From: Luteolibacter sp. LG18
Lineage (GTDB): Bacteria > Verrucomicrobiota > Verrucomicrobiia > Verrucomicrobiales > Akkermansiaceae
Reading direction: 5' to 3'
NCBI RefSeq assembly: GCF_036322585.1
Contig: NZ_AP024600.1
Span: 4,278,001-4,342,000, forward strand
DNA length: 64,000 nucleotides
A program made the position numbers and the translations under genes. Position 1 is the stretch's first letter. Each line of letters begins with the position of its first letter. The notes beneath the pieces are model-generated. The model was not told where the DNA came from. It ran no database searches and was given only the letters and a program-made list of their open reading frames with translations. Positions 1 to 64,000 of the stretch are shown here, in pieces.

Positions 1-869
1 GCCTTTACCTTGATGGCCTGTCGGGATCAGGGACGCTGCATCCGTTCTGCCAATCCAACGCGGCCCACCTCCTCAGCGAGCCGGTGGGGCCCATCACGGA
101 TCTGCTCAGCGGTGAAGCGTCCAATGGCTGGTTTTTTCTCAAACTGTGGGAAAGGACCGGCGCTGACTTGTATCTCCAAGGAGCGATCCGTTGTGCGCGC
201 TGGATCTCGGAGCAATTGATTCGCGATGAGCTGGGGACGTATTGCCTGGTGAATCCGGACGGATCGTGGGGGCGCGTTCCCTATGCAGGCTTGAGCCACG
301 GCACCGCGGGTGTGGCTCATTTCTTCGCGTTGCTTTTTCAAGCAACCGGCGACGCCACGTGGAAAGCGGTCGCTCACGAACTGTTGGAGACCTTGGTCCG
401 CCATGCGATTCCCGATCACGGGGGATTGAACTGGAGTATCAAGCTGGGGGAAAAGGCATTGCTCCGATGTCAGCACAGCCACGGGGCTTCCGGGATTGGG
501 GGTGTGTTCGCCAAGGCTTCGGCAGCTCTGGGGGAATCCGACTTATTGAAAGTCGCCGCCATGGCAGGAGAGGCGGCCTATCAATACGGGGACTTTCGCA
601 ACAATCCCACCTTATGCACGGGATTGGCCGGCAGTGGGGAATTGTTCGTGGAGCTCTTCAAGTTTACGGGGAATGAAATGTGGTGGGATCGTGCCAAGGA
701 ATTCGCGCGGCTGGCCATGGGCTACAAAGCTTCGTTGCCGGAGGGCGATTGCTGGCCCACCGATACCGCGGGTCTTTATTCCGCGGACTACGCCTATGGC
801 GCTTCCGGAACCGGGCATTTCTTCCTGCGAACGCTGCGTCCGCTGGAGTTCGAGATGCCGCTGCTTTGA
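1..869 (+). CDS. LanC-like (lanthionine synthetase C family) protein, 5' truncated by window edge
   Basis: The reading frame is open from base 3, with no stop before the first internal GTG at 84, so the gene begins upstream of the window and only its last 288 residues are seen. The visible part is built from repeated Gly-rich alpha-barrel motifs typical of LanC proteins: GLSHGTAGVAHFF, HSHGASGIGGVF, LCTGLAGSGELF and GASGTGHFF. LanC enzymes are zinc-dependent cyclases that add Cys thiols to dehydroamino acids. The usual zinc ligands (a Cys in WCxG and a CHG pair) are not intact here: the first motif reads CQHSHG and the second reads CTG, so catalysis by the standard mechanism is doubtful. The missing N-terminal part could carry a kinase or dehydratase domain. 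No lantibiotic precursor is visible. Family assignment is fairly sure, function is not. Confidence 0.6.
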   Translation, partial: LYLDGLSGSGTLHPFCQSNAAHLLSEPVGPITDLLSGEASNGWFFLKLWERTGADLYLQGAIRCARWISEQLIRDELGTYCLVNPDGSWGRVPYAGLSHGTAGVAHFFALLFQATGDATWKAVAHELLETLVRHAIPDHGGLNWSIKLGEKALLRCQHSHGASGIGGVFAKASAALGESDLLKVAAMAGEAAYQYGDFRNNPTLCTGLAGSGELFVELFKFTGNEMWWDRAKEFARLAMGYKASLPEGDCWPTDTAGLYSADYAYGASGTGHFFLRTLRPLEFEMPLL

Positions 870-900
870 CATCGGCGTAAGTGGGGGAGGCGTCGCATCG

Positions 901-2010
901 TTACTCCGCTTTCGCTTCCGGCTGGAGCTTGAAGGAATGTGTGCCGGGACGAAGGAATGCATCGTTTTCGTTCTCTTCCGTCTGCGCCTCGTATCCTTCT
1001 GCTTCCGCTCGGATGAAACGTATGAAGGGAGTGGTGTGACGGAAGGAATAGCGGCCCTTTTCATCCGATACGACCGGTGTGAAGTGATGATCGTCTCCCC
1101 AATTCATCTTTTCCCTTTTGTGCATGGAAGGAGCGAGGGTGACCGTGGCTCCGGAGATCGGATGTCCGTCAGGGTCTGAAATGGCGCCCTGATAGAGATA
1201 GGGCGCGTTCGTCGCGAAAGTGCAGGTGATCGAGATCTCCTTTTCGTCCGGAAGGGGAGTGATTTCGTCCAGCGGCAGATCCGACGATTTTCCGCGCACG
1301 CTGGTCTTCACCCAATAGCGGTCGTGGTCATCGGCCGGAGCGATGATGAAGGTGTTCGGGTAAATGCCTTTGATCGTGAAATTGCCCTTTGCGTCCGTGA
1401 CGGTACCTTTCTTGAGGATGTCAGCACCGTAGCCGGTGTGGGTTCCCGCGCCGAGATTCTGCCAGATCTGGATGGAGCCTTGGGTGGGATTGCCCTTGGC
1501 ATCGAGGAGACGGCCTTTGAGTTCGATGCCAGGTTTCAGCCGCAGGGTCAGCGGAGTGATTACATCCTTCAGAACGAGGGGATTGGCGTTCCATTCCTTG
1601 CGGTAGCTTTCCAGATAATACGGAACCGCATCCGGTTGCATGTGGACGATCCGGGGACTGACGGCAGTGCTCTTCTCTCCGTCCTGAGCTATGAGATGAT
1701 AGGGACCCCAGCCCGGAGCTTGATCGTTGTCATATTGGGAGACGCAAGCCAGTTGGAAGCGGGCTTTTCCTCCGGCGTCCGTCTTGACGCGCCATGGGGA
1801 CGAGGCGGGTTCCGGTTTGTTCTCGTTGTCCGGGTCGAATGCGTTGTGGAGATTGGAACGGTCGGTGCCGATCAGGTCGATGACGATGCCCGGTGCGGGC
1901 TTGCCGTCGGGCCGCAGCAAGGTCACGTCGAGGGTGCGTGATTCCGGATCTGCCGCAGCGAAGGAAAACAGCGATGCCCACACGGCGGCGGGCATGAGGA
2001 GGTGTCTCAT
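901..2010 (-). CDS. Secreted carboxypeptidase-regulatory-like (Ig-like) domain protein
   Basis: This is a 369-residue protein read from the ATG at 2010, where a signal peptide begins (MRHLLMPAAVWASLFSF, ending near AAADPES). An in-frame upstream extension lacks signal character and was rejected. Three CarboxypepD_reg-like beta-sandwich units can be seen from their openings: VTLLRPDGKPAPG near residue 30, GRLLDAKGNPTQG near 165, and GAISDPDGHPISGATV near 280. Such domains occur in secreted or outer-membrane proteins as structural or binding modules, and no enzyme motif is visible. It is convergent with the LanC-like gene (31 bp gap) and lies downstream of the purL terminator, so it is probably transcribed alone. 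The precise role is unknown. Confidence 0.65.
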   Translation of the reverse strand: MRHLLMPAAVWASLFSFAAADPESRTLDVTLLRPDGKPAPGIVIDLIGTDRSNLHNAFDPDNENKPEPASSPWRVKTDAGGKARFQLACVSQYDNDQAPGWGPYHLIAQDGEKSTAVSPRIVHMQPDAVPYYLESYRKEWNANPLVLKDVITPLTLRLKPGIELKGRLLDAKGNPTQGSIQIWQNLGAGTHTGYGADILKKGTVTDAKGNFTIKGIYPNTFIIAPADDHDRYWVKTSVRGKSSDLPLDEITPLPDEKEISITCTFATNAPYLYQGAISDPDGHPISGATVTLAPSMHKREKMNWGDDHHFTPVVSDEKGRYSFRHTTPFIRFIRAEAEGYEAQTEENENDAFLRPGTHSFKLQPEAKAE

Positions 2011-2127
2011 GACGGGTTCATACATCGCAGAATCGCACGCGTTGTCGAGTGGTCTGCATGGAGTTGAGCCTTTAGGCGAGGCGGAGTCTGGGAATGGAGT
2101 TTTAGCCGCAAAAAGGCGCAGAAGGCG

Positions 2128-2170
2128 CAAAAAGAAAACGGCCGGGAGTCCGTGAGGAGTCCCGGCCGTT
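2128..2170 (-). terminator. Rho-independent terminator of purL
   Basis: An 11-bp perfect stem (2137-2147 pairing with 2160-2170, core CGGCCGGGA) with a 12-nt loop is followed, on the minus strand, by a T-rich run (TTTTCTTTTT, 2138 down to about 2129). It lies 15 nt past the purL stop codon, exactly where a purL terminator is expected. Confidence 0.9.
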
Positions 2171-2184
2171 GCAAAGGATCCGTG

Positions 2185-5100
2185 TTACGCGAAGTAAGTC
2201 ACGCCTGCCTTGAACAGCGGCTGGTGCTTGTCGCCCGGGATGTTGCGGGCGACTTCGATGCCGCGGCGCTCGGTGTGGCCCATCTTGCCGAAGACCCGGC
2301 CGCAGGGGCTGGTGATGCCTTCGATGGCATACATGGAGCCGTTCGGAGTGACGGTGATGTCCATCGATGGATTGCCGTGCTCGTCGCAGTACTGCGTGGC
2401 GATCTGGCCGTTTTTCGCCAGTGCGGCGATCACTTCCGGAGTGGCGAGGAACTTGCCCTCGCCGTGCGAGACCGGGATGGTGTGGAGATCGCCCACCTGC
2501 GTGTTGGCCAGCCACGGTGACAGCGTGCTGCTGATGCGGGTGTGGACGTAGCAGGAGATGTGGCGGCCGATGTCGTTGAAGGTGAGCGTCGGTGCGTCGG
2601 CTTCCGAATCGCGGATCTCGCCGTAGGGGACGAGGCCGGTCTTGATGATCGCCTGGAAGCCGTTGCAGATGCCGAGGATCAGGCCATCGCGGTTCTTGAT
2701 GAGATCCATCACCGCGTCCGCCACGCGCGGGTTACGCAGCACGGTGGCGATGAACTTGCCGGAGCCATCGGGCTCGTCACCGGCGCTGAAACCACCGGGG
2801 AACATGAGGATGTTCGACTCGCGGATCTTGTCGGCGAAGGCTTTGAGCGACTCCTCGACGTGGCGGGAGGTGAGGTTGCGGAACACCAGGATCTCGGCGT
2901 CGCCACCGGCCTGGTTGAAGGCGCGGGCGGAATCGTATTCGCTGTTGGTGCCGGGGAAGGCGGGGATGAGCACCTTCGGCTTTGCAGCGGAATGCACCGA
3001 ATGGACGGCGGCCGGACGCGCGGCGGAGAAGAAGGTTTCCACCTCCGGGTGGGCCGGTTCGCAGGCGGTGGTGTAGATCGGCTCCAGCGTGCCGGTCCAG
3101 GCCGACAGCAGCTCGTCGAGCGGGTAGGATTCACCCGGCAGCGCGAGCACCGCTTCCTCGACCGTGCGACCGATTTCCTGGGCTTCCAGCTCGGCGGGCA
3201 GCGGCTCGCGGTGCTCGATGACGAAGGACACGAAGCGCTCGCGTAGCACATCCTCCACGGTGCCTTCGAAACCGATGCGGTTGCCGAAGGCCATCTTCGC
3301 CAGCGCCACCGCCAGACCGGCGTGGCCCGGGGCGTGCAGCGAGAGGATCTTGCCCTCCGCGTTCAGCGTGTGGAGAAGCTCGGCCACGGCCTTGAGCTTT
3401 TCGAACTCGGGCAGATTCTCGGCATCGCGCGGGATTTCCACCAGCGACACCGTGGTTCCGATCTCCTTGAACTCCGGCGACAGCGCGCGGCTGGCCTTGC
3501 CCGGCGCGAGCGCGAAGGATACCAGCGTCGGCGGAACGTCGAGCTCGTTGAACGAACCGGACATCGAGTCCTTTCCGCCGATTGCGGCGAGGCGCAGCTT
3601 GTTCTGCGCGTGGAAGGCACCGAGCAGCGCGGCGAAGGGGAGGCCCCAGCGGGCGGCGTCGTTGCCGAGTTTCGGGAAGTATTCCTGAAGCGTCAGGCGG
3701 ATGTCGGACAGGCGCGCGCCCGCGGCCACCGCCTTGCAGACGGATTCGGTCACCGCATAGACCGCGCCGTGGAAGGGCGACCACGAGGAGAGGTGGGGAT
3801 TGAAGCCCCAGCTCATGAAGGTGGCGGTGTCGCTTTCGCCATGGATCAGCGGCAGCTTCGCGGCCATCGCGTCGGGCGGGGTGAGCTGGTGCTTGCCGCC
3901 GAACGGCCACAGCACGGTGGCCGCGCCGACGGACGAGTCGAAGCGTTCGCCGAGGCCCTTCTGCGAGCAAGCGTTGAGATCGGCCAGCGCGTCCTGAATG
4001 GTGGTGAAACGCGGCACTGCATCATCGAACTCACCTTCCGGCGCATTGACGTGCACCTTCGCGCTCTGTTGGACGCCATTGGTGTCGAGGAACGCGCGGG
4101 ACAGATCGACGATGGTCTTGCCGCGCCAGCTCATCCGCAGGCGGCCGTGGTCACCGACGATGGCGACCTGCACGCACTCGAGGTTCTCCTTGTCGGCTTC
4201 GGCGATGAAGTAGGCGACTTCGGACGGGTCGACGCAAACGGCCATGCGCTCCTGCGATTCGGAAATCGCGAGCTCGGTGCCATCGAGGCCGTCGTATTTC
4301 TTCGGCACGGCATCGAGATTGATGTCGAGGGACGGTGCGATCTCACCGATCGCCACCGACACGCCACCGGCGCCGAAGTCGTTGCAGATCTTGATCTTCT
4401 TCGTCAGCTCCGCGTTGCGGAACAGACGCTGGATCTTGCGCTCGGTCGGGGCATCGCCCTTCTGGACCTCCGCGGAATTTTCCAGTGCGGTGTCGGTGTG
4501 CTCTTTCGAGGAACCGGTGGCACCGCCCACGCCATCGCGTCCGGTGCGGCCACCGATGAGCAAGATCGCATCGCCCGGGGCCGGGGAGCCACGGAACACC
4601 TGCGAGCGCGGGGCGGCGGAAACGACCGCGCCGATTTCCATGCGCTTCGCCACGTAACCGGGGTGGTAAACCTCCGCCACCTGGCCGGTCGCGAGACCGA
4701 TCTGGTTGCCGTAGGACGAGTAACCGTGGGCGGCCACCTGGCAGATCTTCTTCTGCGGCAGCTTGCCCGGCAGAGTATCGGCGAAAGGGGTGAGTGGATC
4801 GGCCGCGCCGGTCACGCGCATGGCCTGATAGACGAACGAGCGGCCGGAAAGCGGATCGCGGATCGCGCCGCCGAGGCAGGTCGCGGCACCGCCGAAGGGC
4901 TCGATCTCGGTCGGGTGGTTGTGGGTCTCGTTCTTGAACATCACCAGCCACTCCTCTTCCTGGCCGTCGATCTCGACCGGCACGACGATGGAGGCGGCGT
5001 TGACTTCCTCGGAGACTTCCAGGTTGTCCAGTTCACCGGATTTCCGTAGCTCCTTCATCCCCATCAGCGCGATGTCCATCAGCGTGACCGGGCGGGTGGA

Positions 5101-5886
5101 GGCGGGGCCGTAGACCTTCTCGCGGGTGGCGAAGTAGCTCTGCCACGCGCGCTCGACCACGGACGCGCCTTCCTCGAAGGTCGCCTCGTCGATGCGGGTC
5201 AGGAAAGTGGTGTGACGGCAGTGGTCGGACCAGTAAGTGTCCAACATTTTGATCTCCGTCAGGCTCGGATCGCGCTTCTCCTCGTCGCGGAAATAGGTCT
5301 GGCAGAAGGCGATGTCCGCCTCGGACATGGCGAGGCCCAGTTCCTTGCGGAACGCGGCCAGCTCCTCGGTGCTCTTCGCGGTGAAACCGGCCAGCACGGC
5401 CACGTCGGCGGGCACGTTGATCTTTGGCTGGAGCGTTTCCGGCGTTTCCAGCGTGGCCTCGTGGGAATCGACGGCGTTGATGACGAAGCTCTTGATCCGC
5501 GCCAGGTCGTCGCCGGAGAGGCTGCCTTGCAGCACGATCACCTTCGCGGAGGCCACCAGCGGGCGCTCGCCGCCGGTCAGGATTTGCACGCACTGGGCGG
5601 CCGAATCGGCACGCTGGTCGAACTGCCCTGGCAGGAATTCCACCGCGAAGGCGACCTCGTCTTCCGCCAGCGCGAGGGCGGGGGAGACCACGTCCACCTG
5701 CGGCTCGGACAAGATCTGGCGGGTGGCCGCGGCGAACTCGGCGTCCGTCAGTCCATCGATGTCGTAACGCTGGATGACCCGGAGGTTCTCGATCTCATCC
5801 AGGGAGAGCGATTCACGCAGGTCGTGCAACAGGGTGCGGGCCTCGGCGTTGAATTCGGTCTTCTTTTCGACAAAAATGCGGTTCAT
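2185..5886 (-). CDS. purL: Phosphoribosylformylglycinamidine synthase, single-chain clade-II type
   Basis: This is a 1233-residue PurL, which converts FGAR, ATP and glutamine to FGAM in step 4 of purine synthesis in the cytoplasm. The N-terminus MNRIFVEKKTEFNAEA matches the start of the long single-polypeptide clade found in Clostridia and Bifidobacteria rather than the proteobacterial form. The central part carries two AIR-synthase-type halves, including NETHNHPTEIEPFGGAATC (ATP/substrate region) and GGKDSMSG. The C-terminal glutamine amidotransferase domain has the nucleophile in GLILGICNGFQ (about Cys1074) and the His/Glu pair in GHTERRG (about His1204, Glu1206). An ATG 66 nt upstream is in frame but adds only non-homologous sequence, so 5886 is preferred. 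The gene is monocistronic, with its own terminator. purC is elsewhere in the window (60333-61046). Confidence 0.96.
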   Translation of the reverse strand: MNRIFVEKKTEFNAEARTLLHDLRESLSLDEIENLRVIQRYDIDGLTDAEFAAATRQILSEPQVDVVSPALALAEDEVAFAVEFLPGQFDQRADSAAQCVQILTGGERPLVASAKVIVLQGSLSGDDLARIKSFVINAVDSHEATLETPETLQPKINVPADVAVLAGFTAKSTEELAAFRKELGLAMSEADIAFCQTYFRDEEKRDPSLTEIKMLDTYWSDHCRHTTFLTRIDEATFEEGASVVERAWQSYFATREKVYGPASTRPVTLMDIALMGMKELRKSGELDNLEVSEEVNAASIVVPVEIDGQEEEWLVMFKNETHNHPTEIEPFGGAATCLGGAIRDPLSGRSFVYQAMRVTGAADPLTPFADTLPGKLPQKKICQVAAHGYSSYGNQIGLATGQVAEVYHPGYVAKRMEIGAVVSAAPRSQVFRGSPAPGDAILLIGGRTGRDGVGGATGSSKEHTDTALENSAEVQKGDAPTERKIQRLFRNAELTKKIKICNDFGAGGVSVAIGEIAPSLDINLDAVPKKYDGLDGTELAISESQERMAVCVDPSEVAYFIAEADKENLECVQVAIVGDHGRLRMSWRGKTIVDLSRAFLDTNGVQQSAKVHVNAPEGEFDDAVPRFTTIQDALADLNACSQKGLGERFDSSVGAATVLWPFGGKHQLTPPDAMAAKLPLIHGESDTATFMSWGFNPHLSSWSPFHGAVYAVTESVCKAVAAGARLSDIRLTLQEYFPKLGNDAARWGLPFAALLGAFHAQNKLRLAAIGGKDSMSGSFNELDVPPTLVSFALAPGKASRALSPEFKEIGTTVSLVEIPRDAENLPEFEKLKAVAELLHTLNAEGKILSLHAPGHAGLAVALAKMAFGNRIGFEGTVEDVLRERFVSFVIEHREPLPAELEAQEIGRTVEEAVLALPGESYPLDELLSAWTGTLEPIYTTACEPAHPEVETFFSAARPAAVHSVHSAAKPKVLIPAFPGTNSEYDSARAFNQAGGDAEILVFRNLTSRHVEESLKAFADKIRESNILMFPGGFSAGDEPDGSGKFIATVLRNPRVADAVMDLIKNRDGLILGICNGFQAIIKTGLVPYGEIRDSEADAPTLTFNDIGRHISCYVHTRISSTLSPWLANTQVGDLHTIPVSHGEGKFLATPEVIAALAKNGQIATQYCDEHGNPSMDITVTPNGSMYAIEGITSPCGRVFGKMGHTERRGIEVARNIPGDKHQPLFKAGVTYFA

Positions 5887-5913
5887 GGGGCGTGGAAAGG
5901 CCGCACGGCCTTT
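5887..5913 (-). promoter_or_regulatory. Small hairpin in the purL leader
   Basis: A 7-bp perfect stem AAAGGCC/GGCCTTT (5896-5902 with 5907-5913, loop GCAC) lies 9 nt upstream of the purL ATG on the minus strand, and no Shine-Dalgarno motif lies between. It could affect ribosome access, but nothing here matches a known purine riboswitch. It is only a structural observation. Confidence 0.25.
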
Positions 5914-6045
5914 GGAGGCGTCGTATGCTAGAAACCTGAGCCCGGAGGGCAAGGGGAATGAGCCGGGAGCCGGTTTTCCGATTCCGGGGCGCGAAAAACT
6001 CGCGGCAGCGTGTAATTCCCGGCAGGTTTTCCGTCAGGAAAGAAT

Positions 6046-8583
6046 GTGAACCCGGAATCCTGCCCGTCCTGCCACCAACCGTTGCCCGAAAACGCCCCTG
6101 CGGGCCTTTGCCCCGCCTGCGTCATGCGGGCGGCCTTCGCCTCCGTCCCGGTTCCCAGCGGGCCCTCGGTGGAGGAGCTCCAGGCCGCTTTCCCGCAGCT
6201 TGAGATTCTGGACTATATCGGCCAGGGAGGCATGGGGATCGTTTACAAAGCCCGCCAGCCGCACCTCGACCGCCTCGTGGCGCTCAAGATCCTGGCCCCC
6301 GGGCTGGCGGAGGATCCGGGGTTCGCCGAGCGCTTCATCCGCGAGGCCCGCACCCTCGCCAAGCTGACCCATCCCAATCTCGTCGCGGTCCACGACTTTG
6401 GGGACAGCGGGGGCTACTACTACCTGCTGATGGAGTATGTGGACGGGGTGAACCTCCGTCAGGCGATGTCGGCGGCCCGTTTCACCCCGGAGCGGGCCTT
6501 GGATCTGATTCCTGACCTCTGCGCCGCTCTCCAGTTCGCCCATGACCACGGAGTCCACCACCGCGACATCAAGCCGGAGAACATCCTGCTCGATGCGAAA
6601 GGGCGGGTGAAGATCGCGGACTTCGGCATCGCCCGCCTCGCCGGGGACGATCCGCGCGAGGTCTCGCTCACTCTCACCGGGGCGGCGCTCGGCTCCACGG
6701 CCTACATGGCTCCCGAGCAGATCGAACACCCGGACGATGTGGATCATCGGGCGGACATCTACAGCCTGGGCGTGGTGTTTTACGAAATGCTCACCGGCGG
6801 CCTCCCGCTCGGCCGCTTTCCGGCACCGAGCGAGAAGTCGAACTCCGATCCGAGGCTCGACGAGGTGGTGTTCCGTGCCTTGGAAAAGGAGCGCGATCGC
6901 CGTTACCAAAGCGCCGGAGAGGTGAAGAGCGGCGTCGAGGGATACAGTGCGTCCCCAGCGCGCCCGGTGATCGCCACTGCCGCAACGACGGCGAGCGGGC
7001 TTCCCAAGCTACCTCCCGCGGTCGCCTGGCCGCTGGGATTGGTAGTAGGAGGGATCGCCTCGTCCTTGTTGGTGCTGATGGCATTGCCGGACGGTTATCC
7101 GCGGGTGATCGGGCTGAAGCTGCTCGGGCTCTTCGGCGAGGATTACTCCCTGTTGGCAGATCATCCGGTGCTCAGGTTTCTGTTCATCTTGTCGGGCTTC
7201 GCCCTTGGTTCCGGCTGTGTGTGGGGGATTTGGAATCTGAATCTGATGAAGCGGTGTAAACTGCCCTCGGAGGGCCGAAACTGGCTGAATGTCGCGGTGG
7301 TCTGGCTGCCGATCGTCGTTTTCAGCATCGTGGTGTTCAGCCGGGCTACGGGATGGGCGTTTTGGACCGGACCTCAAGGGGATGTCAGGCTGGGGAATGC
7401 GCCTCGTGAGTTGTATCTGTGGATTCCATTTTTCTGCGTGTATGGAATGACACGGATACTCTCCGCGGTGACCGCCGTGAGGGGGCGGGTTTCCCGCCTC
7501 GGGTGGGTGAGTGCGCTCCTGACGACGGTGCTGCTGTTGGCGGCACAACTCCTGACCAGGCACCTCCGGAGCCACTGGAGTGAACGTGGCTTCCAGCCCT
7601 GCGATTATTCGGTGGTGGTTGGAAAAACCGAACTTCCCCCTGAGCAGGTTCGGCAGGAGATCGAAGAGGCGGCGCGGACGGCTGCCGGGCCTTATTTCGA
7701 TAAAATCAAGCCGACCTTCGACGGGATGGTGCTAAGGGCCGGTTTCGTGGATGATCCGTCTCTTTTGGAACTGGCTCCTCTTTTAGGAGCATCATCCGGG
7801 ACCAACCAAATGCGGTCGTCTTTCAGTATCGCCCAGATCTTTGATCAACGCCTGCGTGCCACTCTGCCTTTCGCGATCTCAAGTCGGCTGCATGCCTCGA
7901 ATTTGGATCGGGACGAATGGTTTCAAGACCGGAGGGAGATGGCGGCACCTTATCTGGCGATGGGGGCTCTGGCCGTGGTATCGTCTGCTTTGGCGGGACG
8001 CAGCCGGTTTTCCATCGGCCTGATTCCGGTAGTCTGTGGCCTGGGTGCTTTGGGGCTTTGCCGCTGGATCCCGCTTCCGGCGCTTCCGGCGGATTTGATC
8101 GGACGGATGATTTCGGGTCCCCAGTTGGAAGAGATAGCCGAGGGTTTCTCTTTCCCGCGCGAAACCCTGAAGACCTTGGTCAAAGCGGCAAAGGAAAAGG
8201 ACGTGAAGACTTTCAGGGAGGGGTTCACGCAAACCTCCGAGACTGCAAAGAAGACGGACGCGGAATTGGCGGCAGGGATGGATCCTCCACCTTACGATTA
8301 TTCCTCGCCGTCCGCCTCCATCGCTTCGCTCTACCGGGCTGTGGGCAATGGCGATGTGAGCGCATTCGAAAGGGCCTTCTCCAAAGCCACGATGGCGAAA
8401 GCCCGCGAACAACAACCGGATCCGGTGGCGAGAATGAAACAGGTGGATCGCGGGCAAATCTTGCTCGCGGAAGTCCCAGAGGGTGCAACCACGGTCCGCG
8501 TCGCCATGAAGCGGGAGTCGGATGGCCAGTCCGTCTACGTCCGAATGATTCTGGAGGACGGGGACTGGAGAATTGACCGTTGA
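6046..8583 (+). CDS. Transmembrane Ser/Thr protein kinase with N-terminal zinc ribbon
   Basis: This 845-residue protein starts with two CxxC pairs (CPSCHQ, CPACVM, residues 6-25), likely a zinc ribbon. It continues into a Hanks-type kinase domain (about 50-310). Kinase motifs are complete: glycine loop GQGGMGIVY, VALKIL lysine, HRDIKPEN (HRD at 172-174), DFG at 192-194, and APEQIE for the APE region. About five membrane segments follow between residues 320 and 500, with two more near 640-680. The tail has a charged segment and an uncharacterised C-terminal domain. Such proteins sense envelope or extracellular signals and phosphorylate partners, but the substrate is not visible. The next gene is an ECF sigma factor only 20 nt downstream, a pairing common in Verrucomicrobia and Planctomycetes. 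Confidence 0.9.
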   Translation: MNPESCPSCHQPLPENAPAGLCPACVMRAAFASVPVPSGPSVEELQAAFPQLEILDYIGQGGMGIVYKARQPHLDRLVALKILAPGLAEDPGFAERFIREARTLAKLTHPNLVAVHDFGDSGGYYYLLMEYVDGVNLRQAMSAARFTPERALDLIPDLCAALQFAHDHGVHHRDIKPENILLDAKGRVKIADFGIARLAGDDPREVSLTLTGAALGSTAYMAPEQIEHPDDVDHRADIYSLGVVFYEMLTGGLPLGRFPAPSEKSNSDPRLDEVVFRALEKERDRRYQSAGEVKSGVEGYSASPARPVIATAATTASGLPKLPPAVAWPLGLVVGGIASSLLVLMALPDGYPRVIGLKLLGLFGEDYSLLADHPVLRFLFILSGFALGSGCVWGIWNLNLMKRCKLPSEGRNWLNVAVVWLPIVVFSIVVFSRATGWAFWTGPQGDVRLGNAPRELYLWIPFFCVYGMTRILSAVTAVRGRVSRLGWVSALLTTVLLLAAQLLTRHLRSHWSERGFQPCDYSVVVGKTELPPEQVRQEIEEAARTAAGPYFDKIKPTFDGMVLRAGFVDDPSLLELAPLLGASSGTNQMRSSFSIAQIFDQRLRATLPFAISSRLHASNLDRDEWFQDRREMAAPYLAMGALAVVSSALAGRSRFSIGLIPVVCGLGALGLCRWIPLPALPADLIGRMISGPQLEEIAEGFSFPRETLKTLVKAAKEKDVKTFREGFTQTSETAKKTDAELAAGMDPPPYDYSSPSASIASLYRAVGNGDVSAFERAFSKATMAKAREQQPDPVARMKQVDRGQILLAEVPEGATTVRVAMKRESDGQSVYVRMILEDGDWRIDR

Positions 8584-8603
8584 GCAGGAGGTCTTTGAAA
8601 CGC

Positions 8604-9305
8604 ATGACCACTGGTTCCTTTCATCCCACCCGTTGGACGTTGATCCAGCGCGTCCACGGTCGCGGGGATGATGCGAGAGCGGCGTTGTCGGAGCTGTGTT
8701 CGATTTACTATGAACCGGTGCGCGTCTTTGTCGCGCAGTGGACCGCCGGCAGGGAAGGTGCGGACGATCTCGTGCACGCGTTCTTTGAGGATGTCTTGCG
8801 GCGTGAGAGCTTTGGCCCGGCGGCCGATCCCGCACGGGGCCGTTTCCGCAGCTACTTGCTGGGAGCCGTGAAGCATTTCCTGCTGAAACAACGTGGCCGT
8901 GAACAGGCCGCGAAGCGGGGCGGGGGAATCGAGCCGGGGACTCTCGATGAAGCCGCAGCTGGCGAATGGAGGGAATCCGCCGCGGAACTGGCATTCGATC
9001 GGGACTGGGCGCTGGCTTTGATCCGGCGGGCGGTGGAGAACTTGGCACAGGAGTCCTCCGCCGCGAACAAGCTGCGGCAGTTCGAGAGCCTCAAGCCGTG
9101 GTTGGACGGCGGTTCACCGGGGTCGGTGGAGGAGGTGGCCAAAGAGCTCGGGATGACCGCCAATGCGGTGCACGTGGCGATCCATCGGTTGAGGCAGCGG
9201 TTTCTCAAACTGGTTCGTTTCGAGGTGGAGTCCACCACGGCCAGCCCGGCGGACGCAGCGGAGGAGTTCCGGCATTTGGTGAATGTGCTGGTGGTTGCCG
9301 GGTAG
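8604..9305 (+). CDS. ECF-type RNA polymerase sigma factor
   Basis: This is a 233-residue sigma-70 family protein. Region 2 includes FHPTRWTLI and DDLVHAFFEDVL, and region 4 includes the helix-turn-helix in VEEVAKELGMTANAVHVAIH. The ATG at 8604 is chosen because AGGAGG lies at 8586-8591. An in-frame TTG at 8580 would overlap the kinase stop but leaves the Shine-Dalgarno inside the gene. The FHPTRWTLI type belongs to the ECF groups linked to Ser/Thr kinases rather than to anti-sigma factors, and no anti-sigma gene is present. Kinase and sigma genes are almost certainly co-transcribed, so the kinase may control the sigma factor by phosphorylation (inference). The gene ends 3 bp before the convergent DUF2264 gene. 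Confidence 0.88.
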   Translation: MTTGSFHPTRWTLIQRVHGRGDDARAALSELCSIYYEPVRVFVAQWTAGREGADDLVHAFFEDVLRRESFGPAADPARGRFRSYLLGAVKHFLLKQRGREQAAKRGGGIEPGTLDEAAAGEWRESAAELAFDRDWALALIRRAVENLAQESSAANKLRQFESLKPWLDGGSPGSVEEVAKELGMTANAVHVAIHRLRQRFLKLVRFEVESTTASPADAAEEFRHLVNVLVVAG

Positions 9306-9308
9306 CGA

Positions 9309-10526
9309 CTACTTCTCCTTGGAATCGGAGTAGGCATGATCCCCGGGAACGTCTTGCCCGGCCCAGATCCGCTTCTGCGTCCAAGGCTCGGCGGGCGCGG
9401 TCCAGAACGGATCATTCGCCGGCAGGCCGAGGTGCAGCAGCCCGGCGGTACACATGTAAAGGCTGCCGGTGGAAACGTAGCCGTCCCGAATCGCGGGCTG
9501 GTAGCCGACCGCTCCGACCCGCAGCCAGCCCTTGTCATCGAAGGTGCCCGGGGTTTCCAGCGTTTTCCGGATTACCGCGGTGAGGGCACAGCGGGCAGCG
9601 GCGGGAGAGACTTCCTTCGGCAGTTCATGCCGCAGGGCCATCAGCGAAAGCACTTGGAACGCCCCGAACCGGTAGGCGCTCGACCGCCCGATCACCGGGA
9701 AGGTGCCCTCCGGGGAAATCATCCGCTCCTGCACCTCCGCGTAGCGCCGGGCCCGGCCCACGGTATCCGGCAGCAGCCGGGCGTTCGGATCGCCCTTTTC
9801 CTTGCAGACCTCCAGCACAGCGATCAGCGCGGGCTGGATGACATAGCTGTTGTAATAGTCCCAGTGGAGCTGGGGGCCGTCGCCGTAGGTGCCATCGCCC
9901 AGATACCACTGCTGGTGCTTTTCCAGCGCGTAGGTGATAGGGCGCATTTCGCATTCACCGGTGAAATGCCAGATCGCGGCCTCCACCAGCGCGGAGAACA
10001 GCAGCCAGTTGCTCTCGCCCGGCTTGATCTTCCGGGTTTCCTTCAGCGCGGCGATCACGTTGGTCTGCTGCTGGGGCGTCAGCGGCTTCCAGAGCTGGTC
10101 GGGAGCACGCAGCAGCGCCAGCGACAGGAACGCCGTGTCCACCAGGGGCTGGTTTGGCGTGGAGAAATCGAGGCGATCCGGCGAAGCTGGGTCGGTGGCG
10201 TTGACCAGCGCTTTTCGGGAAAGCGTGATGTATTCGGAGCGCAGCCGACCTTCCGGCGAGGAATCCGGTCCCAGGGCCAGCCACGGCGCAATCCCGACCA
10301 TCGTGCGGCCAAAGGCCTCCAGATGGGTGAACTTGCGGCGGCCCTCCTCGCCGGGGCCGAGCGGCATGTTCTTTTTCAGCTCTCCTGCTGCCAGCGCGGA
10401 CAACACCGGTCGGGCGATGCGGTCGAGCGCCTTCACCGTGTAGATCCGGTCCTGCGCCCCGGTTTGCTGGGCCCGGACGGGGACGACGAATGCCAGGACA
10501 ACGGCAAAAAGGATCGAAGGGCGCAT
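9309..10526 (-). CDS. Secreted DUF2264-family protein
   Basis: This is a 405-residue protein read from the ATG at 10526, where a signal peptide starts (MRPSILFAVVLAFVVPVRA). The mature part resembles DUF2264 (FTHLEAFGRTMVGIAPWLAL, NWLLFSALVEAAIWHFTGE, YGDGPQLHWDYYNSYVIQP), an (alpha/alpha)-barrel family often found beside polysaccharide-degrading enzymes. Catalytic chemistry in this family is poorly defined. The C-terminal stretch YVSTGSLYMCTAGLLHLGLP is also typical. It is convergent with the sigma factor gene and divergent from rplI, so it is likely a single-gene unit. A role in glycan or uronate breakdown is inference only. Confidence 0.75.
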   Translation of the reverse strand: MRPSILFAVVLAFVVPVRAQQTGAQDRIYTVKALDRIARPVLSALAAGELKKNMPLGPGEEGRRKFTHLEAFGRTMVGIAPWLALGPDSSPEGRLRSEYITLSRKALVNATDPASPDRLDFSTPNQPLVDTAFLSLALLRAPDQLWKPLTPQQQTNVIAALKETRKIKPGESNWLLFSALVEAAIWHFTGECEMRPITYALEKHQQWYLGDGTYGDGPQLHWDYYNSYVIQPALIAVLEVCKEKGDPNARLLPDTVGRARRYAEVQERMISPEGTFPVIGRSSAYRFGAFQVLSLMALRHELPKEVSPAAARCALTAVIRKTLETPGTFDDKGWLRVGAVGYQPAIRDGYVSTGSLYMCTAGLLHLGLPANDPFWTAPAEPWTQKRIWAGQDVPGDHAYSDSKEK

Positions 10527-10583
10527 CTCAATAGGTTCTACCACAGGGAAGGCATTTATTACGACGAAATGGCCATTTTGGCG

Positions 10584-10621
10584 GGAAATGCTTCAGAAAA
10601 ACTAAGTAATTCTGCATTTCC
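10584..10621. repeat. AT-rich inverted repeat upstream of rplI
   Basis: GGAAATGC (10584-10591) and GCATTTCC (10614-10621) form arms, extended inward by AGAA/TTCT with a 3-nt bulge. The repeat sits in the divergent DUF2264/rplI spacer, 12 bp upstream of the candidate rplI -35 box. It could be an operator or an mRNA hairpin. Confidence 0.35.
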
Positions 10622-10633
10622 ATAGCATTCTCC

Positions 10634-10662
10634 TTGACCAGAGACGCTGCGCTGGCTAATTC
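10634..10662 (+). promoter_or_regulatory. Candidate sigma-70 promoter of rplI
   Basis: TTGACC at 10634-10639 and TAATTC at 10657-10662 are separated by exactly 17 bp. Transcription would start near 10669, leaving a leader of about 25 nt before the rplI ATG at 10695. The -35 is near consensus and the -10 matches 3 or 4 of 6 positions. Confidence 0.45.
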
Positions 10663-10694
10663 CGCGCCCCCACGAACGACCCACGTCCTTCATT

Positions 10695-11174
10695 ATGGCC
10701 AACGCTCAAGTCATTCTCCGCGAAAAAATCGAAGGCCTCGGCAGCGAAGCCGATGTCGTCAAGGTGCGTGCCGGTTACGCCCGCAACTTCCTCGTTCCTC
10801 AAGGCAAGGCCTACGAAGCGAACAAGTCGAACCTCCGCCACGTCGAGAACCTGAAGGCCGCCCGCGCGCAGCGTGAAGCCGCCGAGCTGGTCGAAGCCCA
10901 GGAACTCGCCAACAAGATTTCCAAGATCAAGCCGAAGTTCACCCTTTCCACCGGTCAGGGCGGCAAGGCGTTCGGTTCCGTCACGAACATCGACATCCAC
11001 AAGGAACTCGAAGCCGCTGGCATCGTGATCGACCGCCACGCGATCGAGCTCGAGAAGCCGGTCAAGAAGTCCGGCAAGACCGAGGTGTCCGTCCGCGTCC
11101 ACCCGCAGGTCACCGCGACCCTCACCATCACCGTCGAAGCCGGTGAGGAAGAGGAAACCGAGGCCCAGGCCTAA
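10695..11174 (+). CDS. rplI: 50S ribosomal protein L9
   Basis: This is a 159-residue L9, slightly longer than the usual 147-150. The N-terminal globular RNA-binding part (VILREKIEGLGSEADVVKV, GYARNFLVPQGKAYEA) is followed by the long central helix (HVENLKAARAQREAAELVEA) and a C-terminal domain ending in an acidic tail. L9 binds 23S rRNA at the base of the L1 stalk and limits frameshifting. In many bacteria rplI follows rpsF, ssb and rpsR, but here it stands alone with its own candidate promoter and a strong terminator. Confidence 0.97.
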   Translation: MANAQVILREKIEGLGSEADVVKVRAGYARNFLVPQGKAYEANKSNLRHVENLKAARAQREAAELVEAQELANKISKIKPKFTLSTGQGGKAFGSVTNIDIHKELEAAGIVIDRHAIELEKPVKKSGKTEVSVRVHPQVTATLTITVEAGEEEETEAQA

Positions 11175-11199
11175 GTTTTCCGGGAAACCATTTCGAAGA

Positions 11200-11228
11200 C
11201 CCCGCTTGCTCCGGCAGGCGGGGTTTTT
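11200..11228 (+). terminator. Rho-independent terminator of rplI
   Basis: Stem CCCCGC (11200-11205) with GCGGGG (11218-11223), a 12-nt loop, then five T residues. It starts 26 nt after the rplI stop. Confidence 0.88.
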
Positions 11229-11305
11229 GTTTGTCTGGATATGGAGTGCAGTCGGCCCTCCGATTCCGCCTAGGCATTTCCTGCTTCCTCGCCCATGGTG
11301 GCGGA

Positions 11306-11869
11306 ATGAAACGGACTCTTTCCGTGATCGGCGCCCTGCTGGTGGCCACCCCGGCCTTCGCCACCACCATCAACATGGTGCCGATCTTCCAGCCGCTCAG
11401 TCTCCATGGCACGGATGGTGACAAGGTGATCACGGACATCGGCGAGGCGCTCCAGGCGACCGTGATGCCCACGCCGATGGTCTTGACCGGTTCGTTTCCG
11501 GAAACACTGGTGGACGCGATCAACCAGCCCCACAAGGTTCCGACCAACAACCCGAACTACAAGGTCCCCGAGGCGAACCTGGTGGTGCTCTGCCGCCTCG
11601 GAATCGCGGCGGAACTCTCCGAGGGCGGGGCGGGCCTGCGGGTCCGGCTGGATGTTTCGGGGCTGACGATTCCCGCGGAAATCGATCTCACCGCCCGGCA
11701 GGTGCTGAAGCTGACCATCGTCGCGATCCGGAAGACGCTGGAGGACTACCAAAAACTCCAAACCTCACCGCTCGAGGTCGCCATCCAGATCGAGGGCGCG
11801 GAGGGCGGCAAGGCGCCGCTGCGCGACCTGACGGCGAAGTTCCAGCTGCCCGGTGGCGAGGAGGACTGA
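11306..11869 (+). CDS. Small secreted protein of unknown function
   Basis: This is a 187-residue protein. The ATG at 11306 begins a clear signal peptide ([19 protein letters not shown]); an earlier in-frame GTG-type start would put non-signal sequence in front. The mature part has no motif I recognise. It is mostly short beta-prone stretches such as [29 protein letters not shown] and [10 protein letters not shown], and ends in an acidic tail. It lies between the rplI terminator and pyrH (64-bp gap), so it could share a transcript with pyrH-frr. A periplasmic or outer-surface location is likely. The function is not known. Confidence 0.65.
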
Positions 11870-11933
11870 ATTTCCGTCATTTCACTTTTCAAAGGGTGGG
11901 GCGATTGGGTTTGATCGGCGAGAGCCTAACCGC

Positions 11934-12671
11934 ATGAGCGACACCACCCCAACCCCCGCCAAGTTCAAACGTGCCATCCTGAAACTGAGCGGCGAGGCAC
12001 TGCGCGAACCGGGCTCCACGGACAACATCTCGCCCGAGATCGTCGACCGCATCGCGCTTGAGATCCGGGACGCCGTGAAGAGCGGTCTCCAGCTCGGCGT
12101 CGTGGTGGGTGGTGGCAACTTCTGGCGCGGTGCTTCGGCTTCCGCCCGCGGCATGGACCGCGCCACCGCCGACTACGTGGGCATGCTCGCCACCGTGATG
12201 AACGCGCTGGCCGTCCAGAGCTCTCTGGAGCACCACGGAGTGAAGTGCATCGTGCAGTCCGCCATTGAGATGCAGAATGTCGCCGAGCCGTTCATCCGCC
12301 GCAAGGCCGAGCGTCATCTTGAGGACGGCTTCGTCGTCATCTTCGCCGCCGGCACCGGCAGCCCGTTCTTCTCCACCGACACCACCGCCGCCCTGCGCGC
12401 CAGCGAGATGCGTGCCGACGTGATCTTCAAGGCGACCATGGTGGACGGCGTCTATGACTCCGATCCGAAGAAGAACCCGAACGCCAAGCGTTACGAAACC
12501 GTCTCCTTCCAGGAGTGCCTTTCCCAGCAGTTGAAGGTCATGGATGCCACCGCCTTCAGTCTCTGCATGGACAACCACATTCCGATCATCGTGTTCGACA
12601 TGGCGCCTTCCGGCAATGTCACCCGAGCCCTGCTCGGCGACCCGATCGGCACGGTGGTCAACGGCGGCTGA
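11934..12671 (+). CDS. pyrH: Uridylate kinase (UMP kinase)
   Basis: This 245-residue amino-acid-kinase-family protein phosphorylates UMP to UDP in pyrimidine nucleotide synthesis. Motifs include KLSGEALRE near the start, [12 protein letters not shown] (nucleotide/phosphate loop), [36 protein letters not shown] and the late GTVVNGG. The ATG at 11934 gives the usual N-terminus. Bacterial UMP kinases are hexamers regulated by GTP and UTP. frr follows after 46 bp, the common bacterial pyrH-frr order. Confidence 0.96.
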
Positions 12672-12717
12672 ACCGCCGCTCCGCCCCTTTTTCTCCCAAC
12701 CACACTTCCTTATTCCC

Positions 12718-13284
12718 ATGAGCGCTGAAGACACCCTGCTCGAAACCGACGATGCCATGCAGAAGGCCGTCGAGTATCTCCTCCACGAATTTTCCGCCGT
12801 CCGCACCGGCAAGGCCACCCCGGCCCTGATCGAGAACATCGACGTGTTCGTGCGCGCCTACAATAGCGTGATGAAGCTCAAGGGCCTCGCCATCATCACC
12901 ACTCCGGACGCCCGCATGCTGGAGGTGAAGGCCTTCGACCCCACCACCACCCAGGACATCGAGCGCGCCATCCGCGAGTCGAAACTGGGTCTCAACCCTG
13001 CCGCCGCCGGCACCTCGCTCCGCATCCCGATCCCGGAACTGTCCGAGGAACGCCGCCGCGACATGGTGAAGCTGGTCAAGCAGCTCGCGGAGGAATCCAA
13101 GGTCCGCATCCGTGCCGCCCGCAAGGAAGGCATCGACGCCGGCAAGAAGCTCAAGGCCAGCAACCTCCTCACCGAGGATGGTCAAAAGGACCTCGAAGCC
13201 GAGATCCAGGAATACACCAACAAGTATGTGAAGGAGATCGACTCCCACACCGCCCACAAGGAAGCGGAGTTGATGAAGGTGTAA
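12718..13284 (+). CDS. frr: Ribosome recycling factor
   Basis: This 188-residue protein of the RRF family releases post-termination ribosomes together with EF-G. Typical motifs are EFSAVRTGKATPALIENI near the N-terminus, KAFDPTTTQDIERAIRESKLG, and RRRDMVKLVKQLAEESKVR in the long helix. The ATG at 12718 is chosen because it matches the standard N-terminus; the in-frame ORF upstream overlaps pyrH and is not homologous. It follows pyrH as usual. Confidence 0.96.
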   Translation: MSAEDTLLETDDAMQKAVEYLLHEFSAVRTGKATPALIENIDVFVRAYNSVMKLKGLAIITTPDARMLEVKAFDPTTTQDIERAIRESKLGLNPAAAGTSLRIPIPELSEERRRDMVKLVKQLAEESKVRIRAARKEGIDAGKKLKASNLLTEDGQKDLEAEIQEYTNKYVKEIDSHTAHKEAELMKV

Positions 13285-13340
13285 TCCGTATAGATCGGTA
13301 GCGACAAAGCCACCGGGACAGGGCATGTTCCGGTGGAGAG

Positions 13341-14741
13341 ATGAATACCAAGCTCCGCTACCTGCTCGCTTTCCTATCCGGCGGAATCGCGGTCTTCGCG
13401 TTTCCGCCGTTTTCGTGGAAGGTGCTGGTGCTGGTGGTTTGGCCCCTGCTGTTCGTTGCGCTCCGAGGCGCGGGCTTCAAGACTGGCACGCGGCTGGGAG
13501 TGGTCCACGGACTGGTGCTTTACGCCATCGGCCTCTCGTGGTTCTGGCATATCTTTTCCGCCATCTCGATCGCCCTGTGGCTGATGCTCGCCTTGTTCAC
13601 GGGGTTGGCGGGCGGGTTGATCGGGTGGGTCAGCCTGCGCCACCGTGGTGCCCGGTGGTTGCCGCTCTACGCCGCGGCGGTGTGGACCGGCATCGAGTAT
13701 TTCCGCAGCGAGTGGTTCTACCTGCGCTTTCCATGGATGACTCCGGGCTTGGCGCTCGGTCCCTCGTGGCTTTCGCCGTGGATCGGCGTGTATGGCGCAG
13801 GCTTCGTCGTGGTGCTGGTGGCGGCGTGGTGGGCGTTGGGGAAGGCTCCGTGGCGGTGCCTGGGGTTCGCGGTGCTGGGGCTTCTCATGAGCCCGTTTCC
13901 GACCACTGTCTATGAGGCGGGGAAGGAGGTGCCGGTGCTCACCGTCCAGAACGAGAACAACGACTTCGTGTCCTATCACGATGCTTCCCGCACGTCCGGA
14001 TTCCAGGATGGCGTGATCCTGTGGCCGGAATACTCCACGCCTTACGAGGTCCGCCCGGAGCAGGCGGAATGGGCGAAGTTGAAGTCCCTCGCCGCCGATG
14101 CCCGTTCGGTGGTGGTCTTCGGCACGGTCAAGCCGCTGGCGGCTGCCAAGCATTACAACGTGGCCCGCACCATGGATGAGTCCGGCGAGCTCGGCTGGCA
14201 CGCCAAGAACCGGCCGGTGCACCTCATGGACGACGGCGAGCCGGGGAAAACCGCCGTGCCGGTGAAGACCCGCTTCGGCCATCTCGGGACTCCGATCTGT
14301 TTCGATTGCGACTACACCGAGGTGGTACGTCGAATGACGGTCGCAGGCGCGGAGGGTTTCGTGGTGCCCAGCATGGACGCCGCCTCTTGGTCGGCCCGCG
14401 AGCATCTCCAGCACGCGGAGTTGTTCCGCCACCGCGCTGCGGAAAACGCCCGCTGGTTCGCCATCGCCTCCACTTCCGGCATGACCCAGTTCATCGATCC
14501 CCGCGGCAGGCGGGTGAAGTCGCTGCCGCTGATGGAGCCGGGGATCCTGCGCGGGAGCATCTGGCTGCGCGATGACCGGACCTTTTTCAATCGCGCGGGC
14601 TGGGTGTTCCCGTGGATCGTCAGCGGAGCGGCGGTCATCGGGACGGCGGCACTCATCTTCATGGGGAGGAAGCGGAGAGTGGTTTCGTCAGTGGAGGTAT
14701 TCCCCCCTGATGCGGTTCTTGAAGGGGATGCCAAGCGGTAG
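13341..14741 (+). CDS. lnt: Apolipoprotein N-acyltransferase
   Basis: This 466-residue inner-membrane enzyme adds the third acyl chain to lipoproteins. About six N-terminal membrane helices (residues 1-190) include YAIGLSWFWHIFSAIS and VWTGIEYFRSEWFY. The periplasmic nitrilase-like domain follows: LWPEYSTPYEV carries the catalytic Glu, and GTPICFDCDYTEVVRRM the nucleophilic Cys. The catalytic Lys is not obvious from position alone. A last membrane helix lies near 430-450. Length is a little below the E. coli enzyme (512). Several lipoproteins are encoded in this window, so a substrate pool exists. Confidence 0.86.
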   Translation: MNTKLRYLLAFLSGGIAVFAFPPFSWKVLVLVVWPLLFVALRGAGFKTGTRLGVVHGLVLYAIGLSWFWHIFSAISIALWLMLALFTGLAGGLIGWVSLRHRGARWLPLYAAAVWTGIEYFRSEWFYLRFPWMTPGLALGPSWLSPWIGVYGAGFVVVLVAAWWALGKAPWRCLGFAVLGLLMSPFPTTVYEAGKEVPVLTVQNENNDFVSYHDASRTSGFQDGVILWPEYSTPYEVRPEQAEWAKLKSLAADARSVVVFGTVKPLAAAKHYNVARTMDESGELGWHAKNRPVHLMDDGEPGKTAVPVKTRFGHLGTPICFDCDYTEVVRRMTVAGAEGFVVPSMDAASWSAREHLQHAELFRHRAAENARWFAIASTSGMTQFIDPRGRRVKSLPLMEPGILRGSIWLRDDRTFFNRAGWVFPWIVSGAAVIGTAALIFMGRKRRVVSSVEVFPPDAVLEGDAKR

Positions 14742-14781
14742 TCCTCTCGCGTGGGAGATCGCAAGGGCCTTGCGGGCTCTG

Positions 14782-14977
14782 GATTTGGAGTGCGGCGAGC
14801 AATCGCCGTTTTGGGTGCAGGAGAGAATCGACGGGATTTGAAGCAGGCTGCCGGGCCGGGAATGAACCAGAGATGAGATGGTTCTGGAACGAGGGAGAGG
14901 GTTGGCGAACGCAGGTGTTGTACCCGGCGATGTCTCGCCTCCGCTCAAAGCGGCGATTGCTCGCCGCACTCCAAATC
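14782..14977. repeat. REP-like inverted pair (two 27-bp palindromic arms)
   Basis: A 27-bp segment at 14782-14808 recurs as its exact reverse complement at 14951-14977. Each arm itself folds (CGGCGA-GCAA-TCGCCG). The pair is 142 bp apart in the convergent spacer between lnt and the ABC exporter gene. This is the layout of REP doublets (BIME-like) that RAYT transposases mobilise. RAYT relics are present further on (34834 and 35737). The spacer between the arms holds no gene. Confidence 0.6.
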
Positions 14978-14980
14978 GGC

Positions 14981-16750
14981 TCACGCCAACTGCGTTTCCG
15001 CCAGCAGCTTGTAGGTGCCGCCGTGGGCGATCAACTCGTCGTGGGTGCCGCTTTCCACGATCTTGCCGTGGTTGACCACCAGAATGCGGTCGGCGTGGCG
15101 GACGGTGGAAAGGCGGTGGGCGATCACCAGGCTGGTGCGACCGGTCATCAGGCGCTCCAAGGCCTCGTTGACGAGGCGTTCGCTCTCGGCATCGAGGGCC
15201 GAGGTGGCTTCATCCAACAGTAGGATCTTCGGATCGGCGAGGATGGCACGGGCAATTGCGAGGCGCTGGCGCTGGCCGCCGGAGAGCTTGGTGCCGCGCG
15301 GGCCCACCAAAGTGTCGTAACCTTCCGGAAGGGCGGCGATGAAGTCGTGGGCGTTCGCTTGCTTGGCCGCGGCCTGGATCTGTTCCAGCGTCGCGCCCGG
15401 GCGGCCGTATTCGATGTTCTCGCGGATCGAGCCGCCGAACAGCAGCACTTCCTGCGGCACGATCGCCAGGTTCGAGCGCAGCGATTCCAGCGAGATCCCG
15501 GCGGCATCGCGGCCGTCGAACAGCACTTGGCCGGACTCCGGCTCGTTGAGACTCAGCAACAGTGAGAAGATGGTCGATTTGCCAGCTCCGGAGGGCCCTA
15601 CGAAGGCCACGCGCTGGCCCGGTTCCACCGAGAAGCTCAGATCGTTCAGCACCTGAACGTCCGGGCGGGATGGGTAGCGGTAGGCCACATGGTGGAAGGC
15701 CACCGCCCCCTCCATGCTGGCGGTGGTCTCGCCACCGGCACGTTCCGGCGGCGTGCCGGTGAGTTCGCGGAGGCGGTCGGTGGCACCGGCGGTGAGCTGG
15801 AGCTGGGAAATGATTTCCGGGAACGAACCCAGCGAGGCCCCCACGAAGACCGAGAACAGAATGAAGGCCGCGAACTCCTGCGAATTGATCTGGCCCTGCG
15901 CGAGCATCCGCGCGCCGAACCACGCGACGCCCGCGATGGTGCCGAACAGCACGAACACGATGAACGACAGGAACGCCGCGCGCACCTTGGCACCACGTAG
16001 CGTGACATCGAGGAAATGATCGAGCGCGCGATCGTAGCGACGGGATTCGAACTCCTCGTTGGTGAAGGCCTTCACGTCGGCGATGCCCTGCACCGTTTCC
16101 TCGATCACCGTGCCGGCCTCGGCCAGCGAGTCCTGGGCATCGCGGGAATACTTCCGTACCTTCCGCCCGAAGATGGCCACCGCCAGCACCACCACCGGCA
16201 CGCTGGCGAGCATCACCAGCGAGAGCTTCCACGAGGAGTAGAACACGACCACCAGGCCGCCGATGAGAATGACGCTCTGTCGGGCGAACTGGGGCACGGT
16301 GTTGAGGAGCGTGTCCCGCACCACGCCGAGGTCGGCGGAGACTCGGTTGCTCAGGGCACCTGCACGTTGCTCTTGGAAGTAGGAAAGGGGAAGGCGCACC
16401 AGATGGCGGAAGATGTCGCGGCGCAGGTCATTGAGCGCGGATTCACCGGAGCGGATGAACCCCTGCACACGGAAGAATCCGATGAAGGCTTGGAGCGCCA
16501 GCGCGGCGATCAGCCATTTCAGCGTGTGGTTGATCTTGTCGACGATGGTCGTGGGATCGACGCCTTGGCGCAGCGCGTCCACGGGATTGCCGATCAGGTC
16601 TTTCAGGAACCAGGGAAAGGCCAGCGAAAGCGCGGCGGTGACCAGCAGCGCCACCACGGAGGGCAGGAACACCGCCTTGTGACGCATCAGATAGCCGGAG
16701 ATCCAGCGGAACGAGGAGGAAAGGGAAGACCCGGAGCGCGGCTTCGGCAT
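14981..16750 (-). CDS. ABC exporter, MsbA-like (fused membrane and ATPase domains)
   Basis: This 589-residue half-transporter has six membrane helices (about 20-320) followed by an ATPase domain (about 345-585). Motifs are complete: Walker A GPSGAGKST, Q-loop VPQEVLLFGG, signature LSGGQRQR, Walker B ILLLDEATSALD and H-loop VIAHRLSTV. It works as a dimer in the inner membrane. The LSYFQEQRAGALSNRVSAD segment matches the MsbA/lipid and multidrug exporter group. Substrate (lipid A, other lipid or drug) cannot be set from sequence. It is convergent with lnt across the REP-like pair and divergent from the PEP-CTERM protease. Confidence 0.9.
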   Translation of the reverse strand: MPKPRSGSSLSSSFRWISGYLMRHKAVFLPSVVALLVTAALSLAFPWFLKDLIGNPVDALRQGVDPTTIVDKINHTLKWLIAALALQAFIGFFRVQGFIRSGESALNDLRRDIFRHLVRLPLSYFQEQRAGALSNRVSADLGVVRDTLLNTVPQFARQSVILIGGLVVVFYSSWKLSLVMLASVPVVVLAVAIFGRKVRKYSRDAQDSLAEAGTVIEETVQGIADVKAFTNEEFESRRYDRALDHFLDVTLRGAKVRAAFLSFIVFVLFGTIAGVAWFGARMLAQGQINSQEFAAFILFSVFVGASLGSFPEIISQLQLTAGATDRLRELTGTPPERAGGETTASMEGAVAFHHVAYRYPSRPDVQVLNDLSFSVEPGQRVAFVGPSGAGKSTIFSLLLSLNEPESGQVLFDGRDAAGISLESLRSNLAIVPQEVLLFGGSIRENIEYGRPGATLEQIQAAAKQANAHDFIAALPEGYDTLVGPRGTKLSGGQRQRLAIARAILADPKILLLDEATSALDAESERLVNEALERLMTGRTSLVIAHRLSTVRHADRILVVNHGKIVESGTHDELIAHGGTYKLLAETQLA

Positions 16751-16848
16751 GCGCGGATGGGAGCGGAAGGGGGCTTTTCCGTCAACCGTTGGAAAGGTCT
16801 TGAGGCACCTCCTTTGATTCTTTATGGGAAACGGTGCTGATCCCCATC

Positions 16849-17769
16849 ATGAAACACCCTTTTCACTGGTCATCCCTTGCCGGTGTTCTGTCGTTTTTGG
16901 CTCCGCTGGGGGCCTCCGCGGTCGTGATCGCCAGCGGCGACGGTTCAGGAAACACATCCGCGCCGCCCGACGATCCGGGTTTCGCGAATGTTGGCGCCGT
17001 CAACGGGGCCTCCGCGGTCTATCTTGGCAATGGTTGGGTGATGACCGCCGCCCACGTCGCCGGTTCGCTGCCCGCGACCGTGAACTTCGGAGGCACCAAC
17101 TACGCCACCCAGGCCGGAACGTTCCAACAACTCACCAACCACGGCACCGGCGGCATGACGGTGAGCACGGACATTGTCCTGTTCCGGCTCTCCACCGATC
17201 CGGGGCTGGCGACCTTGGACATTGGTTCCAGCTCCCCGACGGTGGGCAATCCGCTGATCCTGATCGGGGATGGGCGGGATCGCGCGACCGGAGTGACCTA
17301 TTGGGACGTGGACACCGGCCCGGACCCGTGGGTTTGGACCGAACTGCCGGACTCCACCGGCGCGAACGCGGCCGGATTCAAGGAACTCGGCACCCAGACG
17401 ATCCGCTGGGGGGAGAACCAGGTGGAGGCCGTTGGCGTCGATGCGGACGCGGGCTTCGGCACGGTGCGTTCGTTCGTCACCACCTTCGATGACCCGGGGC
17501 TCACCCACGAGGCGCAGGCGGCCGTCGGTGATTCCGGTGGAGCGGTGTTCTACAAGGACGGTTCCACCTGGAAACTGGTGGGGATGTTCAACGCGGTAGG
17601 GACCTACAGCGGCCAACCGGCAAACACGGCGGTCATCGGCGATGCCACCTACATCGCCGATCTCTCGTTCTATCGGAACGACATCCTCACGATCACCGGC
17701 ATTCCGGAGCCTGGAACGGCCTGTCTCGCGCTGGCGGGTGTCGGCCTCATGCTGCGCCGACGGCGCTGA
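16849..17769 (+). CDS. Trypsin-like serine protease with PEP-CTERM sorting tail
   Basis: This 306-residue secreted protein starts at the ATG of 16849 with a signal peptide. The chymotrypsin-fold triad can be read as His in MTAAHVAG, Asp in VSTDIVLFRLS and Ser in AVGDSGGAVF. The C-terminus is a PEP-CTERM signal: IPEPG, a hydrophobic helix and a basic end (RRRR), which directs processing by an exosortase in bacteria that make exopolysaccharide. Its last 23 bp overlap the 3' end of dxr on the other strand. Likely role: extracellular proteolysis. No exosortase gene is in the window. Confidence 0.87.
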   Translation: MKHPFHWSSLAGVLSFLAPLGASAVVIASGDGSGNTSAPPDDPGFANVGAVNGASAVYLGNGWVMTAAHVAGSLPATVNFGGTNYATQAGTFQQLTNHGTGGMTVSTDIVLFRLSTDPGLATLDIGSSSPTVGNPLILIGDGRDRATGVTYWDVDTGPDPWVWTELPDSTGANAAGFKELGTQTIRWGENQVEAVGVDADAGFGTVRSFVTTFDDPGLTHEAQAAVGDSGGAVFYKDGSTWKLVGMFNAVGTYSGQPANTAVIGDATYIADLSFYRNDILTITGIPEPGTACLALAGVGLMLRRRR

Positions 17770-18925
17770 TCGCGTCCGAGGCAGCGGTGCGGGCCCAGCG
17801 GTCGGCGGCGATCACGGCGTCGAGCGTTGCCTCGTGGTCCACCACGTGCTCGTCCATCACCCGGCGCACGGTTTCCCAGATGCCGGGGAAGGGGAGCTTG
17901 CCCGCGCGGAAGGCATCCACGGCCACCTCGTTGGCGGCATTGTAAACGGCGGGCAGGGTGCCACCGGTTAGACCGGCGCGGCGCGCGAGTTCCAAAGCTG
18001 GGAAGTCGTCGTTGCGCGGGGCCTCGAATTCGAGCTTCGCCAGCGCCGGGAAATCCAGCGGCTTCAATCCACCACGCACACGGTCCGGCCAGGTGAGGGC
18101 GTATTGGATCGGGAAGCACATGTCGGTGCGGCTGAGCTGTGCCAGCACCGAGCCATCCACGAATTCGACCATCGAATGGATGATGCTCTGCGGGTGCACC
18201 ACCACGTCGATGCGCTCCATGCCGATGCCGAAGAGCCAGCGGGCCTCGATCATCTCCAGGCCCTTGTTGAAGAGCGTGGCGGAATCGATGGTGATTTTCG
18301 GGCCCATGTCCCATGTCGGGTGCTTGAGGGCCTGCGCCGGGGTGACCGAGGCGAGCTGGTTGGACGGCCAGGTGCGGAAAGGGCCGCCGGAAGCGGTTAG
18401 AATGAGGCGCGAGACTTCCTTTTCGCCGCCGCGGTGGCCATCGAGGCACTGGAAGATGGCGTTGTGCTCGCTATCGACCGGCAGCAGGTGGACACCGGCC
18501 TTGGTGGCGGCGTGGGTGATCGTTTCACCGGCCATCACCAGGATCTCCTTGCTGGCCACCGCGAGGTCCTTGCCCGCCTCGATCGCGGCGAGCGCGGGAT
18601 GAAGGCCGGCGGTGCCGACGATGGCGATGAGGACGACATCGGCGCCGGAGAGGGTGGCAAGCGTGATCAGGCCTTCATCGCCGGTGTGGATGCGGACATC
18701 GGCGGGCAGCAGCGCGCGCAGCTCGGCTTCTTTCGTGGCATCGTGCAGGGCCACGTCCTTCACGCCGGTCTCGCGGACCTGCTCGGCGAGCTTCACCACG
18801 TTGGTGGCGGCGGCGAGGGCGACGATTTCAATGCGCTCCGGCAGCTCGCGGGCGACCTTCAAGGTGGAGGTGCCGATGGAGCCGGTGGAACCGAGGAGGA
18901 CGACGCGTTTGCGGGAGGTGGACAT
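17747..18925 (-). CDS. dxr: 1-deoxy-D-xylulose 5-phosphate reductoisomerase
   Basis: This 392-residue enzyme converts DXP to MEP in the non-mevalonate isoprenoid pathway, using NADPH and a divalent metal. Motifs include GSTGSIGTSTL (NADPH), ASKEILVMAG, VDSEHNAIFQ (metal and substrate), ASGGPFR, DSATLFNKGLE and HPQSIIHSMVEF. The ATG at 18925 is preceded by cdsA, whose stop is only 5 bp upstream, so the two form an operon. The gene's 3' end overlaps the convergent protease by 23 bp. Confidence 0.95.
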   Translation of the reverse strand: MSTSRKRVVLLGSTGSIGTSTLKVARELPERIEIVALAAATNVVKLAEQVRETGVKDVALHDATKEAELRALLPADVRIHTGDEGLITLATLSGADVVLIAIVGTAGLHPALAAIEAGKDLAVASKEILVMAGETITHAATKAGVHLLPVDSEHNAIFQCLDGHRGGEKEVSRLILTASGGPFRTWPSNQLASVTPAQALKHPTWDMGPKITIDSATLFNKGLEMIEARWLFGIGMERIDVVVHPQSIIHSMVEFVDGSVLAQLSRTDMCFPIQYALTWPDRVRGGLKPLDFPALAKLEFEAPRNDDFPALELARRAGLTGGTLPAVYNAANEVAVDAFRAGKLPFPGIWETVRRVMDEHVVDHEATLDAVIAADRWARTAASDAISAVGAA

Positions 18926-18930
18926 GCAGG

Positions 18931-19848
18931 TCAGTGGAGCACCCATTTCAGGTAGAAGAACAAGGCGGGCGCGGTGAAGCAGATGCTGTCGATCAGGTCG
19001 AGCGCGCCGCCGATGCCCGGCAGCATGTGGCCGGAGTCCTTGGCATTGAGGCTGCGCTTCAGCACGCTTTCGGCGAGGTCGCCCACCACCGCGAGCAGGG
19101 CCAGGATGAAGCCGAGCGCGACCACGTGCGGCCAGCCGCCGAGGATGGCGAGGTCGTGCGGGCACAGGGCGTGGAGGCCGCATCCCGCGAGCTGGGCGAA
19201 GAACAACGCGCCGACGAAGCCTTCCCACGTTTTGCCCGGGCTCACATGGGGGATCATCTTGTGGCGACCGATCATCGTGCCGGTGAGATAGGCCCCCATG
19301 TCGGTGAACTTGGTGACCGCGATCACCCATAGCAACAGCACCGCGCCCGGCACCTGGCCGTCGCCCGGGACCACGAACACGAGGCGGGCGGCGAAGTGGA
19401 ACAGCACCGCGACGTAAACGAAGCCCAGCACGTTCAAGGCGACCGCCTGCAGGGCCTCGATGCCCTTGATCGAATAGCGGAGCTGGAGGGTGAAGGCACC
19501 TGCGGTGGCGATGAAAATGGCCAGCGTGTCGAGGCCGTCCGGCAGTTCGCGGCCCCCGAAGGAGCCGGGGGGCTGCGGGAAGATGAAATACCAGCCCAGC
19601 GCCAGGGTGTAGACGATGGAAAGGAGGATGCCGAAACGTGGGAAACACTTCACCCCGGCGGCCCGGACCATGTTGAAATACTCGATGGTCGAGAGGATCG
19701 CGAGCACCGCGATCAGGGCGAAATAGGCCCAGGCCCACCGGCTGGCGAAGGCCGCGCCGACCACGGCCCAGAGCCCGATGGTGCTGGCGGCGCGCCGCAC
19801 GAAGGTGCGGCCTTTGGATGGAGCGGGTGGTGGCGTGGAGTCGGCCAT
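18931..19848 (-). CDS. cdsA: Phosphatidate cytidylyltransferase (CDP-diacylglycerol synthase), variant signature
   Basis: This 305-residue integral membrane protein has about eight hydrophobic helices. The C-terminal signature is recognisable as SVLKRSLNAKDSGHMLPGIG followed by GALDLIDS. In the E. coli-type signature the last part reads PGHGGxxDRxD; here the His is Ile and the Arg is Leu. The enzyme makes CDP-diacylglycerol from phosphatidate and CTP. The ATG at 19848 is preferred, with an in-frame ATG at 19860 as alternative. It is followed by dxr with 5 bp between. The His/Arg replacement may be a lineage feature, so activity is probable but not proven. Confidence 0.86.
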   Translation of the reverse strand: MADSTPPPAPSKGRTFVRRAASTIGLWAVVGAAFASRWAWAYFALIAVLAILSTIEYFNMVRAAGVKCFPRFGILLSIVYTLALGWYFIFPQPPGSFGGRELPDGLDTLAIFIATAGAFTLQLRYSIKGIEALQAVALNVLGFVYVAVLFHFAARLVFVVPGDGQVPGAVLLLWVIAVTKFTDMGAYLTGTMIGRHKMIPHVSPGKTWEGFVGALFFAQLAGCGLHALCPHDLAILGGWPHVVALGFILALLAVVGDLAESVLKRSLNAKDSGHMLPGIGGALDLIDSICFTAPALFFYLKWVLH

Positions 19849-19987
19849 TTGCCGGGGCATCCAAACCGCCAATGGGGGTGGGTGGCAACTTATTACGATT
19901 TTCCGGTGCAACCTTTCACGGAGGGCAGGGTTCCAGAAGATGAACGGCCCCGCCCGCCGCTTCGAGAATCCAAAAAACGAAACCACG

Positions 19988-20530
19988 ATGAAAACGAAGA
20001 CCACTCTGTTCGCGATGGCCGCCCTGCTCGGCGCCGGCGCGGTTGCCATGGCCCAGGACGCTCCCGCCCCCGGCGGTGACAAGGGACCCCGCCCGGAGCG
20101 CGGTGCCCAGCGCCCGCTGCCCCCGGAACTTCTGAAGAAGTATGACAAGGACGGCGACGGCAAGCTGAGCGACGACGAGCGCAAGGCCATGCAGGAAGAC
20201 ATGAAGGCCAAGCGCGAGGCCCACGAAAAGGCCCTGCTTGAGAAGTACGATGCCGACAAGGACGGCAAGCTCAGCGACGAGGAGCGCAAGACCGCCCGCG
20301 AGGAAGAGCAGAAGCGCATCCTTGCCACCTACGACAAGGACAAGGACGGCAAGCTCAGCGAGGAAGAGCGCAAGGCCGCCATCGAAGCCGGTGAAATGCT
20401 CGGCATGGGCGGTCGTGGCCAAGGCGGCCCCGGCGGCCAAGGTGGTCGCGGTGGCCGTGGCCCCGGCGGCTCGGGTGGCGAAGGCGGTCGTCCGGACGGC
20501 CCGCCGCCGGCTCCCCCGGAAGGCAACTGA
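19988..20530 (+). CDS. Secreted EF-hand (calcium-binding) protein with Gly-rich tail
   Basis: This 180-residue protein begins at the ATG of 19988 with a signal peptide (MKTKTTLFAMAALLGAGAVA). Three EF-hand loops are clear: DKDGDGKLSDDE, DADKDGKLSDEE and DKDKDGKLSEEE, each with the expected acidic and Gly positions. They are joined by Lys/Glu/Arg-rich helices. The last 45 residues are Gly/Pro/Arg low complexity. Such EF-hand proteins are common in Verrucomicrobia and Planctomycetes, and their partners are unknown. It is divergent from cdsA and ends at a strong terminator. Confidence 0.8.
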   Translation: MKTKTTLFAMAALLGAGAVAMAQDAPAPGGDKGPRPERGAQRPLPPELLKKYDKDGDGKLSDDERKAMQEDMKAKREAHEKALLEKYDADKDGKLSDEERKTAREEEQKRILATYDKDKDGKLSEEERKAAIEAGEMLGMGGRGQGGPGGQGGRGGRGPGGSGGEGGRPDGPPPAPPEGN

Positions 20531-20554
20531 TTTATCGGATACCATTCGATGCTC

Positions 20555-20588
20555 AAACCGTGGTCCGCTCGCGCGGGCCACGGTTTTT
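20555..20588 (+). terminator. Rho-independent terminator after the EF-hand gene
   Basis: A 14-nt arm (20555-20568) pairs with 20573-20586 (AAACCGTGG-type outer arm and GCGG inner), with a short loop and trailing T residues. It lies 24 nt past the stop. Confidence 0.85.
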
Positions 20589-20778
20589 CGTGTCTTGCCC
20601 CCTGACCAGTAACGGGTCCACGCATCGTTTGGCCCTGTCGGATAGGTGGATCTGAATCCGCTGGCAGGGTCTCCCGGCGGGCGCTTGTGAGAGTCATATG
20701 AAATTCAGGTGAACAGCGGGTTCTGACTTGCCGTCTCAGGGGCGAAAGAGTTGCTAGGCGCGACTTTTTTGTCCCCCA
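20589..20778. other. Spacer upstream of the immunity-like cassette, no gene seen
   Basis: I find no coding sequence or clear promoter here. It contains TAACGGGTC near 20608 and a T-run near 20770. It separates the EF-hand terminator from the cassette and may hold the cassette's promoter. Confidence 0.4.
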
Positions 20779-20889
20779 GTGTCGCTACGACTCCTCTTCC
20801 TCCCTACCGCTATCGCGGCGTGCCTCGGTTTATCCCACGCCGAAAATACCCCTGTTCCTGTCCTAGGGTCGGATGACCGGTGGCCATGA
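20779..20889 (+). CDS. 36-codon lipoprotein signal-peptide stub, start-stop overlapping the next gene
   Basis: A GTG at 20779 opens a 36-residue ORF whose sequence is a lipoprotein-type signal: a hydrophobic stretch MSLRLLFLPTAIAAC with lipobox IAAC, then a short hydrophilic tail ending in DDRWP. The stop TGA (20887-20889) overlaps the ATG of the following gene (ATGA), as in translationally coupled pairs. It is too short to be a working protein as such. The best reading is the 5' end of a toxin lipoprotein whose body has been deleted, with coupling to the immunity-like gene preserved. A small functional leader peptide is the alternative. Confidence 0.45.
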   Translation: MSLRLLFLPTAIAACLGLSHAENTPVPVLGSDDRWP

Positions 20890-21530
20890 TTGAAAATTTT
20901 CCCAAGATTTACAGCATCAAGGATGCGAACCAAAAGGGTTTCGCATGGGCATTTGGTTACGGGCCTTTCGAAGGCATGGATTTCCTTTCCCGCCTGCATC
21001 CTTATGTTCATCAACGAAGGATGGATTTTTGGGAGATCAATCCCACCCCGGCAGGTATCTCCTTGGGTGAGACGGGAAGCAAATGGCCGGATGTCATGTT
21101 TTGTGGTCATCCGCCTCCTTTTGCATTTTTCAGCGACAGGATTGTCAAGGACCTGCTCGATTTCGGAGTGGAGTTCGAAGGCGTGACGCCCATTCCGCTC
21201 GGTCCGATTAAGAGTAAAAAGCTCCGGTCCGTTCCTGCTCCTGCCTATCACGTGCTCGAAGCGAAGCCCGGCATCAGCATTGATTACGAGGCCAGCGGGA
21301 TCGCCATGGACGACAACGGGCAGCCGATGTTGCCGGTTGGTCAAGCGGTGGTGGTGCATTTGGATCCCGAGACATGGTCGGGCGCGGACGTGTTCAAGTG
21401 TTCCAACTGGCCGCGTGGTGGAATGGATCTGTTATGCACGGAGCGCGTGAAACAACTGGCTCTGGCCCAAGGCTGGACCAACGTCGATTTCGTGCGTCAG
21501 CGGGTCAAGGGTGTGAATCCCTTCGCTTGA
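20886..21530 (+). CDS. Immunity-like protein, copy 1 of 3 (possibly SitI6 / double-CXXCG related)
   Basis: This is a 214-residue protein of no clear family by eye. It starts at ATG 20886 (MIENFPKIY); an in-frame GTG at 20880 is less likely. Features shared with the two following paralogues are a FW.x.NP.P motif, G..W.D with GxPPxxF, SxR...D, K.L...P.P.Y.VLEA.PGI, and an end with C...V..LA...GWTNVDF. This general layout (W.D.G, SER, L...G, and T...TNV.F near the C-terminus) is what I recall of double-CXXCG immunity proteins of Myxococcus SitI6 type, but the Cys pairs are absent. No enzyme motif, signal peptide or membrane helix is present, so it is cytoplasmic. Neighbour fragments suggest toxin/immunity ancestry. 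Function unproven. Confidence 0.5.
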   Translation: MIENFPKIYSIKDANQKGFAWAFGYGPFEGMDFLSRLHPYVHQRRMDFWEINPTPAGISLGETGSKWPDVMFCGHPPPFAFFSDRIVKDLLDFGVEFEGVTPIPLGPIKSKKLRSVPAPAYHVLEAKPGISIDYEASGIAMDDNGQPMLPVGQAVVVHLDPETWSGADVFKCSNWPRGGMDLLCTERVKQLALAQGWTNVDFVRQRVKGVNPFA

Positions 21531-21546
21531 TTGCGGGGGAACTTTT

Positions 21547-21744
21547 GTAAGCGCCATTCGTCGCTGGGTCCATAAGGTGGATCACGATGCGTGGCACAAG
21601 GGAGCCAGAGGAGGACTCTATAACACTTGGTGGCTAGCCCTGGAAAAAGCAGAATCTGATATAGGAAGGAGCTTTACCCGGGCCGAGCTCATCGAAAAGA
21701 TTGTCGAGTGCCGGGCAGTATTTCCCATCACGATGCCGCCGTGA
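21547..21744 (+). pseudogene. C-terminal remnant of a toxin (DUF2380/SitA-like GG-WN domain)
   Basis: An open frame without a start codon runs from about 21547 to the stop at 21742-21744, immediately after copy 1. Its translation includes WVHKVDHDAWHKGARGGLYN and TWWLALEKAE and ends FPITMPP. The spacing of H...WHKGxRGG..N..W..L followed by TRAELIEKI and a final F.I segment is what I recall of the C-terminal toxin domain in DUF2380/TIGR02269-type polymorphic toxins (GGxWNxxW followed by AT.eEI). The rest of the toxin is missing. The frame sits out of phase with copy 1, so it is a relic, probably left by recombination. Confidence 0.5.
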
Positions 21745-21757
21745 ACAATGTATCAAA

Positions 21758-22378
21758 ATGATGAACTTTTATAGAATCGGTTGTTGGGAAGCTGCTCCCC
21801 GTAAATACCCTTGGGTTGCTGGTTTTGGCCCCCTTTCCAACATGCCGTTTTTTGAGGCGGCACCAGTCTTTTGGGAGAGTAAAAAGAGATTTTGGCAAGT
21901 GAACCCGAGGCCTCCGGGATTGTTTTTTGATTCCGGAGGCCGGGAGTGGTCCGATGTCGTTGGATGCGGCGGAGGACCTCCGGGGTACTTTGTCAGTGAA
22001 CGTTTGCTGCGGGATATCGAGGAGGCGGGGGTCCCCATTCTCAGAGCGACCGAGATGCCGATTGTTGAAATCAAAGGCAAGCGCTTGCAAAAATTGCCGC
22101 CGCCCCGTTATTTCGTGCTTGAAGCGGCTCCCGGCATTGCGACGGCTTATGAAGCGATGGGGATTCGAATTGGCGAGGATGGAAAACCGATATGGACCTC
22201 CGAGGATGTGAAAAGGAGGCCGCCCCTGTTGTTCAAAAGAGCCTCTTGGGACGGGTCCCATCTTTTCAGTTTCTACGGCAACATGCCGATGAATGTCTAT
22301 TGCAGCCAATACGTGGTCGACCTGGCGGAGCGGAAGGGATGGACGAATGTCGACTTCGAACCGGTTGAATGCACGTGA
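21758..22378 (+). CDS. Immunity-like protein, divergent copy 2 of 3
   Basis: This 206-residue paralogue starts MMNFYRIGC at 21758. It is much more divergent from copies 1 and 3 than they are from each other, but keeps the frame: GFGPLSNMPFFE, FWQVNPRPPG, REWSDVVGCGGGPP, SERLLRD, KLPPPRYFVLEAAPGI, SWDGSHLF and ERKGWTNVDF. It lies 13 bp after the toxin remnant, as expected for the cognate immunity gene of that toxin. No catalytic motif, signal or membrane segment is seen. Base composition is somewhat lower in GC than neighbouring core genes. Function is inferred from context only. Confidence 0.5.
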   Translation: MMNFYRIGCWEAAPRKYPWVAGFGPLSNMPFFEAAPVFWESKKRFWQVNPRPPGLFFDSGGREWSDVVGCGGGPPGYFVSERLLRDIEEAGVPILRATEMPIVEIKGKRLQKLPPPRYFVLEAAPGIATAYEAMGIRIGEDGKPIWTSEDVKRRPPLLFKRASWDGSHLFSFYGNMPMNVYCSQYVVDLAERKGWTNVDFEPVECT

Positions 22379-22502
22379 GATAGCGAATGAGCGAGATACA
22401 GTCAGGGCGTTCCAAGAGGGAGTTGGGGAACTTGGGATTGCAGGCGAGCGGATTTCTGATGCGCTCGTGACAGAAAGAGCGTCATTGCCTGCTCGATGGG
22501 CC

Positions 22503-23147
22503 ATGATTGAAAATTTCCCCAAGATTTACAGCATCAGTGAAGCGAGCCAAAAAGGTTTCGCTTGGGCGTCTGGCTACGGTCCCTTTGAAGGCATGGATTT
22601 TTTTCCCCGACTCCATTTGGTAACCCAACGTAGTTTCATGGATTTTTGGGAGGTCAACCACAAGCCGCCGGGCATCTCCTTGGGTGAGACGGGGACCAAG
22701 TGGCCGGATATTATGTTTTGCGGGAATCCGCCTCCTTTTGCATTTTTCAGCGACAGGATTGTCGAGGACCTGCTCGATTTCGGAGTGGAGTTCGAAGGCG
22801 TGACGCCCATTCCGCTCGGTCCCATCAAGAGCAAAAAGCTCCGCTCCGTTCCTGCTCCCGCCTACCACGTGCTCGAAGCGAAGGTCGGCATCAGCATTGA
22901 TTACGAGGCCAGCGGGATCGCCATGGACGACAACGGGCAGCCGATGTTGCCGGTTGGTCAAGCGGTGGTGGTGCATTTGGATCCCGAGACATGGTCGGGC
23001 GCGGACGTGTTCAAGTGTTCCAACTGGCCGCGCGGCGGAATGGATCTGTTATGCACGGATCGCGTGAAACAACTGGCTTTGGCCCAAGGCTGGACCAACG
23101 TCGATTTCGTGCGTCAGCGGGTCAAGGGTGTGAATCCCTTCGCTTGA
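22503..23147 (+). CDS. Immunity-like protein, copy 3 of 3 (duplicate of copy 1)
   Basis: This 214-residue protein starts at ATG 22503 and differs from copy 1 at about 23 positions, about 21 of which fall in the first 88 residues. From the PPPFAFFSD motif onward the two are almost identical, including 22 bp past the stop. The DNA matches show the same gradient, which suggests duplication with N-terminal diversification or 3' gene conversion. The 125 bp before the start are in-frame open but look non-homologous, so I use the ATG. It is followed by the convergent dynamin-like gene after 74 bp. Confidence 0.55.
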   Translation: MIENFPKIYSISEASQKGFAWASGYGPFEGMDFFPRLHLVTQRSFMDFWEVNHKPPGISLGETGTKWPDIMFCGNPPPFAFFSDRIVEDLLDFGVEFEGVTPIPLGPIKSKKLRSVPAPAYHVLEAKVGISIDYEASGIAMDDNGQPMLPVGQAVVVHLDPETWSGADVFKCSNWPRGGMDLLCTDRVKQLALAQGWTNVDFVRQRVKGVNPFA

Positions 23148-23221
23148 TTGCGGGGGAACTTTTGTAAGCTCCCATTGAGCAGAGACGCGAAAAGGAGAAG
23201 TCCCAAGCGGGTTGTAGGAGA

Positions 23222-24937
23222 TCACAGATCCTGCTCGATCGCCTTGAGGGAAAGGAAGAGTTCGTTCCAGCGTTGTAGCCTCGGCTCAAGGGCGAGCTTG
23301 TCGTTCGCGACGTGGCGGCGGATTTCCTCGAGGCAGCCGGCGTAGTCTTGGAAGAAGACACGCAGCGCTTCCTCGTAGTCGCCGCGGAGGGCGTTCGCGA
23401 AGGTGCCGCAGGCATCCAACAGGCGTTCGCGGAAGGCCTTCACGATATCCTGCTGGCTGGTGCGGGCATAGATCAGGAAGATCGCCGAGCTGGCCGCGGC
23501 GAGCAGCAGGCATCCCCATGGGGCCCAAGGGATTTTGAAGATCCCGCACACACCCGCGCCGGTGAGCGAGAGCAGGGTGAGCGCGGTGAAGATCTTCAGC
23601 GAGGTGAGGCGTTCACGGGCCGATTGGTCGAGGCCGTGCCGTACCTTGAGGTTGCCGATGCCGAGACGCGCGGCGCGGCCGAGGCGGCGCACGAACTTGG
23701 ACGAGGCTTTTTCCAAGGGCGCTTGGATGGTGGAGTCGTCCTTCAGCATGATGCCCATTTCGGCGTGGACGCGTTCCTTGAGGCTTTCCCAGTGGCGTTC
23801 GCAGGCCTTCACGGTTTCGGCGGCGTCCTCGGTGGCGACGTGTTCGACCGCGGTTTGGAGGCGCTCGGCGAAAAGGCCTTCGGTTTCGGTGCCGGAGCGT
23901 TCGCCGGTGAACAGACGGATCAGCGTGTTCCAAGGGCTGAGGCGGCTGCCGAGGCGCTTGGCCACCCAGACGGCCTCGCTTTGGAAGACTTCGGCCACGC
24001 CGGAAAGGTGGCGTGGCAGGCGGATGACGAATTGCTCGCGCAGCGAGTCGATCTCGCGCTCTATCTCGGCGAGGAAGCGTGCGCAGCGTTCGACATTGCG
24101 GGTGGTTTCCTCGATCCGGTCCTCGATTTTCACGAGGGCGTCCGAGGAATGGCGGCGCCAGGTTTCCAACAGCTTTCGCCGCTGGGACGATTGGCAGACG
24201 TTGCGGGAGATGAAGTCCTCGAGCTCCGCGAACCCGCAGGCCAGCCAGGCTTGGCGGCCGAAGGGTTCGGTCTTCTTGGCCTCGATCGCGAGCTTGCCGG
24301 AGACGGCGAACATCGGCGGGATGTGGCCAATGCGCTTCATCGAGAGATCGCGCATGTGGCCGAGGATCACCGGGATGTCCGAGGCATCGCGCTGGTCGAT
24401 CTGTTGGATCACGAACGCCACCCGGTCGAGGGCCTCGGGACCCAGCTTCGAGAGGAAATCCCAGGTCGCGGCCCCCCAGGGGTTGGAAACCGGGAAGACG
24501 AAGAGCAGCAGATCCGCGACCGGCAGGAAGCGCTCGGTGATGCTCTGGTGGCCCCGCATCACGGAATTCGTGCCGGGGGTGTCGACGAGGTTGAAGTCCT
24601 TCAGGAACTCGATCGGCCGGTAGCGTTCCTCGAGGGTCGGTGTGACCTCGACATCCCGGGCCAAAACCCCGTGGCGGTACCACAGCACCTTATCGGTCTC
24701 GGGCAGGATGTTGACCTTGCACAGGTCACTGCCGAAGAGGCCGTTGATCAGGGTCGACTTGCCCGCGTTGACCTCGCCGCAGACGACGAACAGGAACGGG
24801 GCGGCGAGTCCGGTCTGGACGGAATCGGACGCCAGTTCCGGTCCGATTTCCGCCTGCGTGTCCGCGGCCAGATCCACGATCCCCCGCATCACTTCCACCA
24901 GACGTTCGCGCGTCGCGAAGTAACGCTCGCCGAACAT
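23222..24937 (-). CDS. Bacterial dynamin-like GTPase
   Basis: This 571-residue protein has an N-terminal dynamin-type GTPase: P-loop GEVNAGKSTLING (G1), ILPETDKV (G2 region), VDTPGTNSV (G3) and QQIDQRD (G4). Long helical segments follow (about 250-440), then a hydrophobic hairpin (about 465-515: LLSLTGAGVCGIF and WGCLLLAAASSAIFLI) that should insert in or bind the membrane, and a C-terminal helical tail. Such proteins remodel or protect the cytoplasmic membrane. It is the last gene of a leftward set with polysaccharide deacetylase and mtnP (gaps 45 and 87 bp), but a functional link between them is not clear. Confidence 0.85.
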   Translation of the reverse strand: MFGERYFATRERLVEVMRGIVDLAADTQAEIGPELASDSVQTGLAAPFLFVVCGEVNAGKSTLINGLFGSDLCKVNILPETDKVLWYRHGVLARDVEVTPTLEERYRPIEFLKDFNLVDTPGTNSVMRGHQSITERFLPVADLLLFVFPVSNPWGAATWDFLSKLGPEALDRVAFVIQQIDQRDASDIPVILGHMRDLSMKRIGHIPPMFAVSGKLAIEAKKTEPFGRQAWLACGFAELEDFISRNVCQSSQRRKLLETWRRHSSDALVKIEDRIEETTRNVERCARFLAEIEREIDSLREQFVIRLPRHLSGVAEVFQSEAVWVAKRLGSRLSPWNTLIRLFTGERSGTETEGLFAERLQTAVEHVATEDAAETVKACERHWESLKERVHAEMGIMLKDDSTIQAPLEKASSKFVRRLGRAARLGIGNLKVRHGLDQSARERLTSLKIFTALTLLSLTGAGVCGIFKIPWAPWGCLLLAAASSAIFLIYARTSQQDIVKAFRERLLDACGTFANALRGDYEEALRVFFQDYAGCLEEIRRHVANDKLALEPRLQRWNELFLSLKAIEQDL

Positions 24938-24982
24938 CGTGGGGCAGCTCGTGGGGGAGGGGTGGAACAGCGGATGGAGCCC

Positions 24983-25864
24983 TCAGGGGGCCGGTGCGAC
25001 CGGAGCCGGAGCGGCGGGGGCCTGGGCCGGTGCGGGAGCGGGAGCGGCCTGTTGCATGGCCAGAAGCTGGGAAACGGTCACGAACTTGTAGCCGCGGGAC
25101 AGCAGGGTATCGAGCGTGGCGGGCATCGCGTCGATGGTCTGGGCGTGGATGTCGTGGGCCAGGATGATGCCGCCCGGCGTGGTGCCGGAAAGGATGCGGG
25201 AGGTCACCGCGGCGGCGCCGGGGCGCTTCCAGTCGAACGGGTCGACGGACCAGAGGACGGTCGGATAACCGTATTCCGAGTAGGCCCACTCGCGCTGGCG
25301 TTGGGTCAGCGCGCCATAGGGCGGACGGAGGAGGTGCGGGGTGACGCCGGTGGCGCGGATGATCGCCTCGTGGGTCTTGGTGATCTGGTCGTGATACTGG
25401 GCGTCGCTGAGCTTGGTGAGCAGCGGGTGGTTCCAACTGTGGTTGGCGATCTCATGGCCTTCCGCGACGATCTGGCGGCAGATCTGCGGATACTCGGCCA
25501 CGTTCTGGCCGACGCAGAAGAAAGTGGCCTTGATGTTGCGCGCGCGGAGCATGTCCAGCAGGCGCGGGGTGTTGGAGGCGTGCGGGCCGTCGTCGAAGGT
25601 GATGGCGATGTACTTGCCCGCCACGTTGACGCGCGAGTAGCTGATCGAGGTGCCCTTCGGGAAGTTCGAGGACAGGTTCATGTCCGGATTGCGGCGGACG
25701 GGACCCTGCACCGGCGGGGTCTGGTAGGCGGTGTTGCGCGTGGTCTTCACCGGAGCGGCCGGGCCGTTCGGGAAGCGGCCGGCGTCGGCAGCCTTGTCCA
25801 CGGTGCAGCTTCCGAGGCCGGCACTGAGGAGAACGAGGGTCAGGGAAAGGGAGAGCCGTTTCAT
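24983..25864 (-). CDS. Polysaccharide deacetylase lipoprotein (NodB domain)
   Basis: This 293-residue protein starts at ATG 25864 with a lipoprotein signal ending in a lipobox around LGSC (about residue 20). The NodB domain is intact: ITFDDGPHASNT (metal-binding Asp pair), HSWNHP (metal His residues), RPPYGALT, and WSVDPFDWK. It should remove N-acetyl or O-acetyl groups from a glycan such as peptidoglycan or an exopolysaccharide, as a lipid-anchored envelope enzyme. The C-terminus is Ala/Pro-rich, likely a linker or cell-wall tail. It lies between mtnP and the dynamin-like gene, all on one strand. Confidence 0.88.
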   Translation of the reverse strand: MKRLSLSLTLVLLSAGLGSCTVDKAADAGRFPNGPAAPVKTTRNTAYQTPPVQGPVRRNPDMNLSSNFPKGTSISYSRVNVAGKYIAITFDDGPHASNTPRLLDMLRARNIKATFFCVGQNVAEYPQICRQIVAEGHEIANHSWNHPLLTKLSDAQYHDQITKTHEAIIRATGVTPHLLRPPYGALTQRQREWAYSEYGYPTVLWSVDPFDWKRPGAAAVTSRILSGTTPGGIILAHDIHAQTIDAMPATLDTLLSRGYKFVTVSQLLAMQQAAPAPAPAQAPAAPAPVAPAP

Positions 25865-25951
25865 GTGGCGGTTGAACTCGGAGCGCATGTTCTAGAGCCG
25901 GACTATCCCCGCTGGGGAGATCAATGTCACGCCCGGTTTTGTGACTGGATT

Positions 25952-26812
25952 TCAGAGGAAGCGGCTGAGAAGCGGGGCCAGATCGGCGGCGGTTTTCTCC
26001 GGCCACAGGTGGCGGGCGGTCATGATCGAGCCTTCCAGGGCGGTGTGTTCCGGCCAGTCCGGCACGGTCGGGATCCGCGGGATGGCGGCGGCGAGGATCC
26101 GCTTGGCGGCGGCCACGTTGGCGTGGAGGTGGGAGAGCACGCTTTCGGCGGTCACGGCGTCCTCGTCGGTCTTCCAGCAATCGTAGTCGGTCACCATGCA
26201 GAGGGTGGCGAGGGCGATCTCGGCCTCGCGGGCGAGCTTGGCCTCCGGGAGGTTGGTCATGCCGATGACGTGGAAGCCAAGCTTCCGGTTCACCTCGCTT
26301 TCGGCGCGGGTGGAGAAGGCGGGGCCGTCCATGTTGACGTAGGTGCCGCGATCGTGGACGCGGCAGCCGGTTCCGGCGGCGGTTTCCCGGAGGATGGCGC
26401 GCAGGCCGTGGCTGACGGGATCGGCGAAGGCGATGTGGGCGGCGATGCCATTGCCGAAGAAGGTGTGGTGCTCGCGGCGGCTGGTGCGGTCGAAATACTG
26501 GTCGGGGAGGACCACGTCGCGGGGGCGGTATTCCTCTTTCAGGCTGCCGACGGCGGTGACGCAGATCAGCCAACGGACATTGAGGCTACGGAGGGCCCAG
26601 AGGTTGGCGCGGTGGTTGATTTCGTGGGGCAGGAGGCGGTGGCCACGGCCGTGGCGGGGGAGGAACCAGACGTGGCGGCCGGCGAAGGTGCCGCCGACGA
26701 GGGCATCGGACGGGGGGCCGAAGGGGGTGTCGATTTGGCGTTCCTCGGCCTTGTCGAAGCCTTCGAGTTCGTAGAGGCCGCTGCCTCCGATGATGCCGAT
26801 CGCGGGTTCCAT
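25952..26812 (-). CDS. mtnP: S-methyl-5'-thioadenosine phosphorylase
   Basis: This 286-residue purine nucleoside phosphorylase family protein cleaves methylthioadenosine to adenine and methylthioribose-1-phosphate. Motifs: IGIIGGSGLYEL (phosphate loop), FLPRHGRGHRLLPHEINHRA, VTAVGSL, NMDGPAFSTRAE, GMTNLPEAKLAREAEI and VTDYDCW. The DYD and GMTN signatures match the MTAP branch. Its ATG at 26812 is standard. It is divergent from the beta-helix gene and first in the leftward set. Confidence 0.93.
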   Translation of the reverse strand: MEPAIGIIGGSGLYELEGFDKAEERQIDTPFGPPSDALVGGTFAGRHVWFLPRHGRGHRLLPHEINHRANLWALRSLNVRWLICVTAVGSLKEEYRPRDVVLPDQYFDRTSRREHHTFFGNGIAAHIAFADPVSHGLRAILRETAAGTGCRVHDRGTYVNMDGPAFSTRAESEVNRKLGFHVIGMTNLPEAKLAREAEIALATLCMVTDYDCWKTDEDAVTAESVLSHLHANVAAAKRILAAAIPRIPTVPDWPEHTALEGSIMTARHLWPEKTAADLAPLLSRFL

Positions 26813-26942
26813 GCGGCGGGCCTAACATGGGGTGGGGCGGAGGTCCAAAAAAACCGCTTTTTACCTCATATGAGGGGGATGAAAGGGGGATAGATGGCCG
26901 GGGGGGAGGTGGTATAGGATTACCCAACCGCTGAATTATTGC

Positions 26943-28232
26943 ATGAAACACAAAACCTTCCCTTTGTTGTCCGTTGCCGGTGCTTTGCTTGCCGGGTGCG
27001 GGTTGCTCCAAGCCGCCGATTGGTATGTGGCTCCGGCGGGCAGTGACGCGGGGGCGGGGTCGCTGGAGAAGCCGTTCGCGACGGTGCAGCGGGCGCAGCA
27101 GGCGGCGAATCCGGGCGATACGGTGCAGATCCGGGGCGGGACGTACCGGATGAAGAACTCGGACATTTCCAAGAGCAAGGGGCCCTATGCCTCGCTGACC
27201 TTCCTGGACAAGAGCGGGACCAAGGACAAGCCGATCACCTACCGCGCCTACCGGGATGAAAAGCCGGTGTTCGACTGCACCGACGTGAAGCCGCCGGGCA
27301 AGCGGGTGAGCGTGTTTTCGGTGACCGGGTCGTGGCTGCGGTTGGTGGGCCTGGAGGTGACCGGGGTGCAGGTGACGATCACCGATCACACCCAATCGAT
27401 CTGTTTCCACAACAATGGCAGCAACAATATCTACGAGCGCCTGCTGATGCATGACACCCAGGCGATCGGGATCTACAGCGTGGAAGGGTCCAACAACCTG
27501 TTCCTGAACTGCGATGCCTGGAACAACTGGGACTCCACCTCCGAGGGCGGCAGGGGCGGAAACTCGGATGGTTTCGGCTGCCATCCGCCGAAGGGCAGCA
27601 CCGGCAATGTCTTCCGCGGCTGCCGGGCGTGGTTCAACAGCGACGACGGTTTCGACTGCATCAACGCCCGCGAGTCGGTGACGTTCGAGAACTGCTGGGC
27701 GTTCTACAACGGCTTCACGCCGGACATGAAGAAGCGCGCCGATGGCAACGGGTTCAAGGCGGGCGGGTTCGGCAAGACGCCGGCCAGTGAATTGCCCAGC
27801 ACGATCCCGCGGCACACCGTCCGCAACTGCGTGGCGGTCGGGAACAAGGCAGCCGGTTTCTATGCGAACCACCAACCGGGCGGAGGCGATTGGTTGAACA
27901 ACTCGGCTTACCGGAACAGCGTGAACTACAATATGCTGTGCCGGCTCATCGACGAGGTGACGGACGTGGACGGTTACGGCCACAAGCTGGTGAACAACCT
28001 CAGCTACGGCTCGCGCTGGGACATCCTCAAATACGACGCGTCGAAGTGCCAGGCCAGCGGCAACTCGTTCACGACGGGGCTGAAGCTCACCGACAAGGAT
28101 TTCGTGAGTCTCGATGACAAGGAGCTGCTGCGGCCGCGCAAGCCGAACGGCGACCTGCCGGACATGGGCTTCCTGCGTCCGGCGCCGCGCAGCGCGATCG
28201 TCACGCAGGGGATCGGCGCGTTCGGCAAGTGA
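26943..28232 (+). CDS. Secreted right-handed beta-helix (pectate-lyase-like) protein
   Basis: This 429-residue secreted protein begins with a signal peptide; both a lipobox-like LLAGC and a later A-A cleavage site are visible, so the anchor type is open. ADWYVAPAGSDAGAGSLEKP opens the typical extracellular parallel beta-helix module. The body has repeated turns such as ICFHNNGSNNIYERLLMHD and NLFLNCDAWNNWD, as in PL9-like pectate lyases. The Asp-rich GGNSDGFGCHPP and SDDGFDCINA may form calcium sites. The substrate is unknown. A role in plant or algal polysaccharide breakdown is inferred from the fold. Confidence 0.78.
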   Translation: MKHKTFPLLSVAGALLAGCGLLQAADWYVAPAGSDAGAGSLEKPFATVQRAQQAANPGDTVQIRGGTYRMKNSDISKSKGPYASLTFLDKSGTKDKPITYRAYRDEKPVFDCTDVKPPGKRVSVFSVTGSWLRLVGLEVTGVQVTITDHTQSICFHNNGSNNIYERLLMHDTQAIGIYSVEGSNNLFLNCDAWNNWDSTSEGGRGGNSDGFGCHPPKGSTGNVFRGCRAWFNSDDGFDCINARESVTFENCWAFYNGFTPDMKKRADGNGFKAGGFGKTPASELPSTIPRHTVRNCVAVGNKAAGFYANHQPGGGDWLNNSAYRNSVNYNMLCRLIDEVTDVDGYGHKLVNNLSYGSRWDILKYDASKCQASGNSFTTGLKLTDKDFVSLDDKELLRPRKPNGDLPDMGFLRPAPRSAIVTQGIGAFGK

Positions 28233-28299
28233 TGCTTCCAAACAAGGGGCGGCTTTCCACACGGATTCTTGCAGACAAAGCGGGGGGATCGGCTACGTA

Positions 28300-30114
28300 A
28301 TGTTCCCTGGTCGCCCTCGTGTGGCCGTTCCCATGCACCCTCACCCCGAAGCGGAGCACCAGGCTCCCAGCCGCGTCGAGTCCGCCCTGTTCTTTTTGAA
28401 ATCCCGCGTCTTCATCGCCCGGCGTTTGTGGGCGGAGCGCGGGAACCCGGTGGCGAGGCACGGGACTGGCAGCCTATGGCGCGGGGCTCCGCAGATCGGG
28501 CACGCCAAGGCCGCGCTGTGGACCCAGCTCACGGCGGAGGAATTTCCGCTGACGGCGGGTAAGGTGCAGAACCTACGGGCGGCCTGCCGTCGACTGCACG
28601 GGATCGAGGTTCCGGCAGGGGAGGTGTTCAGCTTTTGGAAACAGCTTGGCCGGACCACCCGGGCGCGCGGGTTCACGCACGGGCGCGAACTGCGGTCGGG
28701 GTGCCTGGTGCCGAACCTGGGGGGCGGATTGTGCCAGCTCTCCGGGCTGCTGCATGCGGCGGCGCTCGAGGCGGGCCTGGAGGTGGTGGAGCGGCATGAG
28801 CATTCCCGCACGCTGCCCGGGACTCCGGTGCCACCGGAGCGGGATGCGACGGTGTTCTGGAACTACGTCGACCTTCGTTTCAAAGCCCCGTTTGCCTGGC
28901 GGCTGGAGGTGCGGTTGACGGCGACCGACCTGGTGGTGGGCATCCGGGCGGTGACCGGAGCGGGTTTCCGCGAGGAGGTTTCGAAGGTGGCGCCGGTGGG
29001 ATCGCCGGTGCGTGCGGCGGCGGACGGCGATTGCCTGACGTGCGGGGTGACGACCTGTTTCCGGCATCCCTCCGCGACCAAGGCGCACACGCCCGCGGCG
29101 GGGCATTCGGCGTGGGTGCTGGATGGCGTGTGGCCGGAGTTCAACGACTGGTGCCAGCGGCATTCGAAGCCCGGCGACCGCTGGCTGACGCCGCTCAACG
29201 GGCATCGCTGGAAGAAGGCGAACTACACTTGGAAACCACCGGCGGGCACGGCGATCGAGCATGCGACGATCGAGACGCTGCGGCGATCCTGGCAGCAGCG
29301 TCGACTCCCGGCGCAGGGGGCGGTGCGGCAGAAATTTTTACTGGAGGCCCAGCGGCGGTTGGCCGAGACGCTGGGACGGAGAATCGATCCGCAGGCGCGG
29401 CATCTGGTGGTCTCGCAAACGCTGCTGCCGCACCTGTGGCGGGCGGGGTATCTCGGTGGCCGGACGTTCGACGTGCTGGTGAACCGTTGGCCGCTGGCGG
29501 AGCTCCAATTCCGGCTGGATGAAGCGGCGGAGCGCCATCCGGAGTCCGACACACTGGCGGATTTCCGCGCCGACCCGGAGCTGATCCACGCGGAGAGCGA
29601 GGCGCTCGCGGCGGCGGCGCGGCTTGTCACGCCGCACCGGGCGATCGCGGCGCGGTTCGGTTCGCGGGCGCTGCTGCTGGATTGGAAGATGCCGGAGCTG
29701 GTGAACCGGGGTGGTGTCGAGGACGGGGAACCGCGATGGTTTTTCCCGGCGTCCGCGCTGGGCCGGAAAGGCATCCATGAAGTTGCCGCGGCGATGAAGG
29801 AGATCGAGGGCGAGCTGCTGGTGCTGGGCCGGGCTCGCGAGGGCAGTCATGATCCGCTGGCGGATGTCCGTTTTCGGGCGGGAACGGTGGCGGAGATTCC
29901 ATCGTGCACCGCGCTGGTGCTGCCGGCGTGGATCGAGCATGAGCCGCGGTTGGCATTGCGGGCCCTGGTGGCCGGAGTGCCGGTGATCGCGAGCCGGGCC
30001 TGTGGGTTGCCGAAGCATCCACTGCTGGTGGAAATCGAGGCGGGCGACGCGGAGGCATTGCGCGAGGCGATGGAAGGGTGCATGGGTTCCCGGAGAGCAT
30101 GCGCCGTGGCCTGA
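28300..30114 (+). CDS. VanW-domain protein fused to a glycosyltransferase-like domain
   Basis: This 604-residue protein starts at ATG 28300, after a G-rich stretch that could serve as ribosome binding site (alternative ATG 28333). The first half is a VanW domain: LTAGKVQNLRAACRRLHGIE, VPAGEVFSFWKQLG, LVPNLGGGLCQLSGLLHAAA and ERHEHSRTLPG. The second half (about 340-590) is a Rossmann-type segment with APVGS..., WFFPASALGRKGI, LLVLGRAREG, VAGVPVIASRACGLP, as in GT-B glycosyltransferases. It lacks an obvious signal peptide. The last 16 bp overlap the next gene. A role in cell-wall glycan editing fits the neighbour L,D-transpeptidase, but is inference. Confidence 0.72.
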   Translation: MFPGRPRVAVPMHPHPEAEHQAPSRVESALFFLKSRVFIARRLWAERGNPVARHGTGSLWRGAPQIGHAKAALWTQLTAEEFPLTAGKVQNLRAACRRLHGIEVPAGEVFSFWKQLGRTTRARGFTHGRELRSGCLVPNLGGGLCQLSGLLHAAALEAGLEVVERHEHSRTLPGTPVPPERDATVFWNYVDLRFKAPFAWRLEVRLTATDLVVGIRAVTGAGFREEVSKVAPVGSPVRAAADGDCLTCGVTTCFRHPSATKAHTPAAGHSAWVLDGVWPEFNDWCQRHSKPGDRWLTPLNGHRWKKANYTWKPPAGTAIEHATIETLRRSWQQRRLPAQGAVRQKFLLEAQRRLAETLGRRIDPQARHLVVSQTLLPHLWRAGYLGGRTFDVLVNRWPLAELQFRLDEAAERHPESDTLADFRADPELIHAESEALAAAARLVTPHRAIAARFGSRALLLDWKMPELVNRGGVEDGEPRWFFPASALGRKGIHEVAAAMKEIEGELLVLGRAREGSHDPLADVRFRAGTVAEIPSCTALVLPAWIEHEPRLALRALVAGVPVIASRACGLPKHPLLVEIEAGDAEALREAMEGCMGSRRACAVA

Positions 30115-30932
30115 TACTGCTGGCTTTGTTCGGGATCGTGGGTTGTCGTCCGAAGGACGCCCGCGCCGAAGGAGCGTCGACAGAAACCCGCCAGTCCGAA
30201 ATGTCCGTCCAGAACTCCAATCCGTCCCCGATGCCCGGGGTTCCGAAGAGCGCCACTGTGGCTGAAGCGGCGGTGCCCGATCTACCGGGGCCCGAACGGG
30301 CGGCCGCGGCGTCGGCGCGGGTGAAGCCGGCGCTGAAGCTGGAGCTGGCGGCGAAAGGGCTGCGGGCGGGCGATCCGGTGTTCATCCGGATCTTCAAGGA
30401 GGAGCGGCTGCTGGAGCTATGGATCCGGAAGCGGGAGACGCGGAAGTACGAGTTCTTTCGTAGTTGGCCGGTGGCGGCGATGTCCGGCGAGCTCGGGCCG
30501 AAGCTGAAGGAGGGCGACGGGCAGGCCCCGGAGGGATTCTACGTGGTGACGCCGGAGCGGATGAAGCCGGACTCGCAGTTCCACCTCGCCTTCAACATCG
30601 GGTTTCCGAATGCCTACGACGAGGCCCATGGGCGGACGGGCACGTTCCTGATGGTGCACGGGAACGCGGTATCGATCGGGTGCTTCGCGATGACGGACCC
30701 GAAGATCGAGGAGATCTACACGCTGTGCGCGGACGCGCTGGCGCACGGGCAGCCGTTCATCCGGGTGCATTCGTTTCCGTTCCGGATGACGACGGAGCGG
30801 ATGGCTGCGGCGGCGGGGGAGCCGTGGGAGGAGTTCTGGAAGAACCTGAAGGAGGGCTATGACCGGTTTGAAACGGACCGGGTGCCACCGAACGTGCGGG
30901 TCGAGGGGAAGCGGTATGCGTTCGATCCGTGA
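30099..30932 (+). CDS. L,D-transpeptidase lipoprotein (YafK-like, YkuD domain)
   Basis: This 277-residue protein begins with a lipoprotein signal (ATG 30099; lipobox IVGC). The YkuD catalytic motif is in MVHGNAVSIGCFAM, with His and the nucleophilic Cys. The FIRIFKEERLLELWI and YEFFRSWPVAAMSGELGPK segments fit the YafK branch, whose members cut or cross-link peptidoglycan and, in E. coli, release the Braun lipoprotein. It overlaps the VanW-glycosyltransferase gene by 16 bp, so the two are co-transcribed. A separate pro-rich stretch near residues 30-70 links signal and domain. Confidence 0.86.
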   Translation: MRRGLILLALFGIVGCRPKDARAEGASTETRQSEMSVQNSNPSPMPGVPKSATVAEAAVPDLPGPERAAAASARVKPALKLELAAKGLRAGDPVFIRIFKEERLLELWIRKRETRKYEFFRSWPVAAMSGELGPKLKEGDGQAPEGFYVVTPERMKPDSQFHLAFNIGFPNAYDEAHGRTGTFLMVHGNAVSIGCFAMTDPKIEEIYTLCADALAHGQPFIRVHSFPFRMTTERMAAAAGEPWEEFWKNLKEGYDRFETDRVPPNVRVEGKRYAFDP

Positions 30933-30951
30933 GCGGGAGAGGGGAGCGGAA

Positions 30952-30979
30952 TTTGAAATTTGAGAATTAAAATTTCAAA
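30952..30979. terminator. AT-rich palindrome between convergent genes
   Basis: A perfect 10-bp stem TTTGAAATTT / AAATTTCAAA with an 8-nt loop (30962-30969) lies between the L,D-transpeptidase and the following leftward gene. Its symmetry would allow use in both directions. AT-rich stems of this size are weak terminators, so it is a candidate only. Confidence 0.35.
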
Positions 30980-31000
30980 GGCCGATCCGTGGCCGGGCGT

Positions 31001-31477
31001 TCACGAGGGGGCGAGGAGGCCCTGTTCGCCGTCGAAGAGACGGGCGACGGTTTCGCGGGAGAGCACCATGATGGTGAAGATGCCGAGGACGGTACCGAGG
31101 GGCATGGCCAGGCAGCTCAGGCCGGCGACGACCATGCAGAAGGTGCGGTTGCGGCGGGCGGAGAGGTTACGGGCACCGAAGAAGTAGCAGACGGCGGCGG
31201 CCAGGCAGACGAAGCCGATGACCGCGCCGTAGGCGACGAAGATCCACATGAATTCCTGGGGCGGGGGGCCGGAGTGGGTCGAGCCCGGGGCGGCGGGGGG
31301 CATTTTCGCGAACGCGCGGCCCATGAACAATCCCATCGCGGCATACAGCCCGCCGAAGAGGATGCCGATGACGGAGAGGCCGGACATCACGTAGTGGAAG
31401 ATGGTCAGCAGCTTGAGATGCTCGGCGTCCCGCATCATGTAGGGGTGCGGCGGCATCGGTGGCGGCGGCGGGTTCAT
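31001..31477 (-). CDS. Small multi-pass membrane protein, unknown function
   Basis: This 158-residue protein starts MNPPPPPMPPHPYMM at 31477. Proline-rich N-terminal residues are followed by at least three membrane helices: LTIFHYVMSGLSVIGILFGG, EFMWIFVAYGAVIGFVCLAA and FCMVVAGLSCLAMPLGTVLG. The DAEHLKLLTIFHYVMSGL stretch recurs in uncharacterised membrane proteins of this phylum. No catalytic motif is present. It is convergent with the L,D-transpeptidase gene and 92 bp upstream, on the other side, is the tRNA gene. Confidence 0.6.
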   Translation of the reverse strand: MNPPPPPMPPHPYMMRDAEHLKLLTIFHYVMSGLSVIGILFGGLYAAMGLFMGRAFAKMPPAAPGSTHSGPPPQEFMWIFVAYGAVIGFVCLAAAVCYFFGARNLSARRNRTFCMVVAGLSCLAMPLGTVLGIFTIMVLSRETVARLFDGEQGLLAPS

Positions 31478-31569
31478 GGCGGGGTTCTAACCGGGGGTGG
31501 GGGATGAATCGAGATCGAAATCCCTTGGTTTGACTTGGGGCGGGCGGGTTGGGTAGCCTGCGGCATCGG

Positions 31570-31643
31570 GCGCCCGTAGCTCAGTTGGATAGAGCATCCG
31601 CCTTCTAAGCGGAGGGTCACTGGTTCGAATCCAGTCGGGCGTG
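31570..31643 (+). tRNA. tRNA-Arg (anticodon TCT)
   Basis: The 74-nt cloverleaf is complete: acceptor GCGCCCG paired with CGGGCGT (first pair G-U), D-arm GCTC...GAGC, anticodon arm TCCGC CTTCTAA GCGGA with anticodon TCT, variable loop GGGTC, and T-arm ACTGG TTCGAAT CCAGT. CCA is not encoded. It marks the left edge of the AT-richer island, as tRNA genes often do for integrated DNA. Confidence 0.95.
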
Positions 31644-31847
31644 CTTTGTTTATTGGCGGCTCTCGGAATTGGTGGTTTGCCTCGGTGCCTAGATGGTGCT
31701 CAAATGTGGAGAAGACGTCTCCTCTGCGGATCAGACAGGCAAATAACTGCGAACTGGGGAGGATGTTAAAATACAAGGACCTCCCTCTTTTAATAGAAAA
31801 TCACAAGTAGATAACCTTGTTCCGGTTTCGGACCGAATTTGTGTGCC
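31644..31847. other. Spacer after tRNA-Arg, no gene seen
   Basis: No coding sequence or repeat of the tRNA 3' end is apparent. Composition shifts to lower GC from about 31720 on. Confidence 0.4.
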
Positions 31848-32357
31848 ATGAATCTTAGAGCCACCAAGTTGGTTTTCATTCTTCTGCTTCCTTTTTTCAG
31901 TTGCAACCTGCATGCTGAAGAGCAGCGGAATATTAAATTTGCTCAAGACCTAGTTATTGAGAATCTAGCAACAAAAAATGGGCTGCCTCAAATATTGAAG
32001 GTCGGTTCCCTGCAAGAAATGTCCGTCAAAAATCGTATAGTTTTAGAAAAAACTACGTTCAAATCTTTTGATGGGGTCTTATCAATTATTGGCATCAAGA
32101 GCGGCGATACGAAAATTCTTGAAGGATCTGGGATGAATGGGTGGCACATTCAGCGGCTTCAGGTGTCAGTACTGTATGATATTTTCATTGAGAGTAATAT
32201 TGAAAGCGCTAACGGTGCTATGACGTCCCTGAGGCTGCGCTCTATTTTTATCGCGCCTCATCAAAATGGATTGTATGGAACCAATCTAATGACTCCGCAA
32301 GGCTGGAGTGCAATTAGGATAATTGATAAAATGGATCATGAAAAGCAGGGTCGGTGA
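31848..32357 (+). CDS. AT-rich secreted protein of unknown function
   Basis: This 169-residue protein starts at ATG 31848 with a signal peptide (MNLRATKLVFILLLPFF, ending near NLHA). The mature part has no recognised domain; FAQDLVIENLATKNGLPQIL and NGWHIQRLQVSVLYDIFIES are typical stretches. Base composition is clearly lower in GC than the flanking core genes and codon use is more relaxed, which points to recent acquisition. The gene begins 204 bp after the tRNA-Arg. Function unknown. Confidence 0.55.
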   Translation: MNLRATKLVFILLLPFFSCNLHAEEQRNIKFAQDLVIENLATKNGLPQILKVGSLQEMSVKNRIVLEKTTFKSFDGVLSIIGIKSGDTKILEGSGMNGWHIQRLQVSVLYDIFIESNIESANGAMTSLRLRSIFIAPHQNGLYGTNLMTPQGWSAIRIIDKMDHEKQGR

Positions 32358-32641
32358 TCCCAGTTGTTCCTAAGTAGGCATGGACGATGTTGGCCGGGAT
32401 TCTAGGTTAGGTATGCGTTACGCCAAGTGCCTTCCGGTTGTCATTGCTGCGTCCCGGTTGTCGTCGTCATCGCCTTGGATTTTGATCGTAATGTCGTCCG
32501 CAGAAGAATCGGTCCCTTTTTGGACACGTCGCCATTTCGCGGACGTGTGTATCGATGCTTTCCGATGAACAGGGTTGGCAAGATAGGGAAGAGTGCCTTA
32601 AAGGTGTTCTCGTGGTGGTCTGTGCTCATCTGCGGGTGAAA
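32358..32641. other. Spacer left of the transposase, no convincing gene
   Basis: Two short overlapping frames (62-70 residues) exist on the plus strand and one on the minus, but none has recognisable composition. It presumably contains one end of the insertion sequence, but no terminal inverted repeat could be matched with the right side. Confidence 0.35.
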
Positions 32642-34018
32642 TTATTTTTCAGACGGCTTCTTGGCGTGACCTATGACATCTCGAAAATCAATGGCTCTGA
32701 ATTCGTCGAATATGGTATTATCTCGAGCAATTCTCAGTGTTGCGCCCTCGCGATATCCTTGGTCCTTCCATACCAACAGCAGATCAAGGCCTCCTTTGAA
32801 GCTCAGGGCTTCCACCGGCAGACCCTCTCCGATCGCCGCGGATTGCAACATCCCCCGGATCAGGTTGTGGGCGATCATCACCATGAGCAGCGTTTTGCGG
32901 GCCATTCCGGGGGGCCGCACTTCGAAGCGTTCCAGCCGCAGAGTGGTTTTCAGATCCCGGAGCTTCAACTCGATGTCCCAACGCCGGGCGTAAAGATCGG
33001 CCAGTTCCACCCAGTCGTGCGTGGCGGGATCGGTCAGCGTGGTGACCAGGACCATGCGGGCTTTTTCACCGGCCCGGTTCTCATAGTGGAAGCGGATGAG
33101 ACGGAGCGTCAGGATGTCGGGGAGGGCCTGCCATTGCGCGTCGTCCAGGGGGCTGCCGGTGGGGCGGGCAGCGGGCTTTCGCCATTCCACGAGGCGTTCG
33201 TTGGGGCCAATCTTCCTGCCCTTGCGCCAATCCAGCGTGCGATGGCGGGCGGCGTGCAGGCGCATCAGGCTGTGGGCTCCGCGCTGCCCGAGGGAGGCAA
33301 CCAGTTCGTAGGAGTTGAAGGCGCGGTCGGCGAGCGCCAGATCGCCTTGTCCGAAATGCTGGAGCAGCCTGGCGGCCAGCCGGGTGTCATGGGTGTGCGC
33401 GGGCGCGCTGGCCATGCCAAGCCAGCAGCCCGAGGAGAGATCCAGCACGCCGGCGATGGCCATGATAGGGAAGCCGCACCCGGGTTTCTGGCCGGAGGAT
33501 TGGGGGAAGGATGCCTGGTTGTCAGAGGTGTCCATGAGTTGCACGGAGCTGCCGTCGATACTTTTGACGGCCATGCCGTGCCAGAGGTCCGCCGTGCGGT
33601 GGCGGCGGGTCACAGTGCGGGTGATACGCTCATGGAGCGAGTGGAGGAAGCCGTCATCAAGACGCTGCCTGGCCATGCAGTAGGCTCCTGTGGCACCGGA
33701 CGGGACGGGTCGGCGCTTCTCCACGCACCAGGCCTGCACACGGGAGACGGCTTTGGAGCAGGAGGCGTTGCCATCGAGGATTTGGTCGGTCCATGCCCAG
33801 AAGGTGGCGGAAGGATCGAAGTGGCGGTGGCGGATGTTTCCGTGGAGCGGCTGCATCCACGCGGGCGGCAGGAGAGGGGCGAAGATGCGGGCGTTGTCGG
33901 CGATGGGACGGGAGGCGACGAGCACGGCCTCGCGCTTGAGCAGGGCTTGCCCGGATGCCCTGGATCTGCCACACAGACGGGCGGAAAACCCTGTCAGGAA
34001 AGGTTGGTTTCTGTTCAC
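32642..34018 (-). mobile_element. IS4-family transposase
   Basis: This 458-residue transposase has the DDE signatures of IS4 members: first Asp in VKSIDGSSVQLMDTSDN, second Asp in LALADRAFNSYEL, and the Glu in ADLYARRWDIELKLRDLKT (YREK-like motif). The N-terminus ATFWAWTDQILDGNASC is also typical. The reading frame is uninterrupted and could be active. Terminal inverted repeats and target duplications were not found by eye, so the element's limits are uncertain (right end likely near 34100-34120). It separates an unknown secreted gene from a toxin-like C-terminal fragment. Confidence 0.86.
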
Positions 34019-34122
34019 ACCAAAACACGCCTCCCGGCAGGGTTTTCTAACAGAATTCCAGAATCTTCGGACGGGTCGATCCGCATCGAAGAACCCTCCT
34101 AACTAAGCGCCATTCAGGACTG

Positions 34123-34296
34123 ACCCCGTTACGAATCATACGACTCATCCGACAAGAGCGAGGCTCGGAACTGCAAAACGCCTTTGACGTCGGTGAGTGC
34201 AAGTGTAGGAAACTCGCTAGTAAATTTCGGAATGGGACATTTACACCGAGTAATTGGCAGGCTTGGTATAATAAACCGGATGGTGTCCTCTACTAG
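34123..34296 (+). pseudogene. C-terminal fragment of a possible toxin, cut by the IS element
   Basis: A frame without start codon runs from the IS end to a TAG at 34294-34296. It translates to a segment ending FTPSNWQAWYNKPDGVLY, a composition and end-motif (W.AWYNKP) that resembles the tails of polymorphic toxins. The next gene starts 5 bp later. A truncated toxin followed by an immunity or partner gene is the simplest reading. The family is not identified, and chance cannot be excluded. Confidence 0.35.
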
Positions 34297-34300
34297 TTGT

Positions 34301-34708
34301 ATGAAAAAAATATCACCTAAATGTTTGGGTTTGGTAACCATGGGTTCACTTGTTTTCGCCATTGTGATATTCATTTTTACGGTGAAAAGGAGCGGTGAGT
34401 TCGTTGATTTCAATGATGATCCGGCGATGCTGGTTGAAGTTTCGCCGACGGGACTAGTGAGACTGGATACCTATCAGGGGCAAATCATCGCTGGGTTAGC
34501 CGACGTGGACTGGGATGCCGATCAAATTTATTCTCAGGGAGTGCAACGATTAGTGAGAACAGCTCAAAGAGACAAGGTGGCTTTTTCAAAGTCAATGGAT
34601 GGAAGGCTTAAGATATGGCATGAGACGGAATCGGGAGCGACGAGCCTTAATGAGGAGTTAAATCTGCTTTTTAAGGAAAAAAGGCGAGAAAAGAGCGGGG
34701 TTAGATAG
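34301..34708 (+). CDS. Small membrane-anchored protein, possibly staphylococcal-nuclease-like or immunity protein
   Basis: This 135-residue protein starts MKKISPKCLG at ATG 34301, with one membrane anchor (GLVTMGSLVFAIVIFIFTV). The rest shows the order VRLDTYQGQIIAGLADVDWD, VQRLVRTAQRDKVAF, DGRLK, SLNEELNLLF, which recalls SNase-like domains (VRL, DGR, LNEEL), but key residues are not secure and the domain is short. A second reading, from its position 5 bp after a toxin-like tail, is an immunity protein. Low GC relative to core genes. Function unresolved. Confidence 0.4.
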   Translation: MKKISPKCLGLVTMGSLVFAIVIFIFTVKRSGEFVDFNDDPAMLVEVSPTGLVRLDTYQGQIIAGLADVDWDADQIYSQGVQRLVRTAQRDKVAFSKSMDGRLKIWHETESGATSLNEELNLLFKEKRREKSGVR

Positions 34709-34833
34709 TGGGTTTTGAAAGGGGCCAGTGAAAGAGGTGAAAGAAAGTGAAAGGGGGCAGAGTGAAAGGGGGGCTGTCCTCGCAAGTTAATATTCTTCTT
34801 GGAAAGAACCGGTCGCCCTGTCTAGGTGGATGC

Positions 34834-35007
34834 GTGGCTCGTCCGTTGAGATTCCATTACCCGGGGGGCTGCTGCCACCTCATGGCGCGCGGTGACGGAG
34901 GGAAGTCCGTGCTCGAAACCGACGAGGACCGACTGGCCTTCCTTTCCCGTCTTGTTCACGTCTGCAAGAGTCACGGTTGGGCATCCATGCGAGTGTGGGG
35001 AATCTCC
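34834..35007 (+). pseudogene. RAYT (REP-associated tyrosine transposase) N-terminal relic A
   Basis: GTG at 34834 opens VARPLRFHYPGGCCHLMARG followed by SVLETDEDRLAFLSRLVHVC and WASMRVWG, the N-terminus of RAYT/Y1-transposase proteins (typical PLR..YPG..YH...RGN). The sequence then leaves the family and stops near 35154, so only about one third is left. Its upstream 80 bp recurs with relic B. Confidence 0.65.
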
Positions 35008-35179
35008 GAAGTCGAACGCGATGGGTTACCCCGGGTCGCTCAGTCGGCTGATTTCCGGCTATCCGGAAGTCAACGAAACACACTGAAGAAGTTGGGTGAA
35101 ATTTTGGAATTGAATGATTCATCAATTTTGTCATGCTTGTTTTGTTGGGTGTGATGATTGGAAATTGCAATTGAATCCA

Positions 35180-35740
35180 ATGAGGCGGTTTTTGTTGATC
35201 ATGAGTCTGTTCGTATCCGTGCTTATCTTTAGCAGCTGCGCGGGGAAGAGTGAAAGAGAACTGTGGAACACACTGCCCGGCAAGAACCCAGTTCCAGTGC
35301 TGATCAAGACCAGTGGAAAGCTCACGTTTCAGAAGTCGAAAGACTCCGTGGTGGCCACGATCGTGTGTCCCAATTGGCCGTGGTTCGAGATGACGGTCAT
35401 CTGGCCTGCTGGCAATCCCCGCATTGGACAAGCAGACATGGTAGTCATGGAAGAGAAATGGCTGGGTGGAGGGAGGGAGGTCGTCCGTGTGTTTTCGAGC
35501 GGGAAGACCATCTATGATGCGTCAATCTGCGAAAAGCATCAGATTCCGATGGCTCGCGTCGAGGTGGAGAATTTCGACGTCGGCTCGAATCCTGCCCGAT
35601 ACCAAGTTGCGTCTCAAAAAGCATTCCCCAACGACGGCAAGGACTACTATCTGAGTGGATACGGATGTGGATCGGGGCTCACCAAGAGGGTGTGGCGCTG
35701 TCCCTCCTGTTACGAGGCGTCCAAGCGCTGGATGGAGTGA
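35180..35740 (+). CDS. Lipoprotein of unknown function with C-terminal CxxC
   Basis: This 186-residue protein starts at ATG 35180 (MRRFLLIMSLFVSVLIFSSC); the Cys at residue 20 follows FSS, a lipobox-like site. The mature part has no recognised domain: TIVCPNWPWFEMTVIWPAGN, NFDVGSNPARYQVASQ and a C-terminal RCPSCYEASKRW with a CxxC pair. Base composition is intermediate between the island and core. It lies between the two RAYT relics. Role unknown. Confidence 0.5.
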   Translation: MRRFLLIMSLFVSVLIFSSCAGKSERELWNTLPGKNPVPVLIKTSGKLTFQKSKDSVVATIVCPNWPWFEMTVIWPAGNPRIGQADMVVMEEKWLGGGREVVRVFSSGKTIYDASICEKHQIPMARVEVENFDVGSNPARYQVASQKAFPNDGKDYYLSGYGCGSGLTKRVWRCPSCYEASKRWME

Positions 35741-35880
35741 AAGGAGGCGGTCGTTGCATTTCAACATTCCTCTTGGAAGGAGCGGGCGGCTTGGCGTGGC
35801 GAGTGGGTGGCTCATCCGTTGGGATTCCCGCGGGTGCCTGCTACCACCTCATGGCCCGCGTACAGGGTTATGCTTCCCCC
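35737..35880 (+). repeat. RAYT relic B (decayed copy of relic A's start)
   Basis: The segment around GTGGCTCATCCGTTGG (35803 on) matches relic A's GTGGCTCGTCCGTTGA and continues CCACCTCATGGCCCGC, but with an indel that shifts frame. Upstream similarity (AAAGGxGGC, ATTC.TCTTGGAA) extends about 70 bp further left. Together with relic A it marks repeated insertion of the same element. Confidence 0.5.
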
Positions 35881-36028
35881 TTCCGATTACTGCGAACGGG
35901 GTATTGGCGGAATGGAGGGATTCATCGGATCATCGTGCCTTGATGCCTTCGGGGCCTGATCGGCCATCGGGGAAATCGCTCCGAGTCCATTTGTCACCGT
36001 GATCCGCCAATTGCCCACCGTTTATTCC

Positions 36029-38989
36029 ATGATGAAGTTTCCGCTCTCCCTTCTCGCGTTGGTCCTCGCGGTGACCGCCCCGCTCCATGCCCAGGACATG
36101 GCGGGCCCGGGGCCGAGGACGAAATACAATTTCAATCCCGGGTGGATGGTGAATGCCGGCGATGCCGCGGGTGCGGAATCCCCCTCGTTCGCGGACGCGG
36201 GCTGGAAGAAGGTCACCTTGCCCTACGCGTGGAATGAAGACAGCGCGTTCAAGGTGGACATCGACCAGCTGCCGACCGGGATCGCGTGGTATCGGAAACA
36301 TTTCAAGGTGCCCGCGGACGCCGCGGGGAAGAAGATCTTCCTGGAGTTCGAAGGGATCCGGCAGAAGGGGCAGTTCTTTCTGAATGGCGAGCTCATCGGG
36401 AAGAACGACAACGGTGTCATGGCGTTCGGGTTCGACATCACCGACAAGGTGAAACCCGCGCCGGCGGAGAACGTCCTGGCGGCCCGCTTCGACAACGCTT
36501 GGGGCGGCAGGCAATGGAACGACCGGAATTTCTACGCCAACTACGGCGGCATTCCCAAGAACGTCTTCCTGCATGTCACCGACAAGCTCCATCAGACCCT
36601 GCCGCTGTACTCGAACCTGGGCACCACCGGCACCTACATCCATGCCGGGAATTTCGACATCGCCGGTCGGGCGGCCACCGTCACCGCCGAGTCCCAGGTG
36701 AAGAACGACCATGCGGAGCCGACGAAGTTCAGTTACCAAGTGACCGTCGCCGGGATGGACGGGAAGGTCGTCCAGACGATCCAAGGCGGCGAGCAGACCC
36801 TCGCGGCGGGTGAAACCAAGCTGGTGACCGCGAGCGGGCGGGTTTCGAACCTGAATTTCTGGAGCTGGGGGTATGGTTATCTCTACCGTGTCACCACCAC
36901 GCTCTCGGTGGGAGGAAAGCCGGTGGACTCGGTGACGACCACCACTGGATTCCGCAAGACGGAGTTCGGCCACGGGATGCTGAAGCTCAATGACCGGGCG
37001 ATCCAGCTCAAGGGCTATGGCCAGCGGACCACGAATGAATGGCCGGCGGTGGGCTCCGCGGTCCCGGCCTGGATGAGCGATTTCAGCAACGGCCTGATGG
37101 TGGAGAGCGGTGCCAACCTCGTGCGTTGGATGCATGTCACGCCTTGGAAGCAGGACGTGGAATCGTGCGACCGGGTGGGCTTGATCCAGGCGATGCCGGC
37201 CGGGGATTCGGAGAAGGACGTCGGCGGCCAGCGCTGGACGGAGCGGGTGGAGGTGATGCGCGACGCGATCATCTACAACCGCAACAATCCGAGCATCGTC
37301 TTCTACGAGTGCGGGAACGCCGGAATCAGCGAGGAGCACATGGCGGAGATGAAGGCCCTCCGCAACCAATACGATCCGTATGGCGGGCGCGCGATCGGAG
37401 CGCGTGACATGCACGACAGCAAGGAAGCCGAATACGGCGGGCACATGCTCTACATCAACAAGAGCTCCACCAAGCCGATGTGGATGATGGAGTATTCCCG
37501 CGACGAGGGGCTGCGGAAATACTGGGACGACTGGACGGCGCCTTTCCACAAGGATGGCGATGGCCCCATGCACCAGAACAAGCCGGCCTCCGACTACAAC
37601 CGCAACCAGGACAGCCATGCCGTGGAGAACGTGCGGCGGTGGTTCGAATACTGGCAGGAGCGTCCGGGTACCGGGGAGCGGGTGAATGCCGGGGGCGTGA
37701 ACATCATTTTCTCGGACTCCAACACCCACCACCGCGGCGCGGAGAACTACCGCCGCAGCGGCGAGGTGGACGCCATGCGGCTCCCGAAGGATGGCTTCTT
37801 CGCGCACCAGGTGATGTGGGATGGCTGGGTGGAGGTGGAGAAACCGCGCATCCACCTCATCGGGCACTGGAACTATGCGCCGGGAGTGACCAAGCCGGTG
37901 TATGTCGTCTCCTCGGCGGACCGGGTCGAGCTTTTCGTGAACGGACAATCGCTCGGATTCGGCGAGCAGAGCTCGCGCTTCCTCTACACGTGGAAGAGCG
38001 TTGCGTTCCGTCCCGGTTCGATCAAGGCGGTGGGCTATGACAAGGGCGGGAAGAAGCTGTGCGAGACGGCGATTCAAACCGCCGGGGCTCCCGCCGCGAT
38101 CAAGCTCACGCCGCGCACCGGGCCGGGCGGCCTGAAAGCGGATGGTGCCGACCTCGCGCTGGTGGACGTGGAGGTCGTGGATGCCCAGGGCAACCGCTGT
38201 CCCACGGCCATGAACTTGATCCAGTTCGATCTCCAAGGACCGGGCGAATGGCGGGGTGGCATCGCCCAGTCACCCGATCGGCCGGACAATTTCATCCTCT
38301 CCCGGGAGTTGCCGGTGGAGTGCGGGATCAACCGCGTGATGCTCCGGTCCCAGCCGCAGGCCGGGGAGATCACGCTGCGCGCGAATGCGGCGGGATTGAA
38401 ACCCGCGACGATCAAGATCCCGTCCGTCGCCTTTCCGGTGCTCGATGGCATGGCGAAGACCCTGCCGGATGCCGGGTTGGCAGCGCCGCTGCTCCGCGGG
38501 CCGACCCCTGCCGGAAATTCCCTGGCCCCGGCACGGAAGGCCGTGCACATCGCGGCCGCCACGGCGGGCTCGAACGCGGACCAAGCTGGCATGGCGTTCG
38601 ACGACAGCGAGAAGACCAATTGGAAGAGTGACGGCAAGCCGGGCACGGGATGGATCGAATTCACGATGGACCACCCGGCGGTGATCAGCGAGATCACGCT
38701 GAAGCTCGGGCAGTTCAAGAAATCCTATCCGCTGACCATCACCGTGGATGGAAAGGGCGTCTATTCTGGCGAGACGCCGCCGAGCCTCGGCTATTGCACA
38801 CTGAAGCTCGAACCCGCGCTGGGCAAGACGGTCCGCATCACCCTGGCGGGCGCCATCAAGGATGGCGGGGCATTCGACATGACGGAGATCACGGGCAAGA
38901 AGCTCGACGATGCCGGTGGGAAACCGGTGAAGGGTGCCTTGGAGATTTCCGAGGTGGAGATCTATGAGCCGGTGAAGACCGGTCGATGA
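36029..38989 (+). CDS. Secreted glycoside hydrolase family 2-like enzyme with C-terminal binding domain
   Basis: This 986-residue protein starts at ATG 36029 with a signal peptide. The GH2 order is present: jelly-roll sugar-binding domain (about 40-190, TGIAWYRKHFKVP, GQFFLNGELIGKNDNG), Ig-like domain, TIM barrel (about 310-610) and C-terminal beta domains. Acid/base Glu is likely in FYECGNAGI and nucleophile Glu in WMMEYSRDEG. A discoidin-like (F5/8C) module is visible near 850-980 (AFDDSEKTNWKSDGKPGTGW). Substrate (beta-galactoside, glucuronide or mannoside) cannot be set from sequence. It is followed by a transcription regulator, with two candidate operators between. Confidence 0.85.
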   Translation: MMKFPLSLLALVLAVTAPLHAQDMAGPGPRTKYNFNPGWMVNAGDAAGAESPSFADAGWKKVTLPYAWNEDSAFKVDIDQLPTGIAWYRKHFKVPADAAGKKIFLEFEGIRQKGQFFLNGELIGKNDNGVMAFGFDITDKVKPAPAENVLAARFDNAWGGRQWNDRNFYANYGGIPKNVFLHVTDKLHQTLPLYSNLGTTGTYIHAGNFDIAGRAATVTAESQVKNDHAEPTKFSYQVTVAGMDGKVVQTIQGGEQTLAAGETKLVTASGRVSNLNFWSWGYGYLYRVTTTLSVGGKPVDSVTTTTGFRKTEFGHGMLKLNDRAIQLKGYGQRTTNEWPAVGSAVPAWMSDFSNGLMVESGANLVRWMHVTPWKQDVESCDRVGLIQAMPAGDSEKDVGGQRWTERVEVMRDAIIYNRNNPSIVFYECGNAGISEEHMAEMKALRNQYDPYGGRAIGARDMHDSKEAEYGGHMLYINKSSTKPMWMMEYSRDEGLRKYWDDWTAPFHKDGDGPMHQNKPASDYNRNQDSHAVENVRRWFEYWQERPGTGERVNAGGVNIIFSDSNTHHRGAENYRRSGEVDAMRLPKDGFFAHQVMWDGWVEVEKPRIHLIGHWNYAPGVTKPVYVVSSADRVELFVNGQSLGFGEQSSRFLYTWKSVAFRPGSIKAVGYDKGGKKLCETAIQTAGAPAAIKLTPRTGPGGLKADGADLALVDVEVVDAQGNRCPTAMNLIQFDLQGPGEWRGGIAQSPDRPDNFILSRELPVECGINRVMLRSQPQAGEITLRANAAGLKPATIKIPSVAFPVLDGMAKTLPDAGLAAPLLRGPTPAGNSLAPARKAVHIAAATAGSNADQAGMAFDDSEKTNWKSDGKPGTGWIEFTMDHPAVISEITLKLGQFKKSYPLTITVDGKGVYSGETPPSLGYCTLKLEPALGKTVRITLAGAIKDGGAFDMTEITGKKLDDAGGKPVKGALEISEVEIYEPVKTGR

Positions 38990-39002
38990 TTGGAGGCGAG
39001 GT

Positions 39003-39029
39003 CGCGGCACCCTTGCGGGCGGTGCCGCG
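39003..39029 (+). terminator. Hairpin after the GH2 gene
   Basis: A 9-bp perfect stem CGCGGCACC/GGTGCCGCG with a 9-nt loop lies 14 nt past the GH2 stop. No T-run follows, so intrinsic termination is uncertain. Confidence 0.4.
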
Positions 39030-39060
39030 GTTCCATCCAGCCCGGGTCGTTCCGGGTTTT

Positions 39061-39106
39061 GAAACTGGTTCCTGAAGCGGACCGGTGGCATTCCGAAACC
39101 GGTTGC
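39061..39106. promoter_or_regulatory. Two candidate operators upstream of the regulator gene
   Basis: GAAACTGGTTCC at 39061-39072 and GAAACCGGTTGC at 39095-39106 are near-palindromic half-matches to a GAAACCGGTTTC-type site. They are 34 bp apart, centre to centre. They lie between the GH2 gene and the regulator, 35 bp or more before its ATG, and fit LacI/GntR-like operator style. Not tested. Confidence 0.45.
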
Positions 39107-39140
39107 AGAGGTTTTCGGAAGGCGGTAGGGGCGAGATGGA

Positions 39141-40217
39141 ATGATCAGTTCACGTGGTAATCTACTCATGGAATCGGCGACGGCGACGCTCCGCGACGGG
39201 ATCCGGGAGGGACGTTGGCATGGGTTCCTGCCAGGAATCCATCAACTGAGGTTGGAGATGGATTTCGGGAGGGCGACGCTGGAGCGGGCCTTGGCGGTGT
39301 TAACCCACGAGGGCGTGCTCGCGGAGGCGCGACATGGCCGGCGGCGGGCGATCCTGCGTCTGCCGGCTCGTGAACGAAGGCCGCGGATGCTGAGGCTGGG
39401 ATTGGTCCTGCCAGTGCACTGGCGTGATGCGGACCGGGAGGATGTGGAGTTCGTGACGAGCCTGCAACTGGCGATCGAGCGGGAGGGATGCGGATTCACG
39501 ATCTATCCGGGTCACCGGGCCGTGAACTCGGGATTCGAGCCAGTGAGGAAGATGGCGGGAAGGGAGCCTCCTGATGCATGGGCGATTTACCAAGGTGGCC
39601 GGAGATTGATCGAGGAGTGCCGGCTGGCGCATCCACGGACGCTTGCGTTGGGGGGAGCGGTGGCCGACCTCGACATGGACGTGGTGGCGTGGGATGGCGG
39701 GGTCTTGGTGAAGCGGTCGCTGGAGATCCTGTTGAAGGCCGGTCACCGGCGGATCGTGCTTCCCCTGGTGAAAACGTGGAAGGATGGCGAGCACCGGGGC
39801 GTGGCGGCTTTTTACCGGGAGATGCGAGAGGCGGGGATCGCGGTCCAACCATCCTTTCATCTGCCGGTGGTGCCCGGGGGAGCGAGCGGCTTCCGGGAAA
39901 TGCTCGAGCGGTTGTGGCGCTGGACGCCACCTACTGCGTTTATCGTACAAACGGCGAGCCAGGCGGTGGAGATGCTGTGTTTCGCGGGCAGCCGCGGGCT
40001 TTCGGTGCCGGAGGATTTATCGGTGATCGCGTTGTGCTCGAATCCGCTGCTGCGGGAGCTGCGCCCCTCCATCCTGGGATTGGCGGTCGAGAGTTCGAAA
40101 CTGGTGCCGCACGTGGTGAACTGGTTCGTGCAGCCGCCGGCACCCGCGCGGAAGGTATTGCTGTATCCGAGTCTGGGTAGCGGGGACAGCGTGGGTCCGC
40201 CGCCGAGGGGGAACTGA
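39141..40217 (+). CDS. GntR/LacI-type transcriptional regulator
   Basis: This 358-residue protein has an N-terminal winged-helix of GntR type (LRDGIREGRWHGFLPGIHQL and MDFGRATLERALAVLTHEG) and a C-terminal periplasmic-binding-protein-like domain (RLGLVLPVHW..., ALGGAVADLDMDVVAWDGG, GHRRIVLPLVKTW, PEDLSVIALCSNPLL). This fusion type is common in Verrucomicrobia beside sugar-processing genes. It follows the GH2 gene on the same strand, so it probably controls it or itself through the two operator-like sites upstream. Alternative start ATG 39168. Effector sugar unknown. Confidence 0.82.
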   Translation: MISSRGNLLMESATATLRDGIREGRWHGFLPGIHQLRLEMDFGRATLERALAVLTHEGVLAEARHGRRRAILRLPARERRPRMLRLGLVLPVHWRDADREDVEFVTSLQLAIEREGCGFTIYPGHRAVNSGFEPVRKMAGREPPDAWAIYQGGRRLIEECRLAHPRTLALGGAVADLDMDVVAWDGGVLVKRSLEILLKAGHRRIVLPLVKTWKDGEHRGVAAFYREMREAGIAVQPSFHLPVVPGGASGFREMLERLWRWTPPTAFIVQTASQAVEMLCFAGSRGLSVPEDLSVIALCSNPLLRELRPSILGLAVESSKLVPHVVNWFVQPPAPARKVLLYPSLGSGDSVGPPPRGN

Positions 40218-40235
40218 TGGCCTATGAACGGAAAG

Positions 40236-40267
40236 GCGTGCGGGCGCGTTTCCGCACCCGCACGCCG
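40236..40267. terminator. Hairpin between convergent genes
   Basis: GGCGTGCGGG (40236-40245) pairs perfectly with CCCGCACGCC (40258-40267), loop 12 nt, between the regulator and the metallopeptidase gene. No T-run follows on either strand, so it may be a bidirectional structure or simple hairpin. Confidence 0.4.
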
Positions 40268-40290
40268 CATGGTCCCGGGAAGGGAGTTCT

Positions 40291-43200
40291 TCAGGGAGCG
40301 ACCGTGATGTTGTCGAAGGTCGCCACCGAAGGGGTGGTGGTGTTGTTTGAACAGACGGCGAGCCCGATGTAGATGTTCGCGGCCATCGGTAGCGAGAGAT
40401 CGGAGCCGCGCTGGGTCCAGGTGGTGCCGTTCGTGGAGGTGAAGGCCTTGATGGTGTCACCGGTGCGGGTGAGGCGCACCCACATCGGGGCGCTGCCGGA
40501 GACACTGCCTCCCTGGGTGCTGGAGCCGCTGGTGGTGGCACGGTATTGGAAGGCCGCGCCGCTGCCGGCGGAAACGATCATCATGGCGTGCTTCGATCCG
40601 GCGGTCAGCGACTCGCGGATCATCACGCCCGCCTTCGCCCAGGTGTGGGTGTTCTGGACCCCGGTGACGCGTGCGGTGATGGAGCCATCGGCGCTTAGAG
40701 GCTGGTAGACGTAGCGGAAGTCGTCCGCGGCGTTCCAGATGTCCGCGCCGCCACCGGCGACGGTGTAGACGCCATCGCTGCGCAGCGAGCTGCCGGTGAC
40801 ACCGAGGGTGCCGATGTCGGTGGCCTGCCAGATGCTGTCGAGCGGGGTGTTCGCGAGCGCCTGCATCTCGGTGGCGGAAAGCGCCCGGGTGTAGAGCCGG
40901 GCATCATCGAGGGTGCCATTGAGACGACGGGTGGCCTGGTTGGTGTCCCAGCCGAGATACAGCGGGGCGGTGAAGGTGCCGGGCGAATGGGCGGTGGTGT
41001 TGACGGCCGTTTGCATCGCGCCGCCTTCCGGCTGCATGTAGAAGGTGGCCTTGGTTTCCTCGATCACCACGCCGCAGAACGTCCAGGTGTTGTCCGGCAC
41101 GACCAGGCCGCTGGAGTAGCCCCAGTTGCCGCCGTTCCAGGTGTAGCGCAGGTCGTTTGAGGGACCGAACATCATGCCCGAGGCCGCGCTGCTGCGGGAG
41201 AACACGATGCCGGTGTAGGCGACCTGGCTGCCATTCCGTTTCACCCACGCCGAGAGGGTCGTGCGCGGGGTGCTGACACCGGGAGCGGTGATGAGCACGG
41301 ATTGGGTGGTGCCGTTCATGCCGATGCCGCCGTCGATCTTGCCGGTGGCCCAGGGAGCGGCGTTCTGGACGGTGCCGTTCTGGGAGGTGCGGCCGGTGGC
41401 CTCGGCGGCGGTGGTGCCGGTTTTTTCATCGAGACGCCACCAGGCGTGGAGACCGCTGTAGAGGGCCGCGGGTCTGGAGGTGGCCGACGAGGTGCTGGAG
41501 CCGAGCGCTGTTTCCAATGCGTCGGAGAAACCATCGGCATCGGTGTCCACCGGGGCGCCGGGATCGGAGTTCGCGACGGAAACCGTGACCGTGGCGGTGG
41601 AGCTGCCGCTGGTGTAGGTGAAGGTGTCCGTGCCGTAGAATCCGGCGATGGATTGATAGACCAGCGCGCCGCCGGAACCGGTGACGACGGTGCCGCTGCC
41701 CGGCTGGGTGTAGGACGTCACCGCGATGGTCTTGCCATCGAGGCGGTAGTCGTTCGCGAGCACGTTGATGCTCACGGCGGTGCCGGTGGTGGTGGACGCG
41801 GTGTCGGCGGCGAGCACGCCGACCGAGCAATCGACATCGGTCACGACGCCGTCCGCATTCAGCGTGAGGAGGTAGGTGGAGCCATCGACGGCGATTTTCG
41901 TGATGCGGCCGTTGTCATCGCGGGTGAGATCGGCGTAGTGGTTGATCCAGTTCACCTGTTCCGGGGAGGCCTGATACTTCGTCTCGACCAGGTTCACGCG
42001 GTTGAGTCCGGCGGAGAGGAAGTCGATGTAGGTGACGACCTCGTTGATGTTCGCCCTCATCGGCCCGGCACCGGTGGCGCTGGAGCGGCGGAAGCGGTCG
42101 ACGGCACCGATGAGGCGGCCGGGGCCGTTGGCGAAGTGGTGGTTGGCCTGGGTCGAAAGGGATTCCTGCGAGTTGTCGAGGAACCAATCGATGCTACCGC
42201 GCATGAACGAGGTGTTCCGGAACACGGATCCGGGACCGGTCGCCCAGTAATTGGACCAGGCGGTGGCCCAGTTCGCCTCCACGCCATCCCACAGGCCCTT
42301 GCTGAGGAAGTTGGCCTTGGTGGCGGCGACGTCGCGCCAGCCATTCGATCCGGCGATCACGTCCGGACCGGCGGCGGTGGTGAGGATGAGCCCCCAGCGC
42401 TTGCGGAGGTTCTGGTTGGCTCGGGAGTTCACGTAGCCATCCAGTGAGTGGGCGACCTCGTGGCCGGTGACGAAGCTGAAATAGTCGCCGCTGGCGGCAC
42501 CGGCTCCGAGCACGGTGTTGATGGCGGTGGTCAGGTCGCCGGCCCATTCATTGGCGGAGCCGAGTGCCCAATCGCCGAAGGTGTTCTTTGTGCTGTTTGG
42601 CGTCCAAATGAAGCCGCCGCGGGCATCGCCGTAGAGCTGATCCATGGACAACATGGCGTCCGGGAACAACTCGCGGGGATGGCGGCGCATGAAGTCGCGA
42701 ATGGTGCCATAGGCGGCCGGGACGGATTTCGCGTTGTCCCCGAGGGCGAGCCCGCATTCCAGGTAGATCGTGCGCGCCGTGCCGGTGAGGTTCATGATGT
42801 CCGCGATGGCGGTGCGGTTCGCGGGCGTGTCCTCCTTCGCGTAGGTGAGGATCACCCAGTTCTGCAGGGCGATGCTGGGGACGTGGTGGTAGACCGCGGT
42901 GTCCAGCGTCTGGTATTTCAGGAACGAGTATTTCGCCACGTGCGCGGCGAGCGCGTTGTAAACGGCATCGCGCACGCCGAGGGTGCCGGTCTCGAGGTGG
43001 GCGATGAGGTTGCGGTTGGCGTTGTTGACCAGGTTGAGCAGCTCATTGCTGTTCGCGGACAGGGCGGTGCCGAGGTCGGTGGGGTGCGCGTCGTAGATCG
43101 CCTCGATGGCGGCTATGCTCTGGGCGATGGTCTGCGGCGCGCCGTAGGCGATGAACATCTGGGTGCCGCTGTGGCCGCCGATGACCATGTCCGGATAGCC

Positions 43201-45024
43201 ATCGGCATTGAGGTCCGCGAAATCGACGATCGCCCCGTTGGTGAGCGCGTGGAAATCGGGAGTGGTGCCGGCGCTGGTGGTGATGGAGAAAGTTTTGGTG
43301 GCCGTCATGGTGGCGGTATCACGGCGGTAGGTGATGTCGCCCCAGTTGATGCCCCAGATCAGGTCCATCGCGCCGTTTCCGTTCAGGTCATGGAGCCTCG
43401 GATAGAGGTTGTAGGAGCTGTTGAAGAGCACCGTCGGGGTGCCGAACTTCGGAGCGCTGGCGGTGCCGACGTTCTGGTAGCGCTGGAGGTTTCCCGAGCC
43501 GGTGCCGGTGACGATGTCGACGAGGCCGTCGCCCTCCCAATCGCCGATGTCGAAACGGCGGTCGGAGAGGACGAGATCGGTGTTCGAGGCATCCTTCGCG
43601 ATCGTGTAGGCGGCGAAGACCGGCGCTGCTCCCGCGGCGGCGGTGTTCGGGTAGATGCGGAGCTTGTTCGCGGAATCCGCCATCACGAGATCGCGGACGC
43701 CATCGCCGGTCATGTCGACGAAGGCGATGGGCGAGCTGCTGGTGCCGGCGTAGATGTCGACGCCCGCGGCTTGGACCTTGGTGCCGGAGTCGAAGGAAGG
43801 CGCGGTGGTGGTGCCGGTGTTCAGGTAGCGCCAGACGTAGCCGCCAGCGCCGATGAGGAGGTCTTTTTTTCCGTCGCCATTCCAATCCAGCACCCGGGGA
43901 ACGCGGAGACCGCTCTGGGAGATGTCCACACCGCCGGACTGGAGGGTGGTGAGGCCGCCGTAGGTGAGGAGGGGAACGCCTCCGCCCGCGGGTTCGGTGA
44001 CCACTTTCACGTTCATGGTCGCGCGGTGGTAGCCGCCCGCGCCGTCCTCGACGACGACGGCGAAGCTGTCAGTACCGAGATAGCCGGAGGAGGCGGTGTA
44101 GGTGAACGAGCCGTCGCCATTGTGGGTCACCGTGCCGTGGGACGGCTGGGTGAACGAGAGCACGGAGAGTGGATGGTTCTCCACGTCATAGGCGCGGGCG
44201 AAGACGCTCCTGGTGGTGAAGGGATGGGTGTTCACACCATCAGTGGTGGTGTCCCACACCTTCGGCGCGTGGTTGGTGTAGAGGGTGGTGACAGTGGCGG
44301 GCGAGATCACCTGGTTGAAGGCCGTGACCTGGTCGAGTCGTCCTTGGTAATAAACCGCGGCGGAGCCGTTTTCGAGGCGGCCGAGGCTGGTGAACGAGGT
44401 GGCCTTCGTGCCGGCGGGTCCGGTGGCGGATGCGGAGAGTACGCCATCCACGAAGATCTGGGCGGCGCCGGTGGTGGCGTTGCGGGTCATCACGATGTGA
44501 TGCCAGGTGTCGTCGTTCACCGGATTCGCGGAGCGGGCGACGAAGGTGTTGCCGACCGAGAGGGCGATGCGGCCGGTGTTGTCGATCCAGCCGAACTGGA
44601 CGCCGCCGGTTGTGGCGGAGCCGGTGATACCTGGAGCGGTGGTGACGGTGGAGGTCCCGACCTGGGTGGTGCGGATCCAGAACGACAGCGAGGTGGTGCC
44701 GCCTAGGCCGGTGGCGAGGTTGGTTCCGGCGTTCACGTATTGGTTCGTGCCGTCGAACGACAGCGCGGTGAACTGGCGACCGGAGACCCAGTTTGCCGCG
44801 CCCATGTTCTGGAGTGTGGCGTTGGGCGAGCTGCCGTAATTGTAGGCCGTGGTGCCGGTGTAGGCGGTCTGATAGGGGCTGTCGTGCCAGTCCGGGCCTT
44901 CGTCGAAGTTCCAGTGGTGGATGAGGCCAGGCAAGGGGGTGGCGTGGAGGCCGAGCGGCGCGAGCGCCGTCAGAAGTCCACCGACGAGCGGAAGCTTCCG
45001 CTGCAAAGAATGGGTGTTTTTCAT
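40291..45024 (-). CDS. Large secreted multidomain zinc metallopeptidase with LamG and FG-GAP modules
   Basis: This is a 1577-residue secreted protein with a signal peptide at the ATG of 45024. Domains in order: LamG/concanavalin-like (about 30-240), Ig-like/VCBS module (about 255-340), FG-GAP/VCBS repeats (about 350-640, with repeats such as DWNGDGKKDLLIG and DMTGDGVRDLVMAD), and a catalytic region (about 650-1080) with HEVAH (HExxH zinc site) in FSFVTGHEVAHSLDGYVNSR. Next comes a second Ig-like module (about 1090-1180), a second LamG (about 1215-1400), and a final beta-sandwich with DGSITARVTGVQNTHTWAKA. Such proteins bind and cut surface or host polymers. Substrate unknown. Confidence 0.78.
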   Translation of the reverse strand: MKNTHSLQRKLPLVGGLLTALAPLGLHATPLPGLIHHWNFDEGPDWHDSPYQTAYTGTTAYNYGSSPNATLQNMGAANWVSGRQFTALSFDGTNQYVNAGTNLATGLGGTTSLSFWIRTTQVGTSTVTTAPGITGSATTGGVQFGWIDNTGRIALSVGNTFVARSANPVNDDTWHHIVMTRNATTGAAQIFVDGVLSASATGPAGTKATSFTSLGRLENGSAAVYYQGRLDQVTAFNQVISPATVTTLYTNHAPKVWDTTTDGVNTHPFTTRSVFARAYDVENHPLSVLSFTQPSHGTVTHNGDGSFTYTASSGYLGTDSFAVVVEDGAGGYHRATMNVKVVTEPAGGGVPLLTYGGLTTLQSGGVDISQSGLRVPRVLDWNGDGKKDLLIGAGGYVWRYLNTGTTTAPSFDSGTKVQAAGVDIYAGTSSSPIAFVDMTGDGVRDLVMADSANKLRIYPNTAAAGAAPVFAAYTIAKDASNTDLVLSDRRFDIGDWEGDGLVDIVTGTGSGNLQRYQNVGTASAPKFGTPTVLFNSSYNLYPRLHDLNGNGAMDLIWGINWGDITYRRDTATMTATKTFSITTSAGTTPDFHALTNGAIVDFADLNADGYPDMVIGGHSGTQMFIAYGAPQTIAQSIAAIEAIYDAHPTDLGTALSANSNELLNLVNNANRNLIAHLETGTLGVRDAVYNALAAHVAKYSFLKYQTLDTAVYHHVPSIALQNWVILTYAKEDTPANRTAIADIMNLTGTARTIYLECGLALGDNAKSVPAAYGTIRDFMRRHPRELFPDAMLSMDQLYGDARGGFIWTPNSTKNTFGDWALGSANEWAGDLTTAINTVLGAGAASGDYFSFVTGHEVAHSLDGYVNSRANQNLRKRWGLILTTAAGPDVIAGSNGWRDVAATKANFLSKGLWDGVEANWATAWSNYWATGPGSVFRNTSFMRGSIDWFLDNSQESLSTQANHHFANGPGRLIGAVDRFRRSSATGAGPMRANINEVVTYIDFLSAGLNRVNLVETKYQASPEQVNWINHYADLTRDDNGRITKIAVDGSTYLLTLNADGVVTDVDCSVGVLAADTASTTTGTAVSINVLANDYRLDGKTIAVTSYTQPGSGTVVTGSGGALVYQSIAGFYGTDTFTYTSGSSTATVTVSVANSDPGAPVDTDADGFSDALETALGSSTSSATSRPAALYSGLHAWWRLDEKTGTTAAEATGRTSQNGTVQNAAPWATGKIDGGIGMNGTTQSVLITAPGVSTPRTTLSAWVKRNGSQVAYTGIVFSRSSAASGMMFGPSNDLRYTWNGGNWGYSSGLVVPDNTWTFCGVVIEETKATFYMQPEGGAMQTAVNTTAHSPGTFTAPLYLGWDTNQATRRLNGTLDDARLYTRALSATEMQALANTPLDSIWQATDIGTLGVTGSSLRSDGVYTVAGGGADIWNAADDFRYVYQPLSADGSITARVTGVQNTHTWAKAGVMIRESLTAGSKHAMMIVSAGSGAAFQYRATTSGSSTQGGSVSGSAPMWVRLTRTGDTIKAFTSTNGTTWTQRGSDLSLPMAANIYIGLAVCSNNTTTPSVATFDNITVAP

Positions 45025-45415
45025 GGGTTTGTGAACGAGTGCAGAGACCGGGGCAAGGGCCCACGGGTAGCTGGGTCAGCTAGACCGGGCGCGGCGGCAG
45101 GTCCAACAAGTCCGTGGTTCTCCACTGTGCCACGAACGGCACAGTGGAGCGCGGATTGCACGATCCGGGGATATGGACTGGCTCGATTGGTGAACCAGAT
45201 GGGCCCCTAGGGGAGCCGGGAGCCCGGGGCGGGTGGCACGGGCGTTGCTGCGGTGAAGGTGGATTTTTCCCACAGCGGGATTTCCTCACTAACCTGCCCG
45301 AAAGTGTTGTCATTCGTAGTACGGTTTTCCGCTTGCTTCCCCGCTTGACCCGGGAGGTTTGGAATCATTAGTCGGCTGGATACCCACTGTTCGAACTCGA
45401 TCAAAAGCCCCTTGC
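45025..45415. other. Divergent intergenic region with a perfect 12-bp palindrome
   Basis: No gene is seen in these 391 bp between the metallopeptidase start and MoxR. They hold the palindrome at 45120-45149 and a possible -35 TTGACC at 45345-45350 with no good -10, so promoters for both operons presumably lie here. Confidence 0.5.
45120..45149. promoter_or_regulatory. Perfect 12-bp inverted repeat, possible operator or hairpin
   Basis: CTCCACTGTGCC (45120-45131) and GGCACAGTGGAG (45138-45149) with a 6-nt spacer. It is 96 bp upstream of the metallopeptidase gene and 267 bp upstream of moxR. Symmetry and position suggest a regulator binding site; an RNA hairpin is also possible. Confidence 0.4.
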
Positions 45416-46435
45416 ATGACCCCGGAAGCCACCTTGTCCCCCGCCGCCGCCGGTGAGAAACTGGCGCAATTCATGTTGGACCGCGCCGCGGCGCTGAGGT
45501 CCGAGCTTTCCAAGGCCATCGTGGGCCAGACGGAGGTGGTGGACGATGTGCTGCTGACGCTTTTCTGCGGCGAGCACGCCCTGCTGACCGGGGTACCGGG
45601 GCTGGCGAAAACGCTGCTGATCCGCTCGCTGGCGGAATCGGTGCACCTGGGTTTCAACCGCATCCAGTTCACGCCGGACCTGATGCCGACGGACATCACC
45701 GGCACGGATATCATCCAGGAGGATCTCTCCACCGGGCACCGTGAGAAGCTTTTCCTGAAGGGGCCGGTGTTCACGAACCTGCTGCTGGCGGATGAAATCA
45801 ACCGCACTCCTCCGCGCACGCAGGCGGCGATGTTGCAGACGATGCAGGAGCGGCAGGTGACGGTGGGCGGCGTGACCTACACGCTGCCGAAGCCGTTCCA
45901 TGTGTTCGCGACGCAGAACCCGATCGAGCAGGAAGGAACTTATCCGCTGCCGGAGGCGGCGGCGGACCGCTTCATGCTTTCGATCGAGATCGGCTATCCG
46001 ACGGTGGAGGACGAGGTGCGGATCGTGACGGAGACCACGGGCACGCGGCAGGCGGCGATCCAGCCGGTGATCACAGGCGAGGAGCTTTTGAAAATCCAGC
46101 AGGGCGTGCGCGCGATGCCGGTCTCGCAGGACGTGGTGCACTACGCGGTGCGGTTGGCAACGGCGACTCGGCCGGGCAGCCCGCATTGCCCGAAGGAGCT
46201 GGCGGAGCTGCTGCGCTGGGGCGCGGGCCCGCGTGCCTCGCAGTATCTCATTCTCGCGGCGAAGGGACGGGCGGCGATGCTCGGCCGGCCATGCGCGGAT
46301 TTCGAAGGCGTGCGCTCGGTGGCGCGTCAGGTGCTGGGACACCGCATCCTGCCGGGCTTCAAGGCGCGGACGCAGGGGATCGGCTCGGCGGAGCTGGTGA
46401 CGAAGGTCCTGTCCGTGGTGGGCGAAAAAGCCTGA
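45416..46435 (+). CDS. MoxR-family AAA+ ATPase
   Basis: This 339-residue protein starts at ATG 45416 (MTPEATLSPAAAG). Walker A is GVPGLAKT, Walker B LLADEINR, sensor 1 is in HVFATQNPIEQEGTYPLPEA, and the lid ends with a helical C-terminus. MoxR ATPases act as chaperones that help vWA partner proteins and metal centres mature. It is the first gene of a five-gene operon with DUF58 and vWA proteins, the classic partner set. Confidence 0.92.
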   Translation: MTPEATLSPAAAGEKLAQFMLDRAAALRSELSKAIVGQTEVVDDVLLTLFCGEHALLTGVPGLAKTLLIRSLAESVHLGFNRIQFTPDLMPTDITGTDIIQEDLSTGHREKLFLKGPVFTNLLLADEINRTPPRTQAAMLQTMQERQVTVGGVTYTLPKPFHVFATQNPIEQEGTYPLPEAAADRFMLSIEIGYPTVEDEVRIVTETTGTRQAAIQPVITGEELLKIQQGVRAMPVSQDVVHYAVRLATATRPGSPHCPKELAELLRWGAGPRASQYLILAAKGRAAMLGRPCADFEGVRSVARQVLGHRILPGFKARTQGIGSAELVTKVLSVVGEKA

Positions 46436-46446
46436 CCGCCGCCGCC

Positions 46447-47340
46447 ATGCCGGAACCTGTCATCCAGCTCGACGAGGAGCTGCTGGAAGCGATCCAGGAT
46501 CTTTCCCTGGCCGCGCGGCACCTTGTGAACGGATTCCTGCAAGGCCAGCACCGCAGCGCGCAGCGCGGGTTGAGCCAGGAGTTCGTGGCTTACCGTCCGT
46601 ATCTGCCGGGCGATCCATTGAAAAACGTGGATTGGAACGTGTGGGCGCGGAGCGATCATCTTTTCGTGCGGCAGTTCCGGCATGAATCGAACTTCCGCGG
46701 CTATCTCGTGCTGGACGCGAGCCGGTCGATGGACTTCGGGGACGGGGCGACGAACAAGTTCACCTACGGCAGGCTGCTGGCGGCGTGCCTGGCCTCGCTG
46801 ATGCTTGCGCAGATGGACGCGCCGGGGTTGGCGATCACGGGCCTTTCCGAACGGATGCCGTGGATCCCGCCGAGCACGCGGCAGGACCAGATCGACCGGC
46901 TTTTCCACGAATTGGAAACGACGCGGGCGGATGGAAGGATTCCCGGGCTGGGGGACATCGGCCCGCTGACGTCCGAGTGCCGGCGGCATTCGCTGGCGGT
47001 GTGGATCACGGATGGATTTTTCGATCCGGAGGAGGGCATCAATTTGCTCCGGCAGTTCCGGCTTCAGGAGACGGACGTGCTGGTGTTTCACCTGCTGCAT
47101 CCGGACGAAATGAACCCGCCCTACCAGGGCGAGGTGCTGCTGACGGATAGCGAGACCGGCGAGGAGATGCTGGTGGATGGCGCGCAGCTCCGGCGGGACT
47201 ACGCGCCGCGGCTGGCGGAGTTCCTTTCCGGGATCGAAAACCTGTGCGTGGGGCACGAGGCGCATTACTGCCGGATCATCACCAACGAACCGCTCGATGT
47301 GGCCCTGCATCGCTACCTGGCGGCACGTGAACAGCTCTGA
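46447..47340 (+). CDS. DUF58 protein (vWA-like) partner of MoxR
   Basis: This 297-residue protein carries the DUF58 signature (QRGLSQEFVAYRPYLPGDPL, NVDWNVWARSDHLFVRQF) and a degenerate vWA-like domain with LVLDASRSMDFG. DUF58 proteins occur with MoxR in nearly all such operons. The ATG at 46447 lies 11 bp after the moxR stop. No membrane segments are seen. Probably cytoplasmic. Confidence 0.88.
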   Translation: MPEPVIQLDEELLEAIQDLSLAARHLVNGFLQGQHRSAQRGLSQEFVAYRPYLPGDPLKNVDWNVWARSDHLFVRQFRHESNFRGYLVLDASRSMDFGDGATNKFTYGRLLAACLASLMLAQMDAPGLAITGLSERMPWIPPSTRQDQIDRLFHELETTRADGRIPGLGDIGPLTSECRRHSLAVWITDGFFDPEEGINLLRQFRLQETDVLVFHLLHPDEMNPPYQGEVLLTDSETGEEMLVDGAQLRRDYAPRLAEFLSGIENLCVGHEAHYCRIITNEPLDVALHRYLAAREQL

Positions 47341-47343
47341 ACG

Positions 47344-49440
47344 ATGACCTTGGCGAACGTCCTGCTTTTTTCCCTGGGAGTGGCGGCCATCGCGGCGCCG
47401 CTGTGGGTGCACCTGCGGTTGGGGAAGGTGAAGAAGCGCGCGGTGGTGAGCACGCTGCGGCTGATGAAGGCCACGCCGCAGACCTCGAAATCGCCGCGGC
47501 GGTTGGTGGATGTGCCACTGTTCCTGCTGCGGGCATTGATGGTGCTGCTGGTGGCGCTGGGGTTCGGGCGGCTGTTGATCCCCGGGCTGCGGAGCGCGGA
47601 CGCGCAGGAGTATGCGGTGTTCGTGCTGGATGTTTCCGGCAGCATGCAGGCGCGGAATGGCAAGGTGTGGGAGGAGGCGCGGCGGGAAACGCTGGAGGCG
47701 CTGGGACGGCTCAACCAGAGCTCGCGGGTGGCGGTGGTGCTTTCGCCTGCCGGACTGGACAAGACGGAGTGGCAGACGCCATCGCAAGCGGTGTCCAAGG
47801 TGAAAGCACTTTCGGCGGGCTACGGCGCGAATCGTATTTCAACCTCGGTGCGGGAGGCGGTGACGCTGTTGGCGGAGATGCCGGAGGATCATGCGAAGGT
47901 GCTGCACGTGGTCAGCGATTGCCAGCACGCGGCATTCGCGGACATCGACCGGGCTACGATCCCTTCGGATGTGGAACTCCGGGTTTCGAAGGTGGGGGAA
48001 GAGCGGCTTTCGAACCGGGGCGTATCGGTCTCGGTGGTGGCGGCGGGCATGACCGACCTCGGGCTGTATGCGCTGTCGGATGGTTCGGGCGGGTCGTTGA
48101 AGCTGGAGGAAAACGGCAAGGCCAGCCAACTCCCGGTGGGTAGCGGCCAGGACGCGGCACGGATGACCCACGCGGGAAAGAAGGATGAATGGGTGGTGCG
48201 GAAACTGGAACTGGAGGACGCGGACGCCTTGATGGCGGACAACACGGCCTACGATGTCTACCAGGCGCAGGACGAGATTCCGGTGTGGCTGTGGGAGCCG
48301 GCGGGCGAGCCCTCGCAGGCCGAACCGGCGACCCGGTCGGCGGGGCGGATTCCGGGGCAGACGACCGGGCCTCGTGAACGGCATGTCTATGAACAGGCGT
48401 CCTACTACGTGGGTCGTGGATTGCAACCGGCGGTGGAGGAAGGCGGTGCGACGGCTTCGCGCTATCGCCCGATGACGCTCACGGACAAGAACGTGGCGGA
48501 AGCAGCGGCGAAGGCGGGGGAGAAATCCGCGCCGCGGTTGTTGATCGTGCCCGCGGGCAAGGTGGTGCCGGACGCGTTGAAGGACCTCGTGAAGGCCGTG
48601 GTGGAAGCGGGTGGATCGGTGGTCTTTTTCGGCGGACCGGAGTTGGATAGGAACGCATTCGACGCGGCCTTCGGAGAGCTGTCCGGGGTGAAACCGGGTG
48701 CGATGGAGGACTGCAAGGGGTCGCCGGTGCTGGCGGAGATCACGGAGGGAAATCCGCTGTGGGGCGGGCTGGATGCGGCCTCGCGGCGGCAGTTGACGAA
48801 GGCCCCGCTGAAGTTCCGTCATGCGCTGGAGACGCGGTTGAATGCACGGACACTGGTTTCGTATGCGGACGGGGTGCCGTTCGTGGTGGAGCACGCGAGC
48901 GGACGCGGGCAGGTGTTTTTCGTGAATACTTCGGCGGACCGCGCGTGGGGTGATTGGTCGGCCTCCGCGCCGTTGTTTGTGCCAGCCCTGCATTTGCTGG
49001 CGGCGCGGGCGCTGGGCGACGATTCGTTTTTGCCTGCGCACGAGCCGGTGTTGGCGGGAGAGCCGGTGACGCTGCGGCTTTCTCCAACATTCGCGGGGCG
49101 TTTCCTGAAGGTCGGATCGGGCAAGTGGCCGGTGGGATCGGACGGGCGCGTGGCCGGAGTGGTGTTCGAAAAACCGGGCGTGATGGACCTGACGCTCGAG
49201 GACGGGACAAAGGCGGGGAAACTCGCGGTGAATTTCCCGCCGGTGGAATCGGCGCTGGAGTTTTATTCGGGGCCGGTCGTGCGGCAGCGGTTGGAATCGC
49301 TGCGGCAGAAAGGCGGCGGGTCGTCGATCCGTTGGGAGGGAGAAGCGCAGGGCGGACTGGCATGGCGGTTGTGCCTGCTGGGTGCCGCGCTGCTGATGTT
49401 GATTGAACCGGTGATCGCCAACCAGAGGGCCAGAGCATGA
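47344..49440 (+). CDS. BatA-like membrane protein with vWA domain
   Basis: This 698-residue protein starts 3 bp after DUF58. Two N-terminal membrane helices (about 1-20 and 58-80) match the BatA N-terminal domain, followed by a vWA domain with MIDAS motif VLDVSGSMQ. A long C-terminal region contains GATase-like stretches (VPFVVEHASGRGQVFFVNTS) and a last membrane helix (LAWRLCLLGAALLMLIEPVI). In Bat operons these proteins are thought to help stress or redox tolerance. The stop overlaps the next start (ATGA). Confidence 0.82.
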   Translation: MTLANVLLFSLGVAAIAAPLWVHLRLGKVKKRAVVSTLRLMKATPQTSKSPRRLVDVPLFLLRALMVLLVALGFGRLLIPGLRSADAQEYAVFVLDVSGSMQARNGKVWEEARRETLEALGRLNQSSRVAVVLSPAGLDKTEWQTPSQAVSKVKALSAGYGANRISTSVREAVTLLAEMPEDHAKVLHVVSDCQHAAFADIDRATIPSDVELRVSKVGEERLSNRGVSVSVVAAGMTDLGLYALSDGSGGSLKLEENGKASQLPVGSGQDAARMTHAGKKDEWVVRKLELEDADALMADNTAYDVYQAQDEIPVWLWEPAGEPSQAEPATRSAGRIPGQTTGPRERHVYEQASYYVGRGLQPAVEEGGATASRYRPMTLTDKNVAEAAAKAGEKSAPRLLIVPAGKVVPDALKDLVKAVVEAGGSVVFFGGPELDRNAFDAAFGELSGVKPGAMEDCKGSPVLAEITEGNPLWGGLDAASRRQLTKAPLKFRHALETRLNARTLVSYADGVPFVVEHASGRGQVFFVNTSADRAWGDWSASAPLFVPALHLLAARALGDDSFLPAHEPVLAGEPVTLRLSPTFAGRFLKVGSGKWPVGSDGRVAGVVFEKPGVMDLTLEDGTKAGKLAVNFPPVESALEFYSGPVVRQRLESLRQKGGGSSIRWEGEAQGGLAWRLCLLGAALLMLIEPVIANQRARA

Positions 49441-51881
49441 ATGCCGAGTTGAAACCGATCCTTGCCGGGCAGCGGAAGCTGCGCCGCTCCGCCTCGATCT
49501 CGCGCTGGGGCATCCTCGGCGTGATGGCGGTGGCGTTGCCGCTGGGCGCGTTCGCGTGGTGGGATCGCGGGATGGTGCTGTCGCCGCAGTGGCGGTGGAC
49601 GGGATTCGTGCTGTGGCTCGCGGGTGTGATCTGGATGATCGCGCGGGCGGGCAAGGCTTTCCGGATACCGGCGCAGCGCGAGATCACGTCGCTGTTGGAC
49701 GGACATGCGGCCTTGAAGCATGGCTATGTGATTTCGACGGCGGTGGAGATCGATGCTCCGCGCACGGACAAGCCGGAGGAGGCCGCACTGCTGGCGCGGT
49801 TGCACAGCGAGGCAGGACGTCTTGCCTCCGAAACAGTGACGGCGCATCCGCGGCCACGGCTCTGGCAGGTGACGCTGGCGTGCCTGGGAGTTGTCCTCGT
49901 GGGATCGGCCGGACCGTTTCCGGTGGCACGGCTGCTTCAACCCTGGAAGGAGCTTCCTTACACCACGATCACTTTGGTGGGGCCGGAGCGGAAGCCGATC
50001 GAGCGCGAGCCTTTCACCGTGATTGGTCAGGTGAATGGCCGGGTGCCGAAGAACGCGGTGCTTCAGGTGAGTGGCGGCGTGGAGATCCCCGTGATCGTGG
50101 AGGCGAGCGGAGCCTTCCGCCACACGTTCACGAATGGCGTGCTGGCACCGGTGACGTTTGTGGCGCGTGGTGCGGAAGACGGGATTTCGGCTCCGCTGGC
50201 GATCACGTTCCGCGACCTGCCGCATCCGGAGGTTTACGATCATCGGATCACGCCGCCGTCCTACACCCGTCGGCCGGAGTTCGCGGAGAACCAGGCGGCG
50301 TTCTCGGTGCTGCGCGGCAGCAAGATCCACTACGGCGTGGTGTTCAATCGCGAGACCACGGGGGTGAAGCTGGTGTTCGATGACAACGAAGCTCCGGTGG
50401 AACTCACGCGCGATGCGTCCCGTCCGCTGGCGTGGGGAGCCGACTTGCCGGTGCTGAAGCGCACCGTGGGCTACCACCTGGAAGCGATCGATGGCGAGGG
50501 CGTGTGGCGTCAGGCGGTGGAACTGGCCCAGATCGTGGTGATGCCGGACAAACCGCCGGTGGTCGATCTCGGCGCGCACAACGAGACCAAGCTCAAGTCG
50601 CCGCATGACACCTTCGCGATGGATTTCAAGGCCAGTGACGACATCGGTTTGATGGATGTGCGGGTGCGTTACCAGCGGGTGGGGGACAAGGAGTGGAAGG
50701 AGAAGGTCATCCGATTGTCCGAGCCCGGCACGCGCCAGCAATCGGCCGAATGGAAGCTGCCTCTGGATGAACTCGGCGTGGTGCCGCACGACATGGTGGC
50801 GGTGGTGATCCAGGCGCGGGATGGCAACACGGTGGACGGCCCCGGCAAGGGCAGCCCGGAGCCGATCCTGATCGAGGTGCCGGAGGAACCCAAAGACAAG
50901 GACGAGCACGCGGGTGGTGGCGGTGGTGGTGGCGGGGAAAGCCAGCAGGTGAACCCGCTCGATATCCAGCGCCAGATCTATCGCGACACGCTGCGGCTGT
51001 CGGTGGGGCGGCAGGCCCCGAGTGCTGCGGAGCTGGTGCGCCGCCAGGAGGAGAACGTGAAGAATCTCCAGGAGATGGCGGACAAGATGGCCGGGCAGGC
51101 TCCGCCGATTTTCGCAGGCTTGCTGGAGAATGCCCGCAAGAGCGCGGTGCAGGCGACGGAGGAGCTTCAGATGCTGTCCTACCGGCACGGGAATTTCCAA
51201 CCGGCGATGGAGAAGCAATCGGCGGTGATCGACGCGCTGGTGAAGGCCGCACGCATCCAGGCCGAGCAACAGCAGCAGGGTGGTGGCGGCGAAGGGGGGC
51301 AACCCGCGACCGGGAAGCAGTTCACGTTGAACAGCCCGAATTCGAAATCCGCGCCTTCGCCGGAAGAGCAAAAGGAGCGGTTGGAACAAGCGCTCGCCGA
51401 TTTGCGGAAGCTGTTGAAGGAGCAGGAGGACCTCAACAAGCAAATGGGCCAGCAGCCGAACAAGGGGCAGCAGCCCGGTCAGCAAGGCCAGCAAGGATCC
51501 TCGCCGGGTGGCCAATCGCAGGGCAGCGGGGCACCGGATCTCGCGGCCCGCCAGCAGGACGCGCGCGCACAGTCGGAGCGGATTCGCGGGCAGCTCGAAT
51601 CGCTGCAGAAGAGTGAGAACGGCGGCGATCCCGCTTTGGCCGCGGAGCAGATGAAACAGGCGGAGCGCCAGCAGCAGGCGGCGGCCGCGGCGATCGCGCG
51701 GGGTTCGGCAATGGCCAGTCGCAATGGCGAGGCCTCGTCCGCGGCCTTGGAAAAGGCGCGCCAACTCGCGGAGTCGCTGCAAGGGCAGACGCCGGGTGAG
51801 AGCACCGAGGCGGAGACGCGCGCGCCCGGGTACCAACACCTGATCCAGGAATATTCGAGACGGCTTTCGTATGACCAATAG
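49437..51881 (+). CDS. Large DUF4175-type membrane protein with Gln-rich coiled coil
   Basis: This 814-residue protein has two N-terminal membrane helices (about 22-45 and 55-75), a DUF4175-like periplasmic part (about 150-500, with ITPPSYTRRPEFAENQAAF and AKHNETKLKSPHDTFAMDFK-like features), and a long C-terminal half with Gln/Lys/Glu-rich coiled coils and a Gly-rich linker. Start codon overlaps the BatA-like stop by 4 bp, showing translational coupling. It is the structural core of the operon; its exact role is not known. Confidence 0.72.
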   Translation: MNAELKPILAGQRKLRRSASISRWGILGVMAVALPLGAFAWWDRGMVLSPQWRWTGFVLWLAGVIWMIARAGKAFRIPAQREITSLLDGHAALKHGYVISTAVEIDAPRTDKPEEAALLARLHSEAGRLASETVTAHPRPRLWQVTLACLGVVLVGSAGPFPVARLLQPWKELPYTTITLVGPERKPIEREPFTVIGQVNGRVPKNAVLQVSGGVEIPVIVEASGAFRHTFTNGVLAPVTFVARGAEDGISAPLAITFRDLPHPEVYDHRITPPSYTRRPEFAENQAAFSVLRGSKIHYGVVFNRETTGVKLVFDDNEAPVELTRDASRPLAWGADLPVLKRTVGYHLEAIDGEGVWRQAVELAQIVVMPDKPPVVDLGAHNETKLKSPHDTFAMDFKASDDIGLMDVRVRYQRVGDKEWKEKVIRLSEPGTRQQSAEWKLPLDELGVVPHDMVAVVIQARDGNTVDGPGKGSPEPILIEVPEEPKDKDEHAGGGGGGGGESQQVNPLDIQRQIYRDTLRLSVGRQAPSAAELVRRQEENVKNLQEMADKMAGQAPPIFAGLLENARKSAVQATEELQMLSYRHGNFQPAMEKQSAVIDALVKAARIQAEQQQQGGGGEGGQPATGKQFTLNSPNSKSAPSPEEQKERLEQALADLRKLLKEQEDLNKQMGQQPNKGQQPGQQGQQGSSPGGQSQGSGAPDLAARQQDARAQSERIRGQLESLQKSENGGDPALAAEQMKQAERQQQAAAAAIARGSAMASRNGEASSAALEKARQLAESLQGQTPGESTEAETRAPGYQHLIQEYSRRLSYDQ

Positions 51882-51914
51882 GCATTGCATCCGCTTCAGG
51901 CAGGGAGGTGCGGC

Positions 51915-54218
51915 ATGATCGCGCTCACCTATGTGGTCCCCGGCTGGTGGCCATGGGCAACCGCGGTCTTCGCGGTGGTGGCGGTTGTTTCCGGATGGTT
52001 GCTGATCCGTGGAACGCATCCGCATTTGCCGCGGCGGATGCGCGTTTCGCTGTGGGCATTGCGGGTGATCGCGGGGGCGTTGCTTCTGCTGTGCACGCTC
52101 GATTGGCGGAGCGAGAGCACGCGCGAGGACTCGGACAAACCGATGCTGCGGGTGCTGGTGGACAAGTCCGCGAGCATGGCGGTGAAGGACGCCGCGGGTG
52201 GTCGTTCGCGATACGAGGACGCGGTGGATCAGGTGGCGACTGTGGTGCGTCCGAAGTGGAACGACCCGGCGCGCCTCGAAACGTTCTTCGCCGGAGACGG
52301 CCTGTCGACGGGCGATCCTGTCACCGTGGTTCCGGATGCGCCGCGCAGCGCGCTCGGTCGATCGCTGCGCGAGGCGCTGGAGCAGACCGGCGTGCAGTCG
52401 TTGGGAGGGGTGCTGTTGCTCACCGATGGCGCGGCGAGCGATCCGGAAGACCTGCGGGCGTCGGCGCGGCTGTATCGCACGGCCCGTGTGCCGGTGTTTC
52501 CGTGGATAATGGGGACCACGTCGCAACCCGCCGACGTGCGAATCGTTTCCGCGCGCCTGCGGCAACCGAGTCCGGCCCAGGCGAGCGTGCACCTGGAGAT
52601 GACGATTGAAAGTCCCGGGAACGAGGGCAAGGAGACCTCGCTCACGGTCAAATTCAGCGGCCAGACCCTGCTTCAGCAGACCGTGCGTTTGGACGGCAAG
52701 CGGCAGGAGGTGAGCGCGGATTTCGTGTCGCCGTATCTCGGTTGTCATTTCTACGACATCGAGCTGACGCCGCTGGAGGGCGAGAGCGTGGTGGAGAACA
52801 ACCGCACGCGGGCGGCGTGCGACCTTCATCGCGATCCGATCCGCGTGCTCTACATGGAAGGAAGCGAGCCGCATGAATCGTCGTATCTGCGCGACGGCCT
52901 GGAAGCCGATCCCGAGATGTCGGTGACGTGCCTGCATTTCCCGGGGCAGGGCTCGGTGGAATCGCTGGCGGCGCAGGCGATCGCGATCCGCGGCAAGGAC
53001 GAACGCGTGTTCTACGACGGCCAGGGGCGCGAGGTGCCGAGCGTGTGCCACAAGACCCGCGGTTTTCCGGCGACGCTGGAGCAATTGCTGAAGTATGACG
53101 TGGTGATCGACAGCGACATCATCAAGGAGGCGTTCTCGCCGCAGCAACTCGCGGACACCGTGGCCTTCGTCGAGCAATTCGGCGGCGGCTTCGTGATGGT
53201 CGGCGGCCAGACCTCGTTCGGGGCCGGTGGTTATGAGACCACGGTGATCGACAAGCTGATGCCGGTGGAGATCGCCAATAAGAGCGACCCGATGTGGTTC
53301 CCGTTCCAGGTGAAAGTCACCGAGGCGGGATTGACCCATCCGGTGATGAAGGTGGGCGCGAATCCGGCGGAGACGACGGCGGCGTGGTCGGCGCGGTTCC
53401 CGGGTTTCCAAGGGGCGAATTACGCCCGCCGTGCCAAGCCGGGCGCGCATGTGCTGGCGCGGGTGGAGGCACCGGGCACGGCGATGAACGAACTGGTGTT
53501 GTTCGCGGTGCAGAACATCGGGCACGGGCGCACGATGGCGTTCATGTCGGACACGACGAGCAGTTGGGGATCCAGTTTTGAAACGGTATGGGGTGAATCG
53601 CGGACCGACGCGAAGTATTACCGGAAGTTCTGGAACAACGCCATCCGCTGGCTGGCCGCGGACCGCATCGCGCGGAAGGGCGGCCAGGCGGTGATCGAAA
53701 CGCCATCGGCCGAGGTGACGGTTGGCGACACGGTGGCAGTCCGGGTGGCCGCGCTTTCCGCGGCGGACTTGCCGGGATTGGAACTCAACGTGCGCGAGGG
53801 CGAGGAAGCGCCGCGCGTGGTGCCGCTGCAATGGGATGGCGCGCGCCGGAGCTGGGAGGGATTCTTCACTCCGAAGGGCGCGGGCGATGTGTTGATCGAG
53901 GCGGCCTACAAGAACACCGAGGGAACGCCGGTGGTCACCCGCTCCGGTGTGGTGGTCCGGGCGAAGGGCGATGAAACCATCGCCGTGGCGGCACGTCCCG
54001 ACCTCATGGCGGAACTCGCGCAGGAGACCGGCGGCACGGTGATGGATGCGGCGAACATCGACAAGGTGCTCGGTGACTTGGCATCGCGCTCGGTGCCGGT
54101 GGTGTGGAAGCGGTCTCTGCCGGTGTGGGACCGGTGGTGGGTGTTGCTGCCGCTGTTGTTGGTGGTGGTGGCGGAGTGGTTGGTTAGAAGAAAGCTGGAG
54201 CCGGTGGGGAGAAGGTGA
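51915..54218 (+). CDS. vWA-domain membrane protein with glutamine-amidotransferase-like region
   Basis: This 767-residue protein starts at ATG 51915, with GGGAGG nine bases upstream; an earlier in-frame start at 51885 is possible. Two N-terminal membrane helices precede a vWA-like domain (VLVDKSASMAVKD). The middle part (GGFVMVGGQTSFGAGGYETT) is typical of the GATase-like region in BatA-type proteins and lacks a clear catalytic Cys. A last membrane helix lies near the C-terminus (WVLLPLLLVVVAEWLV). It closes the operon, and ends 31 bp from the convergent cusA gene. Confidence 0.78.
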   Translation: MIALTYVVPGWWPWATAVFAVVAVVSGWLLIRGTHPHLPRRMRVSLWALRVIAGALLLLCTLDWRSESTREDSDKPMLRVLVDKSASMAVKDAAGGRSRYEDAVDQVATVVRPKWNDPARLETFFAGDGLSTGDPVTVVPDAPRSALGRSLREALEQTGVQSLGGVLLLTDGAASDPEDLRASARLYRTARVPVFPWIMGTTSQPADVRIVSARLRQPSPAQASVHLEMTIESPGNEGKETSLTVKFSGQTLLQQTVRLDGKRQEVSADFVSPYLGCHFYDIELTPLEGESVVENNRTRAACDLHRDPIRVLYMEGSEPHESSYLRDGLEADPEMSVTCLHFPGQGSVESLAAQAIAIRGKDERVFYDGQGREVPSVCHKTRGFPATLEQLLKYDVVIDSDIIKEAFSPQQLADTVAFVEQFGGGFVMVGGQTSFGAGGYETTVIDKLMPVEIANKSDPMWFPFQVKVTEAGLTHPVMKVGANPAETTAAWSARFPGFQGANYARRAKPGAHVLARVEAPGTAMNELVLFAVQNIGHGRTMAFMSDTTSSWGSSFETVWGESRTDAKYYRKFWNNAIRWLAADRIARKGGQAVIETPSAEVTVGDTVAVRVAALSAADLPGLELNVREGEEAPRVVPLQWDGARRSWEGFFTPKGAGDVLIEAAYKNTEGTPVVTRSGVVVRAKGDETIAVAARPDLMAELAQETGGTVMDAANIDKVLGDLASRSVPVVWKRSLPVWDRWWVLLPLLLVVVAEWLVRRKLEPVGRR

Positions 54219-54249
54219 GTTGGTAGAGGGGGCGACGTTCCTCGCCCGG

Positions 54250-57200
54250 TCATTTCGGCGAAATGACCCTACCTTCGCGCTTGAGATGCCGCCCGTGCAA
54301 CCAGAGGAAGATCACGGGCGTCACGATGAGGATGTGGAGGAGGCTGGAGATCATGCCGCCGATGACCGGGGTGGCGAGAGGCTGCATGATTTCCGTGCCC
54401 TGGCGGTGGCTCCACATGATCGGCAGCAGGCTGGCGACGATGGTGGCCACGGTCATCACCTTCGGGCGGAGCCGGAGCCGCGCACCGTCGATCACGGCCT
54501 GGACCAGATCGGCGTGGGTGAAGGCGTCGCCGAGTTCGGCCATCCGCTTCCGCACCGCTTCCTCCAGATAGACCACCATCACGACGCCGGTTTGCACGGC
54601 GGTGCCGAAGAGGGCGATATAGCCAACCCACACCGCGCCGTTGAAATTGTATCCCAGCAGCTTCTGCAGGAACACGCCGCCGCTCAGGGCGAAGGGCACG
54701 GCAAGCATCACGTGGGCGGCCTCGGCGAAGCTGCGGTAGACGATGAAGAGCAGGATGAAGATCACGCCCAGCACGGCGGGCACCACGAGCAACATGGTGT
54801 CGGCGAAGCGTCGCTGGTTCTCGTATTCACCGGTGAGGGCGGGGATCATGCCTTCCCACTCGACCTGCTTCAGCCGCTGCTCCACTTCCGCGACGAAACC
54901 GCCGAGGTCGCGGCCCTCGACGTTCGCCTGGACGTAGGAACGTAGCTTGCCGTTCTCGCTGGCGATCTCATTCGCTCCGGTCTCGCGGGTGATCCTCGCA
55001 ACCATGGCGAGCGGGATGGTGCCGGTGGCGGGAGCTTCGGGTGCCGGGGCGGTCGCTGCGGGAGCGGTGGTGCCTCCCATGGATGACATGCCGCCGCCAC
55101 CGGAGGCTGCCGGGGCAGGGGCGGCATTCATGCCCGCGGGCAGGGCGACGGGGATGCGGCCGACTTTTTCGATGTCATCGCGCTCGCCGCGCTCCAACCG
55201 GACCTGCACGGGATAGCGTTCGCGGCCTTCGATGGTGACGGTGACGTTCTTGCCGCCGAGCCCGACTTCCACGGCATCGAGCACGTCCTTCGCGCTGAGC
55301 CCGTAGCGGGCCATCGCGCGGCGATCGACCTCGATGTTGAGGTAGGGCTTGCCCTGCACGCGGGACGGCGAGACGCCGGTCGCGCCGGGGATCTCGCGGA
55401 TGATCTTCTCGACCTCGAAGGCCTTGCGCTGCACCGCCGAAAGGTCGTCGCCGAGGATCTTCACGCCGACCTGGGCGCGGATGCCGGTGTAGAGCATCAG
55501 GATGCGGTTCTCGATTGGCTGGAGAAACGCGGGCACGTAGCCGGGCACCTGTTTCATCGCCTCGGTGAGCTCGGCCTTGAGTTTGGCCACGGTCATGCCC
55601 TCGCGCCACGCCGGATTGCGCTTCACGCCCCATCGCCCGTCCGGGATGTATTCGGGTTTCAGCGTGATGGTGGTTTCCAGCATCTCGATGGGCGCGGGAT
55701 CGGTGGCGGTTTCGAAGCGGCCCATCTTGCCCGCGACGGTTTCAATCTCGGGCACGGAGGCGAGCACCTTGTCCTGCCACGCCATCACGCGCTGGATCTC
55801 GGTGGCACCGGTCTTCGGCAGCAGCACCGGCATGTAGAGAAGGCTGCCTTCATTGAGCGGCGGCATGAACTCGCGACCGAAGCCCGAGAACCATCCGGCC
55901 ACCCGCGGATAGCCGCGGTCGTCGAGCGACTTCAGCCACGGGCGCGGCAAACCGAAGGCGGTGAGGATCGCCGCGGCGAGCAGCAGGAAGGCTCCGGTGA
56001 TCACGGTGCGGCGGTGGTTCAAGGCCCAGCGCAACGCGGGATCGTAGAGGGCGAGCAGGAACCGCATCAGCAGGTTCCGGTCCTCGCCGTGGAAGGGCCC
56101 GCGCACGAAGATGCTGCACAGCACCGGCACGAGTGTGACGGCGAGCAGCGTGGAGCCGATCATCGCGAAGGTTTTCGTCCAGGCGAGCGGGTGGAACAGT
56201 TTGCCCTCCTGGCCCGCGAGCGCGAAGACCGGCACGAAGGCGAGGATGATGATCGCCATCGCGAAGAAGATCGGTCGACCGACCTGGTGGCAGGCATCGA
56301 GCGTGACCTGCCAGCGTTCACCGGCATCGAGCGGCGAGCCTTTTTCCCGCTCCGCGATCTCGGCGTGGCGCAGAACGTTCTCCGTGACCACGATGGCGGC
56401 ATCCACCAGCACGCCGATGGCGATGGCGATGCCGGTGAGCGACATGATGTTGCTGGTGATGCCGGTCTCCTTCATCAGCAGGAAGGAAACGAGGATCGAA
56501 ACCGGCAGTGGCAGGGTGACGATGAGGATGCTGCGGAAGTGCCAGAGGAAGATGATGTGGGCCAGGGTGACGAGGATGATCTCCTCGATGAGCGCGTGCT
56601 TGAGCGTGTCGATGGTGCGGTCGATCAACGTGCTGCGGTCATAGAACGGCTTGATGGTGACGCCGGGGGGCAGGGTCTTCTGGAGGTCGGCGACCTTGTC
56701 TTTCACGCGGGCGATCACATCGCGGGCGTTCTCGCCGGTGCGCATGACCACGGTGCCGCCGACGGATTCGTGGCCGGCGATGTCGAGCGCGCCGCGGCGG
56801 AAATCGCCGCCGGTCTGGATGGAGGCGAGGTCCTTCAGGTAGACGGGCGTGCCCTTCTCCTGCTTCACGGCGATGAGGCCGATGTCCTCGGTGTTCCGCA
56901 GCAGGCCCACGCCGCGCAGCACGAACTCCGCGCCGTTTTCCTCCATCACCTTGCCGCCCACGTTCAGGTTCGCGTTTTGGACGGCCATCATCACGTCATT
57001 GAGGGCCACTCCGGCGGAGCGCATGCGGGCGGGGGAAAGCTCGATCTGGTACTGCTTCACGTAGCCGCCGATGGAGGCCACCTCCGCGACGCCCTGCACG
57101 GACGCGAGCTGGTAGCGGATCCGCCAGTCCTGAAGCGAACGCAGTTCCGCGAGATCGTAGCCGCCGGACGGGGCCTTGGAGGCATCGACATCGAGGTAGT

Positions 57201-57624
57201 ATTGATAGACCCAGCCGAGGCCGGTGGCATCCGGGCCGAGCTGCGCGGTGACGCCGGAGGGCAGGGTGCTCTGGAGGAAGTTCAGGCGCTCCAGGACGCG
57301 GCTGCGGGCGAAGTAGGTGTCCGTGTCGTCTTTGAAGATCACGGACACCAGCGAGAAGCCGAACATGGAGGTGGCGCGCACTTCCTTCACCCCGGCGAGT
57401 CCCTGCAGGCCGGTGGAAAGCGGATAGGTCACCTGGTCCTCGACCTCCTCCGGGCTGCGGCCCGCCCAATCGGCGTAGACGAGCACCTGGTTCTCGGTGA
57501 GGTCCGGGATGGCGTCGACCGGTGTGGTGACCAGCGCGCGGATGCCGAAGGCGATCAGCACGAGGGTGCCGCAGAGGACGAGGAACCGGTTGCGAAGGCT
57601 CCACTCGATGATGCGATGGATCAT
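54250..57624 (-). CDS. Heavy-metal efflux RND transporter, CusA/CzcA type, with low-complexity insert
   Basis: This 1124-residue inner-membrane pump of the HME-RND type has 12 membrane helices and two periplasmic loops. VVYADWAGRSPEEVEDQVTY-like N-terminal loop, TGIAIAIGVLVDAAIVVTEN (TM4 with the proton-relay Asp) and YIALFGTAVQTGVVMVVYLE (TM10) are standard. An Ala/Pro/Gly/Ser-rich insert with GGGGMSSMGG sits in the second periplasmic half (about residues 825-870), where family members have a short loop. It probably exports Cu(I), Ag(I) or Zn(II)/Co(II). It follows cusB with 9 bp between; no outer membrane partner is in the window. Confidence 0.9.
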   Translation of the reverse strand: MIHRIIEWSLRNRFLVLCGTLVLIAFGIRALVTTPVDAIPDLTENQVLVYADWAGRSPEEVEDQVTYPLSTGLQGLAGVKEVRATSMFGFSLVSVIFKDDTDTYFARSRVLERLNFLQSTLPSGVTAQLGPDATGLGWVYQYYLDVDASKAPSGGYDLAELRSLQDWRIRYQLASVQGVAEVASIGGYVKQYQIELSPARMRSAGVALNDVMMAVQNANLNVGGKVMEENGAEFVLRGVGLLRNTEDIGLIAVKQEKGTPVYLKDLASIQTGGDFRRGALDIAGHESVGGTVVMRTGENARDVIARVKDKVADLQKTLPPGVTIKPFYDRSTLIDRTIDTLKHALIEEIILVTLAHIIFLWHFRSILIVTLPLPVSILVSFLLMKETGITSNIMSLTGIAIAIGVLVDAAIVVTENVLRHAEIAEREKGSPLDAGERWQVTLDACHQVGRPIFFAMAIIILAFVPVFALAGQEGKLFHPLAWTKTFAMIGSTLLAVTLVPVLCSIFVRGPFHGEDRNLLMRFLLALYDPALRWALNHRRTVITGAFLLLAAAILTAFGLPRPWLKSLDDRGYPRVAGWFSGFGREFMPPLNEGSLLYMPVLLPKTGATEIQRVMAWQDKVLASVPEIETVAGKMGRFETATDPAPIEMLETTITLKPEYIPDGRWGVKRNPAWREGMTVAKLKAELTEAMKQVPGYVPAFLQPIENRILMLYTGIRAQVGVKILGDDLSAVQRKAFEVEKIIREIPGATGVSPSRVQGKPYLNIEVDRRAMARYGLSAKDVLDAVEVGLGGKNVTVTIEGRERYPVQVRLERGERDDIEKVGRIPVALPAGMNAAPAPAASGGGGMSSMGGTTAPAATAPAPEAPATGTIPLAMVARITRETGANEIASENGKLRSYVQANVEGRDLGGFVAEVEQRLKQVEWEGMIPALTGEYENQRRFADTMLLVVPAVLGVIFILLFIVYRSFAEAAHVMLAVPFALSGGVFLQKLLGYNFNGAVWVGYIALFGTAVQTGVVMVVYLEEAVRKRMAELGDAFTHADLVQAVIDGARLRLRPKVMTVATIVASLLPIMWSHRQGTEIMQPLATPVIGGMISSLLHILIVTPVIFLWLHGRHLKREGRVISPK

Positions 57625-57633
57625 GGCGGTGGC

Positions 57634-59316
57634 TCAGGGTTGGATCTCCTCGCCGCAGTCCGGCATGGTGCTGCCGAAGAACGGGTTGTTGCCGGGTCGG
57701 TCTCCGGTCTGGATCCAGCGGCCTTTCGCGGCGCTGCCCGGGATGGCCTCATGGACCATCGGGCACTCCCAGACGTGGAACGAGGGCGAGCCCGCGGTGT
57801 GGCGCAGCGGTTGCAGGATCACCTCGGCGGCGGTGATGAACGCGTGGAAGCGCAGGCGCGCGTCCTTCAGCGTGGTGATGTTGTGGAAGTGCTGGTTCTG
57901 CTCCAAGTCGACGAGGGCAGAGGACGGCTCCGGGCGGGCCTTCATCGCCGCGATGAAACGCGCGGTGGTGTCCATGGCGGTGGCGGCCTCCTTGTTGAAG
58001 GATACGAGGTCGTCCTTGCCGAGGGCGGCGGCGAGGGCGTCCGAGAGCGCGAGGAAGTCCTTCACGGCGGTGGCTTCCTCATGGGTGAGGGCTTGTCCGG
58101 CGGGGGTGGTTTCGGGCTCGATGCCGCGGTTGATCTCGGCCTGGCCATCGAGCAGGAGATTGCCCTGGGTCACGACCTTGTCGCCGGGCTTGAGGCCGCC
58201 GAGCACCTCGATGAGATGATCGCCGGAGCGGCCGATCTGGATCACGCGCTGCTGGTAGGCACCGCCGCCTTGATCGACATAGACGATGGCGCGTGGTCCG
58301 GTGCGGAGCACGGCCGAGCGGGGAATGGCGAGCACATCAGGCACCGCCACCCGGACCTCGCCATCGGCGGAGACACGGTGGGAAAGCTGGCGTTTGCCCT
58401 CGACGAGCGGGTTCGCCAGCTCCACGCGGATCTTGGTGGCGCGGGTGATTTCATCGAAGTTCGGATCGATGAACGCGATCTTGCCGGTGATGGATTGGCC
58501 CGGCAGGGACTTGGCGTGGACGTCGACAGTCTGGCCTTGCTTGAGCCACGGCAGGTCCGATTCGTAGGCGTCGAACATGAACCACATGGTCGAGAAATCG
58601 GCGATCTCGAAGAGCGGGTCGCCTTGCTTCACGTATTGGCCCTCGTAGACCTTTTGGGCGACCACGCTGCCGGACATCGGGGCATGGAGGTCGGAGGTCA
58701 GGACGGAGGCGGGCTTGGAGAGCAGGGCCGGGATTTGCTCCGGGCTCAGGCCCATTTGCCGGAGGCGGATCGAGGCGGACTCGCGGCGCTGGGGTTCCAG
58801 CAGGCGATACTCGCCCTCGGCGACGAGCAGCATCTGGCTGTAGAAGGAGATCATCGGCTGGCCCGCGGTGATTTCGGCACCGACGTGGTTCACATGGAGC
58901 TTTTCGATGCGGCCATCGACGTAGGCGGAGACGATGCGGTGGCGGGTGGCGTCGTCATCGATCGTGCCGGCCACGGTGAGGGTGCGTTCGAGCGGCTGCT
59001 TTTTCGCGACAGCGGTTTCCACCCGCAGGACGCGCACATTGGTGGGATCGAGCATGACCATGTCCGGCCGTGCCTCGGTACCCTGCTGCCCCTCGTATAC
59101 GGGCGTCAGTTCCATGCCGCAGATGGTGCAGCGGCCGGGTTTGTCCGACTTGATCCACGGATGCATGGTGCTCTGGTAATAGAGCACCTTGCGCTCGGAG
59201 GCGGCGGCAACGGGAGTGGCGGTGGCGGTGGCGGTGGCGGGTTCGTGGCGGGTGAGCCACCAGGTGGCGGGAATGGCGATGGCCGCAGTGAGAAGGATGG
59301 CGGGGAAAGTTTTCAT
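57634..59316 (-). CDS. CusB-type periplasmic adaptor with heavy-metal-binding domain
   Basis: This 560-residue membrane fusion protein starts at ATG 59316 with a signal/anchor (MKTFPAILLTAAIAIPATWW). Next comes a heavy-metal-binding domain (YYQSTMHPWIKSD, then CTICGMELTPVY), as in CusB proteins of efflux pumps. Adaptor domains follow (barrel-sandwich AYVDGRIEKLHVNHVGAEIT; beta-barrel VYEGQYVKQGDPLFEIA). A late DUF3347-like helical part (LSDALAAALGKDDLVSFNKE) and a C-terminal ECPMVHEAIPG / MPDCGEE segment with Cys/Met residues complete it. It delivers metal to the RND pump encoded next. Confidence 0.88.
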   Translation of the reverse strand: MKTFPAILLTAAIAIPATWWLTRHEPATATATATPVAAASERKVLYYQSTMHPWIKSDKPGRCTICGMELTPVYEGQQGTEARPDMVMLDPTNVRVLRVETAVAKKQPLERTLTVAGTIDDDATRHRIVSAYVDGRIEKLHVNHVGAEITAGQPMISFYSQMLLVAEGEYRLLEPQRRESASIRLRQMGLSPEQIPALLSKPASVLTSDLHAPMSGSVVAQKVYEGQYVKQGDPLFEIADFSTMWFMFDAYESDLPWLKQGQTVDVHAKSLPGQSITGKIAFIDPNFDEITRATKIRVELANPLVEGKRQLSHRVSADGEVRVAVPDVLAIPRSAVLRTGPRAIVYVDQGGGAYQQRVIQIGRSGDHLIEVLGGLKPGDKVVTQGNLLLDGQAEINRGIEPETTPAGQALTHEEATAVKDFLALSDALAAALGKDDLVSFNKEAATAMDTTARFIAAMKARPEPSSALVDLEQNQHFHNITTLKDARLRFHAFITAAEVILQPLRHTAGSPSFHVWECPMVHEAIPGSAAKGRWIQTGDRPGNNPFFGSTMPDCGEEIQP

Positions 59317-59421
59317 GGTGCATTCGAGTCGGTGGATGGAAGGTCCAACCACGCCCTTTCCGGACCCAGACAGTGGGTCAACGGGATATCCGGGCGCAGT
59401 ACGCCTGGGCAGGCATCCGGC

Positions 59422-59793
59422 TCAAATGAGGAAACTGCAGAACGCGACGGGCAGGGAGACACCGGCGTAACCGGCGGCGCGTTCACAGAAGAGAGGGGGA
59501 AGGTGGCGCGAAGCGGTGGTGCCGATGGTGATGCCAACGGTGGCCACGGGATCGAGCGCGGGCAGGGCGAGCTGGGCTTTCAGCTCCGGTGCCGGGGGTG
59601 CGATCGGGGTGGAGCGATCGTGCTCCTTCTGGTTCGTCGCGCAGGGGCAGGCGTCCGGTTTGTCGCAGCAGCCGCAGGTTTCCGACCGCGTGGCCGTTGA
59701 CGGGGTGCAGGTGGCGGCGAGGCACGGGGCGATCTGCGCGAGCTGGAAGACCAGCGCGAGAAACAGACCGATGACCGCTTTTGGAAACACCAA
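59422..59793 (-). CDS. Small Cys-rich secreted or membrane protein upstream of cusBA
   Basis: This roughly 123-residue protein has no ATG in the right place; TTG at 59793 or GTG at 59790 start a hydrophobic segment (LVFPKAVIGLFLALVFQLAQ) that looks like a signal or anchor. The next part is rich in Cys: CTPST, CGCCDKPDACPCATNQKE. The rest is Ala/Pro-rich and ends with LPVAFCSFLI. Its position 105 bp before cusB and its Cys cluster suggest a periplasmic metal-binding or sensing role, but this is inference. No known family. Start uncertain. Confidence 0.45.
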   Translation of the reverse strand: MVFPKAVIGLFLALVFQLAQIAPCLAATCTPSTATRSETCGCCDKPDACPCATNQKEHDRSTPIAPPAPELKAQLALPALDPVATVGITIGTTASRHLPPLFCERAAGYAGVSLPVAFCSFLI

Positions 59794-59845
59794 CCGGAAG
59801 ATAACGAACCAACCGGGTTTATTCCAAGGAATTTCCCGATGGGGC

Positions 59846-60304
59846 TCAGGGCACCCAACGGAAGCGCTTCTTGCGCCGGGAACCGCCACGGTACTGGGGA
59901 TCGTGCGGGGGCACGGGGATCTCCTCCAGGAAGACGCCACCGAGTTTCTCGATGGTGCGGATCGAGGCGGTGTTGTCCGGATCGGTGGTGATGATCACCG
60001 AGGGGTAAACGGTCCGGATGAAGGGGGCGGCGGCGAGGCAGCCCTGGCGCGCGTAGCCGAAGCCCCGGTAGAGCTCATGAACCGCGTAGCCGATGTGGCC
60101 GGCGTAGAGGTTGATGTGCTCGGTATCGCCGACCCGTAGGTTCACGTGGCCCGCGTCCCAGCCATCCGGCGTGAGGATGCGGAAGTGGTAGTAGGGCGCG
60201 AAACCCTGGACCAAGTCCGCGGGGACGAGTCGGTCGAAATACAAGCTGACATCCCCGAACGCGAGTCCGTCCGGGGGCAGGGGAAGGGGCGGTTCGTGGG
60301 ACAT
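59846..60304 (-). CDS. GNAT-family N-acetyltransferase
   Basis: This 152-residue protein has the GNAT fold signature AGHIGYAVHELYRGFGYARQ (acetyl-CoA site with R/Q-x-x-G-x-G/A variant GFGYA) and VIITTDPDNTASIRTIEKLG for the C-terminal part. It starts at ATG 60304; a GTG 3 bp upstream is also possible. Substrate unknown. It follows purC by 28 bp on the same strand. Confidence 0.82.
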   Translation of the reverse strand: MSHEPPLPLPPDGLAFGDVSLYFDRLVPADLVQGFAPYYHFRILTPDGWDAGHVNLRVGDTEHINLYAGHIGYAVHELYRGFGYARQGCLAAAPFIRTVYPSVIITTDPDNTASIRTIEKLGGVFLEEIPVPPHDPQYRGGSRRKKRFRWVP

Positions 60305-60332
60305 CACGGGATGAGGGAACCGCCCGGGTGGC

Positions 60333-61046
60333 TCAGGCGGTGGCTTCCTTCACGCGCTCGAGGACTTCGGCGTAGGCCTCCATCACGTTGCCGAGGTCGC
60401 GGCGGAAACGGTCCTTGTCCATTTTCTCGCCGGTCTTGAGGTCCCAGAGGCGGCAGCCGTCCGGGCTGATCTCGTCGGCGAGGACGATGGTGGCTGGATC
60501 GGCGGCGAGGCGGCCGAACTCGAGCTTGAAGTCCACGAGCTTCAGGCCGCACTTGGCGAAGAAATCGATGAGGATCTGGTTCACCTTGAGGGCGGACTGG
60601 CGCAGGAAGGCGAGCTCGTCGGCGGTGGCGAGGGCCAGCTCGCGGATGTAGTCGTCGTTGACCAGCGGGTCGCCGAGTTCGTCGCTCTTGATGCAGAATT
60701 CGATGATCGGCTGGGAGAACTGGCGGCCCTCCTCGATGCCGGTGCGCTTGCAGAAGCTGCCAGCGGAGAAATTGCGGATGATCACCTCGACCATCAGGAT
60801 GTCGACCTTCTTGACCTCGACATTGGTTTCGTCGATTTGGCGGACGAAGTGCGTCGGAACTCCTTCTTTTTCAAGGAATCCGTAGATCAGGGTGCTGATC
60901 GCGTTGTTGAGGCGGCCCTTGTTTTCGAACTGGGCCTTCTTCTCGCCGTTGAAGGCGGTGGCGTCGTTTTTGAATTCCATGCGGAGGACATTCGGGTCCT
61001 CGGTGGCCCAGAGACGCTTCGCCTTGCCTTCGTAGAGCGGATTCAT
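60333..61046 (-). CDS. purC: SAICAR synthetase
   Basis: This 237-residue enzyme forms SAICAR from CAIR, aspartate and ATP in purine synthesis. Motifs: MNPLYEGKAKRLWAT, FKNDATAFNGEKK, EVKKVDILMVEVIIRNFSAG and ISPDGCRLWD. It starts at ATG 61046. Length matches the family (about 235-240). It works in the same pathway as purL at the other end of the window but is not linked to it. Confidence 0.95.
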   Translation of the reverse strand: MNPLYEGKAKRLWATEDPNVLRMEFKNDATAFNGEKKAQFENKGRLNNAISTLIYGFLEKEGVPTHFVRQIDETNVEVKKVDILMVEVIIRNFSAGSFCKRTGIEEGRQFSQPIIEFCIKSDELGDPLVNDDYIRELALATADELAFLRQSALKVNQILIDFFAKCGLKLVDFKLEFGRLAADPATIVLADEISPDGCRLWDLKTGEKMDKDRFRRDLGNVMEAYAEVLERVKEATA

Positions 61047-61164
61047 GGGATTTACGTACGGGCGGGCCGTGCCGGGGTCAAGCCAGACGGGGAAAGGGAA
61101 GCGAAATCCCGGGGCGTTTCTGCCCTTTCCATTCCCCGGTTCCGGCCCTACTTTCCGCGCCGGA

Positions 61165-62352
61165 ATGCTCCGCCGCCTTTTCATTTCCCTGTTTTCCGCC
61201 GCCGCGCTGCTTCACGCGCAGGACGAGCCCCCCGCACCGGTGCCCCAGTCCACGGCTCCGGAGGCCCCGCCCGCGATCCAGGATGACGCCACCCGGATCT
61301 CGGTGCTGGGCTACCACGAGCTGTCCGAGACCCAGCCGGAGACGGCGATGCGGATCCGCACTTCGAAGTTCCGCAAGCAGATGGAAACCATCCGCCAGCT
61401 CGGGATCACGGTGATCTCGCTGGACGATTACCTGGCTTGGAAACGTGGCCAGAAGACGCTGCCGGAGCGCTGCATCCTGATCACCCTGGATGACGGCTGG
61501 AAATCGGTCTACACCGACGCCTATCCGATCCTGAAGGAGTACAACTACCCCTTCGTGCTCTATTTGTACAAGGAATACGTGGACATCGGCGGCAAGTCGA
61601 TGAGCACCGCGATGATTGAGGAGATGCAGAAGAATGGCGCGGCCATCGGCAGCCACTCGGTCAGCCACCCGTTCCCGGCGGTGGTGAAGTCCCACGCCAA
61701 GAAGGGTCCGGACGATTACGACGCCTTCCTCCGCAACCAGCTGGGGGAATCGAAGCGGTTCCTCGAAGGGAAGTTCAACTGCAAGGTCACGACCTACGCC
61801 TATCCCGGCGGCTACCACACCGACGAGATGTTCAAGCTGGCCGACGAGTTCGGCTACGACAACCTCTTCACCGTGATCCCGGGGAAGGTGAAACGCTCGA
61901 CGCCGGGCATGACGGTGCCGCGCTACATGATTTTCGGGAACAACGACAAGATCTTCGACCTGGCCGTGTCCTTCCGCGAGGGCGGGGCCGTGGCCGGTGC
62001 GCCGGGAACCGCTCCGGGACTGGTGCAGACCACACCGGTGCCGGTGTCCCCCGAGGCCGGCGCGATGATCAACAGCCGCCTGCCGCTGATTACGGTGGAT
62101 CTTTCCACCATCGCCGACCTCGATCCGGCCTCGCTGGTGATGAAGGTGGCGGGCTTCGGCGATGTGCCGGCCCAGTTCGATCCCAAGGCGAAGCGCCTGT
62201 CCTGGCGCGTGAACCGCAAGCTGCGCCAGCCATCGTGCATGGTCACGGTGAACTGGAAGGACACCAAGGGCAAGGCACCCGACATGCCGCTGCGCTGGTC
62301 GTTCCAGGTCGACCGCGACGCCGCCTACCTGCCCGAGGATTCCCAACAGTAA
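61165..62352 (+). CDS. Secreted polysaccharide deacetylase
   Basis: This 395-residue protein begins at ATG 61165 with a signal peptide (MLRRLFISLFSAAALLHA). The NodB part has VLGYHELSE, LITLDDGWKSVYTDAYPILK (metal-binding Asp pair) and GSHSVSHPFP (metal His). A C-terminal beta domain of about 130 residues follows (LPLITVDLSTIADLDPASLV). Substrate is an N-acetylated glycan such as peptidoglycan, chitin or PNAG. It shares a family with the lipoprotein deacetylase at 24983-25864, but the two differ in anchor and extra domains. Confidence 0.88.
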   Translation: MLRRLFISLFSAAALLHAQDEPPAPVPQSTAPEAPPAIQDDATRISVLGYHELSETQPETAMRIRTSKFRKQMETIRQLGITVISLDDYLAWKRGQKTLPERCILITLDDGWKSVYTDAYPILKEYNYPFVLYLYKEYVDIGGKSMSTAMIEEMQKNGAAIGSHSVSHPFPAVVKSHAKKGPDDYDAFLRNQLGESKRFLEGKFNCKVTTYAYPGGYHTDEMFKLADEFGYDNLFTVIPGKVKRSTPGMTVPRYMIFGNNDKIFDLAVSFREGGAVAGAPGTAPGLVQTTPVPVSPEAGAMINSRLPLITVDLSTIADLDPASLVMKVAGFGDVPAQFDPKAKRLSWRVNRKLRQPSCMVTVNWKDTKGKAPDMPLRWSFQVDRDAAYLPEDSQQ

Positions 62353-62400
62353 TCCGCTCCTCGCGGCCTCTAGATTTTCCACCGACCGATTTTCGATCCC

Positions 62401-63789
62401 ATGTTCTCTTCCCTCTCCGACAATCTCGACAAGACCTTCCGCAAGCTCCGCGGCGTCGGCCACATCTCCGAGAAAAACATCGCCGACGCGCTCAGCGAGA
62501 TCCGCATCGCCCTGCTCGAGGCCGATGTGGAATTCAGCGTGGCGAAGAACTTCATCGCAAGCGTGAAGGACAAGGCGATGGGCGTGGAAGTGCTCAAGTC
62601 GATCAAACCCGGCGAGCAGATCGTCAAGATCTTCCACGACGAACTGGAAGCGCTGCTCGGCGGCGACCAGATCCCGCTCGATCTCAACCCACCCGCCCGC
62701 ATCCTGATCTGCGGCCTGAACGGTGCTGGCAAGACGACGACCTCCGCGAAGCTCGCGGCCCGTTTGAAAAAGGAAGGCCGCCGCCCGCTGCTGGTGGCGT
62801 GCGACCTTTACCGCCCGGCGGCGATCGACCAGCTTGCGACGCTGGCGAAGCAGGTCGACGTGCCGGTTTACACGCCGGACGCCTCCGAAAAGGACGTGGT
62901 GAAGGTGGCGAAGGACGCGCTGGCCTGGGCCGAGCGCGAGCATGGCACCGTGATCCTGTTCGACACCGCCGGCCGACAGGAAATCGACGAGCGCCTCGTC
63001 GAGGAGCTCAAGCGCCTGCACGCCTTCCTCCAGCCGAAGGAAACCCTGCTCGTGGCGGATGCCGCCACCGGCCAGCAGGCCGTGTCCGTGGCGAAGCATT
63101 TCGATGATGCGGTGGGCATCACCGGCATCATCTTGACGAAGCTCGATGGCGACGCCCGCGGTGGTGCCGCGCTTTCGATGCGCGCCGTGACCGGCAAGCC
63201 GATCAAGTTCGCCGGTGAGGGCGAGAAGCTCGACCAGCTCTTCGAATTCCACCCGAGCCGCATGGCGGACCGCATCCTCGGCATGGGCGACATCGTCGGC
63301 ATGGTGGAGCAGGTCGCGGGCAAGCTCAACGAGGAGGACGCGATGCGCTCGATGCAGCGCATGCAGGAGGGCAAGTTCGACTTCACCGACTTCCTCGACC
63401 AGATGAAGATGATCCAGAAGCTCGGACCACTGGAAGGCCTGCTCGGCCTGATGCCCGGCTTCAACAAGATCAAGAAGCAGCTTCCCTCCAACGCCTTCGA
63501 CACCCGCAAGCTGAAGCGCACCGAGGCGATCGTGCTGTCCATGACGCCGGACGAGCGCCGCCGCCCGGAGATCATCAAGGGCACCCGCCGTGCCCGCATC
63601 GCCGCCGGTTCCGGCACCACGCTGCCGGAGGTGAACACGCTGCTCAAGCAGTTCGGCGAAATGCGGAAGATGATGAAATCCCCGAACAAGATGAAGGGGA
63701 TGATGAAGCAGATGGGTGGCATGGGCGGAGGCGGCATGGGCGGCCTCGGCGACATGCTGAAGGGCCTCGGCGGGAAGTTCCCGTTCTGA
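62401..63789 (+). CDS. ffh: Signal recognition particle protein Ffh (SRP54)
   Basis: This 462-residue GTPase binds 4.5S/6S SRP RNA and signal sequences. N-domain helices (residues 1-95) are followed by the G domain: GLNGAGKTTTSAKLA (G1), DLYRPAAIDQL, DTAGRQEIDERL (G3), ATGQQAVSVA, TKLDGDARGGAAL (G4) and the closing loop. The M domain (about 300-462) is Met-rich at the end, with MRKMMKSPNKMKGMMKQM and a Gly/Met tail. It starts at ATG 62401. The SRP RNA is not in the window. Confidence 0.97.
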   Translation: MFSSLSDNLDKTFRKLRGVGHISEKNIADALSEIRIALLEADVEFSVAKNFIASVKDKAMGVEVLKSIKPGEQIVKIFHDELEALLGGDQIPLDLNPPARILICGLNGAGKTTTSAKLAARLKKEGRRPLLVACDLYRPAAIDQLATLAKQVDVPVYTPDASEKDVVKVAKDALAWAEREHGTVILFDTAGRQEIDERLVEELKRLHAFLQPKETLLVADAATGQQAVSVAKHFDDAVGITGIILTKLDGDARGGAALSMRAVTGKPIKFAGEGEKLDQLFEFHPSRMADRILGMGDIVGMVEQVAGKLNEEDAMRSMQRMQEGKFDFTDFLDQMKMIQKLGPLEGLLGLMPGFNKIKKQLPSNAFDTRKLKRTEAIVLSMTPDERRRPEIIKGTRRARIAAGSGTTLPEVNTLLKQFGEMRKMMKSPNKMKGMMKQMGGMGGGGMGGLGDMLKGLGGKFPF

Positions 63790-63806
63790 TCCCACAGGGC
63801 ATATGA

Positions 63807-63835
63807 CCCGCTCGACTCGTCCCGAGTTGAGCGGG
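63807..63835 (+). terminator. Stem-loop after ffh
   Basis: A 13-bp stem (63807-63819 with 63823-63835, one G-U) closes a 3-nt loop 17 nt past the ffh stop. No T-run follows, so it is a terminator candidate of modest strength. Confidence 0.5.
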
Positions 63836-63882
63836 ATGGAAAGGGCGTGACTCCCGAGTTGGGATGAGTGTATCGCTCTATC

Positions 63883-64000
63883 ATGAGCGATGACGCTTCC
63901 AATCCCTACGCCGCCCCCGCCAGCGTCGAGAGTCCCGCCGTGCCGGTGACGGATGCGGGCTTGGAGTATGTCAGCGCCTCGGCGGGTCTTCGTTTTGCGA
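63883..64000 (+). CDS. 5' part of a membrane protein, possibly RDD-type
   Basis: The ATG at 63883 begins MSDDASNPYAAPASVES, a NPYAxP start common to small membrane proteins of this phylum, and the visible 39 residues end ASAGLRFA, which fits the beginning of an RDD or similar domain. The gene runs off the window. The assignment is tentative. Confidence 0.4.
   Translation, partial: MSDDASNPYAAPASVESPAVPVTDAGLEYVSASAGLRFA

Follow-up and report, generated by a model that had tools for sequence, protein, structure and literature searches.

A head-to-head hairpin doublet between lnt and an ABC transporter gene, probably a relict REPIN of a phylum-wide GGAGT-tagged family with its own RAYT subfamily

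Two self-folding arms face each other in the gap between two convergent genes of the window (the whole 64-kb stretch of DNA analysed here), and the locus raises the question of what kind of repeat the pair is, what would have moved it and whether it can still move. An earlier note described exact 27-bp reverse-complement arms 142 bp apart in a convergent spacer, with CGGCGA-GCAA-TCGCCG as a palindrome inside both. Coordinates and letters were confirmed, with 142 nt between the arms, lnt ending at 14741 on the plus strand and the ABC transporter gene ending at 14981 on the minus strand, its stop 3 nt from the right arm. The features of the locus are as follows.

13341..14741, plus strand: lnt (apolipoprotein N-acyltransferase), convergent left neighbour (Pfam LNT_N 1.6e-21, CN_hydrolase 7.3e-15)
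14782..14977, plus strand: whole REP doublet, REPIN-like, ~196 bp, 1 of 32 genomic places (BLASTN in own genome and alignment)
14782..14808, plus strand: left arm, exact 27-mer, tag TTTGGAGT (14784-14791) and then hairpin (sequence)
14792..14809, plus strand: left hairpin GCGGCGA-GCAA-TCGCCGT, outermost pair G-T (sequence)
14809..14835, plus strand: inner part of left arm, related to the right arm's inner part (45-nt 89% inverted repeat)
14836..14923, plus strand: spacer, variable yet recognisable among copies, mean pairwise identity 0.63 (copy comparison)
14950..14967, minus strand: right hairpin GCGGCGA-GCAA-TCGCCGC, stem 7 bp, 4-nt loop (sequence)
14951..14977, minus strand: right arm, exact reverse complement of the left arm (sequence)
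14981..16750, minus strand: ABC transporter gene, convergent right neighbour (Pfam ABC_membrane 3.4e-60, ABC_tran 5.8e-35)

A T at 14809 in the left arm leaves its stem one Watson-Crick pair shorter than that of the right arm. Inverted similarity extended past the 27 bp to 45 nt at 89% identity (14782-14826 and 14933-14977). Folding of the doublet strand gave a z score of -9.6 as DNA and -10.2 as RNA, and none of 200 shuffles equalled either value; together with the copy number given below these statistics ruled out a chance palindrome. Within the 64-kb window the arm was present as this pair only, with an extra 2-mismatch match to the tag half at 55182. A search of 14600-15100 against Rfam returned no match up to E 1, ruling out a known RNA family, and a terminator was rejected as a scan of 14700-15020 found 0 sites, with 0.4 expected in shuffles. 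The closest relative found for lnt was 62% identical and came from a Verrucomicrobiaceae MAG (L222), and more distant relatives were found in Haloferula rosea (42%), a Sumerlaeota MAG (41%) and another bacterium (41%). These relatives make Verrucomicrobiota the probable phylum.

The 196 nt were used as a BLASTN query against the own genome (G000, one contig of 5.80 Mb). The search returned 85 matches that resolved to 32 places with each element counted once, 27 of them covering 175 nt or more of the query and five being partial; an additional half arm (L084) was found via the outer repeat described below. The arm with up to 1 mismatch was present 53 times in the own genome. A scan of the 32 element loci placed the exact 27-mer at four sites (both window arms, C1:2980381 and C1:3618183), and the refuting case named in the earlier note, a 27-mer confined to this locus, therefore does not apply. 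Genes around the copies were called with a crude codon-score gene finder, by which 29 of 31 copies were intergenic (15 codirectional, 9 convergent and 5 divergent) and 2 lay within called ORFs. The arm is thus a short palindromic hairpin of high copy number that is mostly intergenic, as REPs are, and the dispersed copies are inverted doublets with outward-facing tagged hairpins and a common spacer, as in REPINs, which bears out the REP/BIME-like doublet proposed in the earlier note.

Conservation within the element was compared in 23 of 30 fetched loci, 7 being omitted as nested, partial or deleted. Mean pairwise identity was 0.93 and 0.91 for the outer arms, 0.89 (14812-14835, left) and 0.91 for the inner arm parts, and 0.63 for the 88-nt spacer. 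The closest two of the 23 copies were 93.1% identical and there was therefore no sign of recent copying. The loop of the arm hairpin in own-genome copies was mostly GNNA with two variable bases, and the left and right loops of one copy were alike in 12 of 24 copies compared with 5.6 by shuffling (p about 0.001). This agreement may reflect arm-to-arm copying (gene conversion) or subfamilies.

Arms of 0.91-0.93 mean pairwise identity around a spacer of 0.63 could also mean that the arms are kept by selection as host RNA or DNA signals, such as a bidirectional terminator, a 3'-end stabiliser or a protein-binding site, their mobility being over. The convergent placement in the window with the right arm 3 nt from the ABC stop, the very stable fold and the loop agreement all fit such a signal. 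However, nine convergent copies stand beside 15 codirectional, 5 divergent and 2 in ORFs, so that the copies are not confined to the 3' side of genes. The terminator scan came back with 0 sites even though TTTT directly follows the left hairpin on its 3' side, no Rfam family matched and the loop agreement fits subfamilies or gene conversion just as well. We consider retention as a host signal possible but rather doubtful, and it is compatible with the reading of the pair as a REP doublet that is taken further below.

Some copies were nested in other repeats. Of 30 copies scanned, five (L002, L004, L005, L025 and L029) had an outer repeat of ~19 nt, TAGG[TC]TGAATCGACATTCA, beside TA (or CTAG). 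It flanked the core at a distance of about 40-60 nt, on a single side or on both, and was present at the partial copy L084 as well. Such ends would suit a MITE, that is, a core carried by a non-autonomous element with TAGG[TC]TGAATCGACATTCA ends that is moved by a DDE transposase with the hairpins as passengers, and the same outer repeat indeed bordered an unrelated hairpin family (GCCCCAACGGGGC...) in L079, L088, L089 and L106. However, terminal inverted repeats at the copy ends are what defines a MITE, and 25 of the 30 copies, the window copy included, lacked the outer repeat at up to 4 mismatches. The outer repeat was also nearly limited to the own genome, with 10 matches there and 1 in 98 relatives, whereas the arm box is phylum-wide, and no autonomous transposon with such ends was noticed at the nine outer-repeat sites read. 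Carriage as a MITE is therefore quite unlikely.

Other nests had different ends. L005 and L014 have the same GTAG-type REP, in inverted orientation, on their two sides; L008 lies between two different REPs. Three copies had a 455-524 bp element at the apex of the arm hairpin, with CCTGCCCTTTACCCACATC as its inverted ends and a GTAG-type hairpin inside, and two more showed a single junction of it:

L009 ~1018-1501: CCTGCCCTTTACCCACATC-ended element
L019 ~963-1506: CCTGCCCTTTACCCACATC-ended element
L020 ~1027-1501: CCTGCCCTTTACCCACATC-ended element
L084 and L030: one junction of the CCTGCCCTTTACCCACATC-ended element in each

An apparent 6-bp duplication, AGGCAT or AGACAT, accompanied this element in L009 and L020. 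Its three host copies differ in loop sequence, the insertion appearing as if aimed at the apex. In L005 the core was apparently inverted relative to its type of outer flank when compared with L002 and L004, as is expected from recombination between inverted arms. The nests point to no single mover and their constant part is the ends of the core. Since some copies lie inside repeats with different ends, part of the spread may be hitch-hiking.

Among 59 genomes (the own genome and 58 relatives) the exact G000 arm was found in the own genome with one other match. A species-restricted repeat was nevertheless refuted once the inner stem was freed for a wider search (TNTGGAGTGCGG...CCGCTTT), which uncovered a phylum-wide family. 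The free-stem pattern was detected in 25 of 99 genomes of the order, where the reversed control gave one match, and in 59 of the 288 genomes searched across the phylum (own included) representing 41 of 151 genera, where the reversed control gave none. A tag T[N]TGGAGT adjoins a GC...GC hairpin with a TTT tail, and the tag is unpaired and 5' of each hairpin. Pairing of the stem was assessed in a less circular way with arms selected solely from the flanking sequence (box, GC, 14 free bases, GC, tail), giving a sample of 34 distinct stems from 31 genomes with five inner pairs each. The inner pairs were paired in 88.8% of cases (G-T counted) compared with 56.4% in 1000 shuffles, the maximum of which was 65.3%, and the fifth stem pair varied between CG, TA, AT and GC. 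The hairpin is thus kept by compensatory change between hosts, as in REPs. Arms were also seen in regular arrays, 97-194 bp apart in G221:C91:23-825 (L236) and about 140 bp apart in G076:C76:12654-12974 (L212), and both arrays resemble a REP doublet amplified in tandem.

Linkage to a RAYT gene was evaluated in these relatives. None of 30 PF01797 loci fetched from twelve arm-bearing relatives carried an arm, which first suggested no RAYT link at all. This was wrong, PF01797 being weak on the linked RAYT group: it missed the group in G037 and G096 and scored only 26-32 bits in four genomes against a cut-off of 23. Over the PF01797-search loci an arm-like match within 600 bp was found in 2 of 54, one of which (L251) was chance-like. 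In a second set of twelve relatives a weak PF01797 match in G101 was flanked by arms on both sides, and arms lay alongside all 9 members of a group made up of the G101 protein and its relatives from eight other genomes, one from each. NCBIfam NF047646 (REP_Tyr_transpos) matched 9 of 9 of these arm-linked proteins at E<=0.01, member 1 scoring 78.9 bits, just below the cut-off of 80, and Pfam Y1_Tnp matched 8 of 9 at E<=0.01 with a best value of 1.9e-7. The protein profile built from an alignment of the arm-linked RAYT proteins (A1) matched E. coli TnpArep 4er8 with E 1.3e-8. Residues H67, Y68, H69, Y128 and N132 were invariant in the alignment, in the arrangement NHYH ... Y[VI][HM]xN[PA], with NA replacing NP in 2 of the 9 proteins. 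With the HUH motif, the Y---NP motif and the match to the RAYT model, the linked protein has what marks a RAYT (TnpA-REP).

At E 1e-10 the A1 profile matched 98 of 288 genomes. A cut at 161 bits, chosen after seeing the list, defined the close RAYT group: 36 genomes reach it and the next one scores 125. In 30 loci with the best A1 matches an arm (up to 2 mismatches in the box) lay within 300 bp of the RAYT gene in 25 and on both sides in 20, with 85 arms in 17.7 kb near the RAYT and 9 in 65.9 kb far from it. Strict arms (exact TGGAGTGC and a perfect stem) gave 20 of 30 loci, 18 with arms on both sides, and 63 arms near versus 4 far. Five of the 30 loci (in G101, G127, G308, G278 and G299) overlap profile seeds that had been found via arms; without them an arm was present at 20 of 25 loci and on both sides at 16 of 25. 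Five loci were armless (L300, L310, L313, L318 and L319), or 10 of 30 under the strict definition. At the level of the family, then, the RAYT is flanked in relatives by the same REPs.

Co-occurrence across the phylum was in line with this linkage. The arm pattern was present in 27 of 36 genomes with the RAYT versus 32 of 252 without it, giving an odds ratio of 20.6 and p 2e-14, a value that overstates the co-occurrence because the genomes are related. Among the 36 genomes with at least four arms, 20 had the RAYT and 16 had no close RAYT, so that the link is not obligatory, or assemblies have gaps, or a more distant RAYT is involved; several of the 16 gave weaker A1 matches (for example G284 at 6.5e-36 and G218 at 5.7e-28). 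The exact arm pattern was absent from 9 of the 36 RAYT genomes, some of which showed looser arms at the RAYT (L303, L312 and L314). One of the nine, G061, is of the same genus, and three others of that genus (G344, G023 and G073) had both the RAYT and arms.

The own genome gave a different result. PF01797 returned 17 matches there, 16 above the cut-off, and 0 of 17 loci had a GGAGTGCGG arm within 1.5 kb. Sixteen of these loci were examined for other hairpins. Four genes were flanked on each side by a hairpin of the same type, GTAG-tagged and with slightly different loops (L060, L070, L072 and L073), and in four more a tagged hairpin stood on a single side (L064, L071, L074 and L075), the tag in L074 being GGAG on an unrelated stem. 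As these other tagged hairpins were detected at the own Y1 loci, the search was able to see linkage. The own genome thus holds several other RAYT genes beside tagged hairpins with different stems. At E 1e-10 the A1 profile matched nothing in the own genome. Loose thresholds gave matches of 41 (L320, E 5e-10), 28.6 and 25.4 bits, compared with at least 161 in the close RAYT group, and no arm lay within 1.5 kb of these three best loci (L320-L322). One of them, L322, is a RAYT-like ORF of 169 aa (G000:C1:5452483-5452881) that does not appear in the PF01797 list.

RAYT linkage, which the earlier note had proposed as a check, was therefore found in the relatives (25 of 30 loci, 20 under the strict definition) and not in the own genome, where neither the 17 PF01797 loci nor L320-L322 placed a cognate RAYT beside the arms. 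The cognate RAYT has probably been lost from the own genome, because congeners have it; alternatively it may have diverged beyond recognition. Hosts that have lost the REPtron are described in PMC3733652, so that the missing RAYT lowers the case for present mobility and not the case for a REP. Continued mobilisation of the arms in trans by another or more distant RAYT of the own genome, for which 17 PF01797 matches and three weak A1 matches (best 41 bits) supply candidates, is improbable, as the hairpins at the own Y1 loci have other stems, no arm lies within 1.5 kb of any of these genes and no pair of the 23 copies exceeds 93.1% identity.

Taken together, the window pair is best read as a head-head REPIN of a phylum-wide family with its own RAYT subfamily, a relict here as its RAYT was lost or diverged, and we put the probability of this reading at about 0.8. 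The repeat family, the doublet structure, the covarying stems and the RAYT linkage and co-occurrence in relatives were observed directly. From these we infer cleavage and transfer, and the same past spread of the own-genome copies before loss of the cognate RAYT. By analogy with TnpA-REP, each arm would fold while in single-stranded form, as at the replication fork, and the RAYT, a Y1/HUH single-strand DNA transposase, would read the GGAGT tag and hairpin, cut beside the tagged hairpin and move the doublet to new sites. Many copies are immediately bordered by CTCTGAT, and a putative CT cut site may lie in it, though this is a guess. The window copy would now be a relict that is harmless or that forms a 3'-end hairpin between the two convergent genes, a possible role. 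Of the earlier description as a classic mobilisable REP doublet, the REP doublet stands and "classic" does not, as the tag is GGAGT and not GT[AG]G; "mobilisable" would follow from the RAYT linkage in relatives and is probably no longer true in the own genome.

A wider proposal, to which we give even odds, is that the GGAGT arms form a distinct REP superfamily that goes back as far as much of Verrucomicrobiota, with their own RAYT subfamily using a guide other than GT[AG]G, an inner stem co-evolving with the RAYT, a population outliving the enzyme and near-invariant arms kept by host selection or arm-to-arm copying. The natural enzyme-hairpin pairs across the phylum provide a way to test how the tag guides cleavage, and the genomes with and without the enzyme a way to test how REPs persist after RAYT loss. 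In the literature found, REP recognition has been worked out on GTAG-type enzymes.

The family was compared with known systems, using the available parts of the papers cited. Like gammaproteobacterial REPINs and BIMEs with their RAYT (TnpA-REP), it has tagged short hairpins, inverted doublets and high copy number (PMC3116915, PMC2817692, PMC8266576). It also has, as they do, a RAYT with its own REPs on both sides and stems that vary by compensatory change between hosts; RAYT genes flanked by inverted REPs are described in PMC2817692. Unlike them, it has GGAGT as its tag, with a single base between GGAG and the stem, and not GT[AG]G, it belongs to another phylum, the own genome has no close cognate RAYT and Pfam Y1_Tnp catches the linked RAYT group weakly. 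According to the accessible text of PMC8266576, TnpA-REP cuts single-stranded REPs at CT or CA sites, and the tag guides the cut in at least one system. The family resembles MITEs in the ~19-nt outer repeat that five of the 30 copies carry beside TA, and differs from them in that the other 25 copies have no such ends and that the conserved ends of the core are tagged hairpins.

Di Nocera et al. 2013 (PMC3733652, seen in part) distinguish GTAG and CGTC REP superfamilies whose families differ by stem and loop, and describe HH dimers (tags outside) with conserved spacers, Opitutus terrae (Verrucomicrobia) as rich in GTAG repeats, CGTC repeats without a linked transposase and REPtrons lost by deletion in some hosts. 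The HH dimers, the conserved spacer and REPtron loss, as we propose for the own genome, are features in common with these superfamilies. Members of the GTAG superfamily have an unpaired GT[AG]G 0-2 nt 5' of the hairpin, whereas here and in relatives GGAG stands one nt 5' of the stem, and the unpaired CGTC that the CGTC superfamily has at one end was found neither here nor in the relatives' arms. A word-start search for GGAG in the portion of the PMC3733652 text available gave 0 hits.

The classes of TnpA-Y1 proteins set out in PMC6006769, as far as its accessible text goes, include subclass 2.6 and class 3, two groups whose flanking structures lack GT[AG]G. Subclass 2.6 has Y---NP, as does the whole of class 2, and occurs mostly in Bacteroidetes; class 3 has Y----Q and occurs mostly in Planctomycetes, Acidobacteria and Proteobacteria. 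The linked RAYT group, set beside them by motif and description, shares the HUH motif with both; "Verrucomicrob" has 0 occurrences in the main text of that paper as available. A literature search that covered few subscription papers found no description of a GGAGT tag or of the linked RAYT group, and a search for the arm letters found no paper. By its sequence features, the system would thus be of a known kind, tagged REP doublets with a RAYT, with the GGAGT tag and its RAYT group appearing to be a new variant of it.
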